DNA of 64,000 bases from Ancylobacter radicis. Lineage in GTDB: Bacteria > Pseudomonadota > Alphaproteobacteria > Rhizobiales > Xanthobacteraceae. Below are positions 1 to 64,000 of this stretch, piece by piece; position 1 is the first letter of the stretch, and each line of letters starts with the position of its first letter. Both the position numbers and the translations under genes were made by a program. The stretch spans positions 62,001-126,000 of the forward strand of contig NZ_JAHCQH010000017.1 of NCBI RefSeq assembly GCF_018449475.1, written 5' to 3'. The notes under the pieces are model-generated. The model was not told the origin of the DNA and made no database searches. It worked only from the letters and a program-made list of their open reading frames with translations.

Positions 1-434
1 ATGCGGCGGGTCACCACGCCCTGCCCGCTCGCCCGCTCGATCTCCACCGCCAGGAAGCGATCCCCACCGTCGATGAACCGGCCATGGCCGGAGAAGACGC
101 GCCCCTCCCCCGGCTCGAAGGTCGCGAGCACCGTGCCGGCGCGGCGGTCGAACAGGATGGCGGTGGTGCCGGGCCGGCGCGCGACCGCGATGGCGGTACG
201 CCCGTCCGGGCAGGGCTCGACCCAGTGCAGCCGCTGCCCGCCCAGCCCGACCGGCGTCGCGTTAAGGTCCGGGGACAGCACCACCGGCGCGAAGCCCTCG
301 CCAATGCCCGCCGTGCCGACCCATTCGGCGTCGAGCTGATGATCCTGCGCATGGGCGGCGCCGCCGAACAGCACGCGCGGGGCCGCCGCGAGAGCGCCGA
401 GCACGCTGCGACGGGAAAGTTCGAACAGGCCCAT
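1..434 (-). CDS. DUF1513 family protein (N-terminal part, cut by window edge)
   Basis: About 144 N-terminal codons are present; the gene continues past the left edge. The start has a twin-arginine-like leader (LSRRSVLGAL, then a hydrophobic run ending in AHAQ), so export to the periplasm is likely. After it come short beta-propeller-like strands (PCPDGRTAIAVARRPGTTA, ILFDRRAGTVL), as expected of DUF1513, a family usually encoded beside imelysin and di-heme genes. It is the last gene I can see in a five-gene minus-strand operon, 10 nt after the second imelysin gene. Its biochemical role is unknown. The family name rests on remembered sequence pattern and on context. Confidence 0.75.
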   Translation of the reverse strand, partial: MGLFELSRRSVLGALAAAPRVLFGGAAHAQDHQLDAEWVGTAGIGEGFAPVVLSPDLNATPVGLGGQRLHWVEPCPDGRTAIAVARRPGTTAILFDRRAGTVLATFEPGEGRVFSGHGRFIDGGDRFLAVEIERASGQGVVTRR

Positions 435-444
435 GCTCGTCTCC

Positions 445-1569
445 TCAGTCGCCGTCGAGCGCGTTGAAGCCGAGCGGCACGCCGAGGCCGGAGGCCAGCG
501 GACTGGCAACGCTCGCCTGCGCCGCCTTGAAGGCGGTGATCGCGGCCTGAAGCGTCTTGCGCCCCGCGGCCGTGGTCGCCGCCTCGCCAATGTCCTCGGG
601 CAACGCCTTCGCCGCCGCGTCGGCCCCCGCCATGGTCTTCTCGATAGTCGCGCGGCCCTTGGCGTCCAGCCCCACGGCGAGCCTGTTGGCCAGATCGTCG
701 GCGCTGGCGATGATGGCGAGGATGGTCGCATGCGAGAGGCCGCTGCGCCGGCGGTCCGCCAGCAGCGGCTTGGCGTCGTCCGCGCTCTTGCCCAGCACCA
801 CCAGAAGACGCTGATCCACCACGCGCTGATAGGCGCCGGCCAGATCGGTGACGATCTGGCTCAGCAGGGCCTCGGGATCCGGGAAATAGACGGCGTCGGA
901 TTTGCCGGCCAGCAATTGCGCCAGCAACCCCGACTGCCGGTCGCCCCAGCCCTCACGCAGCTCAGCGGCGATGGTCGCGAGGTTGAGCGCGATCGCCCGG
1001 CCAAGGGCGCAGCGACGCGTTGCCTCCGCCCCAACCACCAGCGCCGCCGCCGCGCCGTCATCATAGAGGACGCGCTCCAGCGCCGGCAGGCCCTGCACCG
1101 CCGCGCTCAGACGGAAGAAGCGGTCCGGCCCCAGCCGCTCATCGGTCGCGTCGCCGATGATCTCGGCCACCGAACGGCCGACCGCGTTGCGCCGCTCCGG
1201 GAACAGGTTGAAGCGATCCGGCCGCAGCGACAGCATGACCGGGCCGAAGGTGATGAACTCGACCGAGGCCCAGGCGTCGGAGACCGCGGCGAAGCGGGTC
1301 TTGAGTTCGGCGACGCCCTCCGCTGTCGGTTTGGCGCAGAAGGTCTCCCATGCTTTTTGCTGGGATCGGGTGGCGGCGAGCAGCGCGTCATAGCGCGGCA
1401 GCAGCCATTGCTCGACCACCTCGGGCGCGGAGATGACGGCGGCATTGGCCCGGCTGACCAGCAGGCCCGAGAGCAAAGCCGTCGCGCCGGCGACGCCCGG
1501 CAGTGCTTGCGCCGCGTGACCGATCTGGCTTGCCAGCGCGAGCGCCAGCGCAAAGGGAGAACGGTTCAT
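445..1569 (-). CDS. Imelysin (peptidase M75-like) family protein, second copy
   Basis: The 374-residue protein has an N-terminal hydrophobic export signal (residues 1-43). It carries the alpha-helical imelysin fold signatures, including the paired motif GLPALERVLY in the second half-repeat. Imelysins are periplasmic or outer-membrane-associated proteins of bacterial iron uptake, related to the EfeO M75 domain. The GxHxxE metal motif of the family reads G-L-P-A-L-E here, so the histidine is absent, whereas the first imelysin of this operon keeps it. The gene lies 12 nt after the di-heme gene and is surely cotranscribed with it. A role as a paralogous or partner subunit is inference. Confidence 0.88.
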   Translation of the reverse strand: MNRSPFALALALASQIGHAAQALPGVAGATALLSGLLVSRANAAVISAPEVVEQWLLPRYDALLAATRSQQKAWETFCAKPTAEGVAELKTRFAAVSDAWASVEFITFGPVMLSLRPDRFNLFPERRNAVGRSVAEIIGDATDERLGPDRFFRLSAAVQGLPALERVLYDDGAAAALVVGAEATRRCALGRAIALNLATIAAELREGWGDRQSGLLAQLLAGKSDAVYFPDPEALLSQIVTDLAGAYQRVVDQRLLVVLGKSADDAKPLLADRRRSGLSHATILAIIASADDLANRLAVGLDAKGRATIEKTMAGADAAAKALPEDIGEAATTAAGRKTLQAAITAFKAAQASVASPLASGLGVPLGFNALDGD

Positions 1570-1581
1570 TGGCGGCCTCGG

Positions 1582-2895
1582 TCAGAGTGAAGACACATAG
1601 TCGAGCAGGAGACGGCGCTGGCGGTCATCCAGCGCCTCGAAGCGGGCACGGGCCCCGGCGGCCTCGCCGTCGTGCCAGCGCACCGCCTCCGCGACGGTCG
1701 CGGCGCGGCCGTCATGCAGCAGGCCCTGAGCGCGCGCCAGCGAACGCGACAGGCCGGCCAGCGGCGCGGTGCGCCATTCAGCGGCATCCGCTCCCGGCAC
1801 GCCGGAACTGTCCGCCAGCCCCTCGCCCATGTCGTGCAGCAGCACATCGGTGAACAGGGCAAGGCTGGCGCCATCGCGCGTCGGCAGCGAGGGGCGATGG
1901 CAGGTGGCGCAGCCGGTGGCGGCGAACAGCTTTTCGCCGCGCCGGTCGGGCTCGCTGGCTGGCACCTTCAGGCTGCGCAGATAGGTGACGATGCGGGAGA
2001 CGATGGCGTCGGAGATTTCCGGCTCGCCTTCCGCCTCGCGGCCATGAGGGGCGTTGCGGCAGGCGGTCTGCGCGTCCGTGCAATCGCCCCAAGGCTCGGG
2101 GCGCAGCGGCGTCGAGAGGCCGAGATCGAGCGCAAAGGCTTCCGATGTCTGGCTGGCGAGATCGGCATGGCTCGCCTTCCAGCCGAAGCGGCCGATCATC
2201 GAGCCCCCTTCGGCGTGGTCGAGCCGGCGCGCGCGTCCCCGCACGCCGTCGCCATCGCGGTCCTGCGGGTCTTCCAGCGCGAGAATGGCGGCATCGTCGA
2301 CGCGCTCCAGCCGACCGCGTCCGCGCAAATCCGGCGCCGAGCGCAGCGAGATATGGGTGGCGGGATCGAGCGGGCCATAGCCCGGATCATCCGCGCGCGG
2401 CACGCGACGCCTCTTCTCATCGGCGACGCCAATAGTGCCCTCGGCGGGCACGCCCGGCAGCGTCATGGTCTCCAGCCGGTGGCCATAGACCGGGTCCGGC
2501 CCGCCATCGGGCTGGAACAGGGACAGCACCAGCCCGAGCCCTTCCGGCCGCCCCTCCGCATTCACCGCCGTCGCGCCCCGGCCGGCGCCGAGATGGCAGG
2601 CGGAACAGGAGCGGGCATCGAACAGCGGACCCAGACCGTCATTGGCGCGGGTGGAACTCGGCGCCGGCACCCAGGGCCGCTCGAACAGCGCCTTGCCGAT
2701 GGCGACGTCCAGCCCGTCCTCCGCGGCGGTGGCGGGGAGCGGCAGCAGCAGGGAGGCGAGCAGCAGGGGGATGGCGCCGATCCGGGATACAGCGGAGACT
2801 CCGCCGAAGGCGCCCTCCCCCTCACCACAGCCCTCTCCCCGACGGGGCGAGGGAGCAAGCTCGGCATGGCCGAATAGGCGTGAGCGGGCACCCAT
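1582..2895 (-). CDS. Di-heme DUF1111 family c-type cytochrome (thiol oxidoreductase-like)
   Basis: The 437-residue protein has two heme c attachment sites, CSACH (97-101) and CATCH (329-333). It also has the family's DRDGDGVRGR calcium-like loop (212-221) and the GRFGWKA motif. A hydrophobic signal segment (about 39-58, ending ATAAED) predicts periplasmic export. In known operons this family sits with imelysins and is thought to pass electrons during iron acquisition; the exact reaction is not settled. The ATG overlaps the stop of the multicopper oxidase gene (TGATG), suggesting translational coupling. Residues about 12-30, upstream of the signal, are encoded by a dispersed palindromic repeat and are not family sequence. 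No other ATG/GTG/TTG start lies between that repeat and the signal segment. Confidence 0.88.
   Translation of the reverse strand: MGARSRLFGHAELAPSPRRGEGCGEGEGAFGGVSAVSRIGAIPLLLASLLLPLPATAAEDGLDVAIGKALFERPWVPAPSSTRANDGLGPLFDARSCSACHLGAGRGATAVNAEGRPEGLGLVLSLFQPDGGPDPVYGHRLETMTLPGVPAEGTIGVADEKRRRVPRADDPGYGPLDPATHISLRSAPDLRGRGRLERVDDAAILALEDPQDRDGDGVRGRARRLDHAEGGSMIGRFGWKASHADLASQTSEAFALDLGLSTPLRPEPWGDCTDAQTACRNAPHGREAEGEPEISDAIVSRIVTYLRSLKVPASEPDRRGEKLFAATGCATCHRPSLPTRDGASLALFTDVLLHDMGEGLADSSGVPGADAAEWRTAPLAGLSRSLARAQGLLHDGRAATVAEAVRWHDGEAAGARARFEALDDRQRRLLLDYVSSL
2831..2853. repeat. Palindromic CCCTC-CCCCG dispersed repeat inside a coding region
   Basis: CCCTC t CCCCG a CGGGG c GAGGG forms a hairpin of two 5-bp arms, flanked by GGCGCCCTCCCCCTCACC-type sequence. 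This resembles the short interspersed palindromes common in GC-rich alphaproteobacterial intergenic DNA. Here it lies inside the 5' end of the DUF1111 gene, between start codon and signal peptide. Confidence 0.6.
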
Positions 2896-4352
2896 CACAC
2901 CACTCGGAACCAGCCCATCATGCCGGTCTCCATATGTTCGAGGATGTGACAGTGGAAGACCCAGTCGCCGGGCGCGGCGACGAAGGCGATGTCGACCGCC
3001 TCGCCGGGCTGCACCAGCACGGTGTCGGCGAAATGCAGCGGCAGGCGCCCCTTGCTGGAACCGAGCACGGCGAAGGCGTGGCCGTGCAGGTGGATCGGGT
3101 GGGGAAAGCGTGTCTCGTTCTTGATGGTGATGCGGTAGCTCTTGCCCACCTCCATGCGCGCCAGCGGCGGCGGCAAGCCGAGCCGCGTGCCGGCCGACCA
3201 GGAAACCTGGCCGATCGACCAATAGGTCGCCGCGCCCACGCAGAAGCTCGCCACCAGCGCCTTGGCGAGCGGATCGTCGGGCGGCAGGCCGAGTTCCTGA
3301 ACGGCGGCATCGGTCGCCTGCTGGAGGGTGAAGGAGAGCGCCTCGGCCTTCTTCAGCTCCGGCGCCGGCAGCGTGGCGGGCGGCAGGGCGAGCGGACCCT
3401 TGCGCGGCTTTGTCCGGCCCCGCGCGGTGAGCGTGGCGAAGGCATAGACATCGGATGCGCGGTAGTCGCCCAGCGTCACCGGCGCGCCTGAGGCCGGCAT
3501 GCGCACATGCAGGTCGATGCGCTGCGCCGGACCCATGCGCCAGATGCCATCCGGCAGGTCGTCGAGCTTCACCGGCTTCAGCGCATGGCCGTCCACAGCG
3601 ATCAGCCAGGCCTCGCCGCCCTCGACGCCAATATCCATCACGCGGGTGGAGTCGACATTGAGGATGCGCAGGCGCACATCGCCGCCGGCGGGAGCGTCGA
3701 GCGCGAGGCGCGGCTGGCCGTTGCAGGTGCGGGTGGCGCCATAGGTGCCGGCCTTGGAGGCGCCGTCGGCCTCGGTGAGCGGCAGGAAGCTGCCGTCCTC
3801 GGCGAGGCGCCAGTCCTTCAGGCAGAGCACATGCTCGGCATCGAAGCGCGGGTCGCGCGGATCCTCGACGATGAGCACGCCGACCAACCCGCGCCCGGCC
3901 TGCCCGGTCTCGTCGCAATGGGGGTGGAAGAAAAAGGTGCCGGGATCGTCCAGCGGCAACTGGTGGACGAAGCGCCCGCCCGGCTCGACCAGCGGCTGGG
4001 TCAGCGGGGGCACGCCGTCGAATTCGTTCGGCATGCGGATGCCGTGGAAATGCAGCGAGCTGCCCTCATGAAGCCCGTTCGCATAGGTCGCCTCAAGCCG
4101 GGCGCCGCGTGGCAGACGGATGAGGCGGAAGGGCTCGCCATCATAGGCGTAACAGGGCGTCGCAGGTCCGTCCGGGCCGAGCAGGCGCATGTCCAGCGGG
4201 CCGGCGGCGAGTGTCAGCCGGTCGGTCGGCAGGAAAGGCGCCGGCGCGCGCGCCTGCCCAAGGCGCGAGGGAGCGATCGCTCCCAGCGCACCGAGGGCCG
4301 CGCCCGCGCCGAGAAAGGCGCGGCGCGAGAGACCCGCGCCGCGTGACCTCAT
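2895..4352 (-). CDS. Multicopper oxidase (SufI/CueO-like), Tat-exported
   Basis: The 485-residue protein carries a twin-arginine leader (GLSRRAFLGAG, residues 7-17). All four copper-binding motifs are visible: HFHG (101-104), HPH (143-145), HPIHLHGH near 415, and HCHILEHMETGM (467-478). The last supplies the T1 Cys and a Met axial ligand. Three cupredoxin domains are therefore expected. Such enzymes couple substrate oxidation, often Fe(II) or Cu(I), to reduction of oxygen to water. The gene lies between imelysin and di-heme genes, 7 nt after the imelysin stop, so a periplasmic ferroxidase is the most economical reading. Its substrate is inference. A copper-tolerance role is the alternative, but no other copper gene is nearby. 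Confidence 0.93.
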   Translation of the reverse strand: MRSRGAGLSRRAFLGAGAALGALGAIAPSRLGQARAPAPFLPTDRLTLAAGPLDMRLLGPDGPATPCYAYDGEPFRLIRLPRGARLEATYANGLHEGSSLHFHGIRMPNEFDGVPPLTQPLVEPGGRFVHQLPLDDPGTFFFHPHCDETGQAGRGLVGVLIVEDPRDPRFDAEHVLCLKDWRLAEDGSFLPLTEADGASKAGTYGATRTCNGQPRLALDAPAGGDVRLRILNVDSTRVMDIGVEGGEAWLIAVDGHALKPVKLDDLPDGIWRMGPAQRIDLHVRMPASGAPVTLGDYRASDVYAFATLTARGRTKPRKGPLALPPATLPAPELKKAEALSFTLQQATDAAVQELGLPPDDPLAKALVASFCVGAATYWSIGQVSWSAGTRLGLPPPLARMEVGKSYRITIKNETRFPHPIHLHGHAFAVLGSSKGRLPLHFADTVLVQPGEAVDIAFVAAPGDWVFHCHILEHMETGMMGWFRVV

Positions 4353-4359
4353 GACGGCC

Positions 4360-5655
4360 TCACTGACCGACCTTGGAGGGGTCGTCCAGGCTGTCCGAAC
4401 CCTCGACCTTGATCTTCAGCTTCAGCGCGGCGACCACGCCCTCGAAGCCGCGGGTCTGGGCGACCAGCGAATCGACGCCGGTCTGCACCAGCTTGTTGCC
4501 GGCCGCGTTGCCCTCGCCGATCATCTGGTCATAGGCTTCCTTGCCGCTGTCGGCCTCGTCCTTGATCGCCTTCAGCGCGGCGAGCGCGGCGTCGACCTTG
4601 GCGTCGGCTTCCTTCGCCGCGTCCGGCGCCTTGGCGGCCGCATAGGCGGCGACCGAGGGGCCTTCCACGACCGTGCCATCCACGCGGGTGTACTTGCCGC
4701 GATAGATCGAGGCGATGCCCAGCTCGTCGTAATAGTGCGAGTTGTGGGTGTTGTCGGAGAAGCAGTCATGCTCCTCCTCCGGGTCGTGCAGGATGAGGCC
4801 GAGCTTCATCCGCTCGCCCGCCAGCTCGCCATAGGAGAGCGAGCCGAGGCCGGTGAGGATGGTGCCGAGCGCGGCCTTGTCCTTCTGCTTGAGCACGGCG
4901 GCGCGGGCCTTGCCCTTGGCGCTCCACGCCTTGGCCATGTCCTCGAGGTCCGACACGAGCAGGTCGGTCGCGGCCTTGAGATAGGCGGCGCGGCGGTCGC
5001 AATGGCCGTTGGTGCAGTTGGCGGTGTCGTAATCGGTGGCGGGACGCTTGCCGGCGCCCGGCCCGGTGCCGTTCAGATCCTGGCCCCACAGCAGGAACTC
5101 GATGGCGTGATAGCCGATGGCGACGTTCGACTCGACGCCGCCGGCCTCCTGCAGGCTGTCGAGCAGCTTGGGGGTGATCTTGCTGGCGTCGATGGTCTTC
5201 TTGCCGACGCGGATCTTGGTGTTGGCGATCACATTGGCGGTGTAGAGCGGGTTCTCGTCCGAGGCGTCGCCATAGGACTTGGCGTCGACATAGTCGATCA
5301 GACCCTCGTCGAGCGGCCAGGCGTTCACGCGTCCTTCCCAATCGTCGACGATGGCGTTGCCGAAGCGGAAGCCCTCGGTCTGCTGGTAGGGCACGCGGGC
5401 GGCCTTCCACGCAGCCTTGGCCGCGTCGAGATTGGCCTGCGTCGGCGCGGCGATGAAAGCGTTGACCGCGCTCTGCAGGTCCTTGGCCGTCTTCAGGCTG
5501 TCGCCATACATCGCCTCGGCGATGTTGGCATAGGTGACGATAACGTCGTGCACCTTCGGCGCCGCGGTCTGCGCCGCGGCCGGACCGGCGGCGATGATGG
5601 CGCCGAGCGCAACGGCGGCCAGCAGCGGTGCGGCAAACAAGGTTTTGGCTCGCAT
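4360..5655 (-). CDS. Imelysin family iron-uptake protein (EfeO/IrpA-like)
   Basis: The 431-residue protein has a classical signal peptide ending AAAQTAAP (about residue 28). The metal motif G-Y-H-A-I-E is intact at 181-186 and followed by FLLWGQDL. The motif FSDNTHNSH after HDC is typical of IrpA-type imelysins. The start is set by a strong ribosome site (GGGAGGAG, 5 nt before ATG). This is the first gene of the operon imelysin - multicopper oxidase - DUF1111 - imelysin - DUF1513. Proteins of this family bind iron in the periplasm. No EfeU-type permease lies inside the window; one could sit beyond the left edge. Confidence 0.93.
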   Translation of the reverse strand: MRAKTLFAAPLLAAVALGAIIAAGPAAAQTAAPKVHDVIVTYANIAEAMYGDSLKTAKDLQSAVNAFIAAPTQANLDAAKAAWKAARVPYQQTEGFRFGNAIVDDWEGRVNAWPLDEGLIDYVDAKSYGDASDENPLYTANVIANTKIRVGKKTIDASKITPKLLDSLQEAGGVESNVAIGYHAIEFLLWGQDLNGTGPGAGKRPATDYDTANCTNGHCDRRAAYLKAATDLLVSDLEDMAKAWSAKGKARAAVLKQKDKAALGTILTGLGSLSYGELAGERMKLGLILHDPEEEHDCFSDNTHNSHYYDELGIASIYRGKYTRVDGTVVEGPSVAAYAAAKAPDAAKEADAKVDAALAALKAIKDEADSGKEAYDQMIGEGNAAGNKLVQTGVDSLVAQTRGFEGVVAALKLKIKVEGSDSLDDPSKVGQ

Positions 5656-5743
5656 GGTTTCTCCTCCCGTCGCCCCCACAGGCGTTCGTGATCGGAGACT
5701 CCTACGCCAGCCCTGCAAGACGTCGCAAGTGTTCGGCTGTCAG

Positions 5744-5760
5744 ATTAGAATTATTACATA
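5744..5760. promoter_or_regulatory. Irr/ICE-like half-palindrome in the iron operon promoter
   Basis: The 12-mer ATTAGAATTATT (5744-5755) is identical to the left part of the full palindrome upstream of the suf operon; the right arm here is degenerate. On the minus strand it lies downstream of a plausible promoter: TTGACG at 5797-5792, then a 17-nt spacer, then TTGAAT at 5774-5769. That is a position where a bound regulator would block transcription. Similarity to the Irr iron-control element is from memory of its TTAGAA..TTCTAA form. Confidence 0.5.
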
Positions 5761-5828
5761 CTTTCGATATTCAAAGACCGCGCGGCGTGACCGTCAATAC
5801 GTTGCGTTACTTTTGACAGCGATGACAA

Positions 5829-6116
5829 TTATGACGCAGCGTCGAGAAGGGGTTGCAGCGCCTCGCGTAGGTCGTCATCCGAGACGCGCGCCAGCGGGCA
5901 ATAGAGCTTCGCCGCCTCGGTGCGCCGGCCCGGCCGCATCACCAGCACGACCGTCTCGGCTCCGCCGCAGGCCGGGTCACCGCAGGCGATCTCGGTGATC
6001 GACACGGTGGTGTCCTCGCCAACGCCGAGTATCGCCCGTGCCCGCGTCGCGAGTTCGCGCGCGGCGTCGGGGGCCGCTTCCTCGCTCTGCCCGCGACGGA
6101 AAAACAGACGTGCCAT
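5829..6116 (-). CDS. Small unrecognised protein with a CGDPACGG..ETVV motif
   Basis: The 95-residue protein starts at the ATG preceded by GGAGGAG. It has an Arg-rich N-terminus (MARLFFRRG) and a helix rich in Ala and Arg. A conserved-looking core EIACGDPACGGAETVVLVM follows, then a C-terminal helical part (SDDDLREALQPLL). The two cysteines, five residues apart, could bind a metal or form a disulfide. There is no signal peptide, so it is probably cytoplasmic. I do not recognise a function. It lies upstream of the iron operon in the same orientation and has its own ICE-like site, which suggests an iron-related role. That is inference. Confidence 0.65.
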   Translation of the reverse strand: MARLFFRRGQSEEAAPDAARELATRARAILGVGEDTTVSITEIACGDPACGGAETVVLVMRPGRRTEAAKLYCPLARVSDDDLREALQPLLDAAS

Positions 6117-6423
6117 CACGCTCCTCCTCAGGCCGGCGATGCCGTGCCCGCCAGCAGGTAAGCCCCGCCGCGCTCCGCCGCAAGCGCCGGACGCACCGCT
6201 GTCCGCCGCCAAACTATAGACGACTGTCACTGTTTAGAACTATAATAATAACGGAAGATAATCGTTGTTTATTCTCTTCGCTCCGAGTAATCATCTCCTC
6301 GCTGGCAGCTTCATCTAACCGCTGGCGACGTTATTGCTGCCGCTTTCTCAAAGCGGCACAGGTTTCGCGAGGCCCTTTCCCGGCAGGTCTCGTGAACCGC
6401 GCGGGACGATGGCACGCGCTCCC
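6117..6423. other. 307-bp intergenic region with AT-rich core
   Basis: No gene is visible. The stretch at about 6215-6345 is markedly richer in A and T than its surroundings and contains an ICE-like site (listed separately). It probably carries the promoter of the small minus-strand protein. The part nearer 6424 is the region downstream of the flavoprotein gene; no clear terminator with a T-run was seen. Confidence 0.5.
6233..6249. promoter_or_regulatory. Imperfect Irr/ICE-like palindrome upstream of small Cys protein
   Basis: TTTAGAACTATAATAAT matches the suf-promoter palindrome at 13 of 17 positions, including the left arm TTAGAA. It lies about 120 bp upstream of the minus-strand gene at 5829-6116. 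Confidence 0.4.
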
Positions 6424-7737
6424 TCAGCCGTCGTCCCGCGCTTCAGCCCGCTCCCGCGGGCGGGCGCACCATTCCCCCGACCAGATATCCGGCGTCTCCC
6501 GACCGAGACGGGCCAGTACGCCTTTGGCGGCCGCGACACCCGTCGCGAAGCAGGCCTGCAGCAGATAGCCGCCGGTCGGCGCCTCCCAGTCCAGCATTTC
6601 GCCCGCGAGGAACAGGCCGGGCCGGACACGCAGTTCCAGCCCTTCGGTCAATTCATCGCGCGACACGCCACCCGCCGATGAGATGGCCCGCTCCAGCCCG
6701 GCCATGCCGGTGACGGTGAGCGGCAGATGTTTGATGAGGGCGGCGAGGCCGGCGGGGTCCGAGGGCAAGGCTCCCGAGGCCCCCGCCCCCTCGCGCAGCA
6801 GGCCCGCCGCTGCCGGCGAGAGACCCGCCGCCTTGCGCAGACGGTTGGCCAGCGACTCGCCCTTGCGGCTGGCGCCGAGGCGTTCCGCGAGACGCTCAAG
6901 GGAGAGGTCGGGCCGCAGGTCGAGGGTGAGGATCGCGCGGCCATCCCGCGCCACCACGTCGCGCAGCCGGCCCGAAAGGGCGTAGACCGCGCCCCCCTCA
7001 AGCCCGGAAGGGTCGATCATCGCCTCGCCACGCACCGTTGCGCCATCGACCGTCAGCGCGATGCGCTTGAGCGGCTCACCGGCGAAGCGCGAGCGGAACA
7101 TATCGGACCAGCCGATCAGCGCGCCGCTATTGGCCGGCCGCAAGGCGGCCACTTCAACGCCGAGGCCACGCAGCCGAGGAACCCAGCCGCCATCGCTGCC
7201 CAGACGCGGCCAGCTTGCCCCGCCGAGCGCCAGCAGCGTGGCATCCACTGTAATGGCCTCCTCCCCCTCCGGCGTCGCGAAGCGCAAGGCGCCGGCCGCG
7301 TCCCAGCCCAGCCAGTGATGGCGCGCGGCGAGGCGGACCCCGAGACCGTCCAGCCAGCCAAGCCAGGCCCGCAGCAGCGGCGAGGCCTTGAAGCTCTCCG
7401 GGAACAGCCGGCCGCTGGAACCGATGAAGGTGGCGATGCCCAGCCCCTCCGCCCAGCCCTGCAAGCGGCCGGGCGGAAAAGCGTCGATCATCGGCGCCAG
7501 CCACTCCGCCGCCGCGCCATAGCGGGCGAGGAAGGTCTCGCGCGGCTCGGAATGGGTGAGGTTCAGACCGCCCCGGCCGGCGATCAGGAATTTGCGGGCG
7601 GGCGAGGCCATCCGCTCATAGAGGGTCACCGCGCAACCGCCGCGCGCCAGCACCTCCGCCGCGATCAGCCCGGCGGGTCCGGCGCCGATGATGGCGATTG
7701 TCGGCTTTCGCGAGTCGGATGAAGGCTTTGCGTTCAC
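6424..7737 (-). CDS. NAD(P)/FAD-dependent flavoprotein (BaiN/YhiN-like, TIGR03862 type)
   Basis: The 437-residue protein opens with a Rossmann FAD site, IIGAGPAG (16-23). The family motif ARKFLIAGRGGLNLTH follows, with a C-terminal dinucleotide motif around LFLAGEMLDWEAPTGGYLLQ. This is the HI0933-like flavoprotein family, subgroup TIGR03862. Members are predicted cytoplasmic oxidoreductases without a firmly assigned substrate; BaiN is a bile-acid-linked member elsewhere. The start is a GTG, as the frame has no in-frame ATG just upstream. It stands alone between intergenic stretches of 307 and 166 bp. Confidence 0.9.
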   Translation of the reverse strand: MNAKPSSDSRKPTIAIIGAGPAGLIAAEVLARGGCAVTLYERMASPARKFLIAGRGGLNLTHSEPRETFLARYGAAAEWLAPMIDAFPPGRLQGWAEGLGIATFIGSSGRLFPESFKASPLLRAWLGWLDGLGVRLAARHHWLGWDAAGALRFATPEGEEAITVDATLLALGGASWPRLGSDGGWVPRLRGLGVEVAALRPANSGALIGWSDMFRSRFAGEPLKRIALTVDGATVRGEAMIDPSGLEGGAVYALSGRLRDVVARDGRAILTLDLRPDLSLERLAERLGASRKGESLANRLRKAAGLSPAAAGLLREGAGASGALPSDPAGLAALIKHLPLTVTGMAGLERAISSAGGVSRDELTEGLELRVRPGLFLAGEMLDWEAPTGGYLLQACFATGVAAAKGVLARLGRETPDIWSGEWCARPRERAEARDDG

Positions 7738-7903
7738 CGGTTCACATTCCGATTCCGTGTGAAGTCCGGCGCAATTGCCGAGTCGGCTCCAAGGGATAGA
7801 AGCGGATTGCGCGACACCGATTCAGTCCCACTGCGCGAGGCTGAAAGACTGATTCAACTCGGTGCCATCGCGATTCCGAAAACGGCGCCATCTTATTGAT
7901 CTT

Positions 7904-9724
7904 TCAGGTGATGTCGGGAATCGCGACATCGCAGACCCGCAGATTGACCTGCGTGCGGCCCTGCCAGCTATCAAGTTCCAGCATGCCGGCGACATGGACG
8001 GTCTGGCCGCGCGCGGCGAGCAGCGCCTGCCCCAGCGGGGTGTTCACCGCGCGGAAGGCGACACCAGACAGAACCGTGCCGTCCGAGCTTCGCAAGCGCA
8101 GGCGCACCTGTTCGGAATTGCCGGGCTCGGCATAGACCAGACGATGCGCCGGGAAGGCGAAGATCGGTTGCGGATTGCCGGCACCATAGGGACCGGCCCG
8201 CTCGATCAGTTCGACCAGTTCCGGCGTCGCCCCGGCGGCCGAGAGCGCGCCGTCGATCACCGTCTCGTCGACGCCCCTCGCCTCCTCGACCGCGCCGGAA
8301 AGCACCTCGTCGAGATAGGCCCTGAGATCGCCGAGCCGCTCGCGGGCGATGGTCAGCCCGGCCGCCATGGCGTGGCCGCCGCCCTTGACCAGCAGCCCGC
8401 GATCGACCGCGCCGCGTACCGCACGCCCGACATCGACGCCGGGAATGGAGCGCGCCGAGCCGGACCCCATCGGCCCGGTGAAGGCGATGGCAAAGGCCGG
8501 ACGGCCGAACTTCTCCTTCAGCCGGGCAGCCACCAGCCCGACCACGCCGGGATGCCAGCCCTCACCCGAGGACAGGATCACCGTGCCCTCCCCGGCAAGG
8601 CCGAGCGAGGCCTCCGCCTCGGCTTCCGCCTGCGCGACGATGGCCCGCTCGACCTGCTGGCGCTCGGTGTTCAGCCGGTCAAGCTCGGAGGCGATCACCG
8701 CCGCTTCGATAGGGTCGCGGGCGAGCAGCAGCTTGGTGCCGAGCGCGGCATCGCCGATGCGCCCGCCGGCATTGATGCGCGGCCCCAGCAGGAAGCCGAG
8801 ATGCCACGCCTTGGGCGGACCGGACAGCCGCGCCGCGTCCATCAGCGCCGTCAGCCCCGGCCGCAGGCGCTGGCGCAGCACGATCAGCCCCTTGGTGACG
8901 AAGGCGCGGTTGAGGCCGGTGAGCGGCACCACATCCGCCACCGTGCCGAGCGCCACGATGTCGAGAAAGGACAGCAGGTCGGGGGCCGGTCGGGCATCGG
9001 TCCAGAAGCCGCGCTGCCGCAATTCGCGCACCAGCCCGACAGCGGTGACGAAGACGAGGCCGACGGCGCAGAGATGGCCGAGGCCGGAGAGGTCATCGGC
9101 CCGGTTCGGGTTCACCAGCGCGGTGACTTCCGGCAGGCTCTCGCCGGCCTGGTGATGGTCGATTACCACCACGTCCATGCCGAGTTCGCGGGCGCGGGCG
9201 AAGGGCTCGAAGCTCATCGTGCCGCAATCGACCGTCACCAGCAGCCGGGCGCCCTGCGCCGCCAGCCCTTCGATGGCAGGGATATTGGGGCCATAGCCTT
9301 CGAAGATGCGGTCGGGAATGTAGAAGGCGGGGTCGAGACCGCCGGCCCTGAGCACCTCGACCAGCAGCGCGGTCGAGGTGGCGCCATCGACATCATAGTC
9401 GCCGAACACCGCGACCGGCTCGCCCTTCTCCACCGCATCGGCGAGGCGGGCGACGGCGGGCGCCATGTCGGTCAGCGTATCCGGGTCGGGCAGCAGCCGG
9501 CGCACCGTGGGGTCGAGATAGGCCTCGACCTCGTCGATGGCGACGCCGCGCCCGGCCAGCACGCGGGCAAGGATTTCCGGCACGCCCTGGCGCTGGACGA
9601 TGGCAAGCGTCACCTGCGCGCCGCGCGCGTCGAGCCGCTCGCGCCAGAAACGGCCGCAGGCGGAGTGCTTCACGCCAAGGAAGGGACGCGGGGCCGGGGC
9701 GGCTGTGGGAAGGGTCAGACTCAT
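7904..9724 (-). CDS. recJ: Single-stranded-DNA-specific exonuclease RecJ
   Basis: The 606-residue protein has the DHH phosphoesterase motifs in order: GDYDVDGATS (108-117), VTVDCG, and VIDHH (188-191). The DHHA1 part has PRINAGGRIGDA and the KGGGHAMAAG glycine-histidine loop, and a C-terminal OB-fold-like domain follows. RecJ degrades single-stranded DNA 5' to 3' in recombination and mismatch repair. The ATG at 9724 was chosen because homology starts soon after it; the 38 codons upstream have random Arg/Pro-rich composition. In many relatives recJ follows glpX directly, but here four genes separate them. Confidence 0.96.
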   Translation of the reverse strand: MSLTLPTAAPAPRPFLGVKHSACGRFWRERLDARGAQVTLAIVQRQGVPEILARVLAGRGVAIDEVEAYLDPTVRRLLPDPDTLTDMAPAVARLADAVEKGEPVAVFGDYDVDGATSTALLVEVLRAGGLDPAFYIPDRIFEGYGPNIPAIEGLAAQGARLLVTVDCGTMSFEPFARARELGMDVVVIDHHQAGESLPEVTALVNPNRADDLSGLGHLCAVGLVFVTAVGLVRELRQRGFWTDARPAPDLLSFLDIVALGTVADVVPLTGLNRAFVTKGLIVLRQRLRPGLTALMDAARLSGPPKAWHLGFLLGPRINAGGRIGDAALGTKLLLARDPIEAAVIASELDRLNTERQQVERAIVAQAEAEAEASLGLAGEGTVILSSGEGWHPGVVGLVAARLKEKFGRPAFAIAFTGPMGSGSARSIPGVDVGRAVRGAVDRGLLVKGGGHAMAAGLTIARERLGDLRAYLDEVLSGAVEEARGVDETVIDGALSAAGATPELVELIERAGPYGAGNPQPIFAFPAHRLVYAEPGNSEQVRLRLRSSDGTVLSGVAFRAVNTPLGQALLAARGQTVHVAGMLELDSWQGRTQVNLRVCDVAIPDIT

Positions 9725-9897
9725 GAAGCGAGGATAAGCCCTAACTTGGCGGGCGCGTCGAGGGGGCGGAACGGCCGGCGGGCGCTGCCGGACGCGGAGG
9801 GTCATGAACATGTCGTGCGATTGTGGCCGCAGCGACATGGAGGACGGTCAGGAAAGGCGATCTCGGCTCACCCGATCCTCACGACAGGAGACCCGTC

Positions 9898-11265
9898 ATG
9901 TCGCTGCGTTCCTCGCTGCTCGCCAGTGCCGCTGTCGCGCTGTTGGCGCTTGCCACCGCCGGCACCGCCGCCCGCGCCGACCAGACCTATCCGGCGACGC
10001 TCGCCGGCCATGCCGCGCTGCCGGCCGAAACCTTCATCGAGATGCCGGCCGACGCGCCGGCAGACCTCAAGACCTCCGGCAAGTTCACCACCGGTACCCG
10101 TGTCGAGGTGCTGGGCTCGGTGATGGGCAAGTCGGCCGGGCGCCCGACGGGCGTCTCGGTGCCGTTCAAGGGCCAGCCGGTTCAGGGCCATTCGGGCATC
10201 AAGGTGATGCCGGACGGCTCGTTCTGGATCATCACCGACAATGGCTTCGGCTCGAAGGCCAACAGCCCCGACGCGGCGCTGTTCCTGCGCCATTACACGG
10301 TCGACTGGGCGGCGGGCGCGTTCCAGCCGGTCGAGACCATCTTCCTCACCGATCCCGACAAGAAGGTGCCGTTCCGCATCGTCCATGAGGGCACGGACAA
10401 GCGTTACCTGACCGGCGCCGATTTCGACATTGAGAGCTTCCAGATCATCGGCAACGATCTGTGGATCGGCGAGGAATTCGGTCCCTTCCTGATCAAGGCG
10501 GATCTCACCGGCAAGGTGCAGCAGGTGTTCGAGACGGTGGCCGGCGAGACGCCGGTCCGCTCGCCCGACAGCCCGTCCGTCACCTCCCCCGCCGCGCCGA
10601 ACGCGCCGACCGCCTTCAATCTGCGCCGCTCCAAGGGCTATGAGGGCATGGCCGCCTCCAAGGACGGCAAGTTCCTCTACGCCCTGCTCGAAGGCCCGCT
10701 CTGGGACGCTGACAAGAAGGACTGGCAGAAGACCGCGGACGGCAAGGAATTCCTGCCGATCCTCGAATTCGACGTCGCGGGCGGCAAATGGACCGGCCGG
10801 ATGTGGCAGTACGTTCTCGAGCAGAACGGCAACGCCATCGGCGACTTCAACATGATCGACGGCACCACCGGCCTGATCATCGAGCGCGACAATGGCGAAG
10901 GCACCAAGGACAAGGCCTGCGCCGAGGGCACGAAGGGCCCGGACTGCTTCCACGATCTCGCCAAGTTCAAGCGCATCTACAAGATCGAGCTGACCGACGC
11001 CAATGCCGGCCAGCCGGTGCGCAAGATCGGCCATATCGACCTGATGAACATCGCCGACCCGAACAAGGTCGCCCGCAAGCCGCTGAATGACGGCGTGCTG
11101 ACCTTCCCCTTCTTCACCATCGAGAATGTCGATGTGGTCGACGCCACGCATATCGTGGTCGGCAACGACAACAACCTGCCCTTCTCCTCCTCGCGGGACC
11201 CGGCGAAGGCGGACGACAACGAGCTGATCCTGCTCGACGTGGGCGATTTCCTGAAGGCGAAGTGA
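9898..11265 (+). CDS. Secreted esterase-like/phytase-like protein (PF13449 type)
   Basis: The 455-residue protein has a signal peptide (about 1-25, ending GTAARAD). The body has beta-propeller-like blocks: VMPDGSFWIITDNGFGSK near 105, DLWIGEEFGPFLIK near 190, EGMAASKDGKFLYALLEG near 250, and a C-terminal IENVDVVDATHIVVGNDNN. These match the 'esterase-like activity of phytase' family. The natural substrate is not known from sequence; phosphate-ester hydrolysis is the family-level suggestion. A GACAGGAG ribosome site lies just before the ATG. It runs divergently from recJ and convergently with the EamA gene. Confidence 0.87.
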   Translation: MSLRSSLLASAAVALLALATAGTAARADQTYPATLAGHAALPAETFIEMPADAPADLKTSGKFTTGTRVEVLGSVMGKSAGRPTGVSVPFKGQPVQGHSGIKVMPDGSFWIITDNGFGSKANSPDAALFLRHYTVDWAAGAFQPVETIFLTDPDKKVPFRIVHEGTDKRYLTGADFDIESFQIIGNDLWIGEEFGPFLIKADLTGKVQQVFETVAGETPVRSPDSPSVTSPAAPNAPTAFNLRRSKGYEGMAASKDGKFLYALLEGPLWDADKKDWQKTADGKEFLPILEFDVAGGKWTGRMWQYVLEQNGNAIGDFNMIDGTTGLIIERDNGEGTKDKACAEGTKGPDCFHDLAKFKRIYKIELTDANAGQPVRKIGHIDLMNIADPNKVARKPLNDGVLTFPFFTIENVDVVDATHIVVGNDNNLPFSSSRDPAKADDNELILLDVGDFLKAK

Positions 11266-11299
11266 GCTTCGGGTGAACTGAGCCTCGCGACATCGGGGG

Positions 11300-11319
11300 C
11301 CGGGGCGGCGACGCCCCGG
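11300..11319. terminator. GC-rich hairpin between convergent genes
   Basis: CCGGGGCG, loop GCGA, CGCCCCGG is a perfect 8-bp stem between the ends of the phytase-like and EamA genes. There is no T-run, so it may stabilise both transcripts or help terminate them. Confidence 0.5.
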
Positions 11320-11322
11320 TCC

Positions 11323-12192
11323 TCACGCCGTGTCCGGCAGGGTCGGCGGCGCGGCCGGCTTGCGCAGGATGAGCGCGACGCCGACCACCATCACCAGCGC
11401 CCCCAACAGCTTCACCGGCGAGGGCTCGTCGCCGATCAGCACGATGCCGAACAGCACGGTGAGCAGCGGGTTGAGCATCGAATAGGGCACAACCTCATTC
11501 ACCGAATGGCGCTGCAGCAGCCAGTACCAGATGCCGTAGGCGAGGATGGACGAGCCGATGGCGCTGTAGATCACCGCCATCCAGCCATGCAGGCCGGCCG
11601 TCTCGATCATGCCCCAGCGATCCACCTCGAAGAACCATGAGGCGAGGAACAGCTGCGGCACGGAGAACAGCGAGGACCAGCCCATCATCGTCATCGGCGA
11701 GACACCGGGCAGCCGGTTGACGATGAGATTGGTCACCGCCCAGCCGGTCGCGCTGGCCACCAGCAGGCCAAGACCCAGCGGGCTCGGCAGGGTCGGGCCG
11801 GCGGCGAGGATGAGGATGCCGGCCAGCGAAATGGCGAGCCCGGCGCTGCGCAGGCGGCCCAGCGGTTCCTTCAGCAGCAGACAGGCCAGCACCGTCGCGA
11901 TCGGCGCCCCGAGCTGGATCACCACGGCGCTGGTGCCGGCCTCCGCATGTTCGAGCGCGGCGAACAGCAGGCCGAAATGCACCGTGCCGAAGGTGAAGGA
12001 CACCAGGATGATGCCCGGAAGCTGCGCGCGGCTCACACGGGTAAAGGGCACCACCAGCACTGAAACCACGACGAATCGCAGCGCCGTGGTCAGCAGCGGC
12101 GGGATCTCCGCCACACCGAGCTTGATGACGATCATGTTCAGCGCCCAGACACCGACGACGGCGAGGGCAAGCAGCTTGTCGCGAAGGGGCAT
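11323..12192 (-). CDS. EamA/DMT-superfamily permease
   Basis: The 289-residue protein is almost entirely hydrophobic, with about ten predicted membrane helices in two five-helix repeats. Typical EamA features are LLALAVVGVWALNMIVIKLG at the start, a VVIQLGAPIATVLACLLLKE segment in the first repeat, and YSMLNPLLTVLFGIVLIGDEP in the second. This is a drug/metabolite exporter type inner-membrane protein; substrate unknown. The ATG at 12192 puts the first helix directly at the N-terminus. Upstream codons in the same frame are Arg-rich and unlike the family. Confidence 0.92.
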   Translation of the reverse strand: MPLRDKLLALAVVGVWALNMIVIKLGVAEIPPLLTTALRFVVVSVLVVPFTRVSRAQLPGIILVSFTFGTVHFGLLFAALEHAEAGTSAVVIQLGAPIATVLACLLLKEPLGRLRSAGLAISLAGILILAAGPTLPSPLGLGLLVASATGWAVTNLIVNRLPGVSPMTMMGWSSLFSVPQLFLASWFFEVDRWGMIETAGLHGWMAVIYSAIGSSILAYGIWYWLLQRHSVNEVVPYSMLNPLLTVLFGIVLIGDEPSPVKLLGALVMVVGVALILRKPAAPPTLPDTA

Positions 12193-12401
12193 GAAGCGGA
12201 GCACTGGCGAGGCGAGGAAGAGGCGGCCCCGGGCGGAAACCGACCACCGGCGAGAGCGAGTCCGGCCAGCGCGACGCTGATAACCCCAGCAGGCGACAAA
12301 GCAAAGGCGGCGATCGCCATGCCTGCCCCGCGCCTTCCTCATGATGAGCCGCGGCGCCCTGCCCTCTTGCGACAGGAGGCGAGCGCATTAAGGTGCGCGC
12401 C

Positions 12402-13097
12402 ATGCTCGATCTCTCGCTTCTCGGCCGCCTTTCCTTTCAGCACGCCGCCCCTTTCAAGCCGCCGCTGCCGCCCGGCCGGCATGATCTCGGCCTGTTCGAC
12501 ACGCGCGACTATGTGCTGATCGTGCCGGAGGGCATCGACGCCGCCCGCCCGACGCCCCTGATGTGCCTGTTCCATGGTGGTGGTGGCAGCGCGGAGAAAA
12601 TCCTGCCGATCATGCGCCGCCATGCGGAGGAGCGGGGTTTCCTGCTGCTGGTACCGCAATCGCTGTTTCCGACCTGGGACATCGTCATCGCCGGCAATGG
12701 GCCGGACCGCGAGCGGCTCGATATCGGGCTGGCCGAGGTGGCCTCCCGCTTCACGCTGGATCCCACCCATGTCGCCTTTGCCGGCCATTCGGATGGTGGC
12801 AGCTATTCGCTCTCGAACGGGCTCAGCAATGGGCAGATCGTGACCCACATCCTCGCTTTCTCAGCCGGCTTCATGACGGTGCTGGCGCAAGAGGGCTCGC
12901 CCAAGGTGTTCATCGCGCACGGGCAGCAGGACACGCAGACGCCGATCGACACGGCCGGCCGCTCGCATGCCGCGACGCTGCGTCATGCCGGCTATGAACT
13001 CACCTATGTCGAGCATGGCGGGCCACACGCCTCGCAGCCGGCCATGGTCCGGCTCGGGGTGGATTACTTCCTGAAGGACCTCACGCGGCCGGCGTGA
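12402..13097 (+). CDS. Alpha/beta hydrolase (carboxylesterase/PHB-depolymerase-like)
   Basis: The 231-residue cytoplasmic-type hydrolase has an oxyanion region LFHGGGG. The nucleophile elbow is G-H-S-D-G, and SPKVFIAHGQQDTQTPID supplies a likely acid residue. HGGPHASQPA near the C-terminus supplies the catalytic histidine. The fold resembles dienelactone hydrolase and phospholipase/carboxylesterase families; substrate unknown. The ATG at 12402 has AAGG 6-9 nt upstream; a GTG at 12393 is the alternative start. No signal peptide is seen, so an extracellular polymer-degrading role is unlikely. Confidence 0.85.
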   Translation: MLDLSLLGRLSFQHAAPFKPPLPPGRHDLGLFDTRDYVLIVPEGIDAARPTPLMCLFHGGGGSAEKILPIMRRHAEERGFLLLVPQSLFPTWDIVIAGNGPDRERLDIGLAEVASRFTLDPTHVAFAGHSDGGSYSLSNGLSNGQIVTHILAFSAGFMTVLAQEGSPKVFIAHGQQDTQTPIDTAGRSHAATLRHAGYELTYVEHGGPHASQPAMVRLGVDYFLKDLTRPA

Positions 13098-13214
13098 GCG
13101 GTCCGGCGTCGTCGCCCCGCTAGCGGGCTCCTGGGGTGGGCTTGGGTCGATCTTGGGCCGGACCCTTGGACCGGCGGGCCTGACGAGGATTACCTAACGG
13201 CACGCCAGAAACAA

Positions 13215-13239
13215 AAAGGCCGGCACGAGGCCGGCCTTT
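13215..13239 (-). terminator. Rho-independent terminator of the 13264-13605 gene
   Basis: On the minus strand, AAAGGCCGGC and GCCGGCCTTT form a 10-bp stem with a 5-nt loop, followed by TTTTTGTTT. It lies 25 bp after the stop codon. Confidence 0.85.
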
Positions 13240-13263
13240 CCTGGCGATCGGTCGGGGACGCGA

Positions 13264-13605
13264 TCAGGCGACCTTCTTCACCGACTGGGCGATCTCGGCC
13301 ACTTCGGCATCGTACTTCGCGAGCAGGCTGGCGAAGGCATCGCCGCCGGCCTTGAGCGCCGACTTCACGTCGGACGTCCAGGTCGTGTTGCGCAGCGTGA
13401 AGGTCGTGGTCGCCGACGAACCGTACTTCGTCGACAGATGAGCATTGACCTTGAAGGGGATCGGCTCGGACGCCAGGTAGCTGGTCGTCGGGTGCTCCGT
13501 CACGAAAGCCGTGTAGGTCTCGGCGACCTCCTTGTAATTGCCGGCCGCGATCAGCGTATCGATCGTCTTGAGGAAGGCGGGGAGCTCGGAGTGAGAAGCG
13601 GGCAT
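13264..13605 (-). CDS. Small orphan protein, unrecognised
   Basis: The 113-residue protein starts at the ATG preceded by GAAGGGAACG. It has no signal peptide or membrane segment. The N-terminal part looks helical (LPAFLKTIDTLIAAGNYKEV), the middle is Thr/Ser-rich (TTTFTLRNTTWTSDVKS), and the C-terminus is a helix ending in KKVA. I do not recognise the family. A phasin-like or stress-related protein would fit the size and composition, but no motif supports it. It has its own terminator and a 216-bp upstream gap, so it is probably monocistronic. Confidence 0.7.
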   Translation of the reverse strand: MPASHSELPAFLKTIDTLIAAGNYKEVAETYTAFVTEHPTTSYLASEPIPFKVNAHLSTKYGSSATTTFTLRNTTWTSDVKSALKAGGDAFASLLAKYDAEVAEIAQSVKKVA

Positions 13606-13774
13606 GGGTCGTTCCCTTCGCAATTGGCGTTGCATTCTTGCGGAATGCTGGTCGGCGATGGCCTTGGTATACAGCACACCGGACCGCTTCCATAGCCCGA
13701 GGTAAGCCCAAGCCGGCGATCCCGCAACCCTCCTCACACGCCGCCGGCATGGCCGGAGGGTGGGTTAAACGCAA

Positions 13775-13796
13775 CAGGGCGCCCTGCGGCGCCCTG
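13775..13796 (-). terminator. Terminator hairpin after glpX
   Basis: CAGGGCGCC, loop of 4, GGCGCCCTG is a perfect 9-bp stem. On the minus strand it is followed by TTGCGTTT, 26 bp after the glpX stop. Confidence 0.7.
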
Positions 13797-13821
13797 CTCC
13801 ATCGCGAATATGTCCCGGCGC

Positions 13822-14820
13822 TCAGTCGAGATGGAACTTGGAGAGGTCGCGGTGCTCGGCCTCGATCCAGCGGACGGTGCCGGAGGCGGAGCGCATGACG
13901 ACGGTATGGGTCTTCACCACGCCCCGCTCATATTTCACGCCCTTGAGCAGATTGCCGGTGGTCACACCGGTGGCCGCGATCAGGCAGTCGCCACGCACCA
14001 TGTCGGTGATGGTGTAGATCTTCTTCGGGTCGGCAATGCCCATCTTCTTGGCGCGCTCGCGCTTTTCCTCGGTGTCGAGGATGAGGCGCGTATACATTTC
14101 GCCGCCGATGCAGCGCAGCGCCGCAGCCGCCAGCACGCCTTCCGGCGCGCCGCCCGTGCCGAGATAGATGTCGACACCGGTCTCGTCCGGGTTGGTGGTG
14201 TGGATGACGCCGGCCACGTCACCATCGGTGATGAGCTGCACGGCAGCGCCGGTCTTGCGCACCGCCTCGATCAGCGCCGCATGGCGGGGACGATCGAGGA
14301 TCAGCGCGGAAATCTCCGACGGCTTCACACCCTTGGCCTTGGCCAGAGAGTGGATGTTGTCCTCGGGCGAGCCGTCAATGTCGATCGTGCCCTTGGGATA
14401 GCCCGGCCCGATGGCGATCTTGTCCATGTAGACGTCGGGGGCGTAGAGCAGCGTGCCGCCTTCCGCCATCGCCATCACCGCGATCGAGCCGGGCATGTTC
14501 TTGGCGCAGAGCGTGGTGCCTTCCAGCGGATCGACGGCGATGTCGACGGCGGGGCCCTTCCCCGTGCCGAGTTCCTCACCGATGAACAGCATCGGCGCCT
14601 CGTCGCGCTCACCCTCGCCGATGACGATGCGGCCGGCGATCGGCAGGCGGTTCAGCTCGCGGCGCATGGCGTCCACCGCGGCCTTGTCCGCCGCCTTCTC
14701 GTCCCCACGCCCGCGCAGGCTGGCCGACGCCACCGCCGCACGCTCGGTGACGCGCACCAGTTCGAGCGTCAGGATGCGCTCGAGCGCCTGACCCGCCTTG
14801 ACCGTAATCTCTTCCGCCAT
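13822..14820 (-). CDS. glpX: Fructose-1,6-bisphosphatase class II (GlpX)
   Basis: The 332-residue protein has the class II signatures: GEGERDEAPMLFIGE near 68, the metal/phosphate motif VDPLEGTTLCAKN near 96, and YMDKIAIGPGYP. A C-terminal GGAPEGVLAAAALRCIGGEM follows. It hydrolyses fructose 1,6-bisphosphate (in autotrophs often sedoheptulose 1,7-bisphosphate too) in gluconeogenesis or the Calvin cycle. It lies 13 bp downstream of hom and is likely cotranscribed with it, a pairing conserved in Hyphomicrobiales. A terminator hairpin follows the stop. Confidence 0.97.
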   Translation of the reverse strand: MAEEITVKAGQALERILTLELVRVTERAAVASASLRGRGDEKAADKAAVDAMRRELNRLPIAGRIVIGEGERDEAPMLFIGEELGTGKGPAVDIAVDPLEGTTLCAKNMPGSIAVMAMAEGGTLLYAPDVYMDKIAIGPGYPKGTIDIDGSPEDNIHSLAKAKGVKPSEISALILDRPRHAALIEAVRKTGAAVQLITDGDVAGVIHTTNPDETGVDIYLGTGGAPEGVLAAAALRCIGGEMYTRLILDTEEKRERAKKMGIADPKKIYTITDMVRGDCLIAATGVTTGNLLKGVKYERGVVKTHTVVMRSASGTVRWIEAEHRDLSKFHLD

Positions 14821-14833
14821 CGTCCAGCCCCTC

Positions 14834-16153
14834 TTAGTCCTTTTCGATCCGAATCACCTGCGGCGGCAACGCGATCACGCCGTCGATCTCGATGGCGGCG
14901 ATCGCGCGGCGGACCGCGTCCTCGTTGGTGGCGTAGGTGATCAGCACCACGGGTGCCGGGTCCTCCGCGCTTTCCGCACGATCGCCCCCGTGAGGCCGAC
15001 CGCGGCGGTGCTGCATTATGGACTCGAGCGAAATATTCTGCTCGGCCATATGACGGGCAATGGCTGCCGCCGTTCCGGGCCGGTCCACCGCCGCCAGGCG
15101 GATATAATACCCTCCTTCATGACGCTGGATTGCCGCCTTGCCGGCCGGACGCAGCGTTTCCGCGCGCCAGCCAAAGGGTGTGCCCGACGAGCCACTGGCG
15201 AGATCGCAGATATCGCCGACCACGGCCGAGGCGGTGGCATCGCTGCCCGCACCGGGACCCACCAGGGTCAGCGCCACCGCATCGCCATCAATGGCGACGG
15301 CGTTGGTGACGCCGGAGACCTGGGCGATCGGCCAATGTTTGGGAACCATGGTCGGGTGCACACGCAGCTCGACCGTGCTTTCCGTGCGCGCCGCGACACC
15401 GAGCAGCTTGATGCGATAGCCAAGCTCATCGGCGGCCTCCAGATCGGCCAGCGTGATGGAGCGGATGCCCTCGACATGGATGGCATCGGGGTCCGGCTGC
15501 ACGCCGAAGGCCAGCGCGGCGAGCAGCGAGAGCTTGTGCGCGGTGTCGAAGCCATCGACGTCAAAGGTGGGATCGGCTTCGGCATAGCCGAGCTTCTGCG
15601 CCTGATCGAGGCAGGATTCGAAGGACAGGCCCTCGTCGCGCATCCGGGTCAGGATGTAGTTGCAGGTGCCGTTGAGAATACCGGAGACGCGGGCGATGCG
15701 GTTGCCGAGCAGCGCCTCGCGCAGCGTTTTGATGACCGGAATGCCGCCAGCGACCGCCGCCTCGAAACGGATGCCGACGCCCTTGGCCTCAGCCGCGCTG
15801 GCCAGCGTCACACCATGATGGGCGAGCAGCGCCTTGTTGGCCGTGACGACGGTGTGGCCGGCCGCGATGGCGACCTCGACCGCCGCTTTCGCGACGCCTT
15901 CATGACCACCGATCAGTTCGACGAAAACGTCGATCTCCGGATCGCCCGCGAGCGCCACCGCATCGTCGAACCAGCGCAGACCGGAAAGGTCGCAATCGCG
16001 ATTGCGGGATGGGTCGCGGGCGCTGACGGCGACAACCTCGACGGCCCGACCCGTGCGGGCGGCGATCTCATCCTTGCGACGCGCCAGCATGCGCACCACG
16101 CCCGCGCCGACCGTCCCGAGGCCGGCGATGCCAATTTTCAGCGGCGGCGCCAT
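14834..16153 (-). CDS. hom: Homoserine dehydrogenase with C-terminal ACT domain
   Basis: The 439-residue protein has an N-terminal NAD(P) site (GIAGLGTVGAGVVRML, 8-23), ANKALLAHHG near 105, and the substrate motif NGTCNYILTRM near 161. A C-terminal ACT domain (about 355-435; RLAAVDRPGTAAAIARHM) makes end-product feedback, usually by threonine, likely. It reduces aspartate semialdehyde to homoserine for threonine and methionine synthesis. It lies 57 bp downstream of an aminotransferase gene and immediately upstream of glpX. Confidence 0.97.
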   Translation of the reverse strand: MAPPLKIGIAGLGTVGAGVVRMLARRKDEIAARTGRAVEVVAVSARDPSRNRDCDLSGLRWFDDAVALAGDPEIDVFVELIGGHEGVAKAAVEVAIAAGHTVVTANKALLAHHGVTLASAAEAKGVGIRFEAAVAGGIPVIKTLREALLGNRIARVSGILNGTCNYILTRMRDEGLSFESCLDQAQKLGYAEADPTFDVDGFDTAHKLSLLAALAFGVQPDPDAIHVEGIRSITLADLEAADELGYRIKLLGVAARTESTVELRVHPTMVPKHWPIAQVSGVTNAVAIDGDAVALTLVGPGAGSDATASAVVGDICDLASGSSGTPFGWRAETLRPAGKAAIQRHEGGYYIRLAAVDRPGTAAAIARHMAEQNISLESIMQHRRGRPHGGDRAESAEDPAPVVLITYATNEDAVRRAIAAIEIDGVIALPPQVIRIEKD

Positions 16154-16210
16154 AATGTGTCCGAACTCAACAGAAGACCAGAAAGCGGCGCCGCCCGGGA
16201 GGACCGAGCG

Positions 16211-17428
16211 TCAACGCGCCGCAGCGAGAGGGACGACGTTGTGCAATGTTTCCGCACCCGTTTCAAGGAACCGCCGGACATTGCGGGCGGCCTGCCGGAT
16301 ACGCTGCTCGTTCTCCACAAGCGCGATGCGGACATAGTCGTCGCCATGCTCGCCAAAGCCCACGCCCGGCGCGACCGCCACATCCGCCTTTTCGATCAAC
16401 AGCTTGGCGAATTCGACGCTGCCCATGTGGCGGAACTTCTCGGGGATCGGCGCCCAGGCGAACATGGAGGCGCTCGGCACGGGAATGTCCCACCCCGCCT
16501 TGCCGAAGCTCTCCACCAGCGCGTCGCGGCGCTTCTTGTAGACCGCGCGCATGTCGGCGATGCAATCCTGCGGGCCGTTGAGCGCCGCCGTGGCCGCCAC
16601 CTGGATCGGCGTGTAGGCGCCGTAGTCGAGATACGACTTCACCCGCGCCAGCGCCGCGATCAGCCGCTCATTGCCGACCGCGAAGCCCATGCGCCAACCG
16701 GCCATGGAGAAGGTCTTGGACATGGAGGTGAACTCGACCGTCACATCCATGGCGCCCGGCACCTGCAGCACCGAAGGGGGCGGGTTGCCGTCGAAATAGA
16801 CCTCGGAATAGGCGAGGTCGGACAGCAGGATCAGGTCGTGCTTCTTCGCGAAGGCGACGCAGTCCTTGTAGAAATCGAGATCGGCGACGCACGCCGTCGG
16901 GTTCGACGGGTAGCAGAGCACGAGCGCCAGCGGCGAGGGAATCGAATGCGCCACCGCGCGCTCCAGCGCCCGGAAGAACTCCGGCCCCGGCTCGCAGGGC
17001 ACGGAACGGATCGCCGCGCCGGCCATGAGGAAGCCGAAGGCGTGGATCGGGTAGGACGGGTTCGGCACCAGGATCACGTCGCCCGGCGCGGTGATGGCCT
17101 GCGCCATATTGGCGAAGCCTTCCTTCGAGCCGATGGTGGCGACCACCTGCGTATCGGGATTAAGCTTCACCCCGAAGCGGCGCTCATAATAGGCCGCCTG
17201 CGCGCGGCGCAGACCCGGAATGCCCTTCGAGGCCGAATAACGGTCGGTACGAGGGCGGCCGATAGTGTCCTTGAGCTTCTCCACCACATGGGCCGGGGCA
17301 TCGAGGTCCGGGTTGCCCATGCCGAGATCCACGATATCGGCGCCGCCGTTGCGAGCGATGGCCTTCACACGGTTGACCTGCTCGAAGACGTAGGGCGGCA
17401 GCCGGCGGATACGGTGGAAATCGGTCAT
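16211..17428 (-). CDS. Class I/II aminotransferase, AlaC / LL-diaminopimelate type
   Basis: The 405-residue PLP enzyme has DLGMGNPDLDAP near 35, the LCYPSNPTA motif near 174, and the PLP lysine in SMSKTFSMAGWRMGF near 233-247. This is the AlaC-like branch of class I aminotransferases. Many such genes are automatically named LL-diaminopimelate aminotransferase, but the short AlaC-type sequence and the position before hom fit alanine/glutamate-pyruvate or branched aspartate-family metabolism equally well. The ATG at 17428 has GGGAG upstream at a good distance; a TTG nine bases earlier is less likely. Confidence 0.9.
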   Translation of the reverse strand: MTDFHRIRRLPPYVFEQVNRVKAIARNGGADIVDLGMGNPDLDAPAHVVEKLKDTIGRPRTDRYSASKGIPGLRRAQAAYYERRFGVKLNPDTQVVATIGSKEGFANMAQAITAPGDVILVPNPSYPIHAFGFLMAGAAIRSVPCEPGPEFFRALERAVAHSIPSPLALVLCYPSNPTACVADLDFYKDCVAFAKKHDLILLSDLAYSEVYFDGNPPPSVLQVPGAMDVTVEFTSMSKTFSMAGWRMGFAVGNERLIAALARVKSYLDYGAYTPIQVAATAALNGPQDCIADMRAVYKKRRDALVESFGKAGWDIPVPSASMFAWAPIPEKFRHMGSVEFAKLLIEKADVAVAPGVGFGEHGDDYVRIALVENEQRIRQAARNVRRFLETGAETLHNVVPLAAAR

Positions 17429-17591
17429 CGGTCTCAAGCTCCCAACCGCCCCGATTCATCGGATAGCGGCACATTGGCGCTACATATCACTGTTCCTGCG
17501 CCCGCACAGCGAGAGATCGCAGGCAAAACGGGCAGAAGCGTGATGATAACTGTCGCAGCGCCCGTATCCGCAAGTCAGTTCACGCAAAGGC

Positions 17592-17855
17592 CTACTGCGG
17601 TTGCTCGCTTTCGGTCTCGACTTGCTGCTGTTGCCGGGCAAGACCCTGCAGGTCCGTTTGCATTTTGGCGGTCTGCGCCGGTGTCATGACCGGGCGATCG
17701 CCGACCTGCGCCGGGGCGCCGAAATTCGGATAGGCCTGTTCCTGATGTGGCAGGATTGGCTTGGCCATCTCCGGCGGCACGAACGCGGAACATCCGGCGA
17801 GCGCCAGCGCCGCGAGGACGGCGGCCATGGCCGCGATCCGGGCAGGATGTGTCAT
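17592..17855 (-). CDS. Small lipoprotein, unrecognised
   Basis: The 87-residue protein has a signal sequence with a lipobox (LALAGC), so the mature protein is predicted to be lipid-anchored at Cys in LAGCSAFVPP. The mature part is Pro/Gln-rich, with FVPPEMAKPILPHQEQAYPNF and a Gln-rich tail. GGGAG lies 9 nt before the chosen ATG; the ATG at 17864 overlaps that site and is less likely. No function can be assigned. It runs divergently from the PHA synthase gene. Confidence 0.8.
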   Translation of the reverse strand: MTHPARIAAMAAVLAALALAGCSAFVPPEMAKPILPHQEQAYPNFGAPAQVGDRPVMTPAQTAKMQTDLQGLARQQQQVETESEQPQ

Positions 17856-17986
17856 GCTCTTCATCTCCCGGTTATCTCCCGCGCTCACCGTCCATCCGCT
17901 CCATCGGGCTGATACGCACTCGCACCCGCCCGACGGCACGTCTATGATGCCCCACCTATGGACGCACGCACCCGCGGGGACAAGCG

Positions 17987-20245
17987 GTGAGTAATCGACG
18001 CACGATCGGAAAACCGGCCGCCGACGACACGACGCAGCCGACCCGCACGCCACGATCCGCCGCCTCGGCCAGCCAGCCGACGCCGTCCAGGAGCCGCAAG
18101 GGCAAGGCACCCGCCCCCCCGGAGGCGGACGAGAAGCCGATTCCTGCGCCGGCTGAACGCGCGCCATCCAGCGCGCGGAAATCGACCAAACGTCCGGCTT
18201 CGACATCCGAATCGCCCGCCGCATCCCCTGCCGCGGTCAGGACAGTGAAAACTGCCGCCGCCAAGACAGCCCGGTCCGGGTCATCCAAGACCGCGCCCGC
18301 CGCCACGCCCCGCTACGCCATCCGCCCCTCGCAGCGCCGTGCAAAAGCGGCCGGCGAGAGCGCCGCCGCGGCCGAATCCGCGGCGCCCATGCCGCCATTG
18401 CGAATCGAGCCAAAGGCCGAGGTGGCGCGCACGCCCTCACCCGCCTCGCCCCCCCCGCCCGAGCCGCTGGCCACCGGGCCGATCGACCTCCAGGCCTTCG
18501 CCGGCAACCTCGCCCGGTTGGTCGAAGAGGGCGGCAAGGCGATGGCGGCCTATATGCGCCCGCGTGAGGAAGGGCTGATTCAGGACGACGTCGCCGAGGA
18601 TATCGCCGACGTGATGAAGACCATCGGCAACGTCGCCGAGTACTGGCTTGCCGACCCCAAGCGCACCGTCGAGGCGCAGTCGCGGCTGATCGGCGGCTAT
18701 CTCGAATTATGGTCGTCGACGCTGAAGCGGCTCAGCGGCAAGGAGACCAAGCCGGTGGCCGAGCCGCCGCCGCGCGATGCGCGATTTACGGATTCGGAAT
18801 GGACCAGCAATCCGTTCTTCGACACGTTGAAGCAGACCTATCTGCTCACCGCCAACTGGGCGGAGACCATGGTCGATGAAGCCGACATCGACGCCCACAC
18901 CAAGCACAAGGCGGAGTTCTATGTCCGCCAGATTGCCGGCGCCGTCTCGCCCTCCAACTTCGTGCTGACCAACCCGGAACTGCTGCGCACCACCCTCGCC
19001 TCTAATGGCGAAAATCTGGTGCGCGGCATGAAGATGCTGGCCGAGGATATCGAAGCCGGCGGTGGCGACCTGAAGATCCGCCAGACCGACAACAGCAAGT
19101 TCCGGGTTGGCGAGAACCTCGCCTCCACGCCGGGCAAGGTGATCTTCCAGAACGAATTGATGCAGGTCATCCAGTACGCGCCGCAGACGGAGAGCGTGCT
19201 GGCGGTACCGGTGGTCATCATCCCGCCCTGGATCAACAAGTTCTACGTGCTCGATCTGACGGCGGAAAAATCCTTCATCCGCTGGGCGGTCGAGCAGGGG
19301 CTCACCATCTTCGTGGTCTCCTGGGTCAATCCGGGCCCCGAACTCGCCGGCAAGGGGTTCGAGGACTACATGAAGGACGGCGTGCTCACCGCCTTCGAGG
19401 TCGCGAAGAAGGCCAGCGGCACGAAGGAACTGCACGCGGTCGGCTATTGCGTCGGCGGCACCATGCTGGCCATGACGCTCGCCTGGCTGGCGGCAACGGG
19501 GCGGGAGGTCGGCCTGCGCTCGATCACCTTCCTCACCACGCAGGTCGACTTCACCTTTGCCGGCGATCTCAAAGTGTTCATCGACGAGGAACAGATCAGC
19601 CATCTCGAACGCAAGATGCTGGAATCCGGTGTGATGGACGGCCGCAAAATGGCCAACGCCTTCAACATGCTGCGCGCCAACGACCTGATCTGGCCCTATG
19701 TGATCAACAACTACCTGAAAGGCCAGGCGCCGTTTCCCTTCGATATCCTCTACTGGAACTCGGATTCAACGCGCCTGCCGGCGGCGAACCATTCGTTTTA
19801 TTTGCGCAATTGCTATCTCGACAACCGGCTGGCGCAAGGCAGCCTGATGCTGGGCGGCAAGCTTCTGGACCTGAAGAAGATCGACCTGCCGATCTACAAT
19901 GTGGCGACGCGTGAGGATCACATCGCGCCCGCCGCCTCGGTCTTTCTCGGCGTGCAATTGTTCGGCAATCCCGGCCGCTTCGTGCTGGCGGGCTCGGGCC
20001 ATATCGCCGGCGTCATCAACCCGCCGGCACGCGGCAAATACCAGTACTGGACCGGCGGCCCGCCAACCGGAAAGCTCGACGACTGGATCGCCAAGGCCGA
20101 GATGCACCCCGGCTCCTGGTGGCCGGACTGGTTCGCCTGGATCGAGCAGCAGGACGCCCAGCGCGTGCCGCCCCGCCTTCCCGGCAAGGGGCCGTACAAG
20201 GCGATCGAGGACGCGCCCGGCAGCTATGTGAAGGTGAAGGCGTAG
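17987..20245 (+). CDS. phaC: Class I poly(R)-hydroxyalkanoate synthase
   Basis: The 752-residue protein polymerises hydroxyacyl-CoA into storage polyester on intracellular granules. The lipase-like box with the catalytic cysteine is GYCVGGTM (Cys488), the aspartate lies in REDHIAP, and the histidine in [12 protein letters not shown]. The PhaC N-domain starts at about residue 160 ([17 protein letters not shown]). The first 150 or so residues are Ser/Pro/Ala/Lys-rich and look disordered, making the protein much longer than the usual class I enzyme (about 590-600). The GTG start has GGGGA upstream; an ATG at 18388 (codon 135) is an alternative start. Confidence 0.95.
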
Positions 20246-20288
20246 CGGCCATCGCCCTCGCCGCGCCCGGCCCTTCCGTCACTCCATG

Positions 20289-20388
20289 TCATCCCGGCCA
20301 AGGCGCAGCGTAGAGCCGGGACCGCTCCTTCATCGGAAGCGTTACCGCGTCACCCGATCCCGGATCGGCCTACTGCCGTCCGGGATGA
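20289..20388. repeat. Dispersed palindromic repeat, TCATCCCGG family, copy 1
   Basis: The element runs from TCATCCCGGCC to CGTCCGGGATGA. Its inner arms (AGAGCCGGGACCG ... CGATCCCGGATCGG) also pair. The copy at 39289-39373 is the same element in reverse orientation. It lies between phaC and the convergent argC end, so it may act as a bidirectional terminator. Confidence 0.8.
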
Positions 20389-20399
20389 TGGGTTTTACC

Positions 20400-21455
20400 T
20401 CACGGGAACATGGCGATCTGGTCGATGCCCATCGTCTCGGGATAGCCGAGCACGAGATTCATGTTCTGCACGGCCTGGCCCGACGCGCCCTTCACGAGGT
20501 TGTCGGTCGTCGAGATGACGATGACGCGGTCCGCCGCGCGGTCCTTCACGACGCCGATAAACGCCATGTTGGAGCCCTTCACGAAGCGCGACTGCGGTAT
20601 CTGGCCGAGCGGCAGCACATGCACGAAAGGCTGGCCCTTGTAGAAATCCGACAGCACCCGATGCACGCCCTCCGCGCCGATGCCCGGCCCGGTCTTGACA
20701 TAGATCGTCGCATAGATGCCCCGGCTCATCGGGATGAGATGCGGCGTGAAGCTCGGCACCACGGCGCGCCCGGCGGCCTTGGAGAATTCCTGGTCGAGCT
20801 CCGCCATGTGGCGGTGGCTGCCGACGCCATAGGCGTGCATCCCGTCCGTCACCTCGGTGTAGAGCAGGCTTTCCTTGGCCGAGCGGCCCGCGCCGGTGAC
20901 GCCGCTCTTGGCGTCGATGACGATATGCTCGGGGTCGATGGCGCCGGCCTCGATCAGCGGCACCACCGGCAGGATCGCCGTCGTGGTGTAGCAGCCGGGA
21001 TTGGCGACGAGCCGCGCCTTGCGGATGTCGTCGCGATAAAGCTCGACCACGCCATAGACGGCTTCCTGCTGAAGCTCCAGCGCCTGATGCGGGTGGCCGT
21101 ACCACTGCTCATAGGCGCCGGGATCGCGAAGCCGGAAATCGGCCGAGAGGTCGACCATCTTGATATGCGGCGCGCTCTCGAACACACGCTTGATGACCTG
21201 CTGCGTGGTCCCGTGCGGCAGGGCGCAGAAGGCGAGGTCGACACCCGACCAGTTCACCTCGTCGATGGTGATCAGCGTCGGCAGGTGCAACGGCGCGAAT
21301 TGCGGGAAGACCTCGGCCATGCTCTGCCCGGCCTTGCGGTCGGCCGTGAGGGCGACGATCTCGACGCGCGGATGGCGGACCAGCAGGCGCACCAGTTCCG
21401 CACCGGTGTAGCCCGAGGCCCCGAGGATGGCGATCCGTGCCTTGCTGTCCGTCAT
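20400..21455 (-). CDS. argC: N-acetyl-gamma-glutamyl-phosphate reductase
   Basis: The 351-residue protein has the NADP motif ILGASGYTGAELVRLL (9-24), the catalytic cysteine in VANPGCYTT (about 155), and the histidine-bearing VGSHRHMAELDQE. It catalyses the NADPH-dependent third step of arginine biosynthesis. ATG at 21455 with ACAGGAACG upstream is the natural start; the in-frame extension upstream is not homologous. It stands alone here, without other arg genes. Confidence 0.97.
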   Translation of the reverse strand: MTDSKARIAILGASGYTGAELVRLLVRHPRVEIVALTADRKAGQSMAEVFPQFAPLHLPTLITIDEVNWSGVDLAFCALPHGTTQQVIKRVFESAPHIKMVDLSADFRLRDPGAYEQWYGHPHQALELQQEAVYGVVELYRDDIRKARLVANPGCYTTTAILPVVPLIEAGAIDPEHIVIDAKSGVTGAGRSAKESLLYTEVTDGMHAYGVGSHRHMAELDQEFSKAAGRAVVPSFTPHLIPMSRGIYATIYVKTGPGIGAEGVHRVLSDFYKGQPFVHVLPLGQIPQSRFVKGSNMAFIGVVKDRAADRVIVISTTDNLVKGASGQAVQNMNLVLGYPETMGIDQIAMFP

Positions 21456-21635
21456 GTCGAGCGTTCCTGTCGCTAAGCGTGGAACCCGCGCCATTACACC
21501 GGATGCATGGCGCGGGAAAGACAGGGATGCCCGCGCGGCACGCATAGCCGAGGCGCGGCAGCAGCCGGAACAAGCAAGGTCGCCGCGACTTGCCACTCGC
21601 GCTCCAGCGGCGCGCCCCTTGGAATGGACCTCCCC

Positions 21636-21920
21636 ATGATGCACCCCCTCGCCTTCTTCTCGCTCGGTATGGACATGGCCCGCCTCGGCCTCGACGCACA
21701 GGCGGTGGTGGCCGAGCGCCTGACCCGCCTTGCCCGAGGGGACCTCGCCGCCGGCATCGAGGCGTCCCTCATGATGAGCGAGAAGGCGCTGGCCATAAGC
21801 GAGGTCAATGCCCGCCTCGCCACCGCTGCCGCCACCGGCAGGCTGGACACGGTCGGCGCGGACATTGTGCGGCTCTATGGCCGCAAGGTGCGGGCCAACC
21901 GCACGCGCCTGCGCTGCTAG
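21636..21920 (+). CDS. Small helical protein, phasin-like appearance
   Basis: The roughly 94-residue protein begins MMHPLAFFSLGMDMARLGLD and continues as amphipathic helices rich in Ala, Arg and Glu (VVAERLTRLARGD, SLMMSEKALAISEVNARL). It ends Arg-rich with a terminal Cys. Length and helix pattern resemble small alphaproteobacterial proteins often mislabelled 'antifreeze' and distantly like phasins. The start is uncertain: ATGs at 21624, 21636 and 21639 are all possible. Its place about 1.4 kb from phaC is suggestive but not evidence of a granule role. Confidence 0.55.
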   Translation: MMHPLAFFSLGMDMARLGLDAQAVVAERLTRLARGDLAAGIEASLMMSEKALAISEVNARLATAAATGRLDTVGADIVRLYGRKVRANRTRLRC

Positions 21921-22018
21921 ATATGTTCCCCTCCTGTTCACGCGCCTGACTCGGACGGGCATAATGTGGTCTAATGGAATCGCTCTCCTGCCAGACCTAG
22001 CGAAAGCCCGCCTGCCCC

Positions 22019-24061
<2,043 letters not shown>

Positions 24062-24077
24062 GGGTGGGCGGCAGCGT

Positions 24078-24707
24078 CTACCGCCGCTCCAGCGCAATCC
24101 GTGCCGCGAGCGCCAGGAATATGCCGCCGGTCGCCATCTGAAGCGCGCGGGCAATGTGGGCGCGGGTGCCGATCCAGCCACCAAGACGGCCGGCAAAGGC
24201 GCCCACGGCGATGTTGATGATGGTCCCGCCGGTATTGAGGATGGCGCCGAGGATCAGGAACTGGACAAAGGTCGACCCGCGCGCCGGGTCGACGAATTGC
24301 GGCAGGAAAGCCAACACGAAGACCGCGACTTTCGGGTTGAGCAGGCTCACCACCACCGCATCGCGCCAGGCCTTGGCGGCAGAGCCACGCGCCAGACCGG
24401 GAGAGGTCAGGAGCGGGCTCGGCGCGCGAAACGCCTGCACCGCCAGATAGATCAGATAGACCACGCCGGCCCAGCGGATCGCCTCGAAGGCGGCGGGATG
24501 GGTCGCCAGCACGGCGGCGAGGCCGATGCCGGCGGCGAGCGTGTGGAGCAGCACACCTGTGGCAATCCCGAAGCTCGCCGCCACGCCGGCGCGCGGGCCC
24601 GATTTCATGCCCTGCCCCAGGCAGAACAGCATGTCGTTGCCGGGCGTGAGGTTGAGCGCCAGCGCCGCCGGCACGAAGACGAGAAGCGTGTCGGCGGGAA
24701 CGAGCAT
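24078..24707 (-). CDS. LysE/RhtB family amino-acid exporter
   Basis: The 209-residue protein has about six hydrophobic helices and the family hallmark ALNLTPGNDMLFCLGQG near residue 17. A later NPKVAVFVLAFLPQFVD is typical of the LysE translocator family. It is an inner-membrane exporter of amino acids or similar molecules; substrate unknown. Its ATG overlaps the stop of the GreA-like gene by one base (TGATG), so the two are probably translationally coupled. Confidence 0.93.
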   Translation of the reverse strand: MLVPADTLLVFVPAALALNLTPGNDMLFCLGQGMKSGPRAGVAASFGIATGVLLHTLAAGIGLAAVLATHPAAFEAIRWAGVVYLIYLAVQAFRAPSPLLTSPGLARGSAAKAWRDAVVVSLLNPKVAVFVLAFLPQFVDPARGSTFVQFLILGAILNTGGTIINIAVGAFAGRLGGWIGTRAHIARALQMATGGIFLALAARIALERR

Positions 24708-25192
24708 CAGGCGTCCTCCTCCGTCTCGGGCGTGGTGTCGACGTCGATGATCTCCATGACACCGGCGGGCAGGATCACCTCATCGCCGATCCACTTGCCC
24801 AGCAGGGTGCGCGCGACCGGCGAGACCCAGCCGATGCGACCGTCGCGGGGCTCGGCCTCGTCCTCGCCGACGATGCGGAAGCGCAGGCAGCGGCCCGTCT
24901 CATCCTCCAGCGTGACCAGCATGCCGAACGTGATGGCCTCGCCATTCTGCGGCGGATCCGTCGGCTCGGCATTGGCGCGGCGCGCGGACCAGTAGCGCAA
25001 CTCCCGCGAGGCGCTGGCGACAGCGGCGCGATCCCCCGCCACGGTGGCCGCCGCGAGCGCCTCGCGCTGCCGGGTTATCGCCCGCTCGATCAGCACGACG
25101 CCGCGCCGGGTGACGAGATTGCGGTGGGGGCTGACCAGCCTTTCGGGCAGGCTGTCCCCGCCGCCATCCTCCTTCACGAAGGCCCGGCTCAT
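24707..25192 (-). CDS. GreA/GreB-like protein (transcription elongation factor family)
   Basis: The 161-residue protein has an N-terminal helical part (RGVVLIERAITRQREALAAA) and a FKBP-like C-terminal domain with GWVSPVARTLLGKWIGDEVILP, the family's PiGrALlGk-type signature. Gre factors rescue stalled RNA polymerase by stimulating transcript cleavage. The N-terminal coiled coil looks short and lacks the clear acidic tip pair of GreA. It may therefore be one of the many Gre-like paralogues (Rnk/GreB-like) rather than a true cleavage factor. It is coupled to the downstream LysE gene. Confidence 0.82.
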   Translation of the reverse strand: MSRAFVKEDGGGDSLPERLVSPHRNLVTRRGVVLIERAITRQREALAAATVAGDRAAVASASRELRYWSARRANAEPTDPPQNGEAITFGMLVTLEDETGRCLRFRIVGEDEAEPRDGRIGWVSPVARTLLGKWIGDEVILPAGVMEIIDVDTTPETEEDA

Positions 25193-25407
25193 GGAGACAC
25201 CCGTTGATGCAACATTCCCTTGCGGCGACGCTTGCCGGCCGAGCCGGCGGAAGTGGCGATTTTCATTGACTTTCCGAGCTTTGTGCCTAAGGTGCGGCCG
25301 TCGTCTGACCTTAACCGACTGATGCGCTCCGCGCGACGACAACTCAGCCGGCCCCGGTTACGGCTCGGGGCCAGGCGGGCGGTGCGCAGCCGCAGAATTG
25401 ATCCCAG

Positions 25408-27045
<1,638 letters not shown>

Positions 27046-27094
27046 GCCGCACGGCCTGGCACAGTGCCCCCTCTATCAAGAGGGGCGCCACGCT

Positions 27095-27451
27095 TCAGGT
27101 TGTTCTCGGGATCGGGGCGCGCCGTCGGGGCGCCTCGGCTTTGGCGCGGTGCGCAAGGACGAGCGCCTGCCGCGCCAGCGCAGCCGCCTCCTCCGGGTCG
27201 TCAAATGCGGCCTCAGGCATCGACCAGTAGCCGAGACTCACGCGCCGGCCACGCGCCTCATAGGCAAACGGCTCACAGCCGCGCGACGACAATTCGTCCG
27301 CGAAAGCCTTGTCGGCCTTGAGGTAGAGCCGCCCCTGCGCGACGAGGGCGAACATCACGCCCTCGGCGTAAACGCCCAGTCCCCCGAACATGCGGCGGCA
27401 GCGAATCTCTCCGAAGGCGATGAACAGATCGGCAAGCGACGCTTCATCCAT
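27095..27451 (-). CDS. TfoX/Sxy N-terminal-domain family protein
   Basis: The 118-residue protein has the TfoX_N pattern: RRMFGGLGVYAEGVMFALV near 20, RLYLKADKAFADEL near 41, and LGYWSMPEAAFDDPEEA near 73. The family name comes from the competence regulator TfoX/Sxy, but alphaproteobacterial single-domain members have no proven competence role. It lies 12 bp downstream of sufA on the same strand and may be the last gene of the suf transcript. Confidence 0.88.
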   Translation of the reverse strand: MDEASLADLFIAFGEIRCRRMFGGLGVYAEGVMFALVAQGRLYLKADKAFADELSSRGCEPFAYEARGRRVSLGYWSMPEAAFDDPEEAAALARQALVLAHRAKAEAPRRRAPIPRTT

Positions 27452-27463
27452 TCGGCTCTCCGG

Positions 27464-27853
27464 TCAGGCCGGGCGCGCCTCGGTGAGCTCGGAGTGGACC
27501 GGCGTGATCGCCACCGATTCGCCGCAGCCGCAGGCGGAGGTCTGGTTCGGGTTGTTGAACACGAACTGGGCGGCGAATTTGTCGGTCTTGTAGTCCATCT
27601 GCGTGCCGAGCAGATACAGGATCGCCTTCGGGTCGATCAGCACCTTCACGCCCTTGTCCTCGACCACCTCGTCGAAGCGGCCCGCCTCTTCCGCGAACTC
27701 CATCGTGTATTCCATCCCGGCGCAGCCGCCATTCTTCACGCCGATGCGCAAGCCCGCCACGGGCTTGTCGGAGCGGAAGATGATCGCGCGCACGCGTTCG
27801 GCGGCGGCGTCGGTCAGCGTCAGGACAGGCGGGCGGGAGCGGATCTGGGTCAT
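27464..27853 (-). CDS. sufA: Fe-S cluster assembly scaffold/carrier, HesB/IscA (SufA) family
   Basis: The 129-residue A-type carrier has the three conserved cysteines Cys44 (NGGCAGMEY), Cys108 and Cys110 (SACGCGES). It accepts Fe-S clusters from the SufBCD scaffold and passes them to apo-proteins. It is the last suf gene, 115 bp after the VOC gene. A separate promoter is possible in that gap, but cotranscription with the operon is more likely. Confidence 0.95.
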   Translation of the reverse strand: MTQIRSRPPVLTLTDAAAERVRAIIFRSDKPVAGLRIGVKNGGCAGMEYTMEFAEEAGRFDEVVEDKGVKVLIDPKAILYLLGTQMDYKTDKFAAQFVFNNPNQTSACGCGESVAITPVHSELTEARPA

Positions 27854-27968
27854 GATTTCTGGTCTCCTAATCGGCGCCGGTTCAAGGCCGACGGATCGGT
27901 TCCATTAAGATGGGGTATGCCGGCATCGCAAGCAAGCTCGGCAAGGTCGAGGCATCACGCCTCACGCA

Positions 27969-28412
27969 TCAATAGTTCGGCCAAAGGCCTGGCGTCGCCA
28001 GTTCGACCATGTTCTGGTCAGGGTCGCGGAAATAGAGGCTGACGCCCCCGCCCTTCCAGTCGACGCGGCTCTCGATGGCCACACCATGGGTGTCCAGATG
28101 CCCGCGCCACTCTTCCACCGAGGTCGCGGGAATCCCCAGCGCGTAATGCAAAGGTCCATGCCCGTCATGCGGGGGAATGGACCCCTCCGCCATGTGCACG
28201 GTTTCGAGCGTGGCGCCCCGCAGGAACAGCAGGAGGACGCTGCCCGGCCCGGCGTCATAGGCGCAGAAGCGGTCATCCGCGATCATGGGCGTCAAACCCA
28301 GCACCGTCTCGTAGAAGGTGCGGGCGCGGCCGAGATCGTCGACATACAGCCCGGTCTCGACGACACCGGAGATTGGCGGGGCCTGCTTCGCCGCCGCCGT
28401 CACCCGCGTCAC
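27969..28412 (-). CDS. VOC-fold (glyoxalase/bleomycin-resistance/dioxygenase) protein
   Basis: The 147-residue protein has the vicinal-oxygen-chelate fold: SGVVETGLYVDDLGRARTFYE at the start of the first unit, GPLHYALGIP with a candidate metal His, and YFRDPDQNMVELATPG with a candidate metal Glu. These are enzymes or binding proteins of many substrates; none can be named here. The GTG start overlaps the sufT stop (GTGA), and the neighbouring GTG at 28415 is equally possible. The gene is thus translationally coupled to the suf operon, between sufT and sufA, an unusual place for this family. Confidence 0.9.
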   Translation of the reverse strand: MTRVTAAAKQAPPISGVVETGLYVDDLGRARTFYETVLGLTPMIADDRFCAYDAGPGSVLLLFLRGATLETVHMAEGSIPPHDGHGPLHYALGIPATSVEEWRGHLDTHGVAIESRVDWKGGGVSLYFRDPDQNMVELATPGLWPNY

Positions 28413-28792
28413 CACAGGTTCAGCGTCAGCCGCGCCTCTTCCGACATGCGGCCCTGATCCCAGGGCGGATCGAAGGTGAGGTTGACGGTGACGCCCGAAA
28501 TGCCGCCGACACTCGCCACCGCGCCTTCCACCATACCGGGCAACTCGGCGGCGGAGGGGCAGTTCGGCGTGGTCAGCGTCATCTCGACGGCAACCTGCCG
28601 GTCATCGGCGATATCGACCTTGTAGATGAGGCCGAGCTCATAGATGTCGACCGGGATTTCCGGGTCGTAGACGGTTTTCAAAGCAGTGACGATCTCGTCC
28701 GTCAGCCGCTCCAGTTCCTCCTGCGGAATGGACGAACCGAAGGCTGCCGCGTTGGGCGCGTCGGAGGCGAGGTTTCCGGTGGCTTCGCTCAT
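28409..28792 (-). CDS. sufT: SUF system assembly protein, DUF59/MIP18 type (SufT)
   Basis: The 127-residue protein has the MIP18-like core: VYDPEIPVDIYELGLIYKVD near 41, MTLTTPNCPSAAELPGMVE near 71 with the conserved Cys, and VTVNLTFDPPWDQGRMSEEA near 101. SufT acts late in Fe-S cluster maturation under iron limitation. The gene overlaps sufS by 4 nt (ATGA) and the VOC gene by 4 nt. Confidence 0.94.
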   Translation of the reverse strand: MSEATGNLASDAPNAAAFGSSIPQEELERLTDEIVTALKTVYDPEIPVDIYELGLIYKVDIADDRQVAVEMTLTTPNCPSAAELPGMVEGAVASVGGISGVTVNLTFDPPWDQGRMSEEARLTLNLW

Positions 28793-30045
28793 GCGAAAAG
28801 ATCCTGAGCCTTGATGAGGGCGTCGGCGAGAATGTCGACTTCCTCATGCGTGTTATAGAGCGCGAACGACGCCCGGCACGTCGCTGTCACACCATATCGC
28901 CCCAGAAGCGGCATCGCGCAATGGGTGCCGGCGCGAACAGCGACGCCCGCGCGGTCGATGATGGTGGCAATGTCGTGCGGATGCGCGCCCTTCACGTCGA
29001 AGGCGAAGATCGCGCCCTTGCCCGGCGCGTTGCCATAGATGGTGACGGAATTGATGCGCGAGAGCCGGTCCTTGGCATAGGCGGCGAGCGAGGCCTCGTG
29101 CGCGGCGATGCGCTCGCGGCCCAGGCTTTCCATATAGACCAGCGCCTCGCCGAGCCCGATCGCCTGCACGATGGGCGGCGTGCCGGCCTCGAAACGGTGG
29201 GGCGGCTCGCCATAGGTCACGCCCTCCTCGGTGACGGTGCGGATCATCTCGCCGCCGCCCTCGTAAGGCGGCATCTTCTCCAGCAGCGCGCGCTTGCCGA
29301 AGAGGACGCCGATACCGGTCGGCCCATAGAGCTTATGGCCGGTGACGGCATAGAAATCGGCATCGAGATCCTGCACATCGACCGGAATGTGGACGGCAGC
29401 CTGCGCGCCATCGACCACCACCAACGCCCCGGCCTCATGGGCGAGGCGGATGATCTCCTTGAGCGGCGTCACCGTGCCCAGCACATTCGACATGTGGGTG
29501 ATGGCGACGATCTTGGTGCGCTCGGTCAGCAGCGCCTTGAAGGCGTCGAGATCGAACGCGCCCTCTTCCGTCACCGGCGCCCATTTGATGACCGCGCCCT
29601 TGCGCTCGCGCAGATAGTTCCAGGGCACGATGTTGGAATGGTGCTCCATAATGGAGAGCACGATCTCGTCACCCTCGCGGATCGACTGGCCGAGCGAGGA
29701 CGCCACCAGATTGATCGCACCGGTGACGGAGCGGGTGAAGATCACCTCGTCCAGCGTCGGCGCGTTCAGAAAGGCCCGGCAACGCTCGCGCGCCTGCTCA
29801 TAGGCTTCGGTCATCGCATTGGCGAGATAATGCAGACCGCGATGAACGTTGGAATATTCGTTCTCATAGGCGTAGCGCATCCGGTCCAGCACCTGCACCG
29901 GCTTCTGCGCCGAGGCGGCATTGTCGAGATAGACCAGCGGCTTGCCATAGACCTGCTTCGACAGGATCGGAAAATCCTGTCGGACGCGGGCAACGTCGTA
30001 AGTGCCGTTGGAAACGGCGGGGTGGGTCATGGTCATCGGCTGCAC
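28789..30045 (-). CDS. sufS: Cysteine desulfurase, SufS type
   Basis: The 418-residue PLP enzyme has YLDNAASAQKP near 39, MEHHSNIVPW near 133, the PLP lysine in GHKLYGPTGIG near 231, and the catalytic Cys in RAGTHCAMPLL near 371. It takes sulfur from cysteine for cluster assembly. The 134 bp between it and sufD is filled by a dispersed repeat. MTMTHP at codon 4 is an alternative start. Confidence 0.96.
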   Translation of the reverse strand: MQPMTMTHPAVSNGTYDVARVRQDFPILSKQVYGKPLVYLDNAASAQKPVQVLDRMRYAYENEYSNVHRGLHYLANAMTEAYEQARERCRAFLNAPTLDEVIFTRSVTGAINLVASSLGQSIREGDEIVLSIMEHHSNIVPWNYLRERKGAVIKWAPVTEEGAFDLDAFKALLTERTKIVAITHMSNVLGTVTPLKEIIRLAHEAGALVVVDGAQAAVHIPVDVQDLDADFYAVTGHKLYGPTGIGVLFGKRALLEKMPPYEGGGEMIRTVTEEGVTYGEPPHRFEAGTPPIVQAIGLGEALVYMESLGRERIAAHEASLAAYAKDRLSRINSVTIYGNAPGKGAIFAFDVKGAHPHDIATIIDRAGVAVRAGTHCAMPLLGRYGVTATCRASFALYNTHEEVDILADALIKAQDLFA

Positions 30046-30074
30046 CCGTCATGGACGGCGCGTGCATCACGCCG

Positions 30075-30154
30075 TCATGCCCGGGTTTATCCCGGGCACC
30101 CACGCCTTACGCGTGGCAGGAAGACGTGGATGGCCGGGACAAGCCCGGCCATGA
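30075..30154. repeat. Dispersed repeat, TCATGCCCGGG family
   Basis: The first hairpin is CCCGGGTTTATCCCGGG and the second is GGCCGGGACAAGCCCGGCC; a small CCACGC..GCGTGG arm lies between. Outer ends TCATGCCCGG and CCGGCCATGA also pair. A partial copy lies at 60511-60532. It sits inside the suf operon between sufD and sufS. Confidence 0.8.
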
Positions 30155-30179
30155 CGATATCAACGGACGCGCAGCGCCC

Positions 30180-31493
30180 TCACGCCCGCGCCTTCAGCCA
30201 GGCTTCCGCCCGCTCGACCAGCGCCTCGCGCAGCCCGTCATGCTCGACCGTCTCGATGGCCTCGCCGACGAAAGCCTGAACCAGCAGGCTCTGCGCTTCC
30301 TTGTGCGGAATGCCGCGGGCGCGCAGGTAGAACAGCAGATCGTCGTCGATCGCCCCGCAGGTGGCACCATGGCCGCACTGCACGTCGTCGGCGAAGATCT
30401 CCAGCTCCGGCTTGTTGTCCATCTCGGCTTCGTCGCCGAGCACCAGCGCGCGGCTCATCATCCGCCCATCGGTCTTCTGGGCGGCCTGACGCACGATGAT
30501 TTTGCCCTGGAACACGCCGCGGGTCTGGTCGTCGAGCACGGTCTTGAACAGCTCGCGGCTCTCGCAGCCCGGCACCTGGTGATCGACCAGCAGGGTCGAA
30601 TCCGCGTGCTGGCGGCCTTTCAGCAGGGTGGCGCCATTGAAGCCGACATGGCTGCTCTCGCCGGACAGCGTCGCGTAGAGCGAGGTCCGCGCCACCGCCG
30701 CGCCGATGCCGAAGGAGAAGGCATGCACCTGCGCCTGCCGGCCCACATCGAACAGCAGGGTCGACAAATGGAAGGCGCCGGTGCCCTCTTCCTGCAACCG
30801 CACGACATCGAGATGGGCGTCGTCGCCGACGGTGAACTCGGTGGCGCTGTTGGCCTGATAGGCCATCGCCTCCGGCCCCTCGAAGCTCTCCGCATAGGTG
30901 AGCTTGGCGCCCGCGCCGACCACGACGAGCGAGCGCGCATAGCTCGCCGCCGCGCTGGCCCCGGCGAACACATGGGCCACATGGATCGGCCGCTCGATCA
31001 CCGCGCCCGGTGCCACGGTGACGATGACGCCATCCCTGGCCAGCGCCGTGTTGAGTGCCAGTGCCGCGTCATAGCGGCCCGGCAATATACCGCCGATGCG
31101 GCTGAGCACCTCGTCGCCCGCCGCTGTGGCGGCGGCCAGCGTGGTGACGCTCAGACCCGCCTCCAGATCGGCAAGGTCGGACAGCTCCGGCACCACGGCG
31201 CCATTGGCGACGACGATGCGGCGCGCCTCGACGCCGCGCAGCAGCGTGGCGCGCGCATCCGCCTCGGCGACGGCGGCGGTGCCGGCGACCGGGACGGCCT
31301 CGCGCATCAGCGTGCGCAGATCGGTGTACTTCCATTCTTCGACCCGCCGGTGCGGCAGGCCGTGCTCGGCGAAGCTGCGGGCGGCGGCGAGGCGCAGATC
31401 GGCCAGCCGGTCGCCACTCGCGGGCAGCCCGTCCAGAGCGGCGATGAACGCCTGCTCGGCCGGGGTCCGGATGGGACGGATTTCAGCGTTCAT
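30180..31493 (-). CDS. sufD: Fe-S cluster assembly protein SufD
   Basis: The 437-residue protein has the SufB/SufD beta-helix pattern. Key parts are RRVEEWKYTDLRTLM near 53 and the C-terminal ADDVQCGHGATCGAID near 373 with the family's Cys and His residues. SufD pairs with SufB and SufC in the scaffold. ATG at 31493 follows a GAGG site and lies 10 nt after the sufC stop; the in-frame extension upstream overlaps sufC and was rejected. Confidence 0.95.
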   Translation of the reverse strand: MNAEIRPIRTPAEQAFIAALDGLPASGDRLADLRLAAARSFAEHGLPHRRVEEWKYTDLRTLMREAVPVAGTAAVAEADARATLLRGVEARRIVVANGAVVPELSDLADLEAGLSVTTLAAATAAGDEVLSRIGGILPGRYDAALALNTALARDGVIVTVAPGAVIERPIHVAHVFAGASAAASYARSLVVVGAGAKLTYAESFEGPEAMAYQANSATEFTVGDDAHLDVVRLQEEGTGAFHLSTLLFDVGRQAQVHAFSFGIGAAVARTSLYATLSGESSHVGFNGATLLKGRQHADSTLLVDHQVPGCESRELFKTVLDDQTRGVFQGKIIVRQAAQKTDGRMMSRALVLGDEAEMDNKPELEIFADDVQCGHGATCGAIDDDLLFYLRARGIPHKEAQSLLVQAFVGEAIETVEHDGLREALVERAEAWLKARA

Positions 31494-31503
31494 CTCATCC
31501 ACC

Positions 31504-32277
31504 TCAGGCCGCGTCCTGCTGATACTCGGCATAGCCATTGGCTTCGAGCTCGAGCGCCAGTTCCTTGCCGCCCGACCGCACGATCCGGCCCTTGTGCATC
31601 ACATGCACGAAGTCCGGCACGATGTGGTTCAGCAGGCGCTGATAATGGGTGATGACGATCATCGCCCGGTCCGGCGACCGCAGGGCGTTCACGCCCTCGG
31701 ACACGACCTTGAGGGCGTCGATGTCGAGGCCGGAATCGGTCTCGTCGAGGATGCACAGCTTCGGCTCGAGGATCGCCATCTGCAGGATCTCGGCGCGCTT
31801 CTTCTCGCCGCCGGAGAAGCCGACATTGACGCCGCGGCGCAGCATGTCCTGGTTGATGCCGAGGTTCGCCGCCTTGTCCTTCACGAGGCGCAGGAAGTCG
31901 GGCGTGGAGATTTCCGCCTCGCCGCGCTTCTTGCGCTGCGCGTTCAGCGCCGAGCGCAGGAAGGTCATGGTGGCGACGCCCGGCACTTCGATCGGGTACT
32001 GGAAGGCGAGAAACACGCCCTTGGCGGCGCGCTCGTCGATTTCCATCTCCAGCAGATCCTCGCCGTCGAGGCTCACCGAACCGTCGGTGACCTCATAGTC
32101 TTCCTTGCCGGCGAGGATGTAGGAGAGCGTGGACTTGCCGGAGCCGTTCGGCCCCATGATGGCGTGAACCTCACCCGGGTTCACCGTCAGCGAGAGGCCC
32201 TTGAGGATCTCCTTGCCGTGATCGCCGTCGATCTTGGCGTGGAGGTTGTCGATGTTGAGCATGGCCATGTCGTTCAT
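31504..32277 (-). CDS. sufC: Fe-S cluster assembly ATPase SufC
   Basis: The 257-residue ABC-type ATPase has Walker A GPNGSGKST (42-50), signature FSGGEKKRAEI near 147, and Walker B CILDETDSGLD near 169. It powers the SufBC2D scaffold and is cytoplasmic, not a transporter. ATG at codon 4 is an alternative start. A 30-nt hairpin lies between it and sufB. Confidence 0.97.
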   Translation of the reverse strand: MNDMAMLNIDNLHAKIDGDHGKEILKGLSLTVNPGEVHAIMGPNGSGKSTLSYILAGKEDYEVTDGSVSLDGEDLLEMEIDERAAKGVFLAFQYPIEVPGVATMTFLRSALNAQRKKRGEAEISTPDFLRLVKDKAANLGINQDMLRRGVNVGFSGGEKKRAEILQMAILEPKLCILDETDSGLDIDALKVVSEGVNALRSPDRAMIVITHYQRLLNHIVPDFVHVMHKGRIVRSGGKELALELEANGYAEYQQDAA

Positions 32278-32332
32278 TCCGTATCTGGAGCGCGGCGTCC
32301 CGGTCGGGGCGCGCTGAAAGTCTGGGACACGA

Positions 32333-32362
32333 TCCCGGAGCGCGGCGGCGCCGCCTCCGGGA
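32333..32362. other. Hairpin in the sufB-sufC gap
   Basis: TCCCGGAG pairs with CTCCGGGA, and inside them GCGGC pairs with GCCGC around a GGC loop, with one bulged C. On the minus strand it starts 15 nt after the sufB stop. No T-run follows, so an RNA-stability or partial-attenuation role is more likely than full termination. Confidence 0.6.
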
Positions 32363-32377
32363 GGATGGTGACGGGCG

Positions 32378-33850
<1,473 letters not shown>

Positions 33851-33867
33851 CGCTTTTCTCCTCTCCC

Positions 33868-33962
33868 ACGCGGGTTCAAGGCCCGCGGGTCAGGCCAACA
33901 CTTCCATAAAGGCACCGTGCGACGGTACCTATACGCACGACCGCGCCACGCGGACGTGGCGC
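33868..33962. other. Cluster of three inverted repeats before sufB
   Basis: CGCGGG..CCCGCG lies at about 33870-33886, GGCACCGT gcg ACGGTACC (one mismatch) at 33911-33929, and GCGCCACG CGGA CGTGGCGC (perfect) at 33943-33962. They fill the gap between the desulfurase stop and sufB start. They could be an operator, RNA-processing stems, or both; I cannot tell from sequence. Confidence 0.55.
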
Positions 33963-33971
33963 CCTTCTCCA

Positions 33972-35141
33972 TCACGCCGCGGCGCGACGACGCAAAAGAC
34001 CCGGCAACACCCGGCGAATTACGCCGAGCGCCCGGTCAACATCCTCTTCCCCGCTCGACCATCCGAAGGACAGCCGGAAGGCGGACCGCGCGATCCGCTC
34101 GGGCACGCCCATCGCGGTCAGCACATGCGATGCCGCCACCTTGCCCGAGGAGCAAGCCGCGCCGGCACTCACCGCAAGGCCGGCGAGATCGAGCGCGATC
34201 ACGATCGTTTCGGCCGGCACGCCCGGAAGCGACAGGCACGAGGTATTGGGCAGGCGATCAACATCACCGACGAGCAGAACGAGCTCGGGGAACTCGCACC
34301 TTAGAGCGTCTTCAAGCCGTTCGCGCAAGGCATGGATGCGGGTTTGTTCGCTCTCCACGCTCGCGCCGGCGCGCTCGGCCGCGGCTCCGAAGGCAAGAAC
34401 CGCCGGCACATTCTCGCTGCCGGCCCGCAGCCCCCGCTCCTGTCCGCCGCCGGCGAATACCGGCGCAGGGCGAAGATCGGGATCGGCCATGACCAGCGCA
34501 CCCGACCCCGGCGCGCCGCCGAGCTTGTGGGCCGAGAGCGAGGTCAGGTCCGCTCCGAGCGCCGGCAGAGAAATCGGAATGCGGCCCGCCGCCTGCACCG
34601 CATCGGTGTGGAGCAATCCGCCTCGCGCATGCACCCGTCGGGCGATCTCCGCCACCGGCTGGATCACGCCGGTTTCGTTATTCGCCAGCATCACCGAGGC
34701 GAAGACGCGCCGCCCGGCCGCCGCATGGCGCTCCAGAGCCGCATCGACCTCGTCGAGCCGCACCCGGCCCCGCGCATCCACCGGCAGGATATCGAGCTGA
34801 TCCGCCCGGAAACGATGGCCGCGCAGCACCGCCGCATGCTCCACCGCGCTGGTGAGCAGGACGTCGAAAGAGAGCTTTTCCTCGCCGTGGCGATAATCCG
34901 GCGTCAGCGCCAGCGTATCGGCCTCGGTGCCGCCCGCCGTGAAGACGACGCCGCGCGGGTCCGCGCCCAGCAAGGCCGCCACGCGCAGCCGCGCCGTCTC
35001 CATCGCCGCGCGGGAGGCCCGCCCCTCGCTATGCACGGAGGAGCCATTGCCCGTCGCGGCCAGCGCGTCGAGCAGAGCCTGCCGGGCCTCAGGCCGCACC
35101 GGCGAGGTGGCGTTATGGTCGAGATAGGTTCGTTCGGTCAT
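33972..35141 (-). CDS. Cysteine desulfurase, IscS/NifS type
   Basis: The 389-residue PLP enzyme has TYLDHNATSPVRPEARQA at the N-terminus, the VMLANNETGVIQPV motif, the PLP lysine in SLSAHKLGGAPGSG near 205, and the catalytic cysteine on a mobile loop in SAGAACSSGKVAASH near 330. This is the group I (IscS/NifS) form, distinct from the SufS of the same operon. As first gene of the suf operon it provides a second sulfur source, or one dedicated to tRNA thiolation or cluster assembly. Confidence 0.95.
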   Translation of the reverse strand: MTERTYLDHNATSPVRPEARQALLDALAATGNGSSVHSEGRASRAAMETARLRVAALLGADPRGVVFTAGGTEADTLALTPDYRHGEEKLSFDVLLTSAVEHAAVLRGHRFRADQLDILPVDARGRVRLDEVDAALERHAAAGRRVFASVMLANNETGVIQPVAEIARRVHARGGLLHTDAVQAAGRIPISLPALGADLTSLSAHKLGGAPGSGALVMADPDLRPAPVFAGGGQERGLRAGSENVPAVLAFGAAAERAGASVESEQTRIHALRERLEDALRCEFPELVLLVGDVDRLPNTSCLSLPGVPAETIVIALDLAGLAVSAGAACSSGKVAASHVLTAMGVPERIARSAFRLSFGWSSGEEDVDRALGVIRRVLPGLLRRRAAA

Positions 35142-35482
35142 GATGTCCGTGCTGGCAGTCTCAAGCTACGGCACTATATAGGTTGGCGTCGCCCGATCCG
35201 CCCGCGCTTTCTGCGCGAAATGCTTGCAAATTAAGGCCGCGTCCTTCATAGGTTGGCGTCCGTCATCTTCGAAGGGATGTCTTGGCTCTACAGGTTGTAG
35301 ATGCTTGCCGCGCAACCCGACGTAGAACATTAGAATTATTCTAATAAGTTAGGGCTCACACCCCGTGTCGTCAAGGCGCCTGCGGTAGAAAGCGGTCCTG
35401 CAGGACGGCGGGCAGCCAACCGGACGCCTCCCTCCGACGGACAACTGATTCCCGGCACCGCATCCCAAGGTCACTGAACTTC
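35142..35482. other. 341-bp divergent promoter region of suf operon and hydrolase
   Basis: No gene is visible. It holds the ICE-like palindrome at 35329-35345 and a 13-bp direct repeat (ATAGGTTGGCGTC at 35178-35190 and 35248-35260). A TATAGT box on the minus strand lies near 35175-35180. No Rrf2/IscR regulator gene is present, unlike many suf operons. Confidence 0.6.
35329..35345. promoter_or_regulatory. Irr/ICE-like palindrome of the suf operon
   Basis: ATTAGAAT T ATTCTAAT is a perfect 8-bp inverted repeat around one base. It is AT-rich in a GC-rich region and lies about 190 bp upstream of the first suf gene. It matches the general form of the Irr iron-control element, and suf genes belong to Irr regulons in related bacteria. 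Confidence 0.7.
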
Positions 35483-36148
35483 ATGCCTGAGGTCATCTTT
35501 ACCGGCGAGAAGGGGCGGCTAGAAGGCCGCTACCAGCCCGCCAAAACCCGTCATGCGCCGATTGCCATCATCCTGCATCCGCACCCGCAATTCGGGGGCA
35601 CGATGAACAATCCGGTCGTCTACAACCTCTACTACCAGTTCGTGAACCGTGGCTTCTCCACGCTGCGCTTCAATTTCCGCGGCGTCGGACGCAGCCAGGG
35701 CTCGTTCGATCACGGCCAGGGCGAACTCGCGGATGCCGCCGCCGCTCTGGACTGGGCCCAGTCGATCAACCCGGATGCGCGGGCCTGCTGGATCGCCGGC
35801 TTCTCCTTCGGCGCCTGGATCGGCATGCAATTGCTGATGCGCCGCCCGGAGGTGGAAGGCTTCATCTCCATCGCCGCACCCGCCAATCTCTATGATTTCT
35901 CGTTCCTCGCGCCCTGCCCCTCCTCCGGCCTGTTCGTGCATGGCGACAAGGACGCGGTCGTGCCCTTCTCCGCCGTCACCGGCCTTGTGGAGAAGCTGAA
36001 GACGCAGAAGGGCATCATCATCGAGCAGCAGACCGTGGCCGACGCCAACCATTTCTTCGACGGCAAGACCGAGGATCTGATGGAGGTGATCGGCGGCTAT
36101 CTCGACCGGCGCCTGCCGGAGACCGCCAAGAAGACCGGCGCCGCCTGA
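35483..36148 (+). CDS. Alpha/beta hydrolase, small serine-esterase type
   Basis: The 221-residue protein has the oxyanion motif HPHPQFGGTMNN (about 32-43), RFNFRGVGRSQG near 60, and the nucleophile elbow G-F-S-F-G near 108. HGDKDAVVPFS offers an Asp and ANHFFDGKT the catalytic His. This family is widespread in Hyphomicrobiales next to suf genes; substrate is unknown and the enzyme is cytoplasmic. A strong terminator follows the stop. Confidence 0.9.
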   Translation: MPEVIFTGEKGRLEGRYQPAKTRHAPIAIILHPHPQFGGTMNNPVVYNLYYQFVNRGFSTLRFNFRGVGRSQGSFDHGQGELADAAAALDWAQSINPDARACWIAGFSFGAWIGMQLLMRRPEVEGFISIAAPANLYDFSFLAPCPSSGLFVHGDKDAVVPFSAVTGLVEKLKTQKGIIIEQQTVADANHFFDGKTEDLMEVIGGYLDRRLPETAKKTGAA

Positions 36149-36174
36149 ACCACTGGCGCCGATAGCCCCCAAAC

Positions 36175-36204
36175 AAAAAGCCCGGCATCTCTGCCGGGCT
36201 TTTT
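36175..36204. terminator. Bidirectional rho-independent terminator
   Basis: AAAAAGCCCGGCA, loop TCTC, TGCCGGGCTTTTT is a 13-bp stem whose outer A/T run gives a T-tail on either strand. It serves the hydrolase gene (plus) and the convergent small secreted protein gene (minus). Confidence 0.92.
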
Positions 36205-36223
36205 CTTTACGACGGCCGGTCGC

Positions 36224-36589
36224 TCAGTTGAGCACGAGGCGGGACGGGTTGGTCACCACCACGTCCTCGCCGCGGCGGGCGATCTCGACGAGGCTGGCAG
36301 CGGTACCTTCCGCGCCGGGCACGGAGAAGCTCACGGCCTGTTCCGGCTGCAGCGTCGCGGCAACACGGATCGGCGCACCGCCGCCGACGCTCAGCGTCGC
36401 GACGACATGATAGCCGTCCGGCCGCGGGGTGTAGTAGGCGACGCCACGGATGTAGCCGATATTGATGGTCTGGGCGGTCGCCGGACGAATGCCCGCCTTC
36501 TCCGACGCGCGGACGGGGGCGATGATGGCGACGGCGAGAAGCCCGGCCGCAACGGCCAAGGGCAGAATGTCACGAGAGAGGCTGCGCAT
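36224..36589 (-). CDS. Small secreted protein, unrecognised
   Basis: The 121-residue protein has a signal peptide (about 1-29, hydrophobic AVAAGLLAVAIIAP, ending VRAS). The mature part looks beta-rich (INIGYIRGVAYYTPR, YHVVATLSVGGGAPIRVAATL) and ends SRLVLN. There are no cysteines and no lipobox, so it is a soluble periplasmic protein. I do not recognise a function. The 189 bp upstream is AT-rich and presumably carries its promoter. Confidence 0.75.
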   Translation of the reverse strand: MRSLSRDILPLAVAAGLLAVAIIAPVRASEKAGIRPATAQTINIGYIRGVAYYTPRPDGYHVVATLSVGGGAPIRVAATLQPEQAVSFSVPGAEGTAASLVEIARRGEDVVVTNPSRLVLN

Positions 36590-36778
36590 CTCGATTGCTC
36601 CAAGTTTCTGTCCAGGCCTGTTGATTCAGAAGCTGCCTGCCTGGCGAGCCGGACTTCCGGGAGCCCTCAAGATACGCAAAATATTGTGCGCTGCATCATA
36701 TGTTTGCGCAACGCACCATTGCGTTTAAGGAATACTGCGACATTCTGCACGTGGATTTAGTTTTTCTGAATTAACCGT

Positions 36779-37933
36779 TCAGATTCGCTGCATGCCCGGC
36801 CGCAGGACGACGCCACCCGTGAGCGGATGCGCCACGCCGGTGGTGGACGGAAAGCTCAGCGGCAGGCCTTTCAGCGCGCGCACCGCGAGGAAGGCGAAGG
36901 CCTGCGCCTCCATGTCGTCGATCGACCAGCCGACCTTGTCCGCCGCCACCGTCTCGATGCCGGTGCGAACGCTCAGCATGCGCAGCAGCGTCGCATTATG
37001 CGCGCCGCCGCCAGCGACGATCAGACGGGTGGGCCGTGCCGGCAGGAACGGCAACACCGCGTCCACGCTCGCCGCGCTCAAGGCGGTCAGCGTCGCCGCC
37101 CCATCCGCCGTGCTCATGGCGTCCAGCCCGGCATGCTCATTGACCCAGGCGCGGAAATCATTGCGGTCGAGCGATTTCGGCGGCGGCCGGTGGAAGAACG
37201 GATGGGTCATCAGCCGCGCGACGGCCGCTTCGTCCACTTTGCCCCAACTGGCGATCAGACCGTCCTCGTCGAAGGGCAGATCGGTGCGGGCCTTGATGAA
37301 ATCGTCGACCAGCGCATTGGCCGGTCCGGTGTCGCAGGCGATCGGATCGCTCATCCCGTCGACATAGGTGACGTTCGCCACCCCGCCGAGATTGAGCACC
37401 AGCAACGGCTTGGGCGGCCCGAGCCCACGCGCCAGCGCCCGGTGATAGACCGGCACCAGCGGCGCCCCCTGCCCACCGGCCGCGACATCGGCGGCGCGCA
37501 TGTCATAGACCAGCGTCGCCCCCTCCCCGGTCGTCATCCCCTGCACCGCACGCGCCAGCGCCGGACCATCGCCAAGCTGCACGGTCAGCCGGATCTCCGG
37601 CCGGTGCAGCACGGTCTGGCCGTGATAGCCGATGACGTCGACATCGCGGTAAGCCGGGAACTCCTTGAAAAAGCTCGCCAGCGCCTGCCCGTGGCGCTCG
37701 GTCGAGAGCCGCTCCACGCGGGCGAGGACGCCCGGCCGGGCGTTGCGGTCGGTCATCTCGCGCGCATCGGCGATCGCCCGGACCAGCAGGTCGCGGAACG
37801 CCTGTTCGTACACATAGGTCCGCCCCGGCCCAAACGAGGCGACGCTCTCGCCATCGGTCTCGATCAGCGCCACGTCGATGCCGTCGAGCGAGGTGCCGCT
37901 CATCAGCCCAATCGCCTTCAACGGCCGGTCCAT
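36779..37933 (-). CDS. anmK: Anhydro-N-acetylmuramic acid kinase
   Basis: The 384-residue protein has the family signature MSGTSLDGIDVALIE (13-27), VIGYHGQTVLHRP near 100, LNLGGVANVTYV near 181, and CDTGPANALVDDF near 200. It phosphorylates 1,6-anhydro-MurNAc to MurNAc-6-phosphate in cell-wall recycling. It runs divergently from tyrS across 86 bp, an arrangement common in Hyphomicrobiales. Confidence 0.96.
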   Translation of the reverse strand: MDRPLKAIGLMSGTSLDGIDVALIETDGESVASFGPGRTYVYEQAFRDLLVRAIADAREMTDRNARPGVLARVERLSTERHGQALASFFKEFPAYRDVDVIGYHGQTVLHRPEIRLTVQLGDGPALARAVQGMTTGEGATLVYDMRAADVAAGGQGAPLVPVYHRALARGLGPPKPLLVLNLGGVANVTYVDGMSDPIACDTGPANALVDDFIKARTDLPFDEDGLIASWGKVDEAAVARLMTHPFFHRPPPKSLDRNDFRAWVNEHAGLDAMSTADGAATLTALSAASVDAVLPFLPARPTRLIVAGGGAHNATLLRMLSVRTGIETVAADKVGWSIDDMEAQAFAFLAVRALKGLPLSFPSTTGVAHPLTGGVVLRPGMQRI

Positions 37934-38019
37934 ATGGTTTCCTCGGGGTGCTTTCGCTGCGCGAAGCTGTTAAATCACCCGCCCGTTCCTAAGATCGCGT
38001 TGATGCCGGCAGGCCTGTC

Positions 38020-39276
38020 ATGACCAAGTTTCGTTCCGATTTCCTCCGCACACTCGATGAACGCGGCTTCATCCATCAGATTTCGGATGAGGCGGGCCTT
38101 GATGCGCTGTTCGCGACGGAAACCGTGACCGCCTATATCGGCTTCGACCCGACCGCGCCCAGCCTGCACGCGGGCGGCCTGATCCAGATCATGATGCTGC
38201 ACTGGATGCAGGCCACCGGCCACCGTCCGGTCTCGCTGATGGGCGGCGGCACCGGCATGGTCGGTGATCCGTCCTTCAAGGACGATGCGCGTCAGTTGAT
38301 GACGGTCGACACCATCGAGTCCAATATCGCCTCGATCAAGCGGGTATTCGCCAACTACCTCTCTTACGGGGCTGGTCCGCGCGATGCGCTGATGATCAAC
38401 AATGCCGACTGGCTGCGCGATCTCAACTATCTCGAATTCCTGCGCGATGTCGGCCGGCATTTCTCGGTCAACCGCATGCTGTCCTTCGACAGCGTGAAGA
38501 CCCGGCTCGACCGCGAGCAGTCGCTGTCCTTCCTCGAATTCAACTACATGATCCTGCAGGCCTACGACTTCGTCGAGCTGAACAAGCGGTACGGCGTGCG
38601 CCTGCAGATGGGCGGCTCCGACCAGTGGGGCAACATCGTCAACGGCATCGATCTCGGCCACCGCATGGGCACGCCGCAACTCTACGCCCTCACCTCGCCG
38701 CTGCTCACCACCTCGTCCGGCGCCAAGATGGGCAAGTCGCTGTCCGGCGCGGTGTGGCTGAACGCGGACATGCTCGGCCCTTACGAGTTCTGGCAGTACT
38801 GGCGCAACACCGAGGATGCCGACGTGTCGCGCTTCCTCAAGCTCTACACCACGCTGCCGATGGACGAGATCGCGCGCCTGTCGACGCTGGCGGGTTCCGA
38901 GATCAACGAGGTCAAGAAGATCCTCGCCACCGAGGTCACCGCCATCCTGCACGGTCGCGCGGCGGCGGACGCGGCGGCGGAGACCGCACGCAAGACCTTC
39001 GAGGAAGGCGCCATCTCCGGCGATCTGCCCACGGTCGAGGTGTCGATGGGCGAACTGGAAGCCGGCATCGGCGTGCTCGCCGCCTTTTCCGAGAAGACCG
39101 GGCTGGTCGCCTCCAATGGCGAGGCGCGCCGGCAGATCAGGGGCGGCGGCCTCAAGGTGAACGATGTCACCGTCACCGACGACAAGGCGATATTGACCCC
39201 GCGCGACCTCACCCCTGAGGGCGTCATCAAGCTGTCCTTCGGCAAGAAGAAGCACGTCCTGCTGAAGCCGGTCTGA
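38020..39276 (+). CDS. tyrS: Tyrosyl-tRNA synthetase
   Basis: The 418-residue protein has a class I HIGH-like motif (SLHAGG near 48-53) and the KMSKS-like KMGKS near 236. The tyrosine-binding motif [24 protein letters not shown] lies near 184. A C-terminal S4 RNA-binding domain (about 355-415; [16 protein letters not shown]) completes the usual architecture. It charges tRNA-Tyr. Confidence 0.97.
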
Positions 39277-39288
39277 GCCCTGCGGGCG

Positions 39289-39373
39289 TCATCCCGGACG
39301 GCCGCAGGACCGATCCGGGATCGTGCCCCTTAAGCAGCGATCCCGGCTCTGCGCGTCGCTACGGCCGGGATGA
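39289..39373. repeat. Dispersed palindromic repeat, TCATCCCGG family, copy 2
   Basis: The element runs from TCATCCCGGACGG to GGCCGGGATGA. Its reverse complement lines up with the copy at 20289-20388, sharing AGAGCCGGGA, GATCCCGGATCGG and CCGTCCGGGATGA. It separates the convergent tyrS and AsmA-type genes. Confidence 0.8.
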
Positions 39374-39404
39374 CGCTTCGCGATCCGGGCGGCCGCGCGA
39401 ACGC

Positions 39405-42400
39405 CTACCGCGTCGGGATCGTCGCCGGAGGCGTCGGGTCGGGGGCCTGGCGGAACTCGAAGATCTTGCGCAGAAAGCCCGGCGCGACCGCCGAGATCGG
39501 GTTGATGCGCAATGTCGGACCCGACAACGGGCCGACAATCTCATAAGTCACGCCCACCAGCCCCTCATTGGGTCCGCCGCCGAGGAAGAAGCCGAGCACC
39601 GGCACGCGGCTGAACAGATTGTTCAGCCCGTAGGCGGGCACATAGGTGCCGCGCACCGAGATCCGGTCGGCGGCGAAATCCAGATTGCCGTCGAAGGTCG
39701 AGCCGATGGACGGGCCCCATATGGCGCCGTCCTTGATGTCCAGCACTTCCGCCGTGCGCACGAAGTCCACCTGCAGCTTGCGAAAGACGATGGCCGAGCC
39801 CGGGGAGAGCTTGCCGTCGCGCTGCGCGGCCGGCGCGGCGGCGATCAGGCGGTCGAGGCCGGTTTCCCCGCGAATGATGAAGTCGCGCATATTGACGACG
39901 CCGGCCTGCGCCGCCCCATCGCCGCGCGGCGCGTCGACCTCGATCCACAAATCGCCGCCATAGATGCGCGGGTAGAGATTGATGAAGCGCAGCAGCGCGC
40001 CGGCATCGGTGGTCGTGACCCGCAGCAAGGGCCGCCCCCGGTCGCGGGCAACCAGCTCGCCCTTTACCCCGCCATCGCGGCCGACCAGCGCGCCGAGCGA
40101 GAAGGCCCGCAGGTCGCCATTGCGGCGCGACAGCTTCAGCACGGCCTGACGCATGGTCTCGCCATTATTGCCGACCACCACGCCGAGATTGACGTCGAGA
40201 TCGACATCGGCCGGCTTTTCGTTCTGGCGTCCGGCAACAGGGGCTTCGAGCAGGCTCTTGAGGAAGGCACGCGCCTCGATCACCTCGCCGCGGACGGTGA
40301 TCTTCATCGCCCCGTCGGCGGTCTCCGCCTTCACGCTGGCATTGTCGCCGTCGGAAAGCTGGAAGGTCGGCAGGTTGGCGCTGATGAAGGCCGCCTTGGA
40401 GTCGAGTTCCACGGTGCCGCGTATGTTGACGCCCTGCCCGGTGACCACGAGATTGTCGAGCCTTGTGCCCTTGGCGGTCAGCGTCGCATCGGCGGTCAGG
40501 CGTGCCGCCTTGCCAATCGGCTTCGACCAGCCGGGAACGAGTTCGGCGAGCCGGGCACCGGTGAGATCGAGATCGACCTCGATCGACTTTGTCTTGGGTC
40601 CGATCGAGCCGGTGAGCTTGACGCCGACGTTCCCGGACAGGCCGCCGAGGTCGAGGGCGAGCCTAGTGCGGGCCGCGTCGTCGAGATTGGCGGCAAGGGT
40701 GAAGGTGGCGTTGCCCTGGGTCGGGCGGGTATATTCGAAACTGGCGGGCGCCCCGCCGATCTTGCCGTCACCGCGCAGTACCGCCGCCGCCGGAGTGACG
40801 AAGACCTTGACCGAGGCGTCCTCAAGCTTCTGGCCCATGAGGATATTGTCGAGGCCGAAGCCGGTCAGGCTGGCATCGAAGGCATAGTCCACGTCGGCAG
40901 GCTGGATATTTTCCGACAGGCGGATGTTGACCTGAGCCGAGCCGGCGATGTCGCCCTTGACCGCCGTGGGATCAAGCCTCTCCTCGGGCGGCACCGGAAG
41001 CGGCGACAGGCCGATGAGTTCGACCGCCGCCGCGGCAGATCCCTCGAGCGAGAACTGCACCTTGGCCGCCGGCTTGTCCATGATGGTGTTGGGCACATCG
41101 AACACGCCCTGCGGCAGATTGAGACGACGCCCCGCCGGGCTTTCCATGTAGCCCTTGGTCGCCGTCACCTGGGCCGAGCGGCCCTTCCCGTGCACCAGAA
41201 TGTCGGCACCGCGCACGGCGGGCATGTTCGGAACCGGCTGGAAGATGCCATTGGTGCCGGAGATAAGGATATCCACGGCATCGTTTGGCAGCGGCTTCTG
41301 CTTGTTGCCGATGGACGACAGGGGCGCCAGGAATGAGATCTTGGCCGACTGGACCTCGCCGGAGATCATATTGTCATAGACCCATTGCCGCACTTCCGGC
41401 GCGGCGACCAGCGGCCACATGCGCTTGAGCGACGTGGCGGACATCGGCGTTGCCGACATGTTCAGGCCGAGAGCCGGCTCCTCACCGGACAGTTCGAGCC
41501 CGCCGGACAGATCGATACCGCCCTGCGCGCCGCGCAGCACACCCTTGTCGATCGCGATCCGCTTCGCCGCGGGATCGTAGGACAGCGCCAGCTGGTTATT
41601 GTCGAGCACAAAGGGCGGATCCTTGTCGGCATAGCGCCCACCACCGCCGAAACTCGCGGTCGAGCGGGTGGCCTCAAGCGTCCAGCGGCCCTCGGCGGTG
41701 TCGGGAACCGACAGCCGCGCGGCGATATCCATCATGAACGGCCCGGCATGGGCGGCCAGCGTGTCGATCATCACGACTTTCGCGGCGGGATCGAAACGGA
41801 AGGCGATCGTCACCTCGTCGAGCATCATCCGGCCGGCGACGTCCGCCCCCATCTGGAACTCGCCCGCCCCGGCCACAAGCCGCCCGGTGCTGGCCAGCAC
41901 CAGACCGGTCGGGTCGATATCGGCGGAGAAATCGACCGACAGCGGCGAGGTGGCATGAATGTCATCCCCGGCCTTGCCGGCGGCGATCAGCAGATCGCGC
42001 GGCGCGAGATCGCGCACACCGACGCTCACCGTCCGGCGGCCATCCGCGAGCGGGCCGATCGCGGCGCGCGCCGACCACGGCCCATCCGTGCCGCCCGACT
42101 TCAGGTCAAAGGCCATGCCCCCGGTCTCCGGGCTGGAGACGCTGAGGTCGATATCGTTGAACGTCCACTGGCGCCCGCTCGCCTCGCTGCGCACGATGAG
42201 CGTGCCGTCCTTGAGGCCAAGCTGGCTGAGCGCGCCGCCGTCAAGGCCACCCTGATCGAACCCCTTGGCAATGGCGGCAAGCGCCGGGATGCGCAGCGGA
42301 AGAAGCGGCGTGCCGTCCGCCGTCGCCTCGGCCGGGGCCGATGACGCCTCGTTCGAGGCGGGCGCGGCCGAGGGGTCTTTCACGGCGACAGGCGCGAGCG

Positions 42401-42938
42401 GCGCCTGCAGCGGCTTTGCTCCCTCGGTGGAAATGGCGACGGTGCCCTGCGGGTCGATTCGCACCGTGACCGTGACGCCGACAAGATCGACCCGCTGCGG
42501 TCGCATCAACCAGGGCAGCAGGGTGTCCTGCATCTCGACTTCGGCTTGCGGAGCGGTCGCGATGATTTCGCCGGCGGCATCGCGCACCACGATATCGCTG
42601 GCACGCAGCAGCATGCCGCCATCCGCGGCCCGGTCGCCCGTGATCGCGCCGATCTGCACCGTCTGGCCCGGCGCGAGACGCGCTTCGAGCGCGCGCTCCA
42701 CATAAGGCCGGGCCATGTCGATGGTGAGCACGCCGAACAGGAAGAAGGCATAGACCAGCCCCGCCATCAGCAGCGTGCCGCCGAAGACGCTGCCGACGGA
42801 CCAGCCGCAGACGGTCAGCCATCGCCGACGCCGACGCGAGGGCGGCACCTCGCATACTTTCGGAAGGCGGCGCAGGCGCGGGCGCTTGCCCGGCCCCGCG
42901 CGGCCCTCGCCGCCCTTGCGCGTCGTCGTCTCGTTCAT
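39405..42938 (-). CDS. AsmA/DUF3971-type large membrane-anchored protein (YhdP-like)
   Basis: The 1177-residue protein has a basic cytoplasmic N-terminus and one membrane helix (about 52-78; LLMAGLVYAFFLFGVLTI). A long periplasmic beta-rich region follows, with an AsmA-like C-terminal part (GDGAAQAGVVNMRDFIIRG, then FDGNLDFAADRISVRGTYVP). YhdP/TamB/AsmA-type proteins are thought to bridge the envelope and move phospholipids to the outer membrane. The DUF3971 assignment is from pattern and size; a role in lipid traffic is family-level. Tail residues LRINPISAVAPGFLRKIFE are typical. Confidence 0.88.
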   Translation of the reverse strand: MNETTTRKGGEGRAGPGKRPRLRRLPKVCEVPPSRRRRRWLTVCGWSVGSVFGGTLLMAGLVYAFFLFGVLTIDMARPYVERALEARLAPGQTVQIGAITGDRAADGGMLLRASDIVVRDAAGEIIATAPQAEVEMQDTLLPWLMRPQRVDLVGVTVTVRIDPQGTVAISTEGAKPLQAPLAPVAVKDPSAAPASNEASSAPAEATADGTPLLPLRIPALAAIAKGFDQGGLDGGALSQLGLKDGTLIVRSEASGRQWTFNDIDLSVSSPETGGMAFDLKSGGTDGPWSARAAIGPLADGRRTVSVGVRDLAPRDLLIAAGKAGDDIHATSPLSVDFSADIDPTGLVLASTGRLVAGAGEFQMGADVAGRMMLDEVTIAFRFDPAAKVVMIDTLAAHAGPFMMDIAARLSVPDTAEGRWTLEATRSTASFGGGGRYADKDPPFVLDNNQLALSYDPAAKRIAIDKGVLRGAQGGIDLSGGLELSGEEPALGLNMSATPMSATSLKRMWPLVAAPEVRQWVYDNMISGEVQSAKISFLAPLSSIGNKQKPLPNDAVDILISGTNGIFQPVPNMPAVRGADILVHGKGRSAQVTATKGYMESPAGRRLNLPQGVFDVPNTIMDKPAAKVQFSLEGSAAAAVELIGLSPLPVPPEERLDPTAVKGDIAGSAQVNIRLSENIQPADVDYAFDASLTGFGLDNILMGQKLEDASVKVFVTPAAAVLRGDGKIGGAPASFEYTRPTQGNATFTLAANLDDAARTRLALDLGGLSGNVGVKLTGSIGPKTKSIEVDLDLTGARLAELVPGWSKPIGKAARLTADATLTAKGTRLDNLVVTGQGVNIRGTVELDSKAAFISANLPTFQLSDGDNASVKAETADGAMKITVRGEVIEARAFLKSLLEAPVAGRQNEKPADVDLDVNLGVVVGNNGETMRQAVLKLSRRNGDLRAFSLGALVGRDGGVKGELVARDRGRPLLRVTTTDAGALLRFINLYPRIYGGDLWIEVDAPRGDGAAQAGVVNMRDFIIRGETGLDRLIAAAPAAQRDGKLSPGSAIVFRKLQVDFVRTAEVLDIKDGAIWGPSIGSTFDGNLDFAADRISVRGTYVPAYGLNNLFSRVPVLGFFLGGGPNEGLVGVTYEIVGPLSGPTLRINPISAVAPGFLRKIFEFRQAPDPTPPATIPTR

Positions 42939-43099
42939 CTACCGACCGAATCTCCAATCGCGGTATAATGCCTGCGCATAGGCTCTATCGCGACATCCTG
43001 TCTGCAACTTGTCGGCCGCCCGATCTGCGGCCACCGCCGACGCGTAAAAGTCAGGAAGCCCTGCGGAAATCGCCGCAAAAGCCGACGAAAGGAAGGCAG

Positions 43100-43567
43100 A
43101 TGACGACCCTTGCTCCTGGCATGCCCGCTCCCGACTTCAGTCTCGTTTCCGATACGGGAGAAACGGTCAGCCTCACCGGCTGCCAAGGCCGCAAGCTGGT
43201 GCTCTATTTCTATCCAAAGGCCGGCACGTCCGGCTGCACGGTGGAGGCGCACGATTTCAACCGGCTGAAAAGCGCGTTCGACTCGGCCGGCACGACGGTT
43301 GTCGGCATCTCGCCCGACCCGGCCAAGGCGCTGGCGAAATTCCGCGCCAAGGAAGGCCTCACCTTCCCGCTCGCCGGGGACGAGGAGCATGGAATGCTCG
43401 AAGCCTATGGCGTATGGGCGGAAAAGTCGATGTACGGCAAGAAGTACATGGGCGTCGAGCGCACCACGGTGCTGATCGACGCCGCCGGCAAGATCGCGCA
43501 GGTCTGGCCAAAGGTGAAGGTGGCCGGCCACGCCGAGGAGGTGCTCGCCGCCGCCAAGGCGCTTTGA
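43100..43567 (+). CDS. bcp: Peroxiredoxin, Bcp/AhpC-TSA type
   Basis: The 155-residue protein has the peroxidatic cysteine in YFYPKAGTSGCTVEAHDF (about residue 47). The usual PGCT is SGCT here, and the resolving cysteine five residues on (EACDF in many Bcp) is His. It is therefore a 1-Cys enzyme in sequence. It reduces hydroperoxides. Start at the ATG preceded by GGAAGG. It runs divergently from the AsmA-type gene, and a strong terminator follows. Confidence 0.95.
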   Translation: MTTLAPGMPAPDFSLVSDTGETVSLTGCQGRKLVLYFYPKAGTSGCTVEAHDFNRLKSAFDSAGTTVVGISPDPAKALAKFRAKEGLTFPLAGDEEHGMLEAYGVWAEKSMYGKKYMGVERTTVLIDAAGKIAQVWPKVKVAGHAEEVLAAAKAL

Positions 43568-43585
43568 TCGACGAGACACGGTCGG

Positions 43586-43611
43586 CGGGAGCCTGAAGCG
43601 GCTCCCGTTTT
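43586..43611 (+). terminator. Rho-independent terminator of bcp
   Basis: CGGGAGCC, loop TGAAGC, GGCTCCCG then TTTT lies 18 bp after the bcp stop. Confidence 0.88.
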
Positions 43612-43614
43612 GCG

Positions 43615-44745
43615 TCAGTCGACGTCGTCGATGCTCGACGGCCCGCCGCCATAGGCGCGCTGGGCGAGCGCCGCTTCCATGAAGGGATCGAGATCGCCGT
43701 CCAGCACCTCCTGCGGCGTACCGGAGGTGACGCCGGTGCGCAGGTCCTTCACCAGCTGATAGGGCTGGAGCACATAGGATCGGATCTGGTGGCCCCAGCC
43801 GATATCGGTCTTGGCGGCCTGATCGGCGGCGGCCTGCGCCTCGCGCTTCTTCAGTTCCATCTCATAGAGCTTGGCGCGCAGCATTTCCCACGCCGTGGCG
43901 CGATTCTTGTGCTGCGAGCGATCGCCCTGCGCCACCACGGCGATGCCGGTCGGAATATGGGTGAAGCGCACCGCCGATTCGGTCTTGTTCACGTGCTGGC
44001 CGCCCGCGCCGCCCGACCGCATCGTGTCGATGCGCAGATCGCTTTCCTTGATGTCGACCACGATCCGGTCGTCGATCACCGGATAGACATCGACGGAGGA
44101 GAACGAGGTCTGGCGCCGCGCGTTCGAATCGAAGGGCGAGATGCGCACCAGACGGTGCACGCCGCCCTCGGTCTTCAGCCAGCCATAGGCATTGTGGCCC
44201 TTCACCAGAATGGTCGCCGATTTGAGGCCGGCGGTCTCACCCGCCGATTCTTCGATCAGCTCGACCTTGAAGCCGCGCCGCTCCGCCCAGCGCGTGTACA
44301 TGCGAAGCAGCATCAGGGCCCAGTCCTGACTGTCGGTGCCGCCGGCGCCGGCATGGACTTCGAGATAGCTGTCATTGGCGTCGGCCTCGCCCGACAGCAA
44401 GGCCTCGAGCTGGCGGCGGGCGACTTCGGCCTTCAGCTTGGCCAGCGCGGTCGCGGCCTCGGCGACGATGCCCTCATCGCCTTCCATTTCGCCCAGCTCG
44501 ATCAGCTCGACATTGTCATTCAGCTCGCGCTCGATCCGCTCCAGCGAATTAAGCCCATCCTCCAGCGTGCCGCGCTCCTGCATCAGCTTCTGCGCGCGCT
44601 CGGGGTCGTTCCACAGATTGGGGTCCTCGGCGAGAGCATTGAGCTCGGCGAGGCGGGCCTTGGAACGGTCGAAATCGATGTGCTGCCGCAGCAGGACGGC
44701 GGCTTCGCGGATTTCGTCGACGCTCGCGGCGAGCTCGGCGCGCAT
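43615..44745 (-). CDS. prfB: Peptide chain release factor 2
   Basis: The 376-residue protein has the GGQ loop (SGGAGGQHVNKTES near 245) and the RF2-type recognition tripeptide SPF (VRISPFDSNARRQ near 203). The frame is continuous from the ATG through LLRQHIDFDRSKARL, so the autoregulatory +1 frameshift known from E. coli prfB is absent. It releases peptides at UGA and UAA. Confidence 0.97.
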   Translation of the reverse strand: MRAELAASVDEIREAAVLLRQHIDFDRSKARLAELNALAEDPNLWNDPERAQKLMQERGTLEDGLNSLERIERELNDNVELIELGEMEGDEGIVAEAATALAKLKAEVARRQLEALLSGEADANDSYLEVHAGAGGTDSQDWALMLLRMYTRWAERRGFKVELIEESAGETAGLKSATILVKGHNAYGWLKTEGGVHRLVRISPFDSNARRQTSFSSVDVYPVIDDRIVVDIKESDLRIDTMRSGGAGGQHVNKTESAVRFTHIPTGIAVVAQGDRSQHKNRATAWEMLRAKLYEMELKKREAQAAADQAAKTDIGWGHQIRSYVLQPYQLVKDLRTGVTSGTPQEVLDGDLDPFMEAALAQRAYGGGPSSIDDVD

Positions 44746-44901
44746 GATCGGTCACTCTCGAAAGGACGTGAAAGGCGGCGGAAAATAGAGAGGTTGGCGG
44801 AGGCTGTAAACGCCCCGCCGGCAAAGCACCCGCCGCCGTGACGGGACTTGCGTCGTTGTATGGCCCGGCTAGCCTTGCCGCATCAACCAGGAAAGTCCCC
44901 C

Positions 44902-45519
44902 ATGCATCTCATCGGCATGCTTGATTCCCCCTATGTGCGCCGCGTCGCCGTGTCGCTTCGGCTGCTCGACCTGCCCTTCACTCATGAGGCGGTGTCGGTG
45001 TTTCGCCATTACGACCGCTTCGCCGCCATCAATCCGGTGGTGAAGGCGCCGACGCTGGTGACCAATGACGGCATTGTGCTGATCGATTCCACCCTCATCC
45101 TCGACCATGTCGAGCGTCTGGCCGATCCGGCGCGCTCGCTGGTGCCGGCGGATATCGCCGCCCATGCCCGCAGCCAGCGCATTATCGGCCTGTCGCTGGC
45201 GGCCTGCGAAAAGGCGGTGCAGATCGTCTATGAGCGCGAGCTGCGCCCGGAGGAAAAGCGTCATCAGCCCTGGCTCACCCGCATCACCGGCCAGCTCGCG
45301 GCCGCCTGCCGGCTGCTCGACGCGGAGATCGCGCCAGCCGAGGGCTGGCTGCTCAGTGAGCGACCGATGCAGGCGGATGTCTCCACGGCGGTGGCGTGGA
45401 CCTTCATCCGCCATATGGTGCCGGACGAGGTCCCCGCCGACGCCTATCCGGCCATCGCGCGGCTGGCCGCGCGCGCCGAGGCGCTGCCGGCCTTCATCGC
45501 CTTCCCGCATGAGGGCTGA
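44902..45519 (+). CDS. Glutathione S-transferase family protein
   Basis: The 205-residue protein has a thioredoxin-fold N-domain (MHLIGMLDSPYVRRVAVSL, then INPVVKAPTLV with the cis-Pro and DSTLILDHVE with the gamma-Glu contact). An all-helical C-domain follows with DVSTAVAWTFIRH near 160. Substrate unknown. The ATG is placed where the beta-strand starts. Upstream codons to 44848 are not homologous. Confidence 0.92.
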   Translation: MHLIGMLDSPYVRRVAVSLRLLDLPFTHEAVSVFRHYDRFAAINPVVKAPTLVTNDGIVLIDSTLILDHVERLADPARSLVPADIAAHARSQRIIGLSLAACEKAVQIVYERELRPEEKRHQPWLTRITGQLAAACRLLDAEIAPAEGWLLSERPMQADVSTAVAWTFIRHMVPDEVPADAYPAIARLAARAEALPAFIAFPHEG

Positions 45520-45546
45520 CGGTCATCGCGAAAGGACCGGCGCGCC

Positions 45547-47985
45547 TCAGTAGAGGCCGCCCGTCCCGCTGCCGCCGATCACCCGATCCGCTTCCGGAGA
45601 GACGCCCACCGGGCGCCCCGACGAATCGGTCGCGCCGATGATCGAGTAGCTGTCCGGGGGCGCCGTGCCGGGCTTGAACGCTTCGAGAATCGAGCCCTCG
45701 CCCGGCCCGGCCCGCAGGCCGGTCTTCGGGTTGATGCGGATCAGCTTCATGCCCGGCGGCACGCGGAACGGCACGGCCGGACGGTCCGCCAGCGCCATCT
45801 GCATGAAATCGCGCACTACAGGCGCGGCGATCAAGCCGCCCGTCGAGCCCTTGCCCATCGGCTTGGGCGTATCAAAGCCGAGATAGACCGCCACCACCAT
45901 GTCCGGGGTAAAGCCCACGAACCAGGCGTCCTTCTCCTCATTGGTGGTGCCGCTCTTGCCCGCCACCGGCTTGCCGAGAGCCTTCAGCGCCGTGCCGGTG
46001 CCGCGCTGCACCACGCCTTCCATCATCCCGACCAGCTGATAGGCGGTCATCGGGTCGAGCACCTGCTCGCGCCGGTCGATCAGCGTCGGCTCGGGCTGGT
46101 CCTGCCACTGGGCGGCATCGCAACCGCGGCACTCGCGCTCGTCATGCTTGTAGATGGTCTTGCCGTAGCGATCCTGGATGCGGTCGACCAGCGTCGGCTT
46201 CACCCGCTTGCCGCCATTGGCGAAGATCGAATAGCCGCCCGCCATCCGCATCACCGTGGTCTCGCCGGCGCCGAGCGACATGGAGAGCACCGGCAGCAGG
46301 TTGTCGACGATGCCGAAACGCTTGGCGTAATCGACGATGATCGGCATGCCGAGGTCATTGGCGAGGCGGACCGTCATCACGTTACGCGACTGTTCGAGGC
46401 CGAAGCGCAGCGTCTGCGGGCCGTAGAACTTGCCGGAATAGTTTTCCGGCCGCCACGTCGCCTGTCCGGCCTGGTTCAGCTCGAACGGCGCGTCGAGGAC
46501 GATGCTCGACGGCGTGTAGCCATTGTCGATCGCGGCGGCGTAGACGAAGGGCTTGAAGGAGGAGCCCGGCTGGCGCTGCGCCTGCGTCGCGCGGTTGAAC
46601 TGGCTCTCATCGAAGGAGAAGCCGCCGGCCATGGCAAGCACACGGCCGGTCCACGGGTCCATCGCCACCAGCGCGCCCTCGACGCGCGGCTGCTGGCGCA
46701 GGCGCCACTGGTCCGGCTTGCCCTGCACCTGTTCGACATAGATCACGTCGCCGGGCTTCAGGATGCTGGCAACGCCGCCCTTGGCGCCGCGCACGGCCCA
46801 TTTGGCGCCATCGGCGGTCACAATACCGACATCGCGCTGCGAGGAGAGCGCGCCGGAACGGTCGCGCTGCGGCTGGAGGCCGATGCGCGCGCCCTGCGCG
46901 TCCGATTCGAGCACCACGGCAAGCCGCCAGGGGATGTCGGTATAGGTGCGCACATCGGCGAGGCGCGCGCCCCAGTCCCCACCGGTATCGATGCGGTTGA
47001 CGACGCCGTGCCAGCCGCGCTGCTCGTCATAGCGCGTCAGCCCGGCGAGCAGCGCCTCCTTGGCGATCTGCTGAAGCTTCGGGTTGAGCGTGGTGCGCAC
47101 CGAGAGGCCGCCGCCATAGAGCTTGTCCTCGCCATAACGCTCGAAGATCTCGCGGCGAACTTCCTCGGCGAAATATTCGGCGGAGAAGATGTGCGCGCCG
47201 GTCGGGCGCACGACGACGGAGAGATCGGTCGCCTTGGCCTCGGTCGCCTGCTGCTCGGTGATGTAGCCGTTCTCGGCCATGCGATCGATCACCCAGTTCC
47301 GGCGCTCGACCGCGGCCTCGTGACGGCGGAACGGGTGATAATTGTTCGGGCCCTTGGGCAGAGCGGCCAGATAGGCCGCCTCGGGAATGGTCAGTTCCGA
47401 GACCGACTTGTCGAAATAGAGCAGCGAGGCGGCGGCGACGCCATAGGAGCCGATGCCGAGATAGATCTCGTTGAGATACAGTTCGAGGATCTTGTCCTTG
47501 GAATAGGCGCGCTCGATGCGCAGGGCGAGCAGCGCTTCCTTGATCTTGCGGTCGAACGAGACCTCATTGGTCAGGAGGAAGTTCTTGGCCACCTGCTGGG
47601 TGATGGTCGAGGCGCCCTGCGGCCGCCGGCCCGAGCCGTAATTCTGGGCGAAGGCATAGGCGGCGCGGCCAATGCCGGTGACATCGATGCCGCCATGCGA
47701 ATAAAAATTCTTGTCCTCGGCCGAGATGAAGGCGTCGAGGACGAGCTTGGGGATGTTCTGGATCGGCAGATAGAGCCGGCGCTCCTTGGCATATTCGGCC
47801 AGCAGCGAGCCGTCGGCCGCGTGCACGCGCGTCATCACCGGCGGCTCGTAATTCTGCAGCTGGGAATAGTCGGGCAGATCCTGGGAGAACTTCCAGACAA
47901 AATAGCCGGCGACCGCGCCGCCGACCACGAACAGAATCGTGCCCAGGGCGAACAGGAAGCCCAAGAACCGCAGAAGCAGCCGCAT
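45547..47985 (-). CDS. mrcA: Penicillin-binding protein 1A (bifunctional transglycosylase/transpeptidase)
   Basis: The 812-residue protein has an N-terminal membrane helix (about 5-30). The GT51 glycosyltransferase domain shows AFISAEDKNFYSHGGID near 82, QGASTITQQVAKNF and KILELYLNEIYLG. An OB-like insert follows. The transpeptidase domain has the SxxK serine in GSSFKPFVYAA near 481 and KSGTTNEEKDAWFVGFT near 675. It polymerises and cross-links peptidoglycan. ATG at 47985 places the helix at the start. amiC lies upstream on the same strand, so the two probably form an operon. Confidence 0.96.
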   Translation of the reverse strand: MRLLLRFLGFLFALGTILFVVGGAVAGYFVWKFSQDLPDYSQLQNYEPPVMTRVHAADGSLLAEYAKERRLYLPIQNIPKLVLDAFISAEDKNFYSHGGIDVTGIGRAAYAFAQNYGSGRRPQGASTITQQVAKNFLLTNEVSFDRKIKEALLALRIERAYSKDKILELYLNEIYLGIGSYGVAAASLLYFDKSVSELTIPEAAYLAALPKGPNNYHPFRRHEAAVERRNWVIDRMAENGYITEQQATEAKATDLSVVVRPTGAHIFSAEYFAEEVRREIFERYGEDKLYGGGLSVRTTLNPKLQQIAKEALLAGLTRYDEQRGWHGVVNRIDTGGDWGARLADVRTYTDIPWRLAVVLESDAQGARIGLQPQRDRSGALSSQRDVGIVTADGAKWAVRGAKGGVASILKPGDVIYVEQVQGKPDQWRLRQQPRVEGALVAMDPWTGRVLAMAGGFSFDESQFNRATQAQRQPGSSFKPFVYAAAIDNGYTPSSIVLDAPFELNQAGQATWRPENYSGKFYGPQTLRFGLEQSRNVMTVRLANDLGMPIIVDYAKRFGIVDNLLPVLSMSLGAGETTVMRMAGGYSIFANGGKRVKPTLVDRIQDRYGKTIYKHDERECRGCDAAQWQDQPEPTLIDRREQVLDPMTAYQLVGMMEGVVQRGTGTALKALGKPVAGKSGTTNEEKDAWFVGFTPDMVVAVYLGFDTPKPMGKGSTGGLIAAPVVRDFMQMALADRPAVPFRVPPGMKLIRINPKTGLRAGPGEGSILEAFKPGTAPPDSYSIIGATDSSGRPVGVSPEADRVIGGSGTGGLY

Positions 47986-48099
47986 GCGGCCGTGTCCCCT
48001 CAAGCTGGGACATCGCCCGCGCCATGCGCGATACGAGTCCAATAATGTGACGTCGCCCGCGCCCCCTGTGCGGGGCAACTATGGCCGTATCGCGGCCAG

Positions 48100-49419
48100 T
48101 CAGGGCGTGGAGCCGGCGGCGGAGTCGCCCGACGGGCGACCCATGCTGGCCGGCATTGCCACGGCCGGCCCGTCTGCCGGCCCCTGAGCCGCGAAATAGG
48201 CGTTGATGGCCGAGACCATGGCGTCGGTGACACTAGACTGCCAGTCCGCCGATGTCATGAGCTCAAGATCCTTCGTGCTGGAAAGATAGCCCAGTTCGAA
48301 CAGTACCGAGGGGACGTCCGGCGCCTTCAGCACCTTGAAACCCGCCGATTTCAGCGGCGCCTTGTGCATCCGCGCGGTTTCCGCGACGCTGCCCACCAGC
48401 GTGCGGGCAAAATGGGCGGAAAAGTTGCGCGTCTCGCGCTGCGCCAGATCGAACAGGATGCCGGCGACATCGGCCGGCTCCTCGGAAAGATCGAGCCCGG
48501 CGATCATGTCCGCCTTGTTTTCCGAATCAGCGAGACGCTGCGCCTCGGCGTCGGAGGCACGGTCGGACAGCGTATAGATGGTGGCGCCGCGCGCATCGCC
48601 GTCGCGGGCCGACAGCGAATCGGCATGCAGCGAGATGAACAGCCGCGCATTGTTCTCGCGGGCAAAGCGCACGCGCTGGCCCAGCGCGACATAGGTGTCG
48701 CTCTCGCGGGTCAGCAGGGCGCGGTACTTGCCGGTTTTCTCCAGCTTGTCGCGCAACTGGGAGGCGATGGAGAGCACGATATCCTTTTCGGTCACGCCGC
48801 GCGCCGCGTTCACCGCCCCGGAATCGATGCCGCCATGGCCCGGATCGAGCACGATCACCGGCCGGAGGTCGCCGGCGGCGGCGGCTTCGGATTTCGGCAT
48901 TTCCGGCTGCTGCGAGGGGCGCACCGGCGCGGCGACGCTTTTCAGGAAGGTGGCGCGGTCGGTCTTGATGAGGTCGATGACAAGACGCGCCGGCTGGCCG
49001 TCCATCGGCTCCAGCACGAAGGCCTTGTCCACCGTCACCGGCGCGGCGACATCCATCACGATACGCGCTTTGCCCGGCGCGAACAGGCCGAAGCGGTAGG
49101 CGCTGACCAGGCCCCGCCCCTCGCGCCCGGCACTCGCCGGCAGGGCGAACACCACGCCCGGCACGTCGATCACGACGCGGTAGGGATCGGCCAGGGTGAA
49201 GGCGCCCAGCGGCACGGCGCGCGAGAGGTCGATGACGAGGCGGGTACGTTCCTTGTCGCCCGCCAGCCGCGCATCGGTGGCGACCGCCGGCTCGGCGCCC
49301 GCAACCTCATCCGGGATAGCCGGTCCGCCCGTCGCCTGCGCGAGAACAGGCATGCCCGCGCCGGCGCACAGAAGCGCCGCCGACAGAACCAGCCCGATCA
49401 TCGCGTTTCGCCACATCAT
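48100..49419 (-). CDS. amiC: N-acetylmuramoyl-L-alanine amidase (AmiC-like)
   Basis: The 439-residue protein has a signal peptide (1-28, ending VLAQ). A beta-rich AMIN domain follows (about 45-150; TRLVIDLSRAVPLGAF, DPYRVVIDVPG). The Zn amidase_3 catalytic domain has VIVLDPGHGGIDSGAV near 190, SLHADSLS near 269 and the glutamate in VLFELGYLSS near 372. It splits septal peptidoglycan during cell division. A Pro/Ser-rich tail follows. It is divergent from rne. Confidence 0.96.
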   Translation of the reverse strand: MMWRNAMIGLVLSAALLCAGAGMPVLAQATGGPAIPDEVAGAEPAVATDARLAGDKERTRLVIDLSRAVPLGAFTLADPYRVVIDVPGVVFALPASAGREGRGLVSAYRFGLFAPGKARIVMDVAAPVTVDKAFVLEPMDGQPARLVIDLIKTDRATFLKSVAAPVRPSQQPEMPKSEAAAAGDLRPVIVLDPGHGGIDSGAVNAARGVTEKDIVLSIASQLRDKLEKTGKYRALLTRESDTYVALGQRVRFARENNARLFISLHADSLSARDGDARGATIYTLSDRASDAEAQRLADSENKADMIAGLDLSEEPADVAGILFDLAQRETRNFSAHFARTLVGSVAETARMHKAPLKSAGFKVLKAPDVPSVLFELGYLSSTKDLELMTSADWQSSVTDAMVSAINAYFAAQGPADGPAVAMPASMGRPSGDSAAGSTP

Positions 49420-50168
49420 CGCGTCAGCGATCCTCCAGCAGGACTGTGTGAGGGATAAGGCGCGCGCCTGCGCCTTCCAGCGGATTACTATCCGAATAGG
49501 AAGCCACGGTTAACCATTCCTTGCCAGCCGGGTGCCGACTTGCCCGGCGCGTGTCCGGTCGGCAACGCGGCCCGGACGCAAATGGGACACGATCCTTGCC
49601 AAATCGGCACGCATGCCGCTATTAAGGGCATGCATATGGTTCGCATTCCGGGTCGCTCGCTTGACATCCGGCTTTCGCGGTCCGACGGCGGGGCGTCCCT
49701 CACCGGGATGTCCGTCCACGGTCATGATTGGGCCCCTTCGCGGGCGCGTGGCTTTGACAGCGGAAGATTTTCCGCGCGCCTTCGCATCGCTGGTGCCGAC
49801 GTCGTTTCCGGGTCCCGGCCGCAGGATGATCGTGCGCTCATTTGCGCGCATGTCCGCGGGGCAGGCGATCATGTGCCTCGAGCCGGATCGGCCCCGATCG
49901 CGGCTTGCCCTGTTCGGTCGAGGAATGGACGACAGCACACGATGACGCGTCAGCCGGCAAGTGCGGATCAGGTGGCAGACGGTGTTTTCCGTCGCGCTCA
50001 TATCCGCCGGGCCGTGTCGTCCTCATGCCGTCCGCGCCGCGTGAATGTGGCGTCGCTTCCTTATTCCCCCTTCTGCGACCTGTTTTTGGTCCGCGCTTAC
50101 TGGCACGGCCCCAGCCGTCCGGCGTCCCAGGGGACGTCGCCGCTGCCGTTGCCGCATATGAGAGTTCA
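49420..50168. other. 749-bp amiC-rne divergent intergenic region
   Basis: No gene of normal composition is seen. It holds both promoters and a long rne leader. The frame of rne stays open back to 49842, but homology begins at 50169. A CTGTTTTTGG run near 50080-50090 and small GC hairpins (for example CGTCC CAGG GGACG at 50123-50136, just before the start) fit the long structured leader through which RNase E often controls its own mRNA. Confidence 0.55.
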
Positions 50169-52949
50169 ATGGCCAACAAGATGCTCATCGACGCCACCCA
50201 CCCCGAGGAGACTCGGGTCGTGGTGGTGCGCGGCAACCGAGTCGAGGAATTCGACTTCGAGGCCGCCAACCGCAAGCCGCTGCGCGGCAACATCTACCTC
50301 GCCAAGGTAACGCGGGTAGAACCTTCCCTTCAGGCCGCCTTCATCGAATATGGCGGCAACCGGCATGGCTTCCTCGCCTTCAGCGAGATCCATCCCGATT
50401 ACTATCAGATCCCGGTTGCCGACCGGCAGGCCCTCCTCGACGAGGAAGAGCGCCAGCAGCGCAAGGAAGCCGAGGCGGAGAACGAGGACCGGCCGACCCG
50501 CGTGCGCCGTCGTGGTGCCGCCAAGGATGCCGGTGGCGACGAGACGGTCTCCGAGGCCGCGTCCGGCGAGGATGGCGACAACGACGCCGCCGAAAAGCCC
50601 CGTGGCCGCTCGCGCCGTCGCCCCTCCCCCGATGACGAGCCCACCGGCGAGGTCGAGGAAATCGCCGGCGAGGAAGATGTCGTCGAGCAGGTCGGCTCCG
50701 ATGACGCGATGGAAGAAGTGCCGGAGCGGGGCACCCCGCGCGTGCGTGCCCGCCAGTACAAGATCCAGGAAGTCATCAAGCGCCGGCAGATCATGCTGGT
50801 GCAGGTCGTCAAGGAGGAGCGCGGCAACAAGGGGGCGGCGCTGACCACCTATCTGTCGCTGGCCGGCCGCTATTCGGTGCTGATGCCGAACACCGCGCGG
50901 GGCGGCGGCATTTCCCGCAAGATCACCTCGGCCGAGGACCGCAAGCGGCTCAAGGAAGTCGCCTCCGATCTCGACGTGCCGGAGGGGATGGGCGTCATCC
51001 TGCGCACCGCCGGCGCGAACCGCACCAAGACCGAGATCAAGCGCGACTTCGAGTACCTGCTGCGCCTGTGGGAAAATGTGCGCGAGCTGACCCTCGGCTC
51101 CACCGCGCCCTCGCTGGTCTATGAGGAAGGCTCGCTGATCAAGCGGTCGATCCGCGATCTCTACAACAAGGACATCGACGAGGTTCTGGTCTCCGGCGAC
51201 GAGGGTTATCGCGAGGCCAAGGACTTCATGCGCATGCTCATGCCGAGCCATGCGAAGAATGTGAAGCCCTACAAGGAATTGCAGCCGATCTTCACCCGCT
51301 TCGGGGTGGAGAGCCAGCTCGACGCGATGTTCCTGCCGCAGGTCCAGCTGAAGTCCGGCGGCTATCTCGTGATCAACCCGACCGAGGCGCTGGTCTCGAT
51401 CGACGTGAACTCGGGCCGTTCGACCCGCGAGCACAATATCGAGGACACCGCGCTCAAGACCAACCTCGAAGCGGCCGAGGAAGTCGCCCGCCAGCTGCGC
51501 CTGCGCGATCTGGCCGGCCTCGTCGTGATCGACTTCATCGACATGGACGAGAAGCGCAACAATCGGGCGGTCGAGCGCAAGCTCAAGGACTGCCTGAAGA
51601 ACGACCGCGCGCGCATCCAGCTCGGCCGCATCTCGCATTTCGGCCTGATGGAGATGAGCCGCCAGCGCATCCGCACCGGCGTGCTGGAAAGCTCCACCGA
51701 GGTCTGCCCGCATTGCGGCGGCACCGGCCATGTGCGCTCCTCGCCGTCGGTCGCGCTGCAGATGCTGCGCGCCGCCGAGGACATTCTCCAGCGTTCCAAC
51801 ACGCATAATCTCATCATCCGCACCCGGAACGAGAACGCGCTCTATGTGCTCAACCACAAGCGCGCGCATCTGCACGAGCTGGAGGAGCGTTTCGGCGTCC
51901 TCCTCACGATCAGCGCCGATCAGACCCTGACCGGCCTCACGCCCTTCGCCATCGACAAGGGCGAGGCGGTGCTCAACCCGATCCCGCTGCCGCGCCCGGC
52001 CGAGATCGTAATGGAGCCGGAGGAGATCGAGCCCGAGATCGCCGAGGAACCCGAAGAGGAAGTCGAGGAAGTCCGCGTTGTCGAGCGCGAGAGCGCCCCG
52101 GCACCGGCCGCCGCGAATGGCGAGGCGGATGGCGGGGAAGGCAATCGTCGCCGTCGCCGTCGGCGCCGTCGGCGGCGCGGGGGTGGCCAGAATGGGGAAA
52201 ACGGCAACCGCACCCAGGATGAGGGCGGCGTCGAGACCTCCGGCATCGAGTTCGAGGATGACGACAGCGACATGGATGGCGAGGCCGGCGGCGACGCTTC
52301 CCACGCTTCCGTGCCGGATGCCCCGGCGGAGATCACCGCCGAAATGGCCGCTACCGCAGACGTGACCGCCGAAGCGCCGGTGGCCGGTGACGAGGCGGCT
52401 CAGGCTGTCGAGCTCGCCGAAGCCGCCGGCGACAGCGTGGCGCCCGCCTCCGCCGAGCAGACGGCCGTCGAGGAGACGCCCGCCGAAGACGCCAAGCCGC
52501 GCCGTGGTCGCCGTGGCGGTCGCCGCACCCGCAAGGGTGATGCCGAAGCCGGCGAGGCCGCGCCCGAGGCTGCCGCCTCTGAGGCCGTCGCCCCGACAGC
52601 CGACGTGACGGTCGAGGAACCGAAGGCCGAAGAAGTGAAGGCCGCGCCCAAGCCGCGCCGCCGTCGCTCCACCGTGCGCGAGGCCGCCCCGGCGGTCGCG
52701 ACGGATACGGCCGAGGCCGTGGTGCAGGAAGCCGTGACGCAGGAACCCGCGCCTGCCGAGTCCGTGGCTGCCGAGTCGGCGCCAGCGGAAGCGGCGCCGG
52801 TTGAGGTTTCTCCTGTCGAGGCCTTTCCTGTCGAGGCAGCCCCGGTGGAAACGGCCCCGTCCGCGACCGAGGCCCCAACCGAAGCGCCCGCCGACCCGGA
52901 TCGCCCGCGCCGCACCGGCTGGTGGCAGCGCAAGATCTTCGGCGAGTAA
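50169..52949 (+). CDS. rne: Ribonuclease E
   Basis: The 926-residue protein starts MANKMLIDATHPEETRVVV. The S1 domain is split by an acidic, Arg-rich insert (about 90-190), an alphaproteobacterial trait. The DNase I-like catalytic part has VSIDVNSGRST near 414 and VIDFIDMDEKRNNR near 455. The Zn-link is CPHCGG near 513. The C-terminal third is disordered, Ala/Glu/Pro-rich with an RRRRRRRRRG-type block near 656-667, and serves as RNA or degradosome scaffold. It initiates decay of most mRNAs and matures rRNA and tRNA. Confidence 0.96.
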   Translation: MANKMLIDATHPEETRVVVVRGNRVEEFDFEAANRKPLRGNIYLAKVTRVEPSLQAAFIEYGGNRHGFLAFSEIHPDYYQIPVADRQALLDEEERQQRKEAEAENEDRPTRVRRRGAAKDAGGDETVSEAASGEDGDNDAAEKPRGRSRRRPSPDDEPTGEVEEIAGEEDVVEQVGSDDAMEEVPERGTPRVRARQYKIQEVIKRRQIMLVQVVKEERGNKGAALTTYLSLAGRYSVLMPNTARGGGISRKITSAEDRKRLKEVASDLDVPEGMGVILRTAGANRTKTEIKRDFEYLLRLWENVRELTLGSTAPSLVYEEGSLIKRSIRDLYNKDIDEVLVSGDEGYREAKDFMRMLMPSHAKNVKPYKELQPIFTRFGVESQLDAMFLPQVQLKSGGYLVINPTEALVSIDVNSGRSTREHNIEDTALKTNLEAAEEVARQLRLRDLAGLVVIDFIDMDEKRNNRAVERKLKDCLKNDRARIQLGRISHFGLMEMSRQRIRTGVLESSTEVCPHCGGTGHVRSSPSVALQMLRAAEDILQRSNTHNLIIRTRNENALYVLNHKRAHLHELEERFGVLLTISADQTLTGLTPFAIDKGEAVLNPIPLPRPAEIVMEPEEIEPEIAEEPEEEVEEVRVVERESAPAPAAANGEADGGEGNRRRRRRRRRRRGGGQNGENGNRTQDEGGVETSGIEFEDDDSDMDGEAGGDASHASVPDAPAEITAEMAATADVTAEAPVAGDEAAQAVELAEAAGDSVAPASAEQTAVEETPAEDAKPRRGRRGGRRTRKGDAEAGEAAPEAAASEAVAPTADVTVEEPKAEEVKAAPKPRRRRSTVREAAPAVATDTAEAVVQEAVTQEPAPAESVAAESAPAEAAPVEVSPVEAFPVEAAPVETAPSATEAPTEAPADPDRPRRTGWWQRKIFGE

Positions 52950-52999
52950 GCCCCTCTTCGGCGCGTGAGCCGACGGGTCAACGACCCATCCCAAACAGC

Positions 53000-53030
53000 A
53001 AAACGGCGCCTCGCGGCGCCGTTTTCTTTT
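53000..53030. terminator. Bidirectional terminator after rne
   Basis: AAAACGGCGCC, loop TCGC, GGCGCCGTTTTCTTTT: an 11-bp stem with T-tail on the plus strand and AAAA on the other arm, so it also serves the convergent minus-strand gene. Confidence 0.92.
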
Positions 53031-53045
53031 GTCGTGTCGCGCGGC

Positions 53046-53888
53046 TCAGGCCTTCAGCGCCGCCACATTGTCGGCCACCCAGCCGGCGAGCGTGCGCGGG
53101 GCATGGCCGGTCAGCCGCTCGACATCGCCGGTCACCACCGCCGTCCAGCCTTCCCGCACCGGGTAGAAGATGGAGGCGAGGAACGCCGCATAGTCCGCCG
53201 GCACGCCGGCGCCGGTGAGAATGCCGATGAAGGTGGCATCGTCCACCGCCTGGTAGGCCACCGGCTTGCCGAGCGCCGCCGCGAGGATATCCGCCGCCGC
53301 GTCATAGCCGAGCGCCTCCGGGCCCGTCAGATCATAGGCCGCGCCGTCGAAACGGTCGCTGGTGAGGGCGGCCGCCGCGCTGTCGGCGATGTCGCGCGTG
53401 TCGATGAAGCTGGACTTGCCCTCCCCCGCCGGCACGGCAATGACGCCGGCATGGTCGATGCCGGGCTTCCAGAAGTTCAGGAAATTATCGGCGAACCAGT
53501 TCGGGCGCAGCACGACATAGGGCACGCCGGAACGCTCAAGCGCCAGTTCGACCTGACGATAGGGAATCGACTCGTCGGCATTGGCCCCGAGCACGCTGAG
53601 GAAGACCACCTTCACCCGCCGCGCCACCGCCGCCTCGACCACCGGCATCAGCAATTCGGTGATCGCGGTGTTGCCGGTCGGCAGCATGAGGAACAGCCGG
53701 TCGGCACCCTCAAGCGCCGGCCCGAAGGTGGCGGGGTCGGCGAAGTCGAACGCGACGCCTTCCGCGCCCTCCACCGGGCCGCCGGAACGGGAGGCAGCCT
53801 TCACCGCCGCTCCCTTGGCCAGCAGCGCCTTGACCAGCGGACGCCCGATCGTGCCGGTCGCGCCCAGTACGAGAACCTTGCCTGTCAT
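53046..53888 (-). CDS. NAD(P)-binding (NmrA/atypical SDR) protein
   Basis: The 280-residue Rossmann protein has VLVLGATGTIGRPLVKALL at its start and RPNWFADNFLNFW near 140, as in NmrA-like and quinone-oxidoreductase-type (QOR2) proteins. It binds NAD(P)H; a quinone or electrophile-sensing role is typical. Start: AAGGAG sits 7 nt before the ATG at 53888; the ATG at 53894 lies too close to it. It is divergent from an HxlR regulator gene, with a shared inverted repeat between them. Confidence 0.9.
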   Translation of the reverse strand: MTGKVLVLGATGTIGRPLVKALLAKGAAVKAASRSGGPVEGAEGVAFDFADPATFGPALEGADRLFLMLPTGNTAITELLMPVVEAAVARRVKVVFLSVLGANADESIPYRQVELALERSGVPYVVLRPNWFADNFLNFWKPGIDHAGVIAVPAGEGKSSFIDTRDIADSAAAALTSDRFDGAAYDLTGPEALGYDAAADILAAALGKPVAYQAVDDATFIGILTGAGVPADYAAFLASIFYPVREGWTAVVTGDVERLTGHAPRTLAGWVADNVAALKA

Positions 53889-53902
53889 CCTCATGCTCCT
53901 TA

Positions 53903-53935
53903 GTATCCATTTGAAACCATGTTTCGAATGGATAC
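53903..53935. promoter_or_regulatory. Long inverted repeat, candidate HxlR operator
   Basis: GTATCCATTTGAAAC, spacer CAT, GTTTCGAATGGATAC: 15-bp arms with one mismatch. It lies 15 bp before the NmrA-like start and about 100 bp before the HxlR-type gene, so one bound dimer could control both promoters. Confidence 0.8.
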
Positions 53936-54037
53936 ATATCCGCTGCCGAAGATCGGCAAAAGAGAGCACTTTCAAGTCACAAGGTAGCCACGAGGTAACT
54001 GCCTCGGGCAGGCGGACTCACAGAGCGGGATCACAGA

Positions 54038-54418
54038 ATGGACGCCGGCCCCTTTCCTTTCGACGTGTATGAGGACCAGTGCCCGACGCGCATGGTGCTC
54101 GACCGCCTCGCCGACAAATGGGCGCTGCTGCTCATGCTGCGGCTGGCCGACGGGCCGTTGCGCTTCAATCAGCTGCGCCGGGACGTGAAGGGCATCTCGC
54201 AGAAGGTGCTCTCGCAGACGCTGAAGAAGCTGGAGCGCGACGGGCTGGTTACCCGCACCGTCTATCCCACCGTTCCCGTGACCGTCGAATACGCCCTCAC
54301 CCCTCTGGCGCAGACGCTGCGCGAGCCGGTGGAGGCCCTTACCCGCTGGGCCGAATCGCATATGGACGCCGTGCAGGCCGCCCAGCAGGCCTATGACGCA
54401 GGGGCAGCGGCGCGCTGA
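54038..54418 (+). CDS. HxlR family transcriptional regulator
   Basis: The 126-residue winged-helix protein has the HxlR pattern: EDQCPTRMVLDRLADKWALLLMLRL begins it with a Cys at residue 14-15, then RFNQLRRDVKGISQKVLSQTLKKLERDGLV as recognition helix and wing. It is probably an electrophile- or redox-sensing repressor of its divergent neighbour. The conserved early Cys is typical of QorR/HypR-type sensors. Confidence 0.93.
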   Translation: MDAGPFPFDVYEDQCPTRMVLDRLADKWALLLMLRLADGPLRFNQLRRDVKGISQKVLSQTLKKLERDGLVTRTVYPTVPVTVEYALTPLAQTLREPVEALTRWAESHMDAVQAAQQAYDAGAAAR

Positions 54419-54444
54419 GGCGCGGCCGCGCCAGCGCCATTACG

Positions 54445-55638
54445 TCATCCCTTGCGCAGGAAGTCGCCGATCCGCTCCACCGCTTCGCGCATCTCGCCGG
54501 CCGAACCGGCATAGGACAGGCGCAGATAATGGTGGCCGCGATGCGGGTCGAAATCGACGCCCGGCGTCGCCGCCACATGCGCCTCATCGAGCAGGCGGCG
54601 GGCGAAGGCGGCAGAATCCTCGGTGAAGCGCGACACATCGGCATAGAGATAGAACGCGCCGTCCACGGGCAGGAACTCCGGCAGCCCCGCCTTGGGCAGG
54701 CCGTGGGTGAGGATCAGCCGGTTCTCCTCATAGCCGTGCTTCACCGCCTCCATTTCCGCCGCGCCATCAAAGGCGGCCTCGGCGGCGATCTGCGAGAGAG
54801 TGGGCACGGAGATCATCAGATTCTGCTGCAACCGCTCGACCGCCCGCACCAGCGGGGCCGGCATCACCATCCAGCCGACGCGCCAGCCGGTCATGCAGAA
54901 ATATTTCGAGAAGGAATGGATCACCGCCGCCTGCGGGCTGATCGCGGCCGCCGTCGCGGCGGGAAAGGCGTAGTCGAGCCCGTGATATATCTCGTCGGAG
55001 ATGAATCGGATGCCCAGCCCCTCGGCGGTGGCGATCAGTTCCGCCAGCGCCTCCGGCCGCATCATCGTGCCCGTCGGATTGGCCGGGCTCGCCACCAGCC
55101 CCCCCTTCAGCGGAGCGCGGGCATGGGCGGCGCGCAGCGCGTCGGGGGTGATGACCCAGCGCGACGCCGCATCGGTCTCGATCAGCACCGGCTCGCAACC
55201 CAGCGCGGTCAGGATATGGCGATAGGGCGGGTAGCCGGGATTGGCGATCGCCACCCGGTCGCCGGCCTCGAACATGGAAAGAAAGGCGAGCAGGAACCCG
55301 GCCGAGGAGCCGGTCGTCACGACGACGCGCGCCGGGTCGAGATCGAGATCATAGGTCTCGGCATAATGGCGGGCGATGCGGGCGCGCAGCCCCGGCAGGC
55401 CGAGCGCGGTGGTGTAGCCGATCCGCCCATGCTCCAGCGCGCGCTTCGCCGCCTCGCGGGCACTGTGCGGGGCGGGCGCGGCCGGCTGCCCGACCTCCAT
55501 GTGAATCACCTGCCCGCCGGCTGCCTCGATGCGCGCGGCGCGCTCCATCACGTCCATGACGATAAAGGGGGCGATGTCGCTGCGCCGGGAGGCTCCGGCG
55601 AGAAGGGTGGCAGCTTGTTCGGGAGAAGGAGCGGGCAT
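54445..55638 (-). CDS. PLP-dependent class I aminotransferase
   Basis: The 397-residue protein has HMEVGQPAAPAP near 47, VASPANPTGTMM near 165, DEIYHGLDY near 195, and the PLP lysine in IHSFSKYFCMTGWRVGWMV near 220-235. It is an AspC/aromatic-type aminotransferase (substrate unknown). Its convergent end lies 26 bp from the HxlR gene. ATG at 55638 starts the homologous part, though no good ribosome site precedes it. Confidence 0.9.
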   Translation of the reverse strand: MPAPSPEQAATLLAGASRRSDIAPFIVMDVMERAARIEAAGGQVIHMEVGQPAAPAPHSAREAAKRALEHGRIGYTTALGLPGLRARIARHYAETYDLDLDPARVVVTTGSSAGFLLAFLSMFEAGDRVAIANPGYPPYRHILTALGCEPVLIETDAASRWVITPDALRAAHARAPLKGGLVASPANPTGTMMRPEALAELIATAEGLGIRFISDEIYHGLDYAFPAATAAAISPQAAVIHSFSKYFCMTGWRVGWMVMPAPLVRAVERLQQNLMISVPTLSQIAAEAAFDGAAEMEAVKHGYEENRLILTHGLPKAGLPEFLPVDGAFYLYADVSRFTEDSAAFARRLLDEAHVAATPGVDFDPHRGHHYLRLSYAGSAGEMREAVERIGDFLRKG

Positions 55639-55790
55639 TGCGGTTATGTTGCTCAACTTTGCCGTTCCGTCGTATCCGTGCCGCAATCTCCGGCTGGTGT
55701 CGGAACGTGTTCAATGGAAGATGATCGGCGGATGGGTTGACCCTGACCCGACGACAGCGTCAGGTCGCCGCGACCGCCAGCACTCGATGG

Positions 55791-57257
55791 ATGATGCCTC
55801 TGAGCCGCATTGACAACCCCTTGCTTGCGCCAATGACGCTGCGCACGGTTCGCCCCGCGCGCGAGCGCGGCCTGTTGCGCGGGATTGCCACCACCCTCGC
55901 CTTCCTGGCCGCCGGGGCTCTCCCCGTCGCGCCGGCCCAGGCGCAGTCCCAGCGCAACCCGACGATCATCCGCGACGCGGAGATCGAGGCGCTGATGCGC
56001 GACTATACCCGCCCCATCTTCAAGGCGGCCGGCCTGACCCAGCAGAACATCCAGGTCGTGCTGATCGGCAATGACTCGTTCAACGCCTTCGTCGCCGACG
56101 GCAAGCGCATCTTCATCAATACCGGCACGCTGAAGCAGTCGCCGACCCCCAATGAGGTGATCGGCGTTCTCGCCCATGAGACCGGCCACATTGCCGGCGG
56201 TCATCTCGCGCGGATGCGCCAGCAACTGGAATCGGCGCAGACCGCCGCCATCGTCGGCATGTTGCTGGCGGCCGGCGGCGTCGCGGCCGGCGCCTCCGCG
56301 GGCTCCAGCATGGCAGGCAACGCCGCCGCCGGCGCCATGACCATGCCGCAGGAGATGGTCCGGCGCACCATGCTGGCCTATCAGCGCAGCGAGGAGCAGG
56401 CCGCCGACCGCTCGGCGATCACCTATCTGAACGCCACCAAGCAGTCACCCGCCGGCATGCTGAAGACCTTCGAGCGGCTGCAGAACGACCAGATCTTCAT
56501 CAGCCAGCGAATCGACCCCTATGCGCTGAGCCATCCGATGGCCGCCGAACGCATCGCCGTGCTGTCCGACCTCGCGCATAAGAGCCCCTATTTCAACGTC
56601 AAGGACTCGCCCGAGCTTCAGGCCCGCCATGACATGATGCGCGCCAAGCTGGTCGGTTATACCCAGTCGCCCGATGCGGTGGCGCGAATCTATGGCTCGC
56701 AGGGCAATTCGCTGCCGGCCCGCTATGCGCGGGCGATCTCGGCCTATCGCTTCGGCAGCATCGCCGATGCCACCCGGCAGATCGACGGGCTGATCGCCGA
56801 GCAGCCGCGCAACCCTTATTTCTACGAGATCAAGGGCCAGTCCCTGCTGGAGGCGGGGCGCCCCCGCGAGGCCATCGCGCCGCTGCGCCGGGCGGTCGAA
56901 CTGTCGAACGGCAACCCGCTCATCCGCATGATGCTCGGCCAGGCGCTGGTCGCCACCAGCGACAAGTCGATGATGGACGAGGCGGTGCGCGAGCTGAATT
57001 TCGGCCTGCAGCGCGAACCCGCCTCGCCCATGGGCTGGCGCTATCTCGCCATGGCCTATGGCCAGCGCGGCGATTATCCCAATGCCGATCTCGCCTCCGC
57101 GCAGTCCGCACTGCTGAATGGCGAATATCGCCTGGCCCGTGAACTTGCTACGCGGGCCAAGACCAAGTTTCCGCTCGGCTCGCCCGGCTGGCTCAAGGCC
57201 GACGACATCCTCAATTTCAAGCCGCCGCAGGAAGCCATGCGGCGCAAGCCCACCTAA
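55791..57257 (+). CDS. Periplasmic M48 metalloprotease with TPR repeats (BepA-like)
   Basis: The roughly 488-residue protein has an export signal (LRGIATTLAFLAAGALPVAPAQAQ, about 30-53). The zinc motif H-E-T-G-H lies near residue 129 in VLAHETGHIAGGHLARM, with the third ligand in EEQAADRSA near 202. TPR-like helices form the C-terminal half (about 320-470). BepA-type enzymes degrade or help fold outer-membrane proteins. The start is uncertain (55791, 55794 or 55833). It is followed 12 bp later by a DsbA-like gene, so both act in periplasmic protein quality control. Confidence 0.9.
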   Translation: MMPLSRIDNPLLAPMTLRTVRPARERGLLRGIATTLAFLAAGALPVAPAQAQSQRNPTIIRDAEIEALMRDYTRPIFKAAGLTQQNIQVVLIGNDSFNAFVADGKRIFINTGTLKQSPTPNEVIGVLAHETGHIAGGHLARMRQQLESAQTAAIVGMLLAAGGVAAGASAGSSMAGNAAAGAMTMPQEMVRRTMLAYQRSEEQAADRSAITYLNATKQSPAGMLKTFERLQNDQIFISQRIDPYALSHPMAAERIAVLSDLAHKSPYFNVKDSPELQARHDMMRAKLVGYTQSPDAVARIYGSQGNSLPARYARAISAYRFGSIADATRQIDGLIAEQPRNPYFYEIKGQSLLEAGRPREAIAPLRRAVELSNGNPLIRMMLGQALVATSDKSMMDEAVRELNFGLQREPASPMGWRYLAMAYGQRGDYPNADLASAQSALLNGEYRLARELATRAKTKFPLGSPGWLKADDILNFKPPQEAMRRKPT

Positions 57258-57269
57258 CCGGAGAGAGAT

Positions 57270-58043
57270 ATGCCGCCGCTGAACCTACTTCGCCGTGCAG
57301 GCCGCGGGCTGCTGGCCGCGTCCCTTGCCCTCGGCATCGGCATCGCTCCGGCAGCGGCGCTCGACGACACCCAGCGCAAGGAATTCGAGGGCGTGATCCG
57401 CGATTACCTCATCAAGAATCCCGAGGTGATCCAGGAAGCCATCATGGAGCTGCAAAAGCGCCAGGCGGCCAGCGAGGCCACCCAGCGCCAGCAGGCGCTC
57501 GCCACCATGAAGCCGCTGGTGTTCGATTCCCCACGCGGGGTGATCGTCGGCAATCCGCAGGGCGACGTCACGCTGGTCGAGTTCTTCGACTATAATTGCG
57601 GCTATTGCCGCCGCGCGCTGGCGGACCTGCAGCAGCTCATGAAGAACGACCCCAAGCTCAAGGTCGTGCTGAAGGAATTCCCCGTGCTCGGACCGGGCTC
57701 GGTCGAGGCGGCGCAGGTTGCCGTGGCCGTGCGCCTTGCCGCGCCGGACAAATATTACGCCTTCCACGAGAAGCTGCTGAGCGAGCGCGGCCAGGCCAAC
57801 AAGGCCAAGGCGATCGAGGCGGCGGTGGCGGTCGACGTCGACAAGGCGGCGCTGGAGAAGGCGCTGGCCAACCCGGAAGTGAACGCGACGCTTCAGGAAA
57901 GCCTGCAGATCGCCGACTCCCTCGGCATCGACGGCACGCCGTCCTATGTGGTGGGCGACGCGGTGATCGTCGGCGCGGTTGGTCACGACCAGATCAAGGG
58001 CGCCATCGATTCCATGCGCAAATGCGGCAAGGCGCAGTGCTGA
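57270..58043 (+). CDS. DsbA-family thiol:disulfide oxidoreductase
   Basis: The 257-residue protein has a signal peptide (1-30, ending PAAA). The redox motif is C-G-Y-C (110-113), with the cis-proline in GTPSYVVG near 225. An N-terminal helical region before the thioredoxin fold is typical of the DsbA/ScsC-like Com1 subgroup. The last residues include two more cysteines (MRKCGKAQC). It forms or reshuffles disulfides in the periplasm. GGAGAG precedes the ATG. Confidence 0.92.
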   Translation: MPPLNLLRRAGRGLLAASLALGIGIAPAAALDDTQRKEFEGVIRDYLIKNPEVIQEAIMELQKRQAASEATQRQQALATMKPLVFDSPRGVIVGNPQGDVTLVEFFDYNCGYCRRALADLQQLMKNDPKLKVVLKEFPVLGPGSVEAAQVAVAVRLAAPDKYYAFHEKLLSERGQANKAKAIEAAVAVDVDKAALEKALANPEVNATLQESLQIADSLGIDGTPSYVVGDAVIVGAVGHDQIKGAIDSMRKCGKAQC

Positions 58044-58179
58044 GCACGGCCCCGGCGCGTTTCGCCGCTGGGGGTTAATGGCGCCTGATGCCTGCAAGGG
58101 CTTGGCGTGCGCGCGCCCTTTGCCTATAACCCCGCGTCCCCCCGGCACGCGCCGGGGGAAGCTGGCTCTTTGAGGCGCG

Positions 58180-58617
58180 ATGACGGACACCGTCCACGTC
58201 CTGAACGGACCGAACCTGAACCTGCTCGGCACGCGCGAGCCGGAGGTGTACGGCCGTGCGACGCTGGCCGATGTCGAAGCCGCCTGCCGTACCGCCTGCG
58301 AGCGGCACGGACTTGGCCTCGTCTTCCGCCAGAGCAACCATGAGGGCGAGCTGGTCACCTGGCTTCAGGAGGCGCGGGGCAGTCTTGGCGTGGTGCTCAA
58401 TGCCGCCGCCTATACCCACACCTCCATTGCCCTCGCCGATGCGATAAAGGCCGTCGGCCTCAATGTCGTCGAAGTCCACTTGTCCAACGTCTTCGCGCGC
58501 GAAGCCTTTCGTCATCATTCCTATATTTCGCCGGTCGCTCGCGCGGTGATCTGCGGGCTGGGGATTGATGGCTACCGGCTCGCCATAGACGCGCTGGCCG
58601 CGAGCCGCGTGAACTGA
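58180..58617 (+). CDS. aroQ: 3-dehydroquinate dehydratase, type II
   Basis: The 145-residue protein has the whole type II pattern: [18 protein letters not shown] (7-24), with the catalytic Tyr in that segment. [31 protein letters not shown] and [18 protein letters not shown] follow. It makes dehydroshikimate in the shikimate pathway. It lies 27 bp before accB and probably shares its transcript, as in other Hyphomicrobiales. Confidence 0.97.
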
Positions 58618-58644
58618 GGGGGACGGGGCGACCGTCACGGGATC

Positions 58645-59118
58645 ATGATGAAAACCAACAAGCCCAACATCGACCCCGCGCTGGTGCGCGAGATCGCCAA
58701 TCTCCTCTCCGAGAGCGACCTCACCGAGATCGAGGTTCAGCACGAGGATCTGCGCATCCGCGTCGTGCGCGCCGCGCCCACGGTCTATGCCGCGCCGGCG
58801 CCGCTCGCCGTTGCCGCCCCGGCCGCCGCGCCGGCAGCGGTGGCTCCTGCCGCCCCGGCGGCGAGCGAGGATCCGTCCAAGCATCCCGGCGTCGTGCCCT
58901 CGCCGATGGTCGGCACCGCCTATCTCGGCCCGGAGCCGGGCGCCCGTGCCTTCATCGAGGTCGGCACGGTGGTGAAGGAGGGGCAGACCCTTCTCATCGT
59001 CGAGGCGATGAAGACCATGAACGCCATTCCCGCGCCGCGCGCTGGCACGGTCACCCGCATTCTCGTCGATAATGGTCAGCCGGTCGAATATGGCGAGCCG
59101 CTTGTGATCGTCGAGTGA
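58645..59118 (+). CDS. accB: Biotin carboxyl carrier protein of acetyl-CoA carboxylase
   Basis: The 157-residue protein ends in the biotinyl domain with the modified lysine in [10 protein letters not shown]. An Ala/Pro linker (about 47-75) joins it to an N-terminal helical part. With AccC it carries carboxyl groups for malonyl-CoA formation in fatty-acid synthesis. Ten bases separate it from accC. Confidence 0.97.
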
Positions 59119-59128
59119 GGAGCGCCTG

Positions 59129-60481
59129 ATGTTCGGCAAGATCCTCATCGCCAATCGGGGCGAGATCGCCTTGCGGGTGCTGCGCGCCTGCAAGGAACTC
59201 GGCATCGCCACCGTGGCGGTGCATTCCACCGCCGACGCCGACGCCATGCATGTCAAGCTCGCCGATGAGAGCGTGTGCATCGGCCCGCCGGCCGCCAAGG
59301 ACAGCTATCTCAACATTCCCGCCTTGCTGGCCGCCTGCGAGATCACGGGCGCCGAGGCGGTGCATCCGGGCTACGGCTTCCTGTCCGAGAATGCCCGTTT
59401 CGCCGAAATCCTGATCGACCATGGCGTCGCCTTCATCGGGCCCAAGCCCGAGCATATCCGCATCATGGGTGACAAGATCGAGGCCAAGCGGACCGCCAAG
59501 AAGCTCGGCATTCCCTGCGTGCCGGGCTCCGAGGGCGGCATCACCTCCGATGAGGAGGCTTCGCGCGTCGCCGACGAGATCGGCTATCCGGTCCTGATCA
59601 AGGCCGCCGCCGGTGGTGGCGGACGCGGCATGAAGGTCGCCCGTTCGTCGGACGAACTCTCCTCTGCCCTGTCGCAGGCCCGCTCGGAAGCCCGTGCCGC
59701 CTTCGGCGACGATGCGGTCTATATCGAGAAATATCTCGGCACCCCCCGCCACATCGAGATTCAGGTTCTCGGCGACGGCCAGGGCAACGCCATCCATCTC
59801 GGCGAGCGCGATTGCTCGCTGCAGCGCCGGCACCAGAAGGTGTGGGAGGAAGCGCCCTCCCCGACCATCACCGCCGAGCAGCGCGCCCGCATCGGCGAGA
59901 CCGTCGCCAAGGCGATGCGCGACATGAAGTATCTCGGCGCGGGCACCATCGAGTTCCTGTACGAGAATGGCGAGTTCTACTTCATCGAGATGAACACCCG
60001 CATCCAGGTGGAGCATCCGGTGACCGAGGCGATCACCGGCATCGACCTGATCGCCGAGCAGATCCGCGTCGCCGCCGGTCAGGCCCTGACGATCCGCCAG
60101 GAAGATGTGGTGCTCAACGGCCATGCCATCGAGTGCCGCGTGAATGCCGAGCATCCGCGCACCTTCCGCCCCTCGCCGGGCAAGATTTCCTACTGGCACA
60201 CGCCGGGCGGGCTGGGCGTGCGGGTCGATTCAGCGGTGTATCAGGGCTATACGATCCCGCCCTATTACGACAGCATGATCGGCAAGCTCATCGTCCACGC
60301 CAAGTCGCGCGAGGAATGCCTCAACCGCCTGCGCCGGGCGCTGGACGAGTTCGTCGTGGAAGGCATCGAGACCACGCTGCCGCTGTTCCGCGAGCTGGTG
60401 CAGAACGCCGACATCAAGCGCGGCGCTTATGACATCCACTGGCTGGAGCACTTCCTGGCCGAGGGCGAGCCGGGTTCCTGA
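59129..60481 (+). CDS. accC: Biotin carboxylase subunit of acetyl-CoA carboxylase
   Basis: The 450-residue ATP-grasp enzyme has [19 protein letters not shown] at its start, the glycine-rich [13 protein letters not shown] near 160, [19 protein letters not shown] near 228, and [19 protein letters not shown] near 287. It carboxylates the biotin of AccB using bicarbonate and ATP. Length matches the family. Confidence 0.98.
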
Positions 60482-60510
60482 GCCCGCCGCACCAGCGCCG
60501 ACAATCACGA

Positions 60511-60532
60511 TGGCCGGGCTTGTCCCGGCCAT
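60511..60532. repeat. Partial copy of the TCATGCCCGGG-family repeat
   Basis: TGGCCGGGCTTGTCCCGGCCAT is the second hairpin of the element at 30075-30154 in reverse orientation. It lies 30 bp after accC and could act as a transcript-end hairpin. Confidence 0.7.
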
Positions 60533-60666
60533 TGGCGTTTTCAGGCCGGCTGGCGGTTGGCCGCTACCCGCCTGCCCGGACTTGGTGCGCGCGGCCTGGG
60601 CGAATTGTGACGTTGCCCAAGGCGGCTGGCCTTCACAGCACCGCCCATCTCCTTCATTCTGGCGTC

Positions 60667-61344
60667 ATGTCACGCCCGCGCGAACATCAGGTCGAGATCA
60701 CCCCGGAAGTCCTGCTGAAGGCCTATGCCTGCGGTATCTTCCCGATGGCCGAAAGCGCCGATGATCCCGGCCTCTACTGGATCGAGCCGGAGCGTCGCGG
60801 CGTCATTCCGCTGGGCGATTTCGCCATCTCCAGCCGCCTTGCCCGCACCGTGCGCTCCGACCGCTTCGAGGTGCGGATCGACTATGATTTCGAGGCGGTG
60901 ATCGATGGTTGCGCCGCCCCGGCGGAAGGGCGCGGCTCGACCTGGATCAACCGGCGCATCCGCAAGCTCTATTGCGATCTCTATGAACGCGGCTTCTGCC
61001 ACTCGGTCGAGACCTGGGAAAATGGCGAGCTGGTCGGCGGCCTCTATGGCGTGCGGCTCGGGCGCGCTTTTTTCGGCGAGAGCATGTTCCACACGGCGCG
61101 CGACGCCTCGAAGGTGGCGCTGGTGCATCTGGTGGCGCGGCTGCGCAAGGGCGGCTTCACCCTGCTCGACACCCAGTTCGTGACCGATCACCTGCGCAGC
61201 TTCGGCGCGGTCGAGGTGACGCGCCGGCATTATCACCGGCTGCTGACGCAGGCGCTGGAGGGCGAGGGTGATTTCTACTGCTGGCCGCCGGGCGAGGCGA
61301 TCACCGGGTCGCTCTGCTTGCAGTCGCTGAGCCAGACGTCATAG
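60667..61344 (+). CDS. aat: Leucyl/phenylalanyl-tRNA-protein transferase
   Basis: The 225-residue protein has [15 protein letters not shown] near 14, [15 protein letters not shown] near 90, [22 protein letters not shown] near 137, and [16 protein letters not shown] near 171. It adds Leu or Phe to N-terminal Arg/Lys of proteins for degradation by ClpAP (N-end rule). Its last 70 bp overlap the end of the convergent DUF2155 gene. Confidence 0.97.
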
Positions 61345-61910
61345 ATCGGGTGCTCGACACCGTGCAGGCCGGGGCTGGATGCGAACATCCAGCCCCCGAA
61401 CAGCGGCTGCACCTTCCCGTCCAGCGTGATCTCCTGCACCTCGACGAAGCCCGTCGTGTTCTGCGACTCGGTTGAGGGGCGCGTGTAGCAGGCGCGCGGG
61501 GTGATGCGCAGCGCGCCGAACTGCACGGTCTCATTGATCGCCACGTCGAAGGAGATGATGCGGCCGGTGATCTTGTCGAGGCCGGAGAAGACGGCGGTCT
61601 TGTTGACGATCTTCTCGGCCGGGGGCTGCACCACCTCGATATCGCCGCTCGGGCCGATCGTCGCCTGTCCGGGCACGTCGGGCTGCGCCGGCGCGGGCAC
61701 GCGCGGCTCGCTGCCCTCCACCGGTTCCATGATCGAGGGAACGCCCACCCCGCCGGGCGGCGAATCGGGGTTCTCGACCGCCCCCGGCGGCGGGGCGAGC
61801 GGCTGCGATTCGACCCCGCCCTGCCAGCCCTGCTGGGCGGCAAGCGGACCGCTCACGGCAAGGGACGCCACGGCGGCGAGGAGCAGGGAACGCATCGAAG
61901 CGGAAAGCAT
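61275..61910 (-). CDS. DUF2155 domain-containing periplasmic protein
   Basis: The 211-residue protein has a signal peptide (about 1-26, ending AAQQ), then a Pro-rich linker (about 35-95). The DUF2155 domain follows: [21 protein letters not shown] near 104, [20 protein letters not shown] near 140, [24 protein letters not shown] near 171. It is a conserved alphaproteobacterial family without known function, seen next to NDUFA12 and aat. The second Met (61895) may be the real start. Confidence 0.92.
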
Positions 61911-62057
61911 CGCAAGGCCTCGGAAATCGCGCGCCGGGCGGGGCGCGCGCCTCGCGTCAAGATGCGGGGCAATGCGGCGATGTCGGGGCGGGCCCGGTGA
62001 AAAGCCCGGCAGGGGCGCGGGAAGTGTCACCCGCGTCGCCTCACCGGCGCGGTCCGA

Positions 62058-62471
62058 TCACTCGGGCGTCCACGCCTTGTAGTCGCCGGTGACGGTCGGG
62101 CGATGGCCGAAACCGACGGTCGAGCCGGCCGGGCGATAGGCATTGGCCGTGCCGGTCGGGTTCGGCCGGTGCGGCTTCTCCCACTCGCGGGCGACATAGG
62201 TTTCCTGCGGCGGGGCCACATCGCTGCGCTGATGCATCCAGGCGTGCCAGCCCGGCGGAATGGCGGTTGCCTCGGCCAGGCCGTTATAGATCACCCAGCG
62301 ACGCTCGAAGCCGAGCGCCGGGTCGATCTTGCCGCCCTTGGTCCGGTAATAGGTGTTGCCGAACTCATCCGTGCCGACCAGTTCGCCATAGCGCCAGGTG
62401 TGGAAGCGCGTGCCCATGGTCTGGCCGTTCCACCAGGTGAAGGTCTCGATGAGAAAGTCGGAAAGCTTCAC
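62058..62471 (-). CDS. NADH:ubiquinone oxidoreductase subunit NDUFA12 (B17.2) homologue
   Basis: The 137-residue protein has the family pattern WWNGQTMGTRFHTWRYGELVG, DEFGNTYYRTKGG and RRWVIYNGLAEATAIPPGWHAWMH. It is an accessory subunit of complex I known in alphaproteobacteria and mitochondria. The start is a GTG with CAGGGACG upstream; no ATG lies near the conserved beginning. Confidence 0.95.
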   Translation of the reverse strand: MKLSDFLIETFTWWNGQTMGTRFHTWRYGELVGTDEFGNTYYRTKGGKIDPALGFERRWVIYNGLAEATAIPPGWHAWMHQRSDVAPPQETYVAREWEKPHRPNPTGTANAYRPAGSTVGFGHRPTVTGDYKAWTPE

Positions 62472-63207
62472 GGAAATCGTCCCTGCGCCGGCTGCAAGAT
62501 GCGCCGGAACATGCCACCCGGACCGGCCCATGTCCAGCGCGGGCGGCGCTCTGGCGGCGTTTAACCACGGGCGCAGATAGCCGTAAGTCAGCCAGAACAC
62601 GGGGTGTCACACGGAAACCGGCGCCCGGCCGGGGGCGAAGGATGGCGCTGAGGCACCCTTTCGACATATCCGCTCCCGCATCGCTGCACACGCCACGCGC
62701 CAGCACTGCCAAGCCCCCACTAGTAGTAGGTCAACGGCACTGCTCTACCGCATGTCGCGCGCTGAGCCGCTCAGGGTGTTGCGCATCGACACGGCCCGGT
62801 TCATCCTGTTTTCAAGCTTCGATTCTGGACGTGCGTCACATAAGTCGCGTGAGCACCAGTGCGTAAAAGCGGTGATCCCCGCTTTCCAGCCAATTCAATG
62901 CCGAAAGCACGAGCTGGGACGGATCGGTACACCTGAACTCGCGTTCGCGTTAATATCCTGGCAACATCTGGATGAGACACTACATCTAGACGACAGCGGG
63001 TCGCCATCCACAACAGATCGCGCCCAGGTTCAAATCGAGGTTTGCCTCCGGACCGGAATCGGGGCACGTTTATGTCACAATCACGAAACCGGTTGGGCCG
63101 GGTTTTCAAACAGTCCGCCCCATAGTTGCTGGCCCCTTGCGGTGTCCGGCACGGGCTTTTTTGACCATGGATGGGCGCCCTCAGCGGCGCTGCGAGGGAC
63201 GACGATC
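62472..63207. other. 736-bp region upstream of nrdJ
   Basis: No gene is seen. It is less GC-rich than its surroundings at about 62800-63090. It contains the NrdR-like box pair at 62977-63023. I looked for a cobalamin riboswitch (B12 box), which would suit nrdJ, and found none. Confidence 0.5.
62977..63023. promoter_or_regulatory. Candidate pair of NrdR boxes before nrdJ
   Basis: The first box, ACACTACATCTAGACG (62977-62992), fits the acaCwAtATaTwGtgt form well. A weaker one, CCACAACAGATCGCGC, starts exactly 31 bp later (63008-63023), the three-turn spacing typical of NrdR operators. They lie about 185-230 bp before the nrdJ start. Confidence 0.55.
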
Positions 63208-64000
63208 ATGCGCATCGAGCGCCGCTATACCAAAGCCGGCCAGTCACCTTACGCCGCGATGGCGTTCCGCAAGGCGACGAGCGAAATTCGCAATCCCGAC
63301 GGGTCGGTGGTGTTCCGCCTCGAAGGCATCGACGTGCCCGAGCACTTCTCGCAGGTCGCGACCGACATTCTCGCGCAGAAGTATTTCCGCAAGGCCGGCG
63401 TTCCCGCCCGCCTGAAGAAGGTCGAGGAAGAGACCGTCCCCTCCTTCCTGTGGCGCGGCACGCCGGACGACAAGGCGCTCGGCGCCCTGCCGGAGAAGGA
63501 GCGTTTCATCGGCGAGCACGATGCGCGCCAGGTGTTCGATCGTCTGGCCGGCACCTGGACCTATTGGGGCTGGAAGGGCGGCTATTTCGACACCGACGAG
63601 GACGCGCAGGCCTTCTTCGACGAGCACCGCTACATGCTGGCCATGCAGATGGCCGCGCCGAACTCGCCGCAATGGTTCAACACCGGCCTGCACTGGGCCT
63701 ATGGCATCGACGGCCCGAGCCAGGGTCATTTCTATGTCGATTACGTCACCGGCAAGCTGACCCGCTCGAAGTCCTCCTACGAGCATCCCCAGCCGCATGC
63801 CTGCTTCATCCAGTCCGTGGGCGACGACCTCGTCAATGAGGGCGGCATCATGGACCTGTGGGTGCGCGAGGCGCGCCTGTTCAAATATGGTTCGGGCACG
63901 GGCTCCAATTTCTCGGCGCTGCGCGGCGAGGGCGAGAAGCTCTCCGGCGGCGGCCGCTCCTCCGGCCTGATGAGCTTCCTGAAGATCGGCGACCGCGCCG
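63208..64000 (+). CDS. nrdJ: Vitamin B12-dependent (class II) ribonucleotide reductase, N-terminal part
   Basis: 264 codons are present; the gene runs off the right edge. It starts MRIERRYTKAGQSPYA after GAGGGACG. The sequence shows PNSPQWFNTGLHWAYGIDG near 151, HACFIQSVGDDLVNEGGIMD near 198 (first active-site-type Cys region), and FKYGSGTGSNFSALRGEGEKLSGGG near 229, all typical of NrdJ. It makes deoxyribonucleotides using adenosylcobalamin and independently of oxygen. Confidence 0.97.
   Translation, partial: MRIERRYTKAGQSPYAAMAFRKATSEIRNPDGSVVFRLEGIDVPEHFSQVATDILAQKYFRKAGVPARLKKVEEETVPSFLWRGTPDDKALGALPEKERFIGEHDARQVFDRLAGTWTYWGWKGGYFDTDEDAQAFFDEHRYMLAMQMAAPNSPQWFNTGLHWAYGIDGPSQGHFYVDYVTGKLTRSKSSYEHPQPHACFIQSVGDDLVNEGGIMDLWVREARLFKYGSGTGSNFSALRGEGEKLSGGGRSSGLMSFLKIGDRA

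Follow-up and report, generated by a model that had tools for sequence, protein, structure and literature searches.

According to PMC3143127, the Pseudomonas aeruginosa operon PA4370–PA4373 carries two imelysins flanking a di-heme gene and is without EfeU; the same paper terms the di-heme member of related operons DUF1111, applies this term to EfeB as well, and describes an IPPA motif. For the EfeUOB and EfeUOB/M systems, EfeO is described as a cupredoxin plus M75 (PMC9174327) and EfeB as DyP-type (PMC3577903), and for yeast Fet3p-Ftr1p and for FtrABCD a copper oxidase coupled to iron uptake is described (PMC9174327, PMC11966278). The locus analyzed here shares with PA4370–PA4373, as described there, the two imelysins, the di-heme gene between them and the absence of EfeU from the operon, but differs in a multicopper oxidase (MCO) that separates the first imelysin from the di-heme gene and in a distinct type of di-heme protein (DHOR); in the plain cassettes (without MCO) of the genomes examined here, DUF1513 completes the set. 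With EfeUOB and EfeUOB/M it has in common M75 (imelysin) and cupredoxin functions and periplasmic iron handling, whereas it lacks the EfeU permease, its multicopper oxidase is a protein of its own where EfeO has a cupredoxin domain, and a di-heme DHOR stands in place of the DyP-type EfeB. No description of this MCO operon was found in a literature search conducted mostly outside subscription journals.

All five genes of the minus-strand operon that the original prediction had read in the window (the whole stretch of 64,000 nucleotides of Ancylobacter radicis DNA analyzed here) were found where it had placed them, in the order IMP1, MCO, DHOR, IMP2 and DUF1513 and with profile matches above cut-off (Table 1). 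The gaps between the genes are 7, 12 and 10 nt, and the MCO stop and the candidate DHOR ATG share one base, at 2895; DUF1513 is cut at the window edge and continues for 667 nt more to the left, ending at L003:13334. The composition is that of the PA4370/PA4372 kind of operon, with a GxHxxE imelysin, an altered-motif imelysin and a di-heme protein between them. For the gene first labelled DUF1111, the current Pfam name is PF06537 (DHOR), of which we take DUF1111 to be the older name. A typed hairpin pattern has zero copies in the window.

Table 1. Operon genes and upstream region, in window coordinates
Feature	Position	Strand	Evidence
IMP1, imelysin (PF09375)	4360..5655	-	294.6 bits; intact GxHxxE = GYHAIE
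MCO, multicopper oxidase	2895..4352	-	Cu-oxidase, Cu-oxidase_2, Cu-oxidase_3 above cut-off
DHOR, di-heme c-type protein, MCO-linked loop-trimmed type	1582..2895	-	PF06537, 167.8 bits, cut-off 22
IMP2, second imelysin	445..1569	-	PF09375, 127.3 bits; GLPALE (GxPxxE variant)
DUF1513, N-terminal part only	1..434	-	PF07433, 238.6 bits
Region upstream of IMP1	5656..5831	-	operator candidates sought here

Among 199 genomes of the window's order, the MCO cassette is carried by 16, and 80 have an imelysin-2 locus that lacks the MCO; the cassette is complete in 15 of the 199 (window included) and cut by a contig end in one more, and gene order and strand are identical in all 15 complete cassettes. The four other genes are all present in 70 of the 80 plain loci, the other 10, several of them at contig ends, being without one or more. 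The search for the five-gene order that the original prediction had proposed was extended to GTDB with patterns from cassette MCOs, and the order recurs, on the same strand, in 67 of the 80 loci nearest the MCO; as these are the best 80 of at least 552 relatives and were chosen by MCO likeness, the figure describes close relatives only. Since order and strand recur in both samples, the operon arrangement is beyond chance, and the oxidase is an operon member conserved repeatedly and in many genera, as had been proposed. Oxidase genes apart from imelysin genes, previously named as evidence against that proposal, do occur, in 9 of the 80 GTDB loci (again the best of at least 552 relatives) and, in the MCO tree, for 5 of the 21 members of its cassette-type branch; most close relatives are not separated in this way. 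More distant MCOs, in 18 places (L137–L154), are all outside the cassette. Of 77 MCO places in the order sample, 39 were read as sequence and the other 38, compared by eye with IMP2 places, are near none of them; for 13 of these 38 the genome has no IMP2 match, and a truncated cassette may be present there. The MCO profile, at a strict 1e-130, gave 15 matches in 398 Pseudomonadota genomes, all in the window's class (the share of the 398 outside this class is not given), and 3 of these 15 loci, viewed with flanks of ~1.5 kb, have cassette neighbours, 2 of the 3 in the window's genus. IMP2 matches (E ≤ 1e-10) number one apiece in the 15 MCO-cassette genomes with any, which suggests that the MCO form takes the place of the plain one.

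The presence of the MCO follows the type of the neighbouring DHOR, a link that is new. In the DHOR tree, a branch labelled 100* separates 73 plain DHORs from 16 MCO-cassette DHORs and two others without MCO; in a tree of 105 rows, from which half of the plain rows and near-copies were omitted, a 100* branch again separates the 38 retained plain DHORs from the rest, and 65 of the 67 non-plain DHORs adjoin an MCO (the cut L068 was left out of the DHOR trees, L084, L086 and L135 out of some trees, and five GTDB loci repeating sampled genomes were left out). The MCO-DHOR pair is thus co-inherited in many Alphaproteobacteria, and the position of the oxidase next to a heme electron carrier, as first read, proves to be a tie to the di-heme protein in particular; because MCO presence tracks DHOR type, the two look like a redox pair. 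An MCO-type DHOR without MCO occurs in two lineages (L051 and L052), so the two are not always paired. When the same plain/MCO split was imposed on the other genes, in AU tests on quick trees without mixture model, it was not rejected by IMP1 (p 0.095), but IMP2 (p 2e-4) and DUF1513 (p 1e-71) rejected it, and with it the inheritance of the whole operon as one block; the MCO therefore goes with its 5′ neighbours. A clade of cassette MCO genes only was also rejected (AU p 0.0095), which means that MCO genes have left the cassette or been gained by it.

The DHOR has PF06537 above cut-off and two CxxCH motifs, CSACH and CATCH, and two such motifs are kept in all 80 MCO-cassette DHOR frames. The median heme-to-heme spacing is 235 residues in MCO-cassette DHORs (73 rows) versus 265 in plain ones (70 rows), and the median distance from heme 2 to LLHDMG is 23 versus 31 in the same rows. 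Loop trimming is not universal: 17 of the 73 MCO-cassette DHORs, those of Azospirillum, Dongia and related types, have 28–33 residues in the loop that follows heme 2, close to the 31–32 of plain DHORs. Against the PDB, the DHOR sequence has a weak match alone, 5c2v_C (E 0.08), which is also the sole match at E<0.001 in the fold search. This likeness to hydrazine synthase, of its gamma subunit (5c2v_C) to DHOR and of its beta subunit (5c2v_B) to the DUF1513 propeller, is one of fold only and remote, with DHOR TM-scores of ~0.3; seven-bladed propellers are common, and no shared function is implied.

We give about an even chance to the reading that this operon is a permease-free, periplasmic Fe(II)-oxidizing variant of the imelysin/di-heme/DUF1513 operon, with the MCO and a distinct, mostly loop-trimmed DHOR as the redox pair. 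Under iron limitation, the MCO would oxidize Fe(II), directly or with the di-heme protein carrying the electrons, and would reduce O2 to water; the GxHxxE site of IMP1 would bind and present iron, IMP2 and the DUF1513 propeller may help in binding or assembly, and ferric iron would be taken up by ABC importers for ferric iron or siderophores that are encoded elsewhere, and not by EfeU or FeoB. The ferroxidase activity of the MCO, the direction of electron flow in the operon and the hand-over of iron to ABC importers are the steps that we infer. The same DHOR data also fit a rather unlikely alternative, in which iron, or a ligand of iron, is oxidized primarily by the di-heme protein, and the MCO would drain the electrons to oxygen without itself acting on iron: MCO presence tracks DHOR type, both median distances are shorter in MCO-cassette DHORs, and a relocated MCO relative (L136) adjoins a gene for a CxxCH product; nevertheless, the DHOR of plain operons works without MCO, and the two loci with an MCO-type DHOR and no MCO also speak against it.

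The permease-free character of the preferred reading, Fe(II) oxidation by the MCO-DHOR pair, agrees with the earlier remark that no permease is visible: none adjoins the operon, the left flank, where EfeU/FTR1 was to be looked for, has neither, and no FTR1 is above cut-off in the window's own genome. The left flank begins with an aminotransferase gene (Pfam), followed by genes resembling, by eye, those of urea ABC transport and urease, which leaves no nearby permease candidate for iron. The FeoB C-terminal domain (FeoB_C, PF07664) also has no match in this genome; it was used for FeoB because the PF02421 matches, in 9 places, have frame lengths that in our reading fit general GTPases. Unlike Fet3p-Ftr1p and FtrABCD, which the cassette resembles in bringing a copper oxidase to iron uptake, it has no adjacent FTR1-type permease; FTR1 and FeoB_C are both absent in 12 of the 16 MCO-cassette genomes, and in the remaining 4 FTR1 is separated from the cassette by more than 200 kb or sits on a different contig, indicating that an EfeU/FTR1 permease is not required for the cassette. 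An unlinked FTR1 may be a partner in some hosts (4 of 16 MCO genomes versus 7 of 80 plain). FeoB is found in 0 of the 16 MCO genomes and in 12 of the 80 plain ones, a difference without statistical significance (Fisher p 0.21). The window's own genome does encode FecCD permeases and SBP_bac_6 binding proteins.

The MCO belongs to the multicopper oxidase superfamily by its Pfam domains and its four copper motifs, LHFHG, FHPH, HPIHLHG and HCHILEHMETGM, the last with the arrangement HCH-x3-H-x4-M; the copper-ligand His, Cys and Met are invariant in 16 aligned cassette MCOs, and of the 83 cassette MCO frames, which include cut or broken ones, 71 have all four motif patterns. Its leader, SRRAFLG, is of the Tat type predicted originally, although the Tat model falls marginally short (16.5 bits, cut-off 16.7), and Tat export is likely. 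Fet3p (1zpu) matches over part of the length (E 3.4e-19). By the NCBIfam cut-offs it is neither CueO (99.1 bits, cut-off 525) nor CopA (copper_res_A, 146.6 bits, cut-off 479).

Upstream of IMP1, 87 MCO-cassette sequences, mutually related and with 5 genomes present twice, were scanned with approximate consensuses. ICE-like sites (≤3 mismatches) occur in 8 of the 87 versus 0.3 expected and Fur-like sites (≤6 mismatches) in 19 versus 2.0, counts to be read with the approximate consensuses and the relatedness of the sequences in mind; 7-1-7 palindromes with 6 or 7 pairs occur in 17 versus 4.3 expected. Candidate operators include a perfect TTTAGAA-G-TTCTAAA in Microvirga (L179), TGAGAATGATTCGCG in Azospirillum, ATGGAATAATTCCAT in Aquabacter and Azorhizobium (Xanthobacter group) and TGATAATCATTCTCA in L218, and Ancylobacter relatives have a TTCTAAA or ATTCTAAT half-site; in the window's own upstream region neither a Fur nor an Irr palindrome is clear (the closest ICE site has 4 mismatches, the closest Fur site 8). 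These Fur/Irr-like candidates in several genera would favour an iron role. The copper-type motif (≤6 mismatches, approximate consensus) is in 9 of the 87 versus 11.3 expected, and upstream of plain operons in 13 of 73 versus 6.0, above expectation. It is improbable that the MCO is a copper-tolerance oxidase of the CueO/CopA kind sharing the operon and shielding imelysin and heme proteins from Cu(I): the superfamily, the distant similarity to copper_res_A and CueO, the likely Tat export and an axial-Met spacing that is presumably that of CueO fit it, but the MCO scores far under the family cut-offs, lacks an enriched copper-type motif upstream of its cassettes and is tied to the imelysin operon in many genera; the conserved flanking clusters, listed without annotation, may include copper genes. 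Still less probable is a laccase function with catechol siderophores or soil phenolics as substrates, by which iron would be freed or protected. The labels of the closest solved structures (6vow, 6vox and 4f7k; multicopper oxidase, copper oxidase, laccase) would allow it, but the link to the di-heme gene speaks against it, as do the flanks, no cluster beyond the five genes being outstanding across families among the 45 listed (unannotated, in at least 5 loci).

Both imelysins match PF09375 alone, IMP1 scoring 17.6 bits with the EfeO model (cut-off 270). GxHxxE is intact in all IMP1 proteins compared, 82 from MCO cassettes and 75 from plain operons; in IMP2 it is replaced by GLPALE, which resembles IPPA. 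The IMP1 signal peptide, judged by eye, is AAAQ-type, and the DUF1513 leader, SRRSVLG, is by eye of the Tat type. DUF1513 is a predicted seven-bladed propeller, with VIA-align matches to 5c2v_B (Z 28.6), N2O reductase 1fwx (Z 27.8), selenium-binding protein 2ece (Z 29.0) and many WD40 proteins; the fold common to them is no evidence of function. It has one ligand-type residue per blade (H41, H88, H135, H195, Y245, C287 and H332), a ring that may form an undescribed metal site with a geometry like that of the CuZ site of nitrous oxide reductase. A soluble periplasmic machine, in which the MCO-DHOR oxidase pair and a putative ring metal site of DUF1513 oxidize iron and load imelysin with no dedicated permease, is an unlikely extension.

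The biochemical role of imelysins is unsettled, and the co-inheritance of MCO and DHOR offers a direct handle on it, as the plain and MCO forms of the operon can be compared in related genera; the DUF1513 residue ring is, in turn, a testable lead for a family of unknown function. If the preferred reading is true, the cassette would represent copper-dependent handling of iron without an FTR1 permease.

The genome has 4.2 Mb, and the window begins at base 62,001 of its contig 9. The left end of the window carries five minus-strand genes, namely a first imelysin (IMP1), a multicopper oxidase (MCO), a di-heme protein (DHOR, PF06537), a second imelysin (IMP2) and DUF1513, separated by gaps of 7, 12 and 10 nt plus a one-base overlap. 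Leftward of DUF1513, an aminotransferase gene comes first, followed by genes that, judged by eye, resemble those for urea ABC transport and urease. The GxHxxE motif is intact in IMP1 (GYHAIE) and reads GLPALE in IMP2, a replacement of His by Pro that PMC3143127 describes for IPPA. The closest named relatives of the MCO are from Ancylobacter species (66-83% identity), and the nearest solved structures are 6vow, 6vox and 4f7k; for CueO and CopA, the protein scores under the NCBIfam cut-offs. A small ORF upstream of IMP1 gave no match in a Pfam search, and 14 MCO loci, which presumably belong to the Ancylobacter group, have a similar ORF in the same position. The DHOR frame includes a GC-rich stretch that may be a REP-type element translated as part of the leader; the actual start codon may be more internal.

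Coordinates of the features in the window and in related loci (L numbers; L003 continues the sequence to the left of the window)
Feature	Location	Strand	Remark
DUF1513 gene	L003:13337-14347	minus	split by the window edge; gene ends at L003:13334
Small ORF upstream of IMP1	window 5829-6173	minus	
GC-rich stretch in DHOR frame	window 2733-2895		ahead of the signal peptide; with inverted repeats
Relocated cassette-type MCO	L136:8086-10639		adjoins a gene with CxxCH in its product
Member of 195-aa ORF cluster	L042:14641-15225		

IMP2 relatives are present in 97 of 199 genomes of the host's order, and MCO relatives in 71 of the 199, at 77 places (E<=1e-60). Profiling of up to 20 kb retrieved around the IMP2 places of the 96 other genomes located the MCO between IMP1 and DHOR (the MCO cassette) in 14 of them, as in the window's own genome, and IMP1-MCO-DHOR lies at the end of a contig in one further genome (G120). 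IMP2 loci lacking the MCO (plain operons) occur in 80 genomes, 70 of which also have IMP1, DHOR and DUF1513, while two loci, L051 (genome G137, with FeoB_C) and L052 (G068, with neither FeoB_C nor FTR1), have the MCO-type DHOR and no MCO. Among the GTDB loci nearest to the cassette MCO (the best 80 of at least 552 MCO relatives), 67 contain the full set of five with uniform gene order and orientation, 4 a partial cassette and 9 the MCO alone; since these loci were picked by likeness to cassette MCOs, 67/80 is a biased rate. Among the hosts are Ancylobacter, Xanthobacter, Azorhizobium, Aquabacter, Microvirga and Methylopila, as well as Prosthecomicrobium, Kaistia, Azospirillum, Dongia and Thalassobaculum; one Dongia MAG (L201) has a cassette with two IMP2 genes.

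The coupling of MCO and DHOR is what is new here, and a literature search found no paper describing this operon. A branch with 100* support divides the DHOR tree, separating the 73 plain DHORs from the 16 MCO-cassette DHORs and those of L051 and L052. A second tree of 105 rows, with GTDB loci added, plain rows halved and near-copies omitted, again places the plain DHORs (38) on one side of such a branch, and the MCO stands beside 65 of the 67 others. The median heme-to-heme distance is 235 (range 205-268) in DHORs next to an MCO versus 265 (246-269) in plain ones, and the loop after heme 2 is mostly shorter with the MCO (median 23 versus 31), although it reaches 28 residues or more in 17 of 73 DHORs that have an MCO neighbour (Azospirillum, Dongia and related types). 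The DHOR split is not rejected by IMP1 (AU p 0.095), whereas IMP2 (AU p 0.0002) and DUF1513 (AU p 1e-71) reject it, so that IMP1-MCO-DHOR acts as a module with differing IMP2-DUF1513 halves. The 15 MCO-cassette genomes having an IMP2 match (E<=1e-10) contain one IMP2 each, and the MCO form of the operon therefore seems to substitute for the plain form. The MCOs themselves do not form a pure cassette clade, as five from other places nest among them (AU p 0.0095).

In Microvirga roseola, IMP1 is preceded by a perfect Irr-type box, and palindromes of the Fur-family type precede it in Azospirillum, Aquabacter, Azorhizobium, Xanthobacter, Kaistia and a single MAG of the Rhodospirillaceae; no clear Fur/Irr box precedes the window's own IMP1. 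Scored against what we take to be the respective consensuses, the 87 MCO-cassette upstreams, which are mutually related and represent 5 genomes twice, include 8 that have an ICE-like (Irr-type) match with up to 3 mismatches (0.3 in shuffles) and 19 that have a Fur-like match with up to 6 (2.0 in shuffles); 7-1-7 palindromes with 6 or 7 pairs occur in 17 (4.3 in shuffles). The presumed copper-type motif is not above shuffles there (9/87 versus 11.3), and precedes 13 of 73 plain operons (6.0 expected). Perfect TGA-N9-TCA, presumably the RirA-type consensus, lies upstream of 17 of 73 plain operons in the order sample (3.0 expected). In most cases, the ORFs of a 195-aa cluster (26 loci, 3 of them with the MCO) directly precede the imelysin operon in the same orientation, and the one member tested had no Pfam match.

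Regarding the usual iron permeases, the best FTR1 score in the own genome is 15.7 bits, under the cut-off of 25.3, and no FeoB C-terminal domain was detected there. Neither permease occurs in 12 of 16 MCO-cassette genomes; FTR1 is present in 4/16 versus 7/80 plain genomes, in those four either on a separate contig or over 200 kb from the cassette, and FeoB in 0/16 versus 12/80, a non-significant difference (Fisher p 0.21). FecCD permeases and SBP_bac_6 binding proteins of the own genome, without any link to the operon, are candidates for the inner-membrane step.

The DUF1513 model is a seven-bladed propeller (pLDDT 92.8), with fold matches to N2O reductase but also to many WD40 proteins. Five His are invariant in 155/155 sequences, a Tyr is conserved in 151 of these, and a Cys in 77/77 MCO and 69/78 plain rows. 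These seven ligand-type residues fall one per predicted blade in MCO and plain operons alike, on the first strand of each blade, with the Tyr just before it (placed by eye on predicted strands); in the model they may constitute a metal or cofactor ring, with a geometry perhaps like that of the CuZ site of N2O reductase. For the DHOR model (pLDDT 91.9), hydrazine synthase gamma is the sole match by fold in the PDB at E<0.001, and bacterial di-heme peroxidases come next as weak matches.

In our reading, this is the known imelysin operon in a variant form with an MCO added. We infer a ferroxidase activity for the MCO and the direction of electron flow; the MCO and its distinct, mostly loop-trimmed di-heme protein would be a redox pair that may carry out periplasmic iron oxidation with no need of an FTR1 permease.
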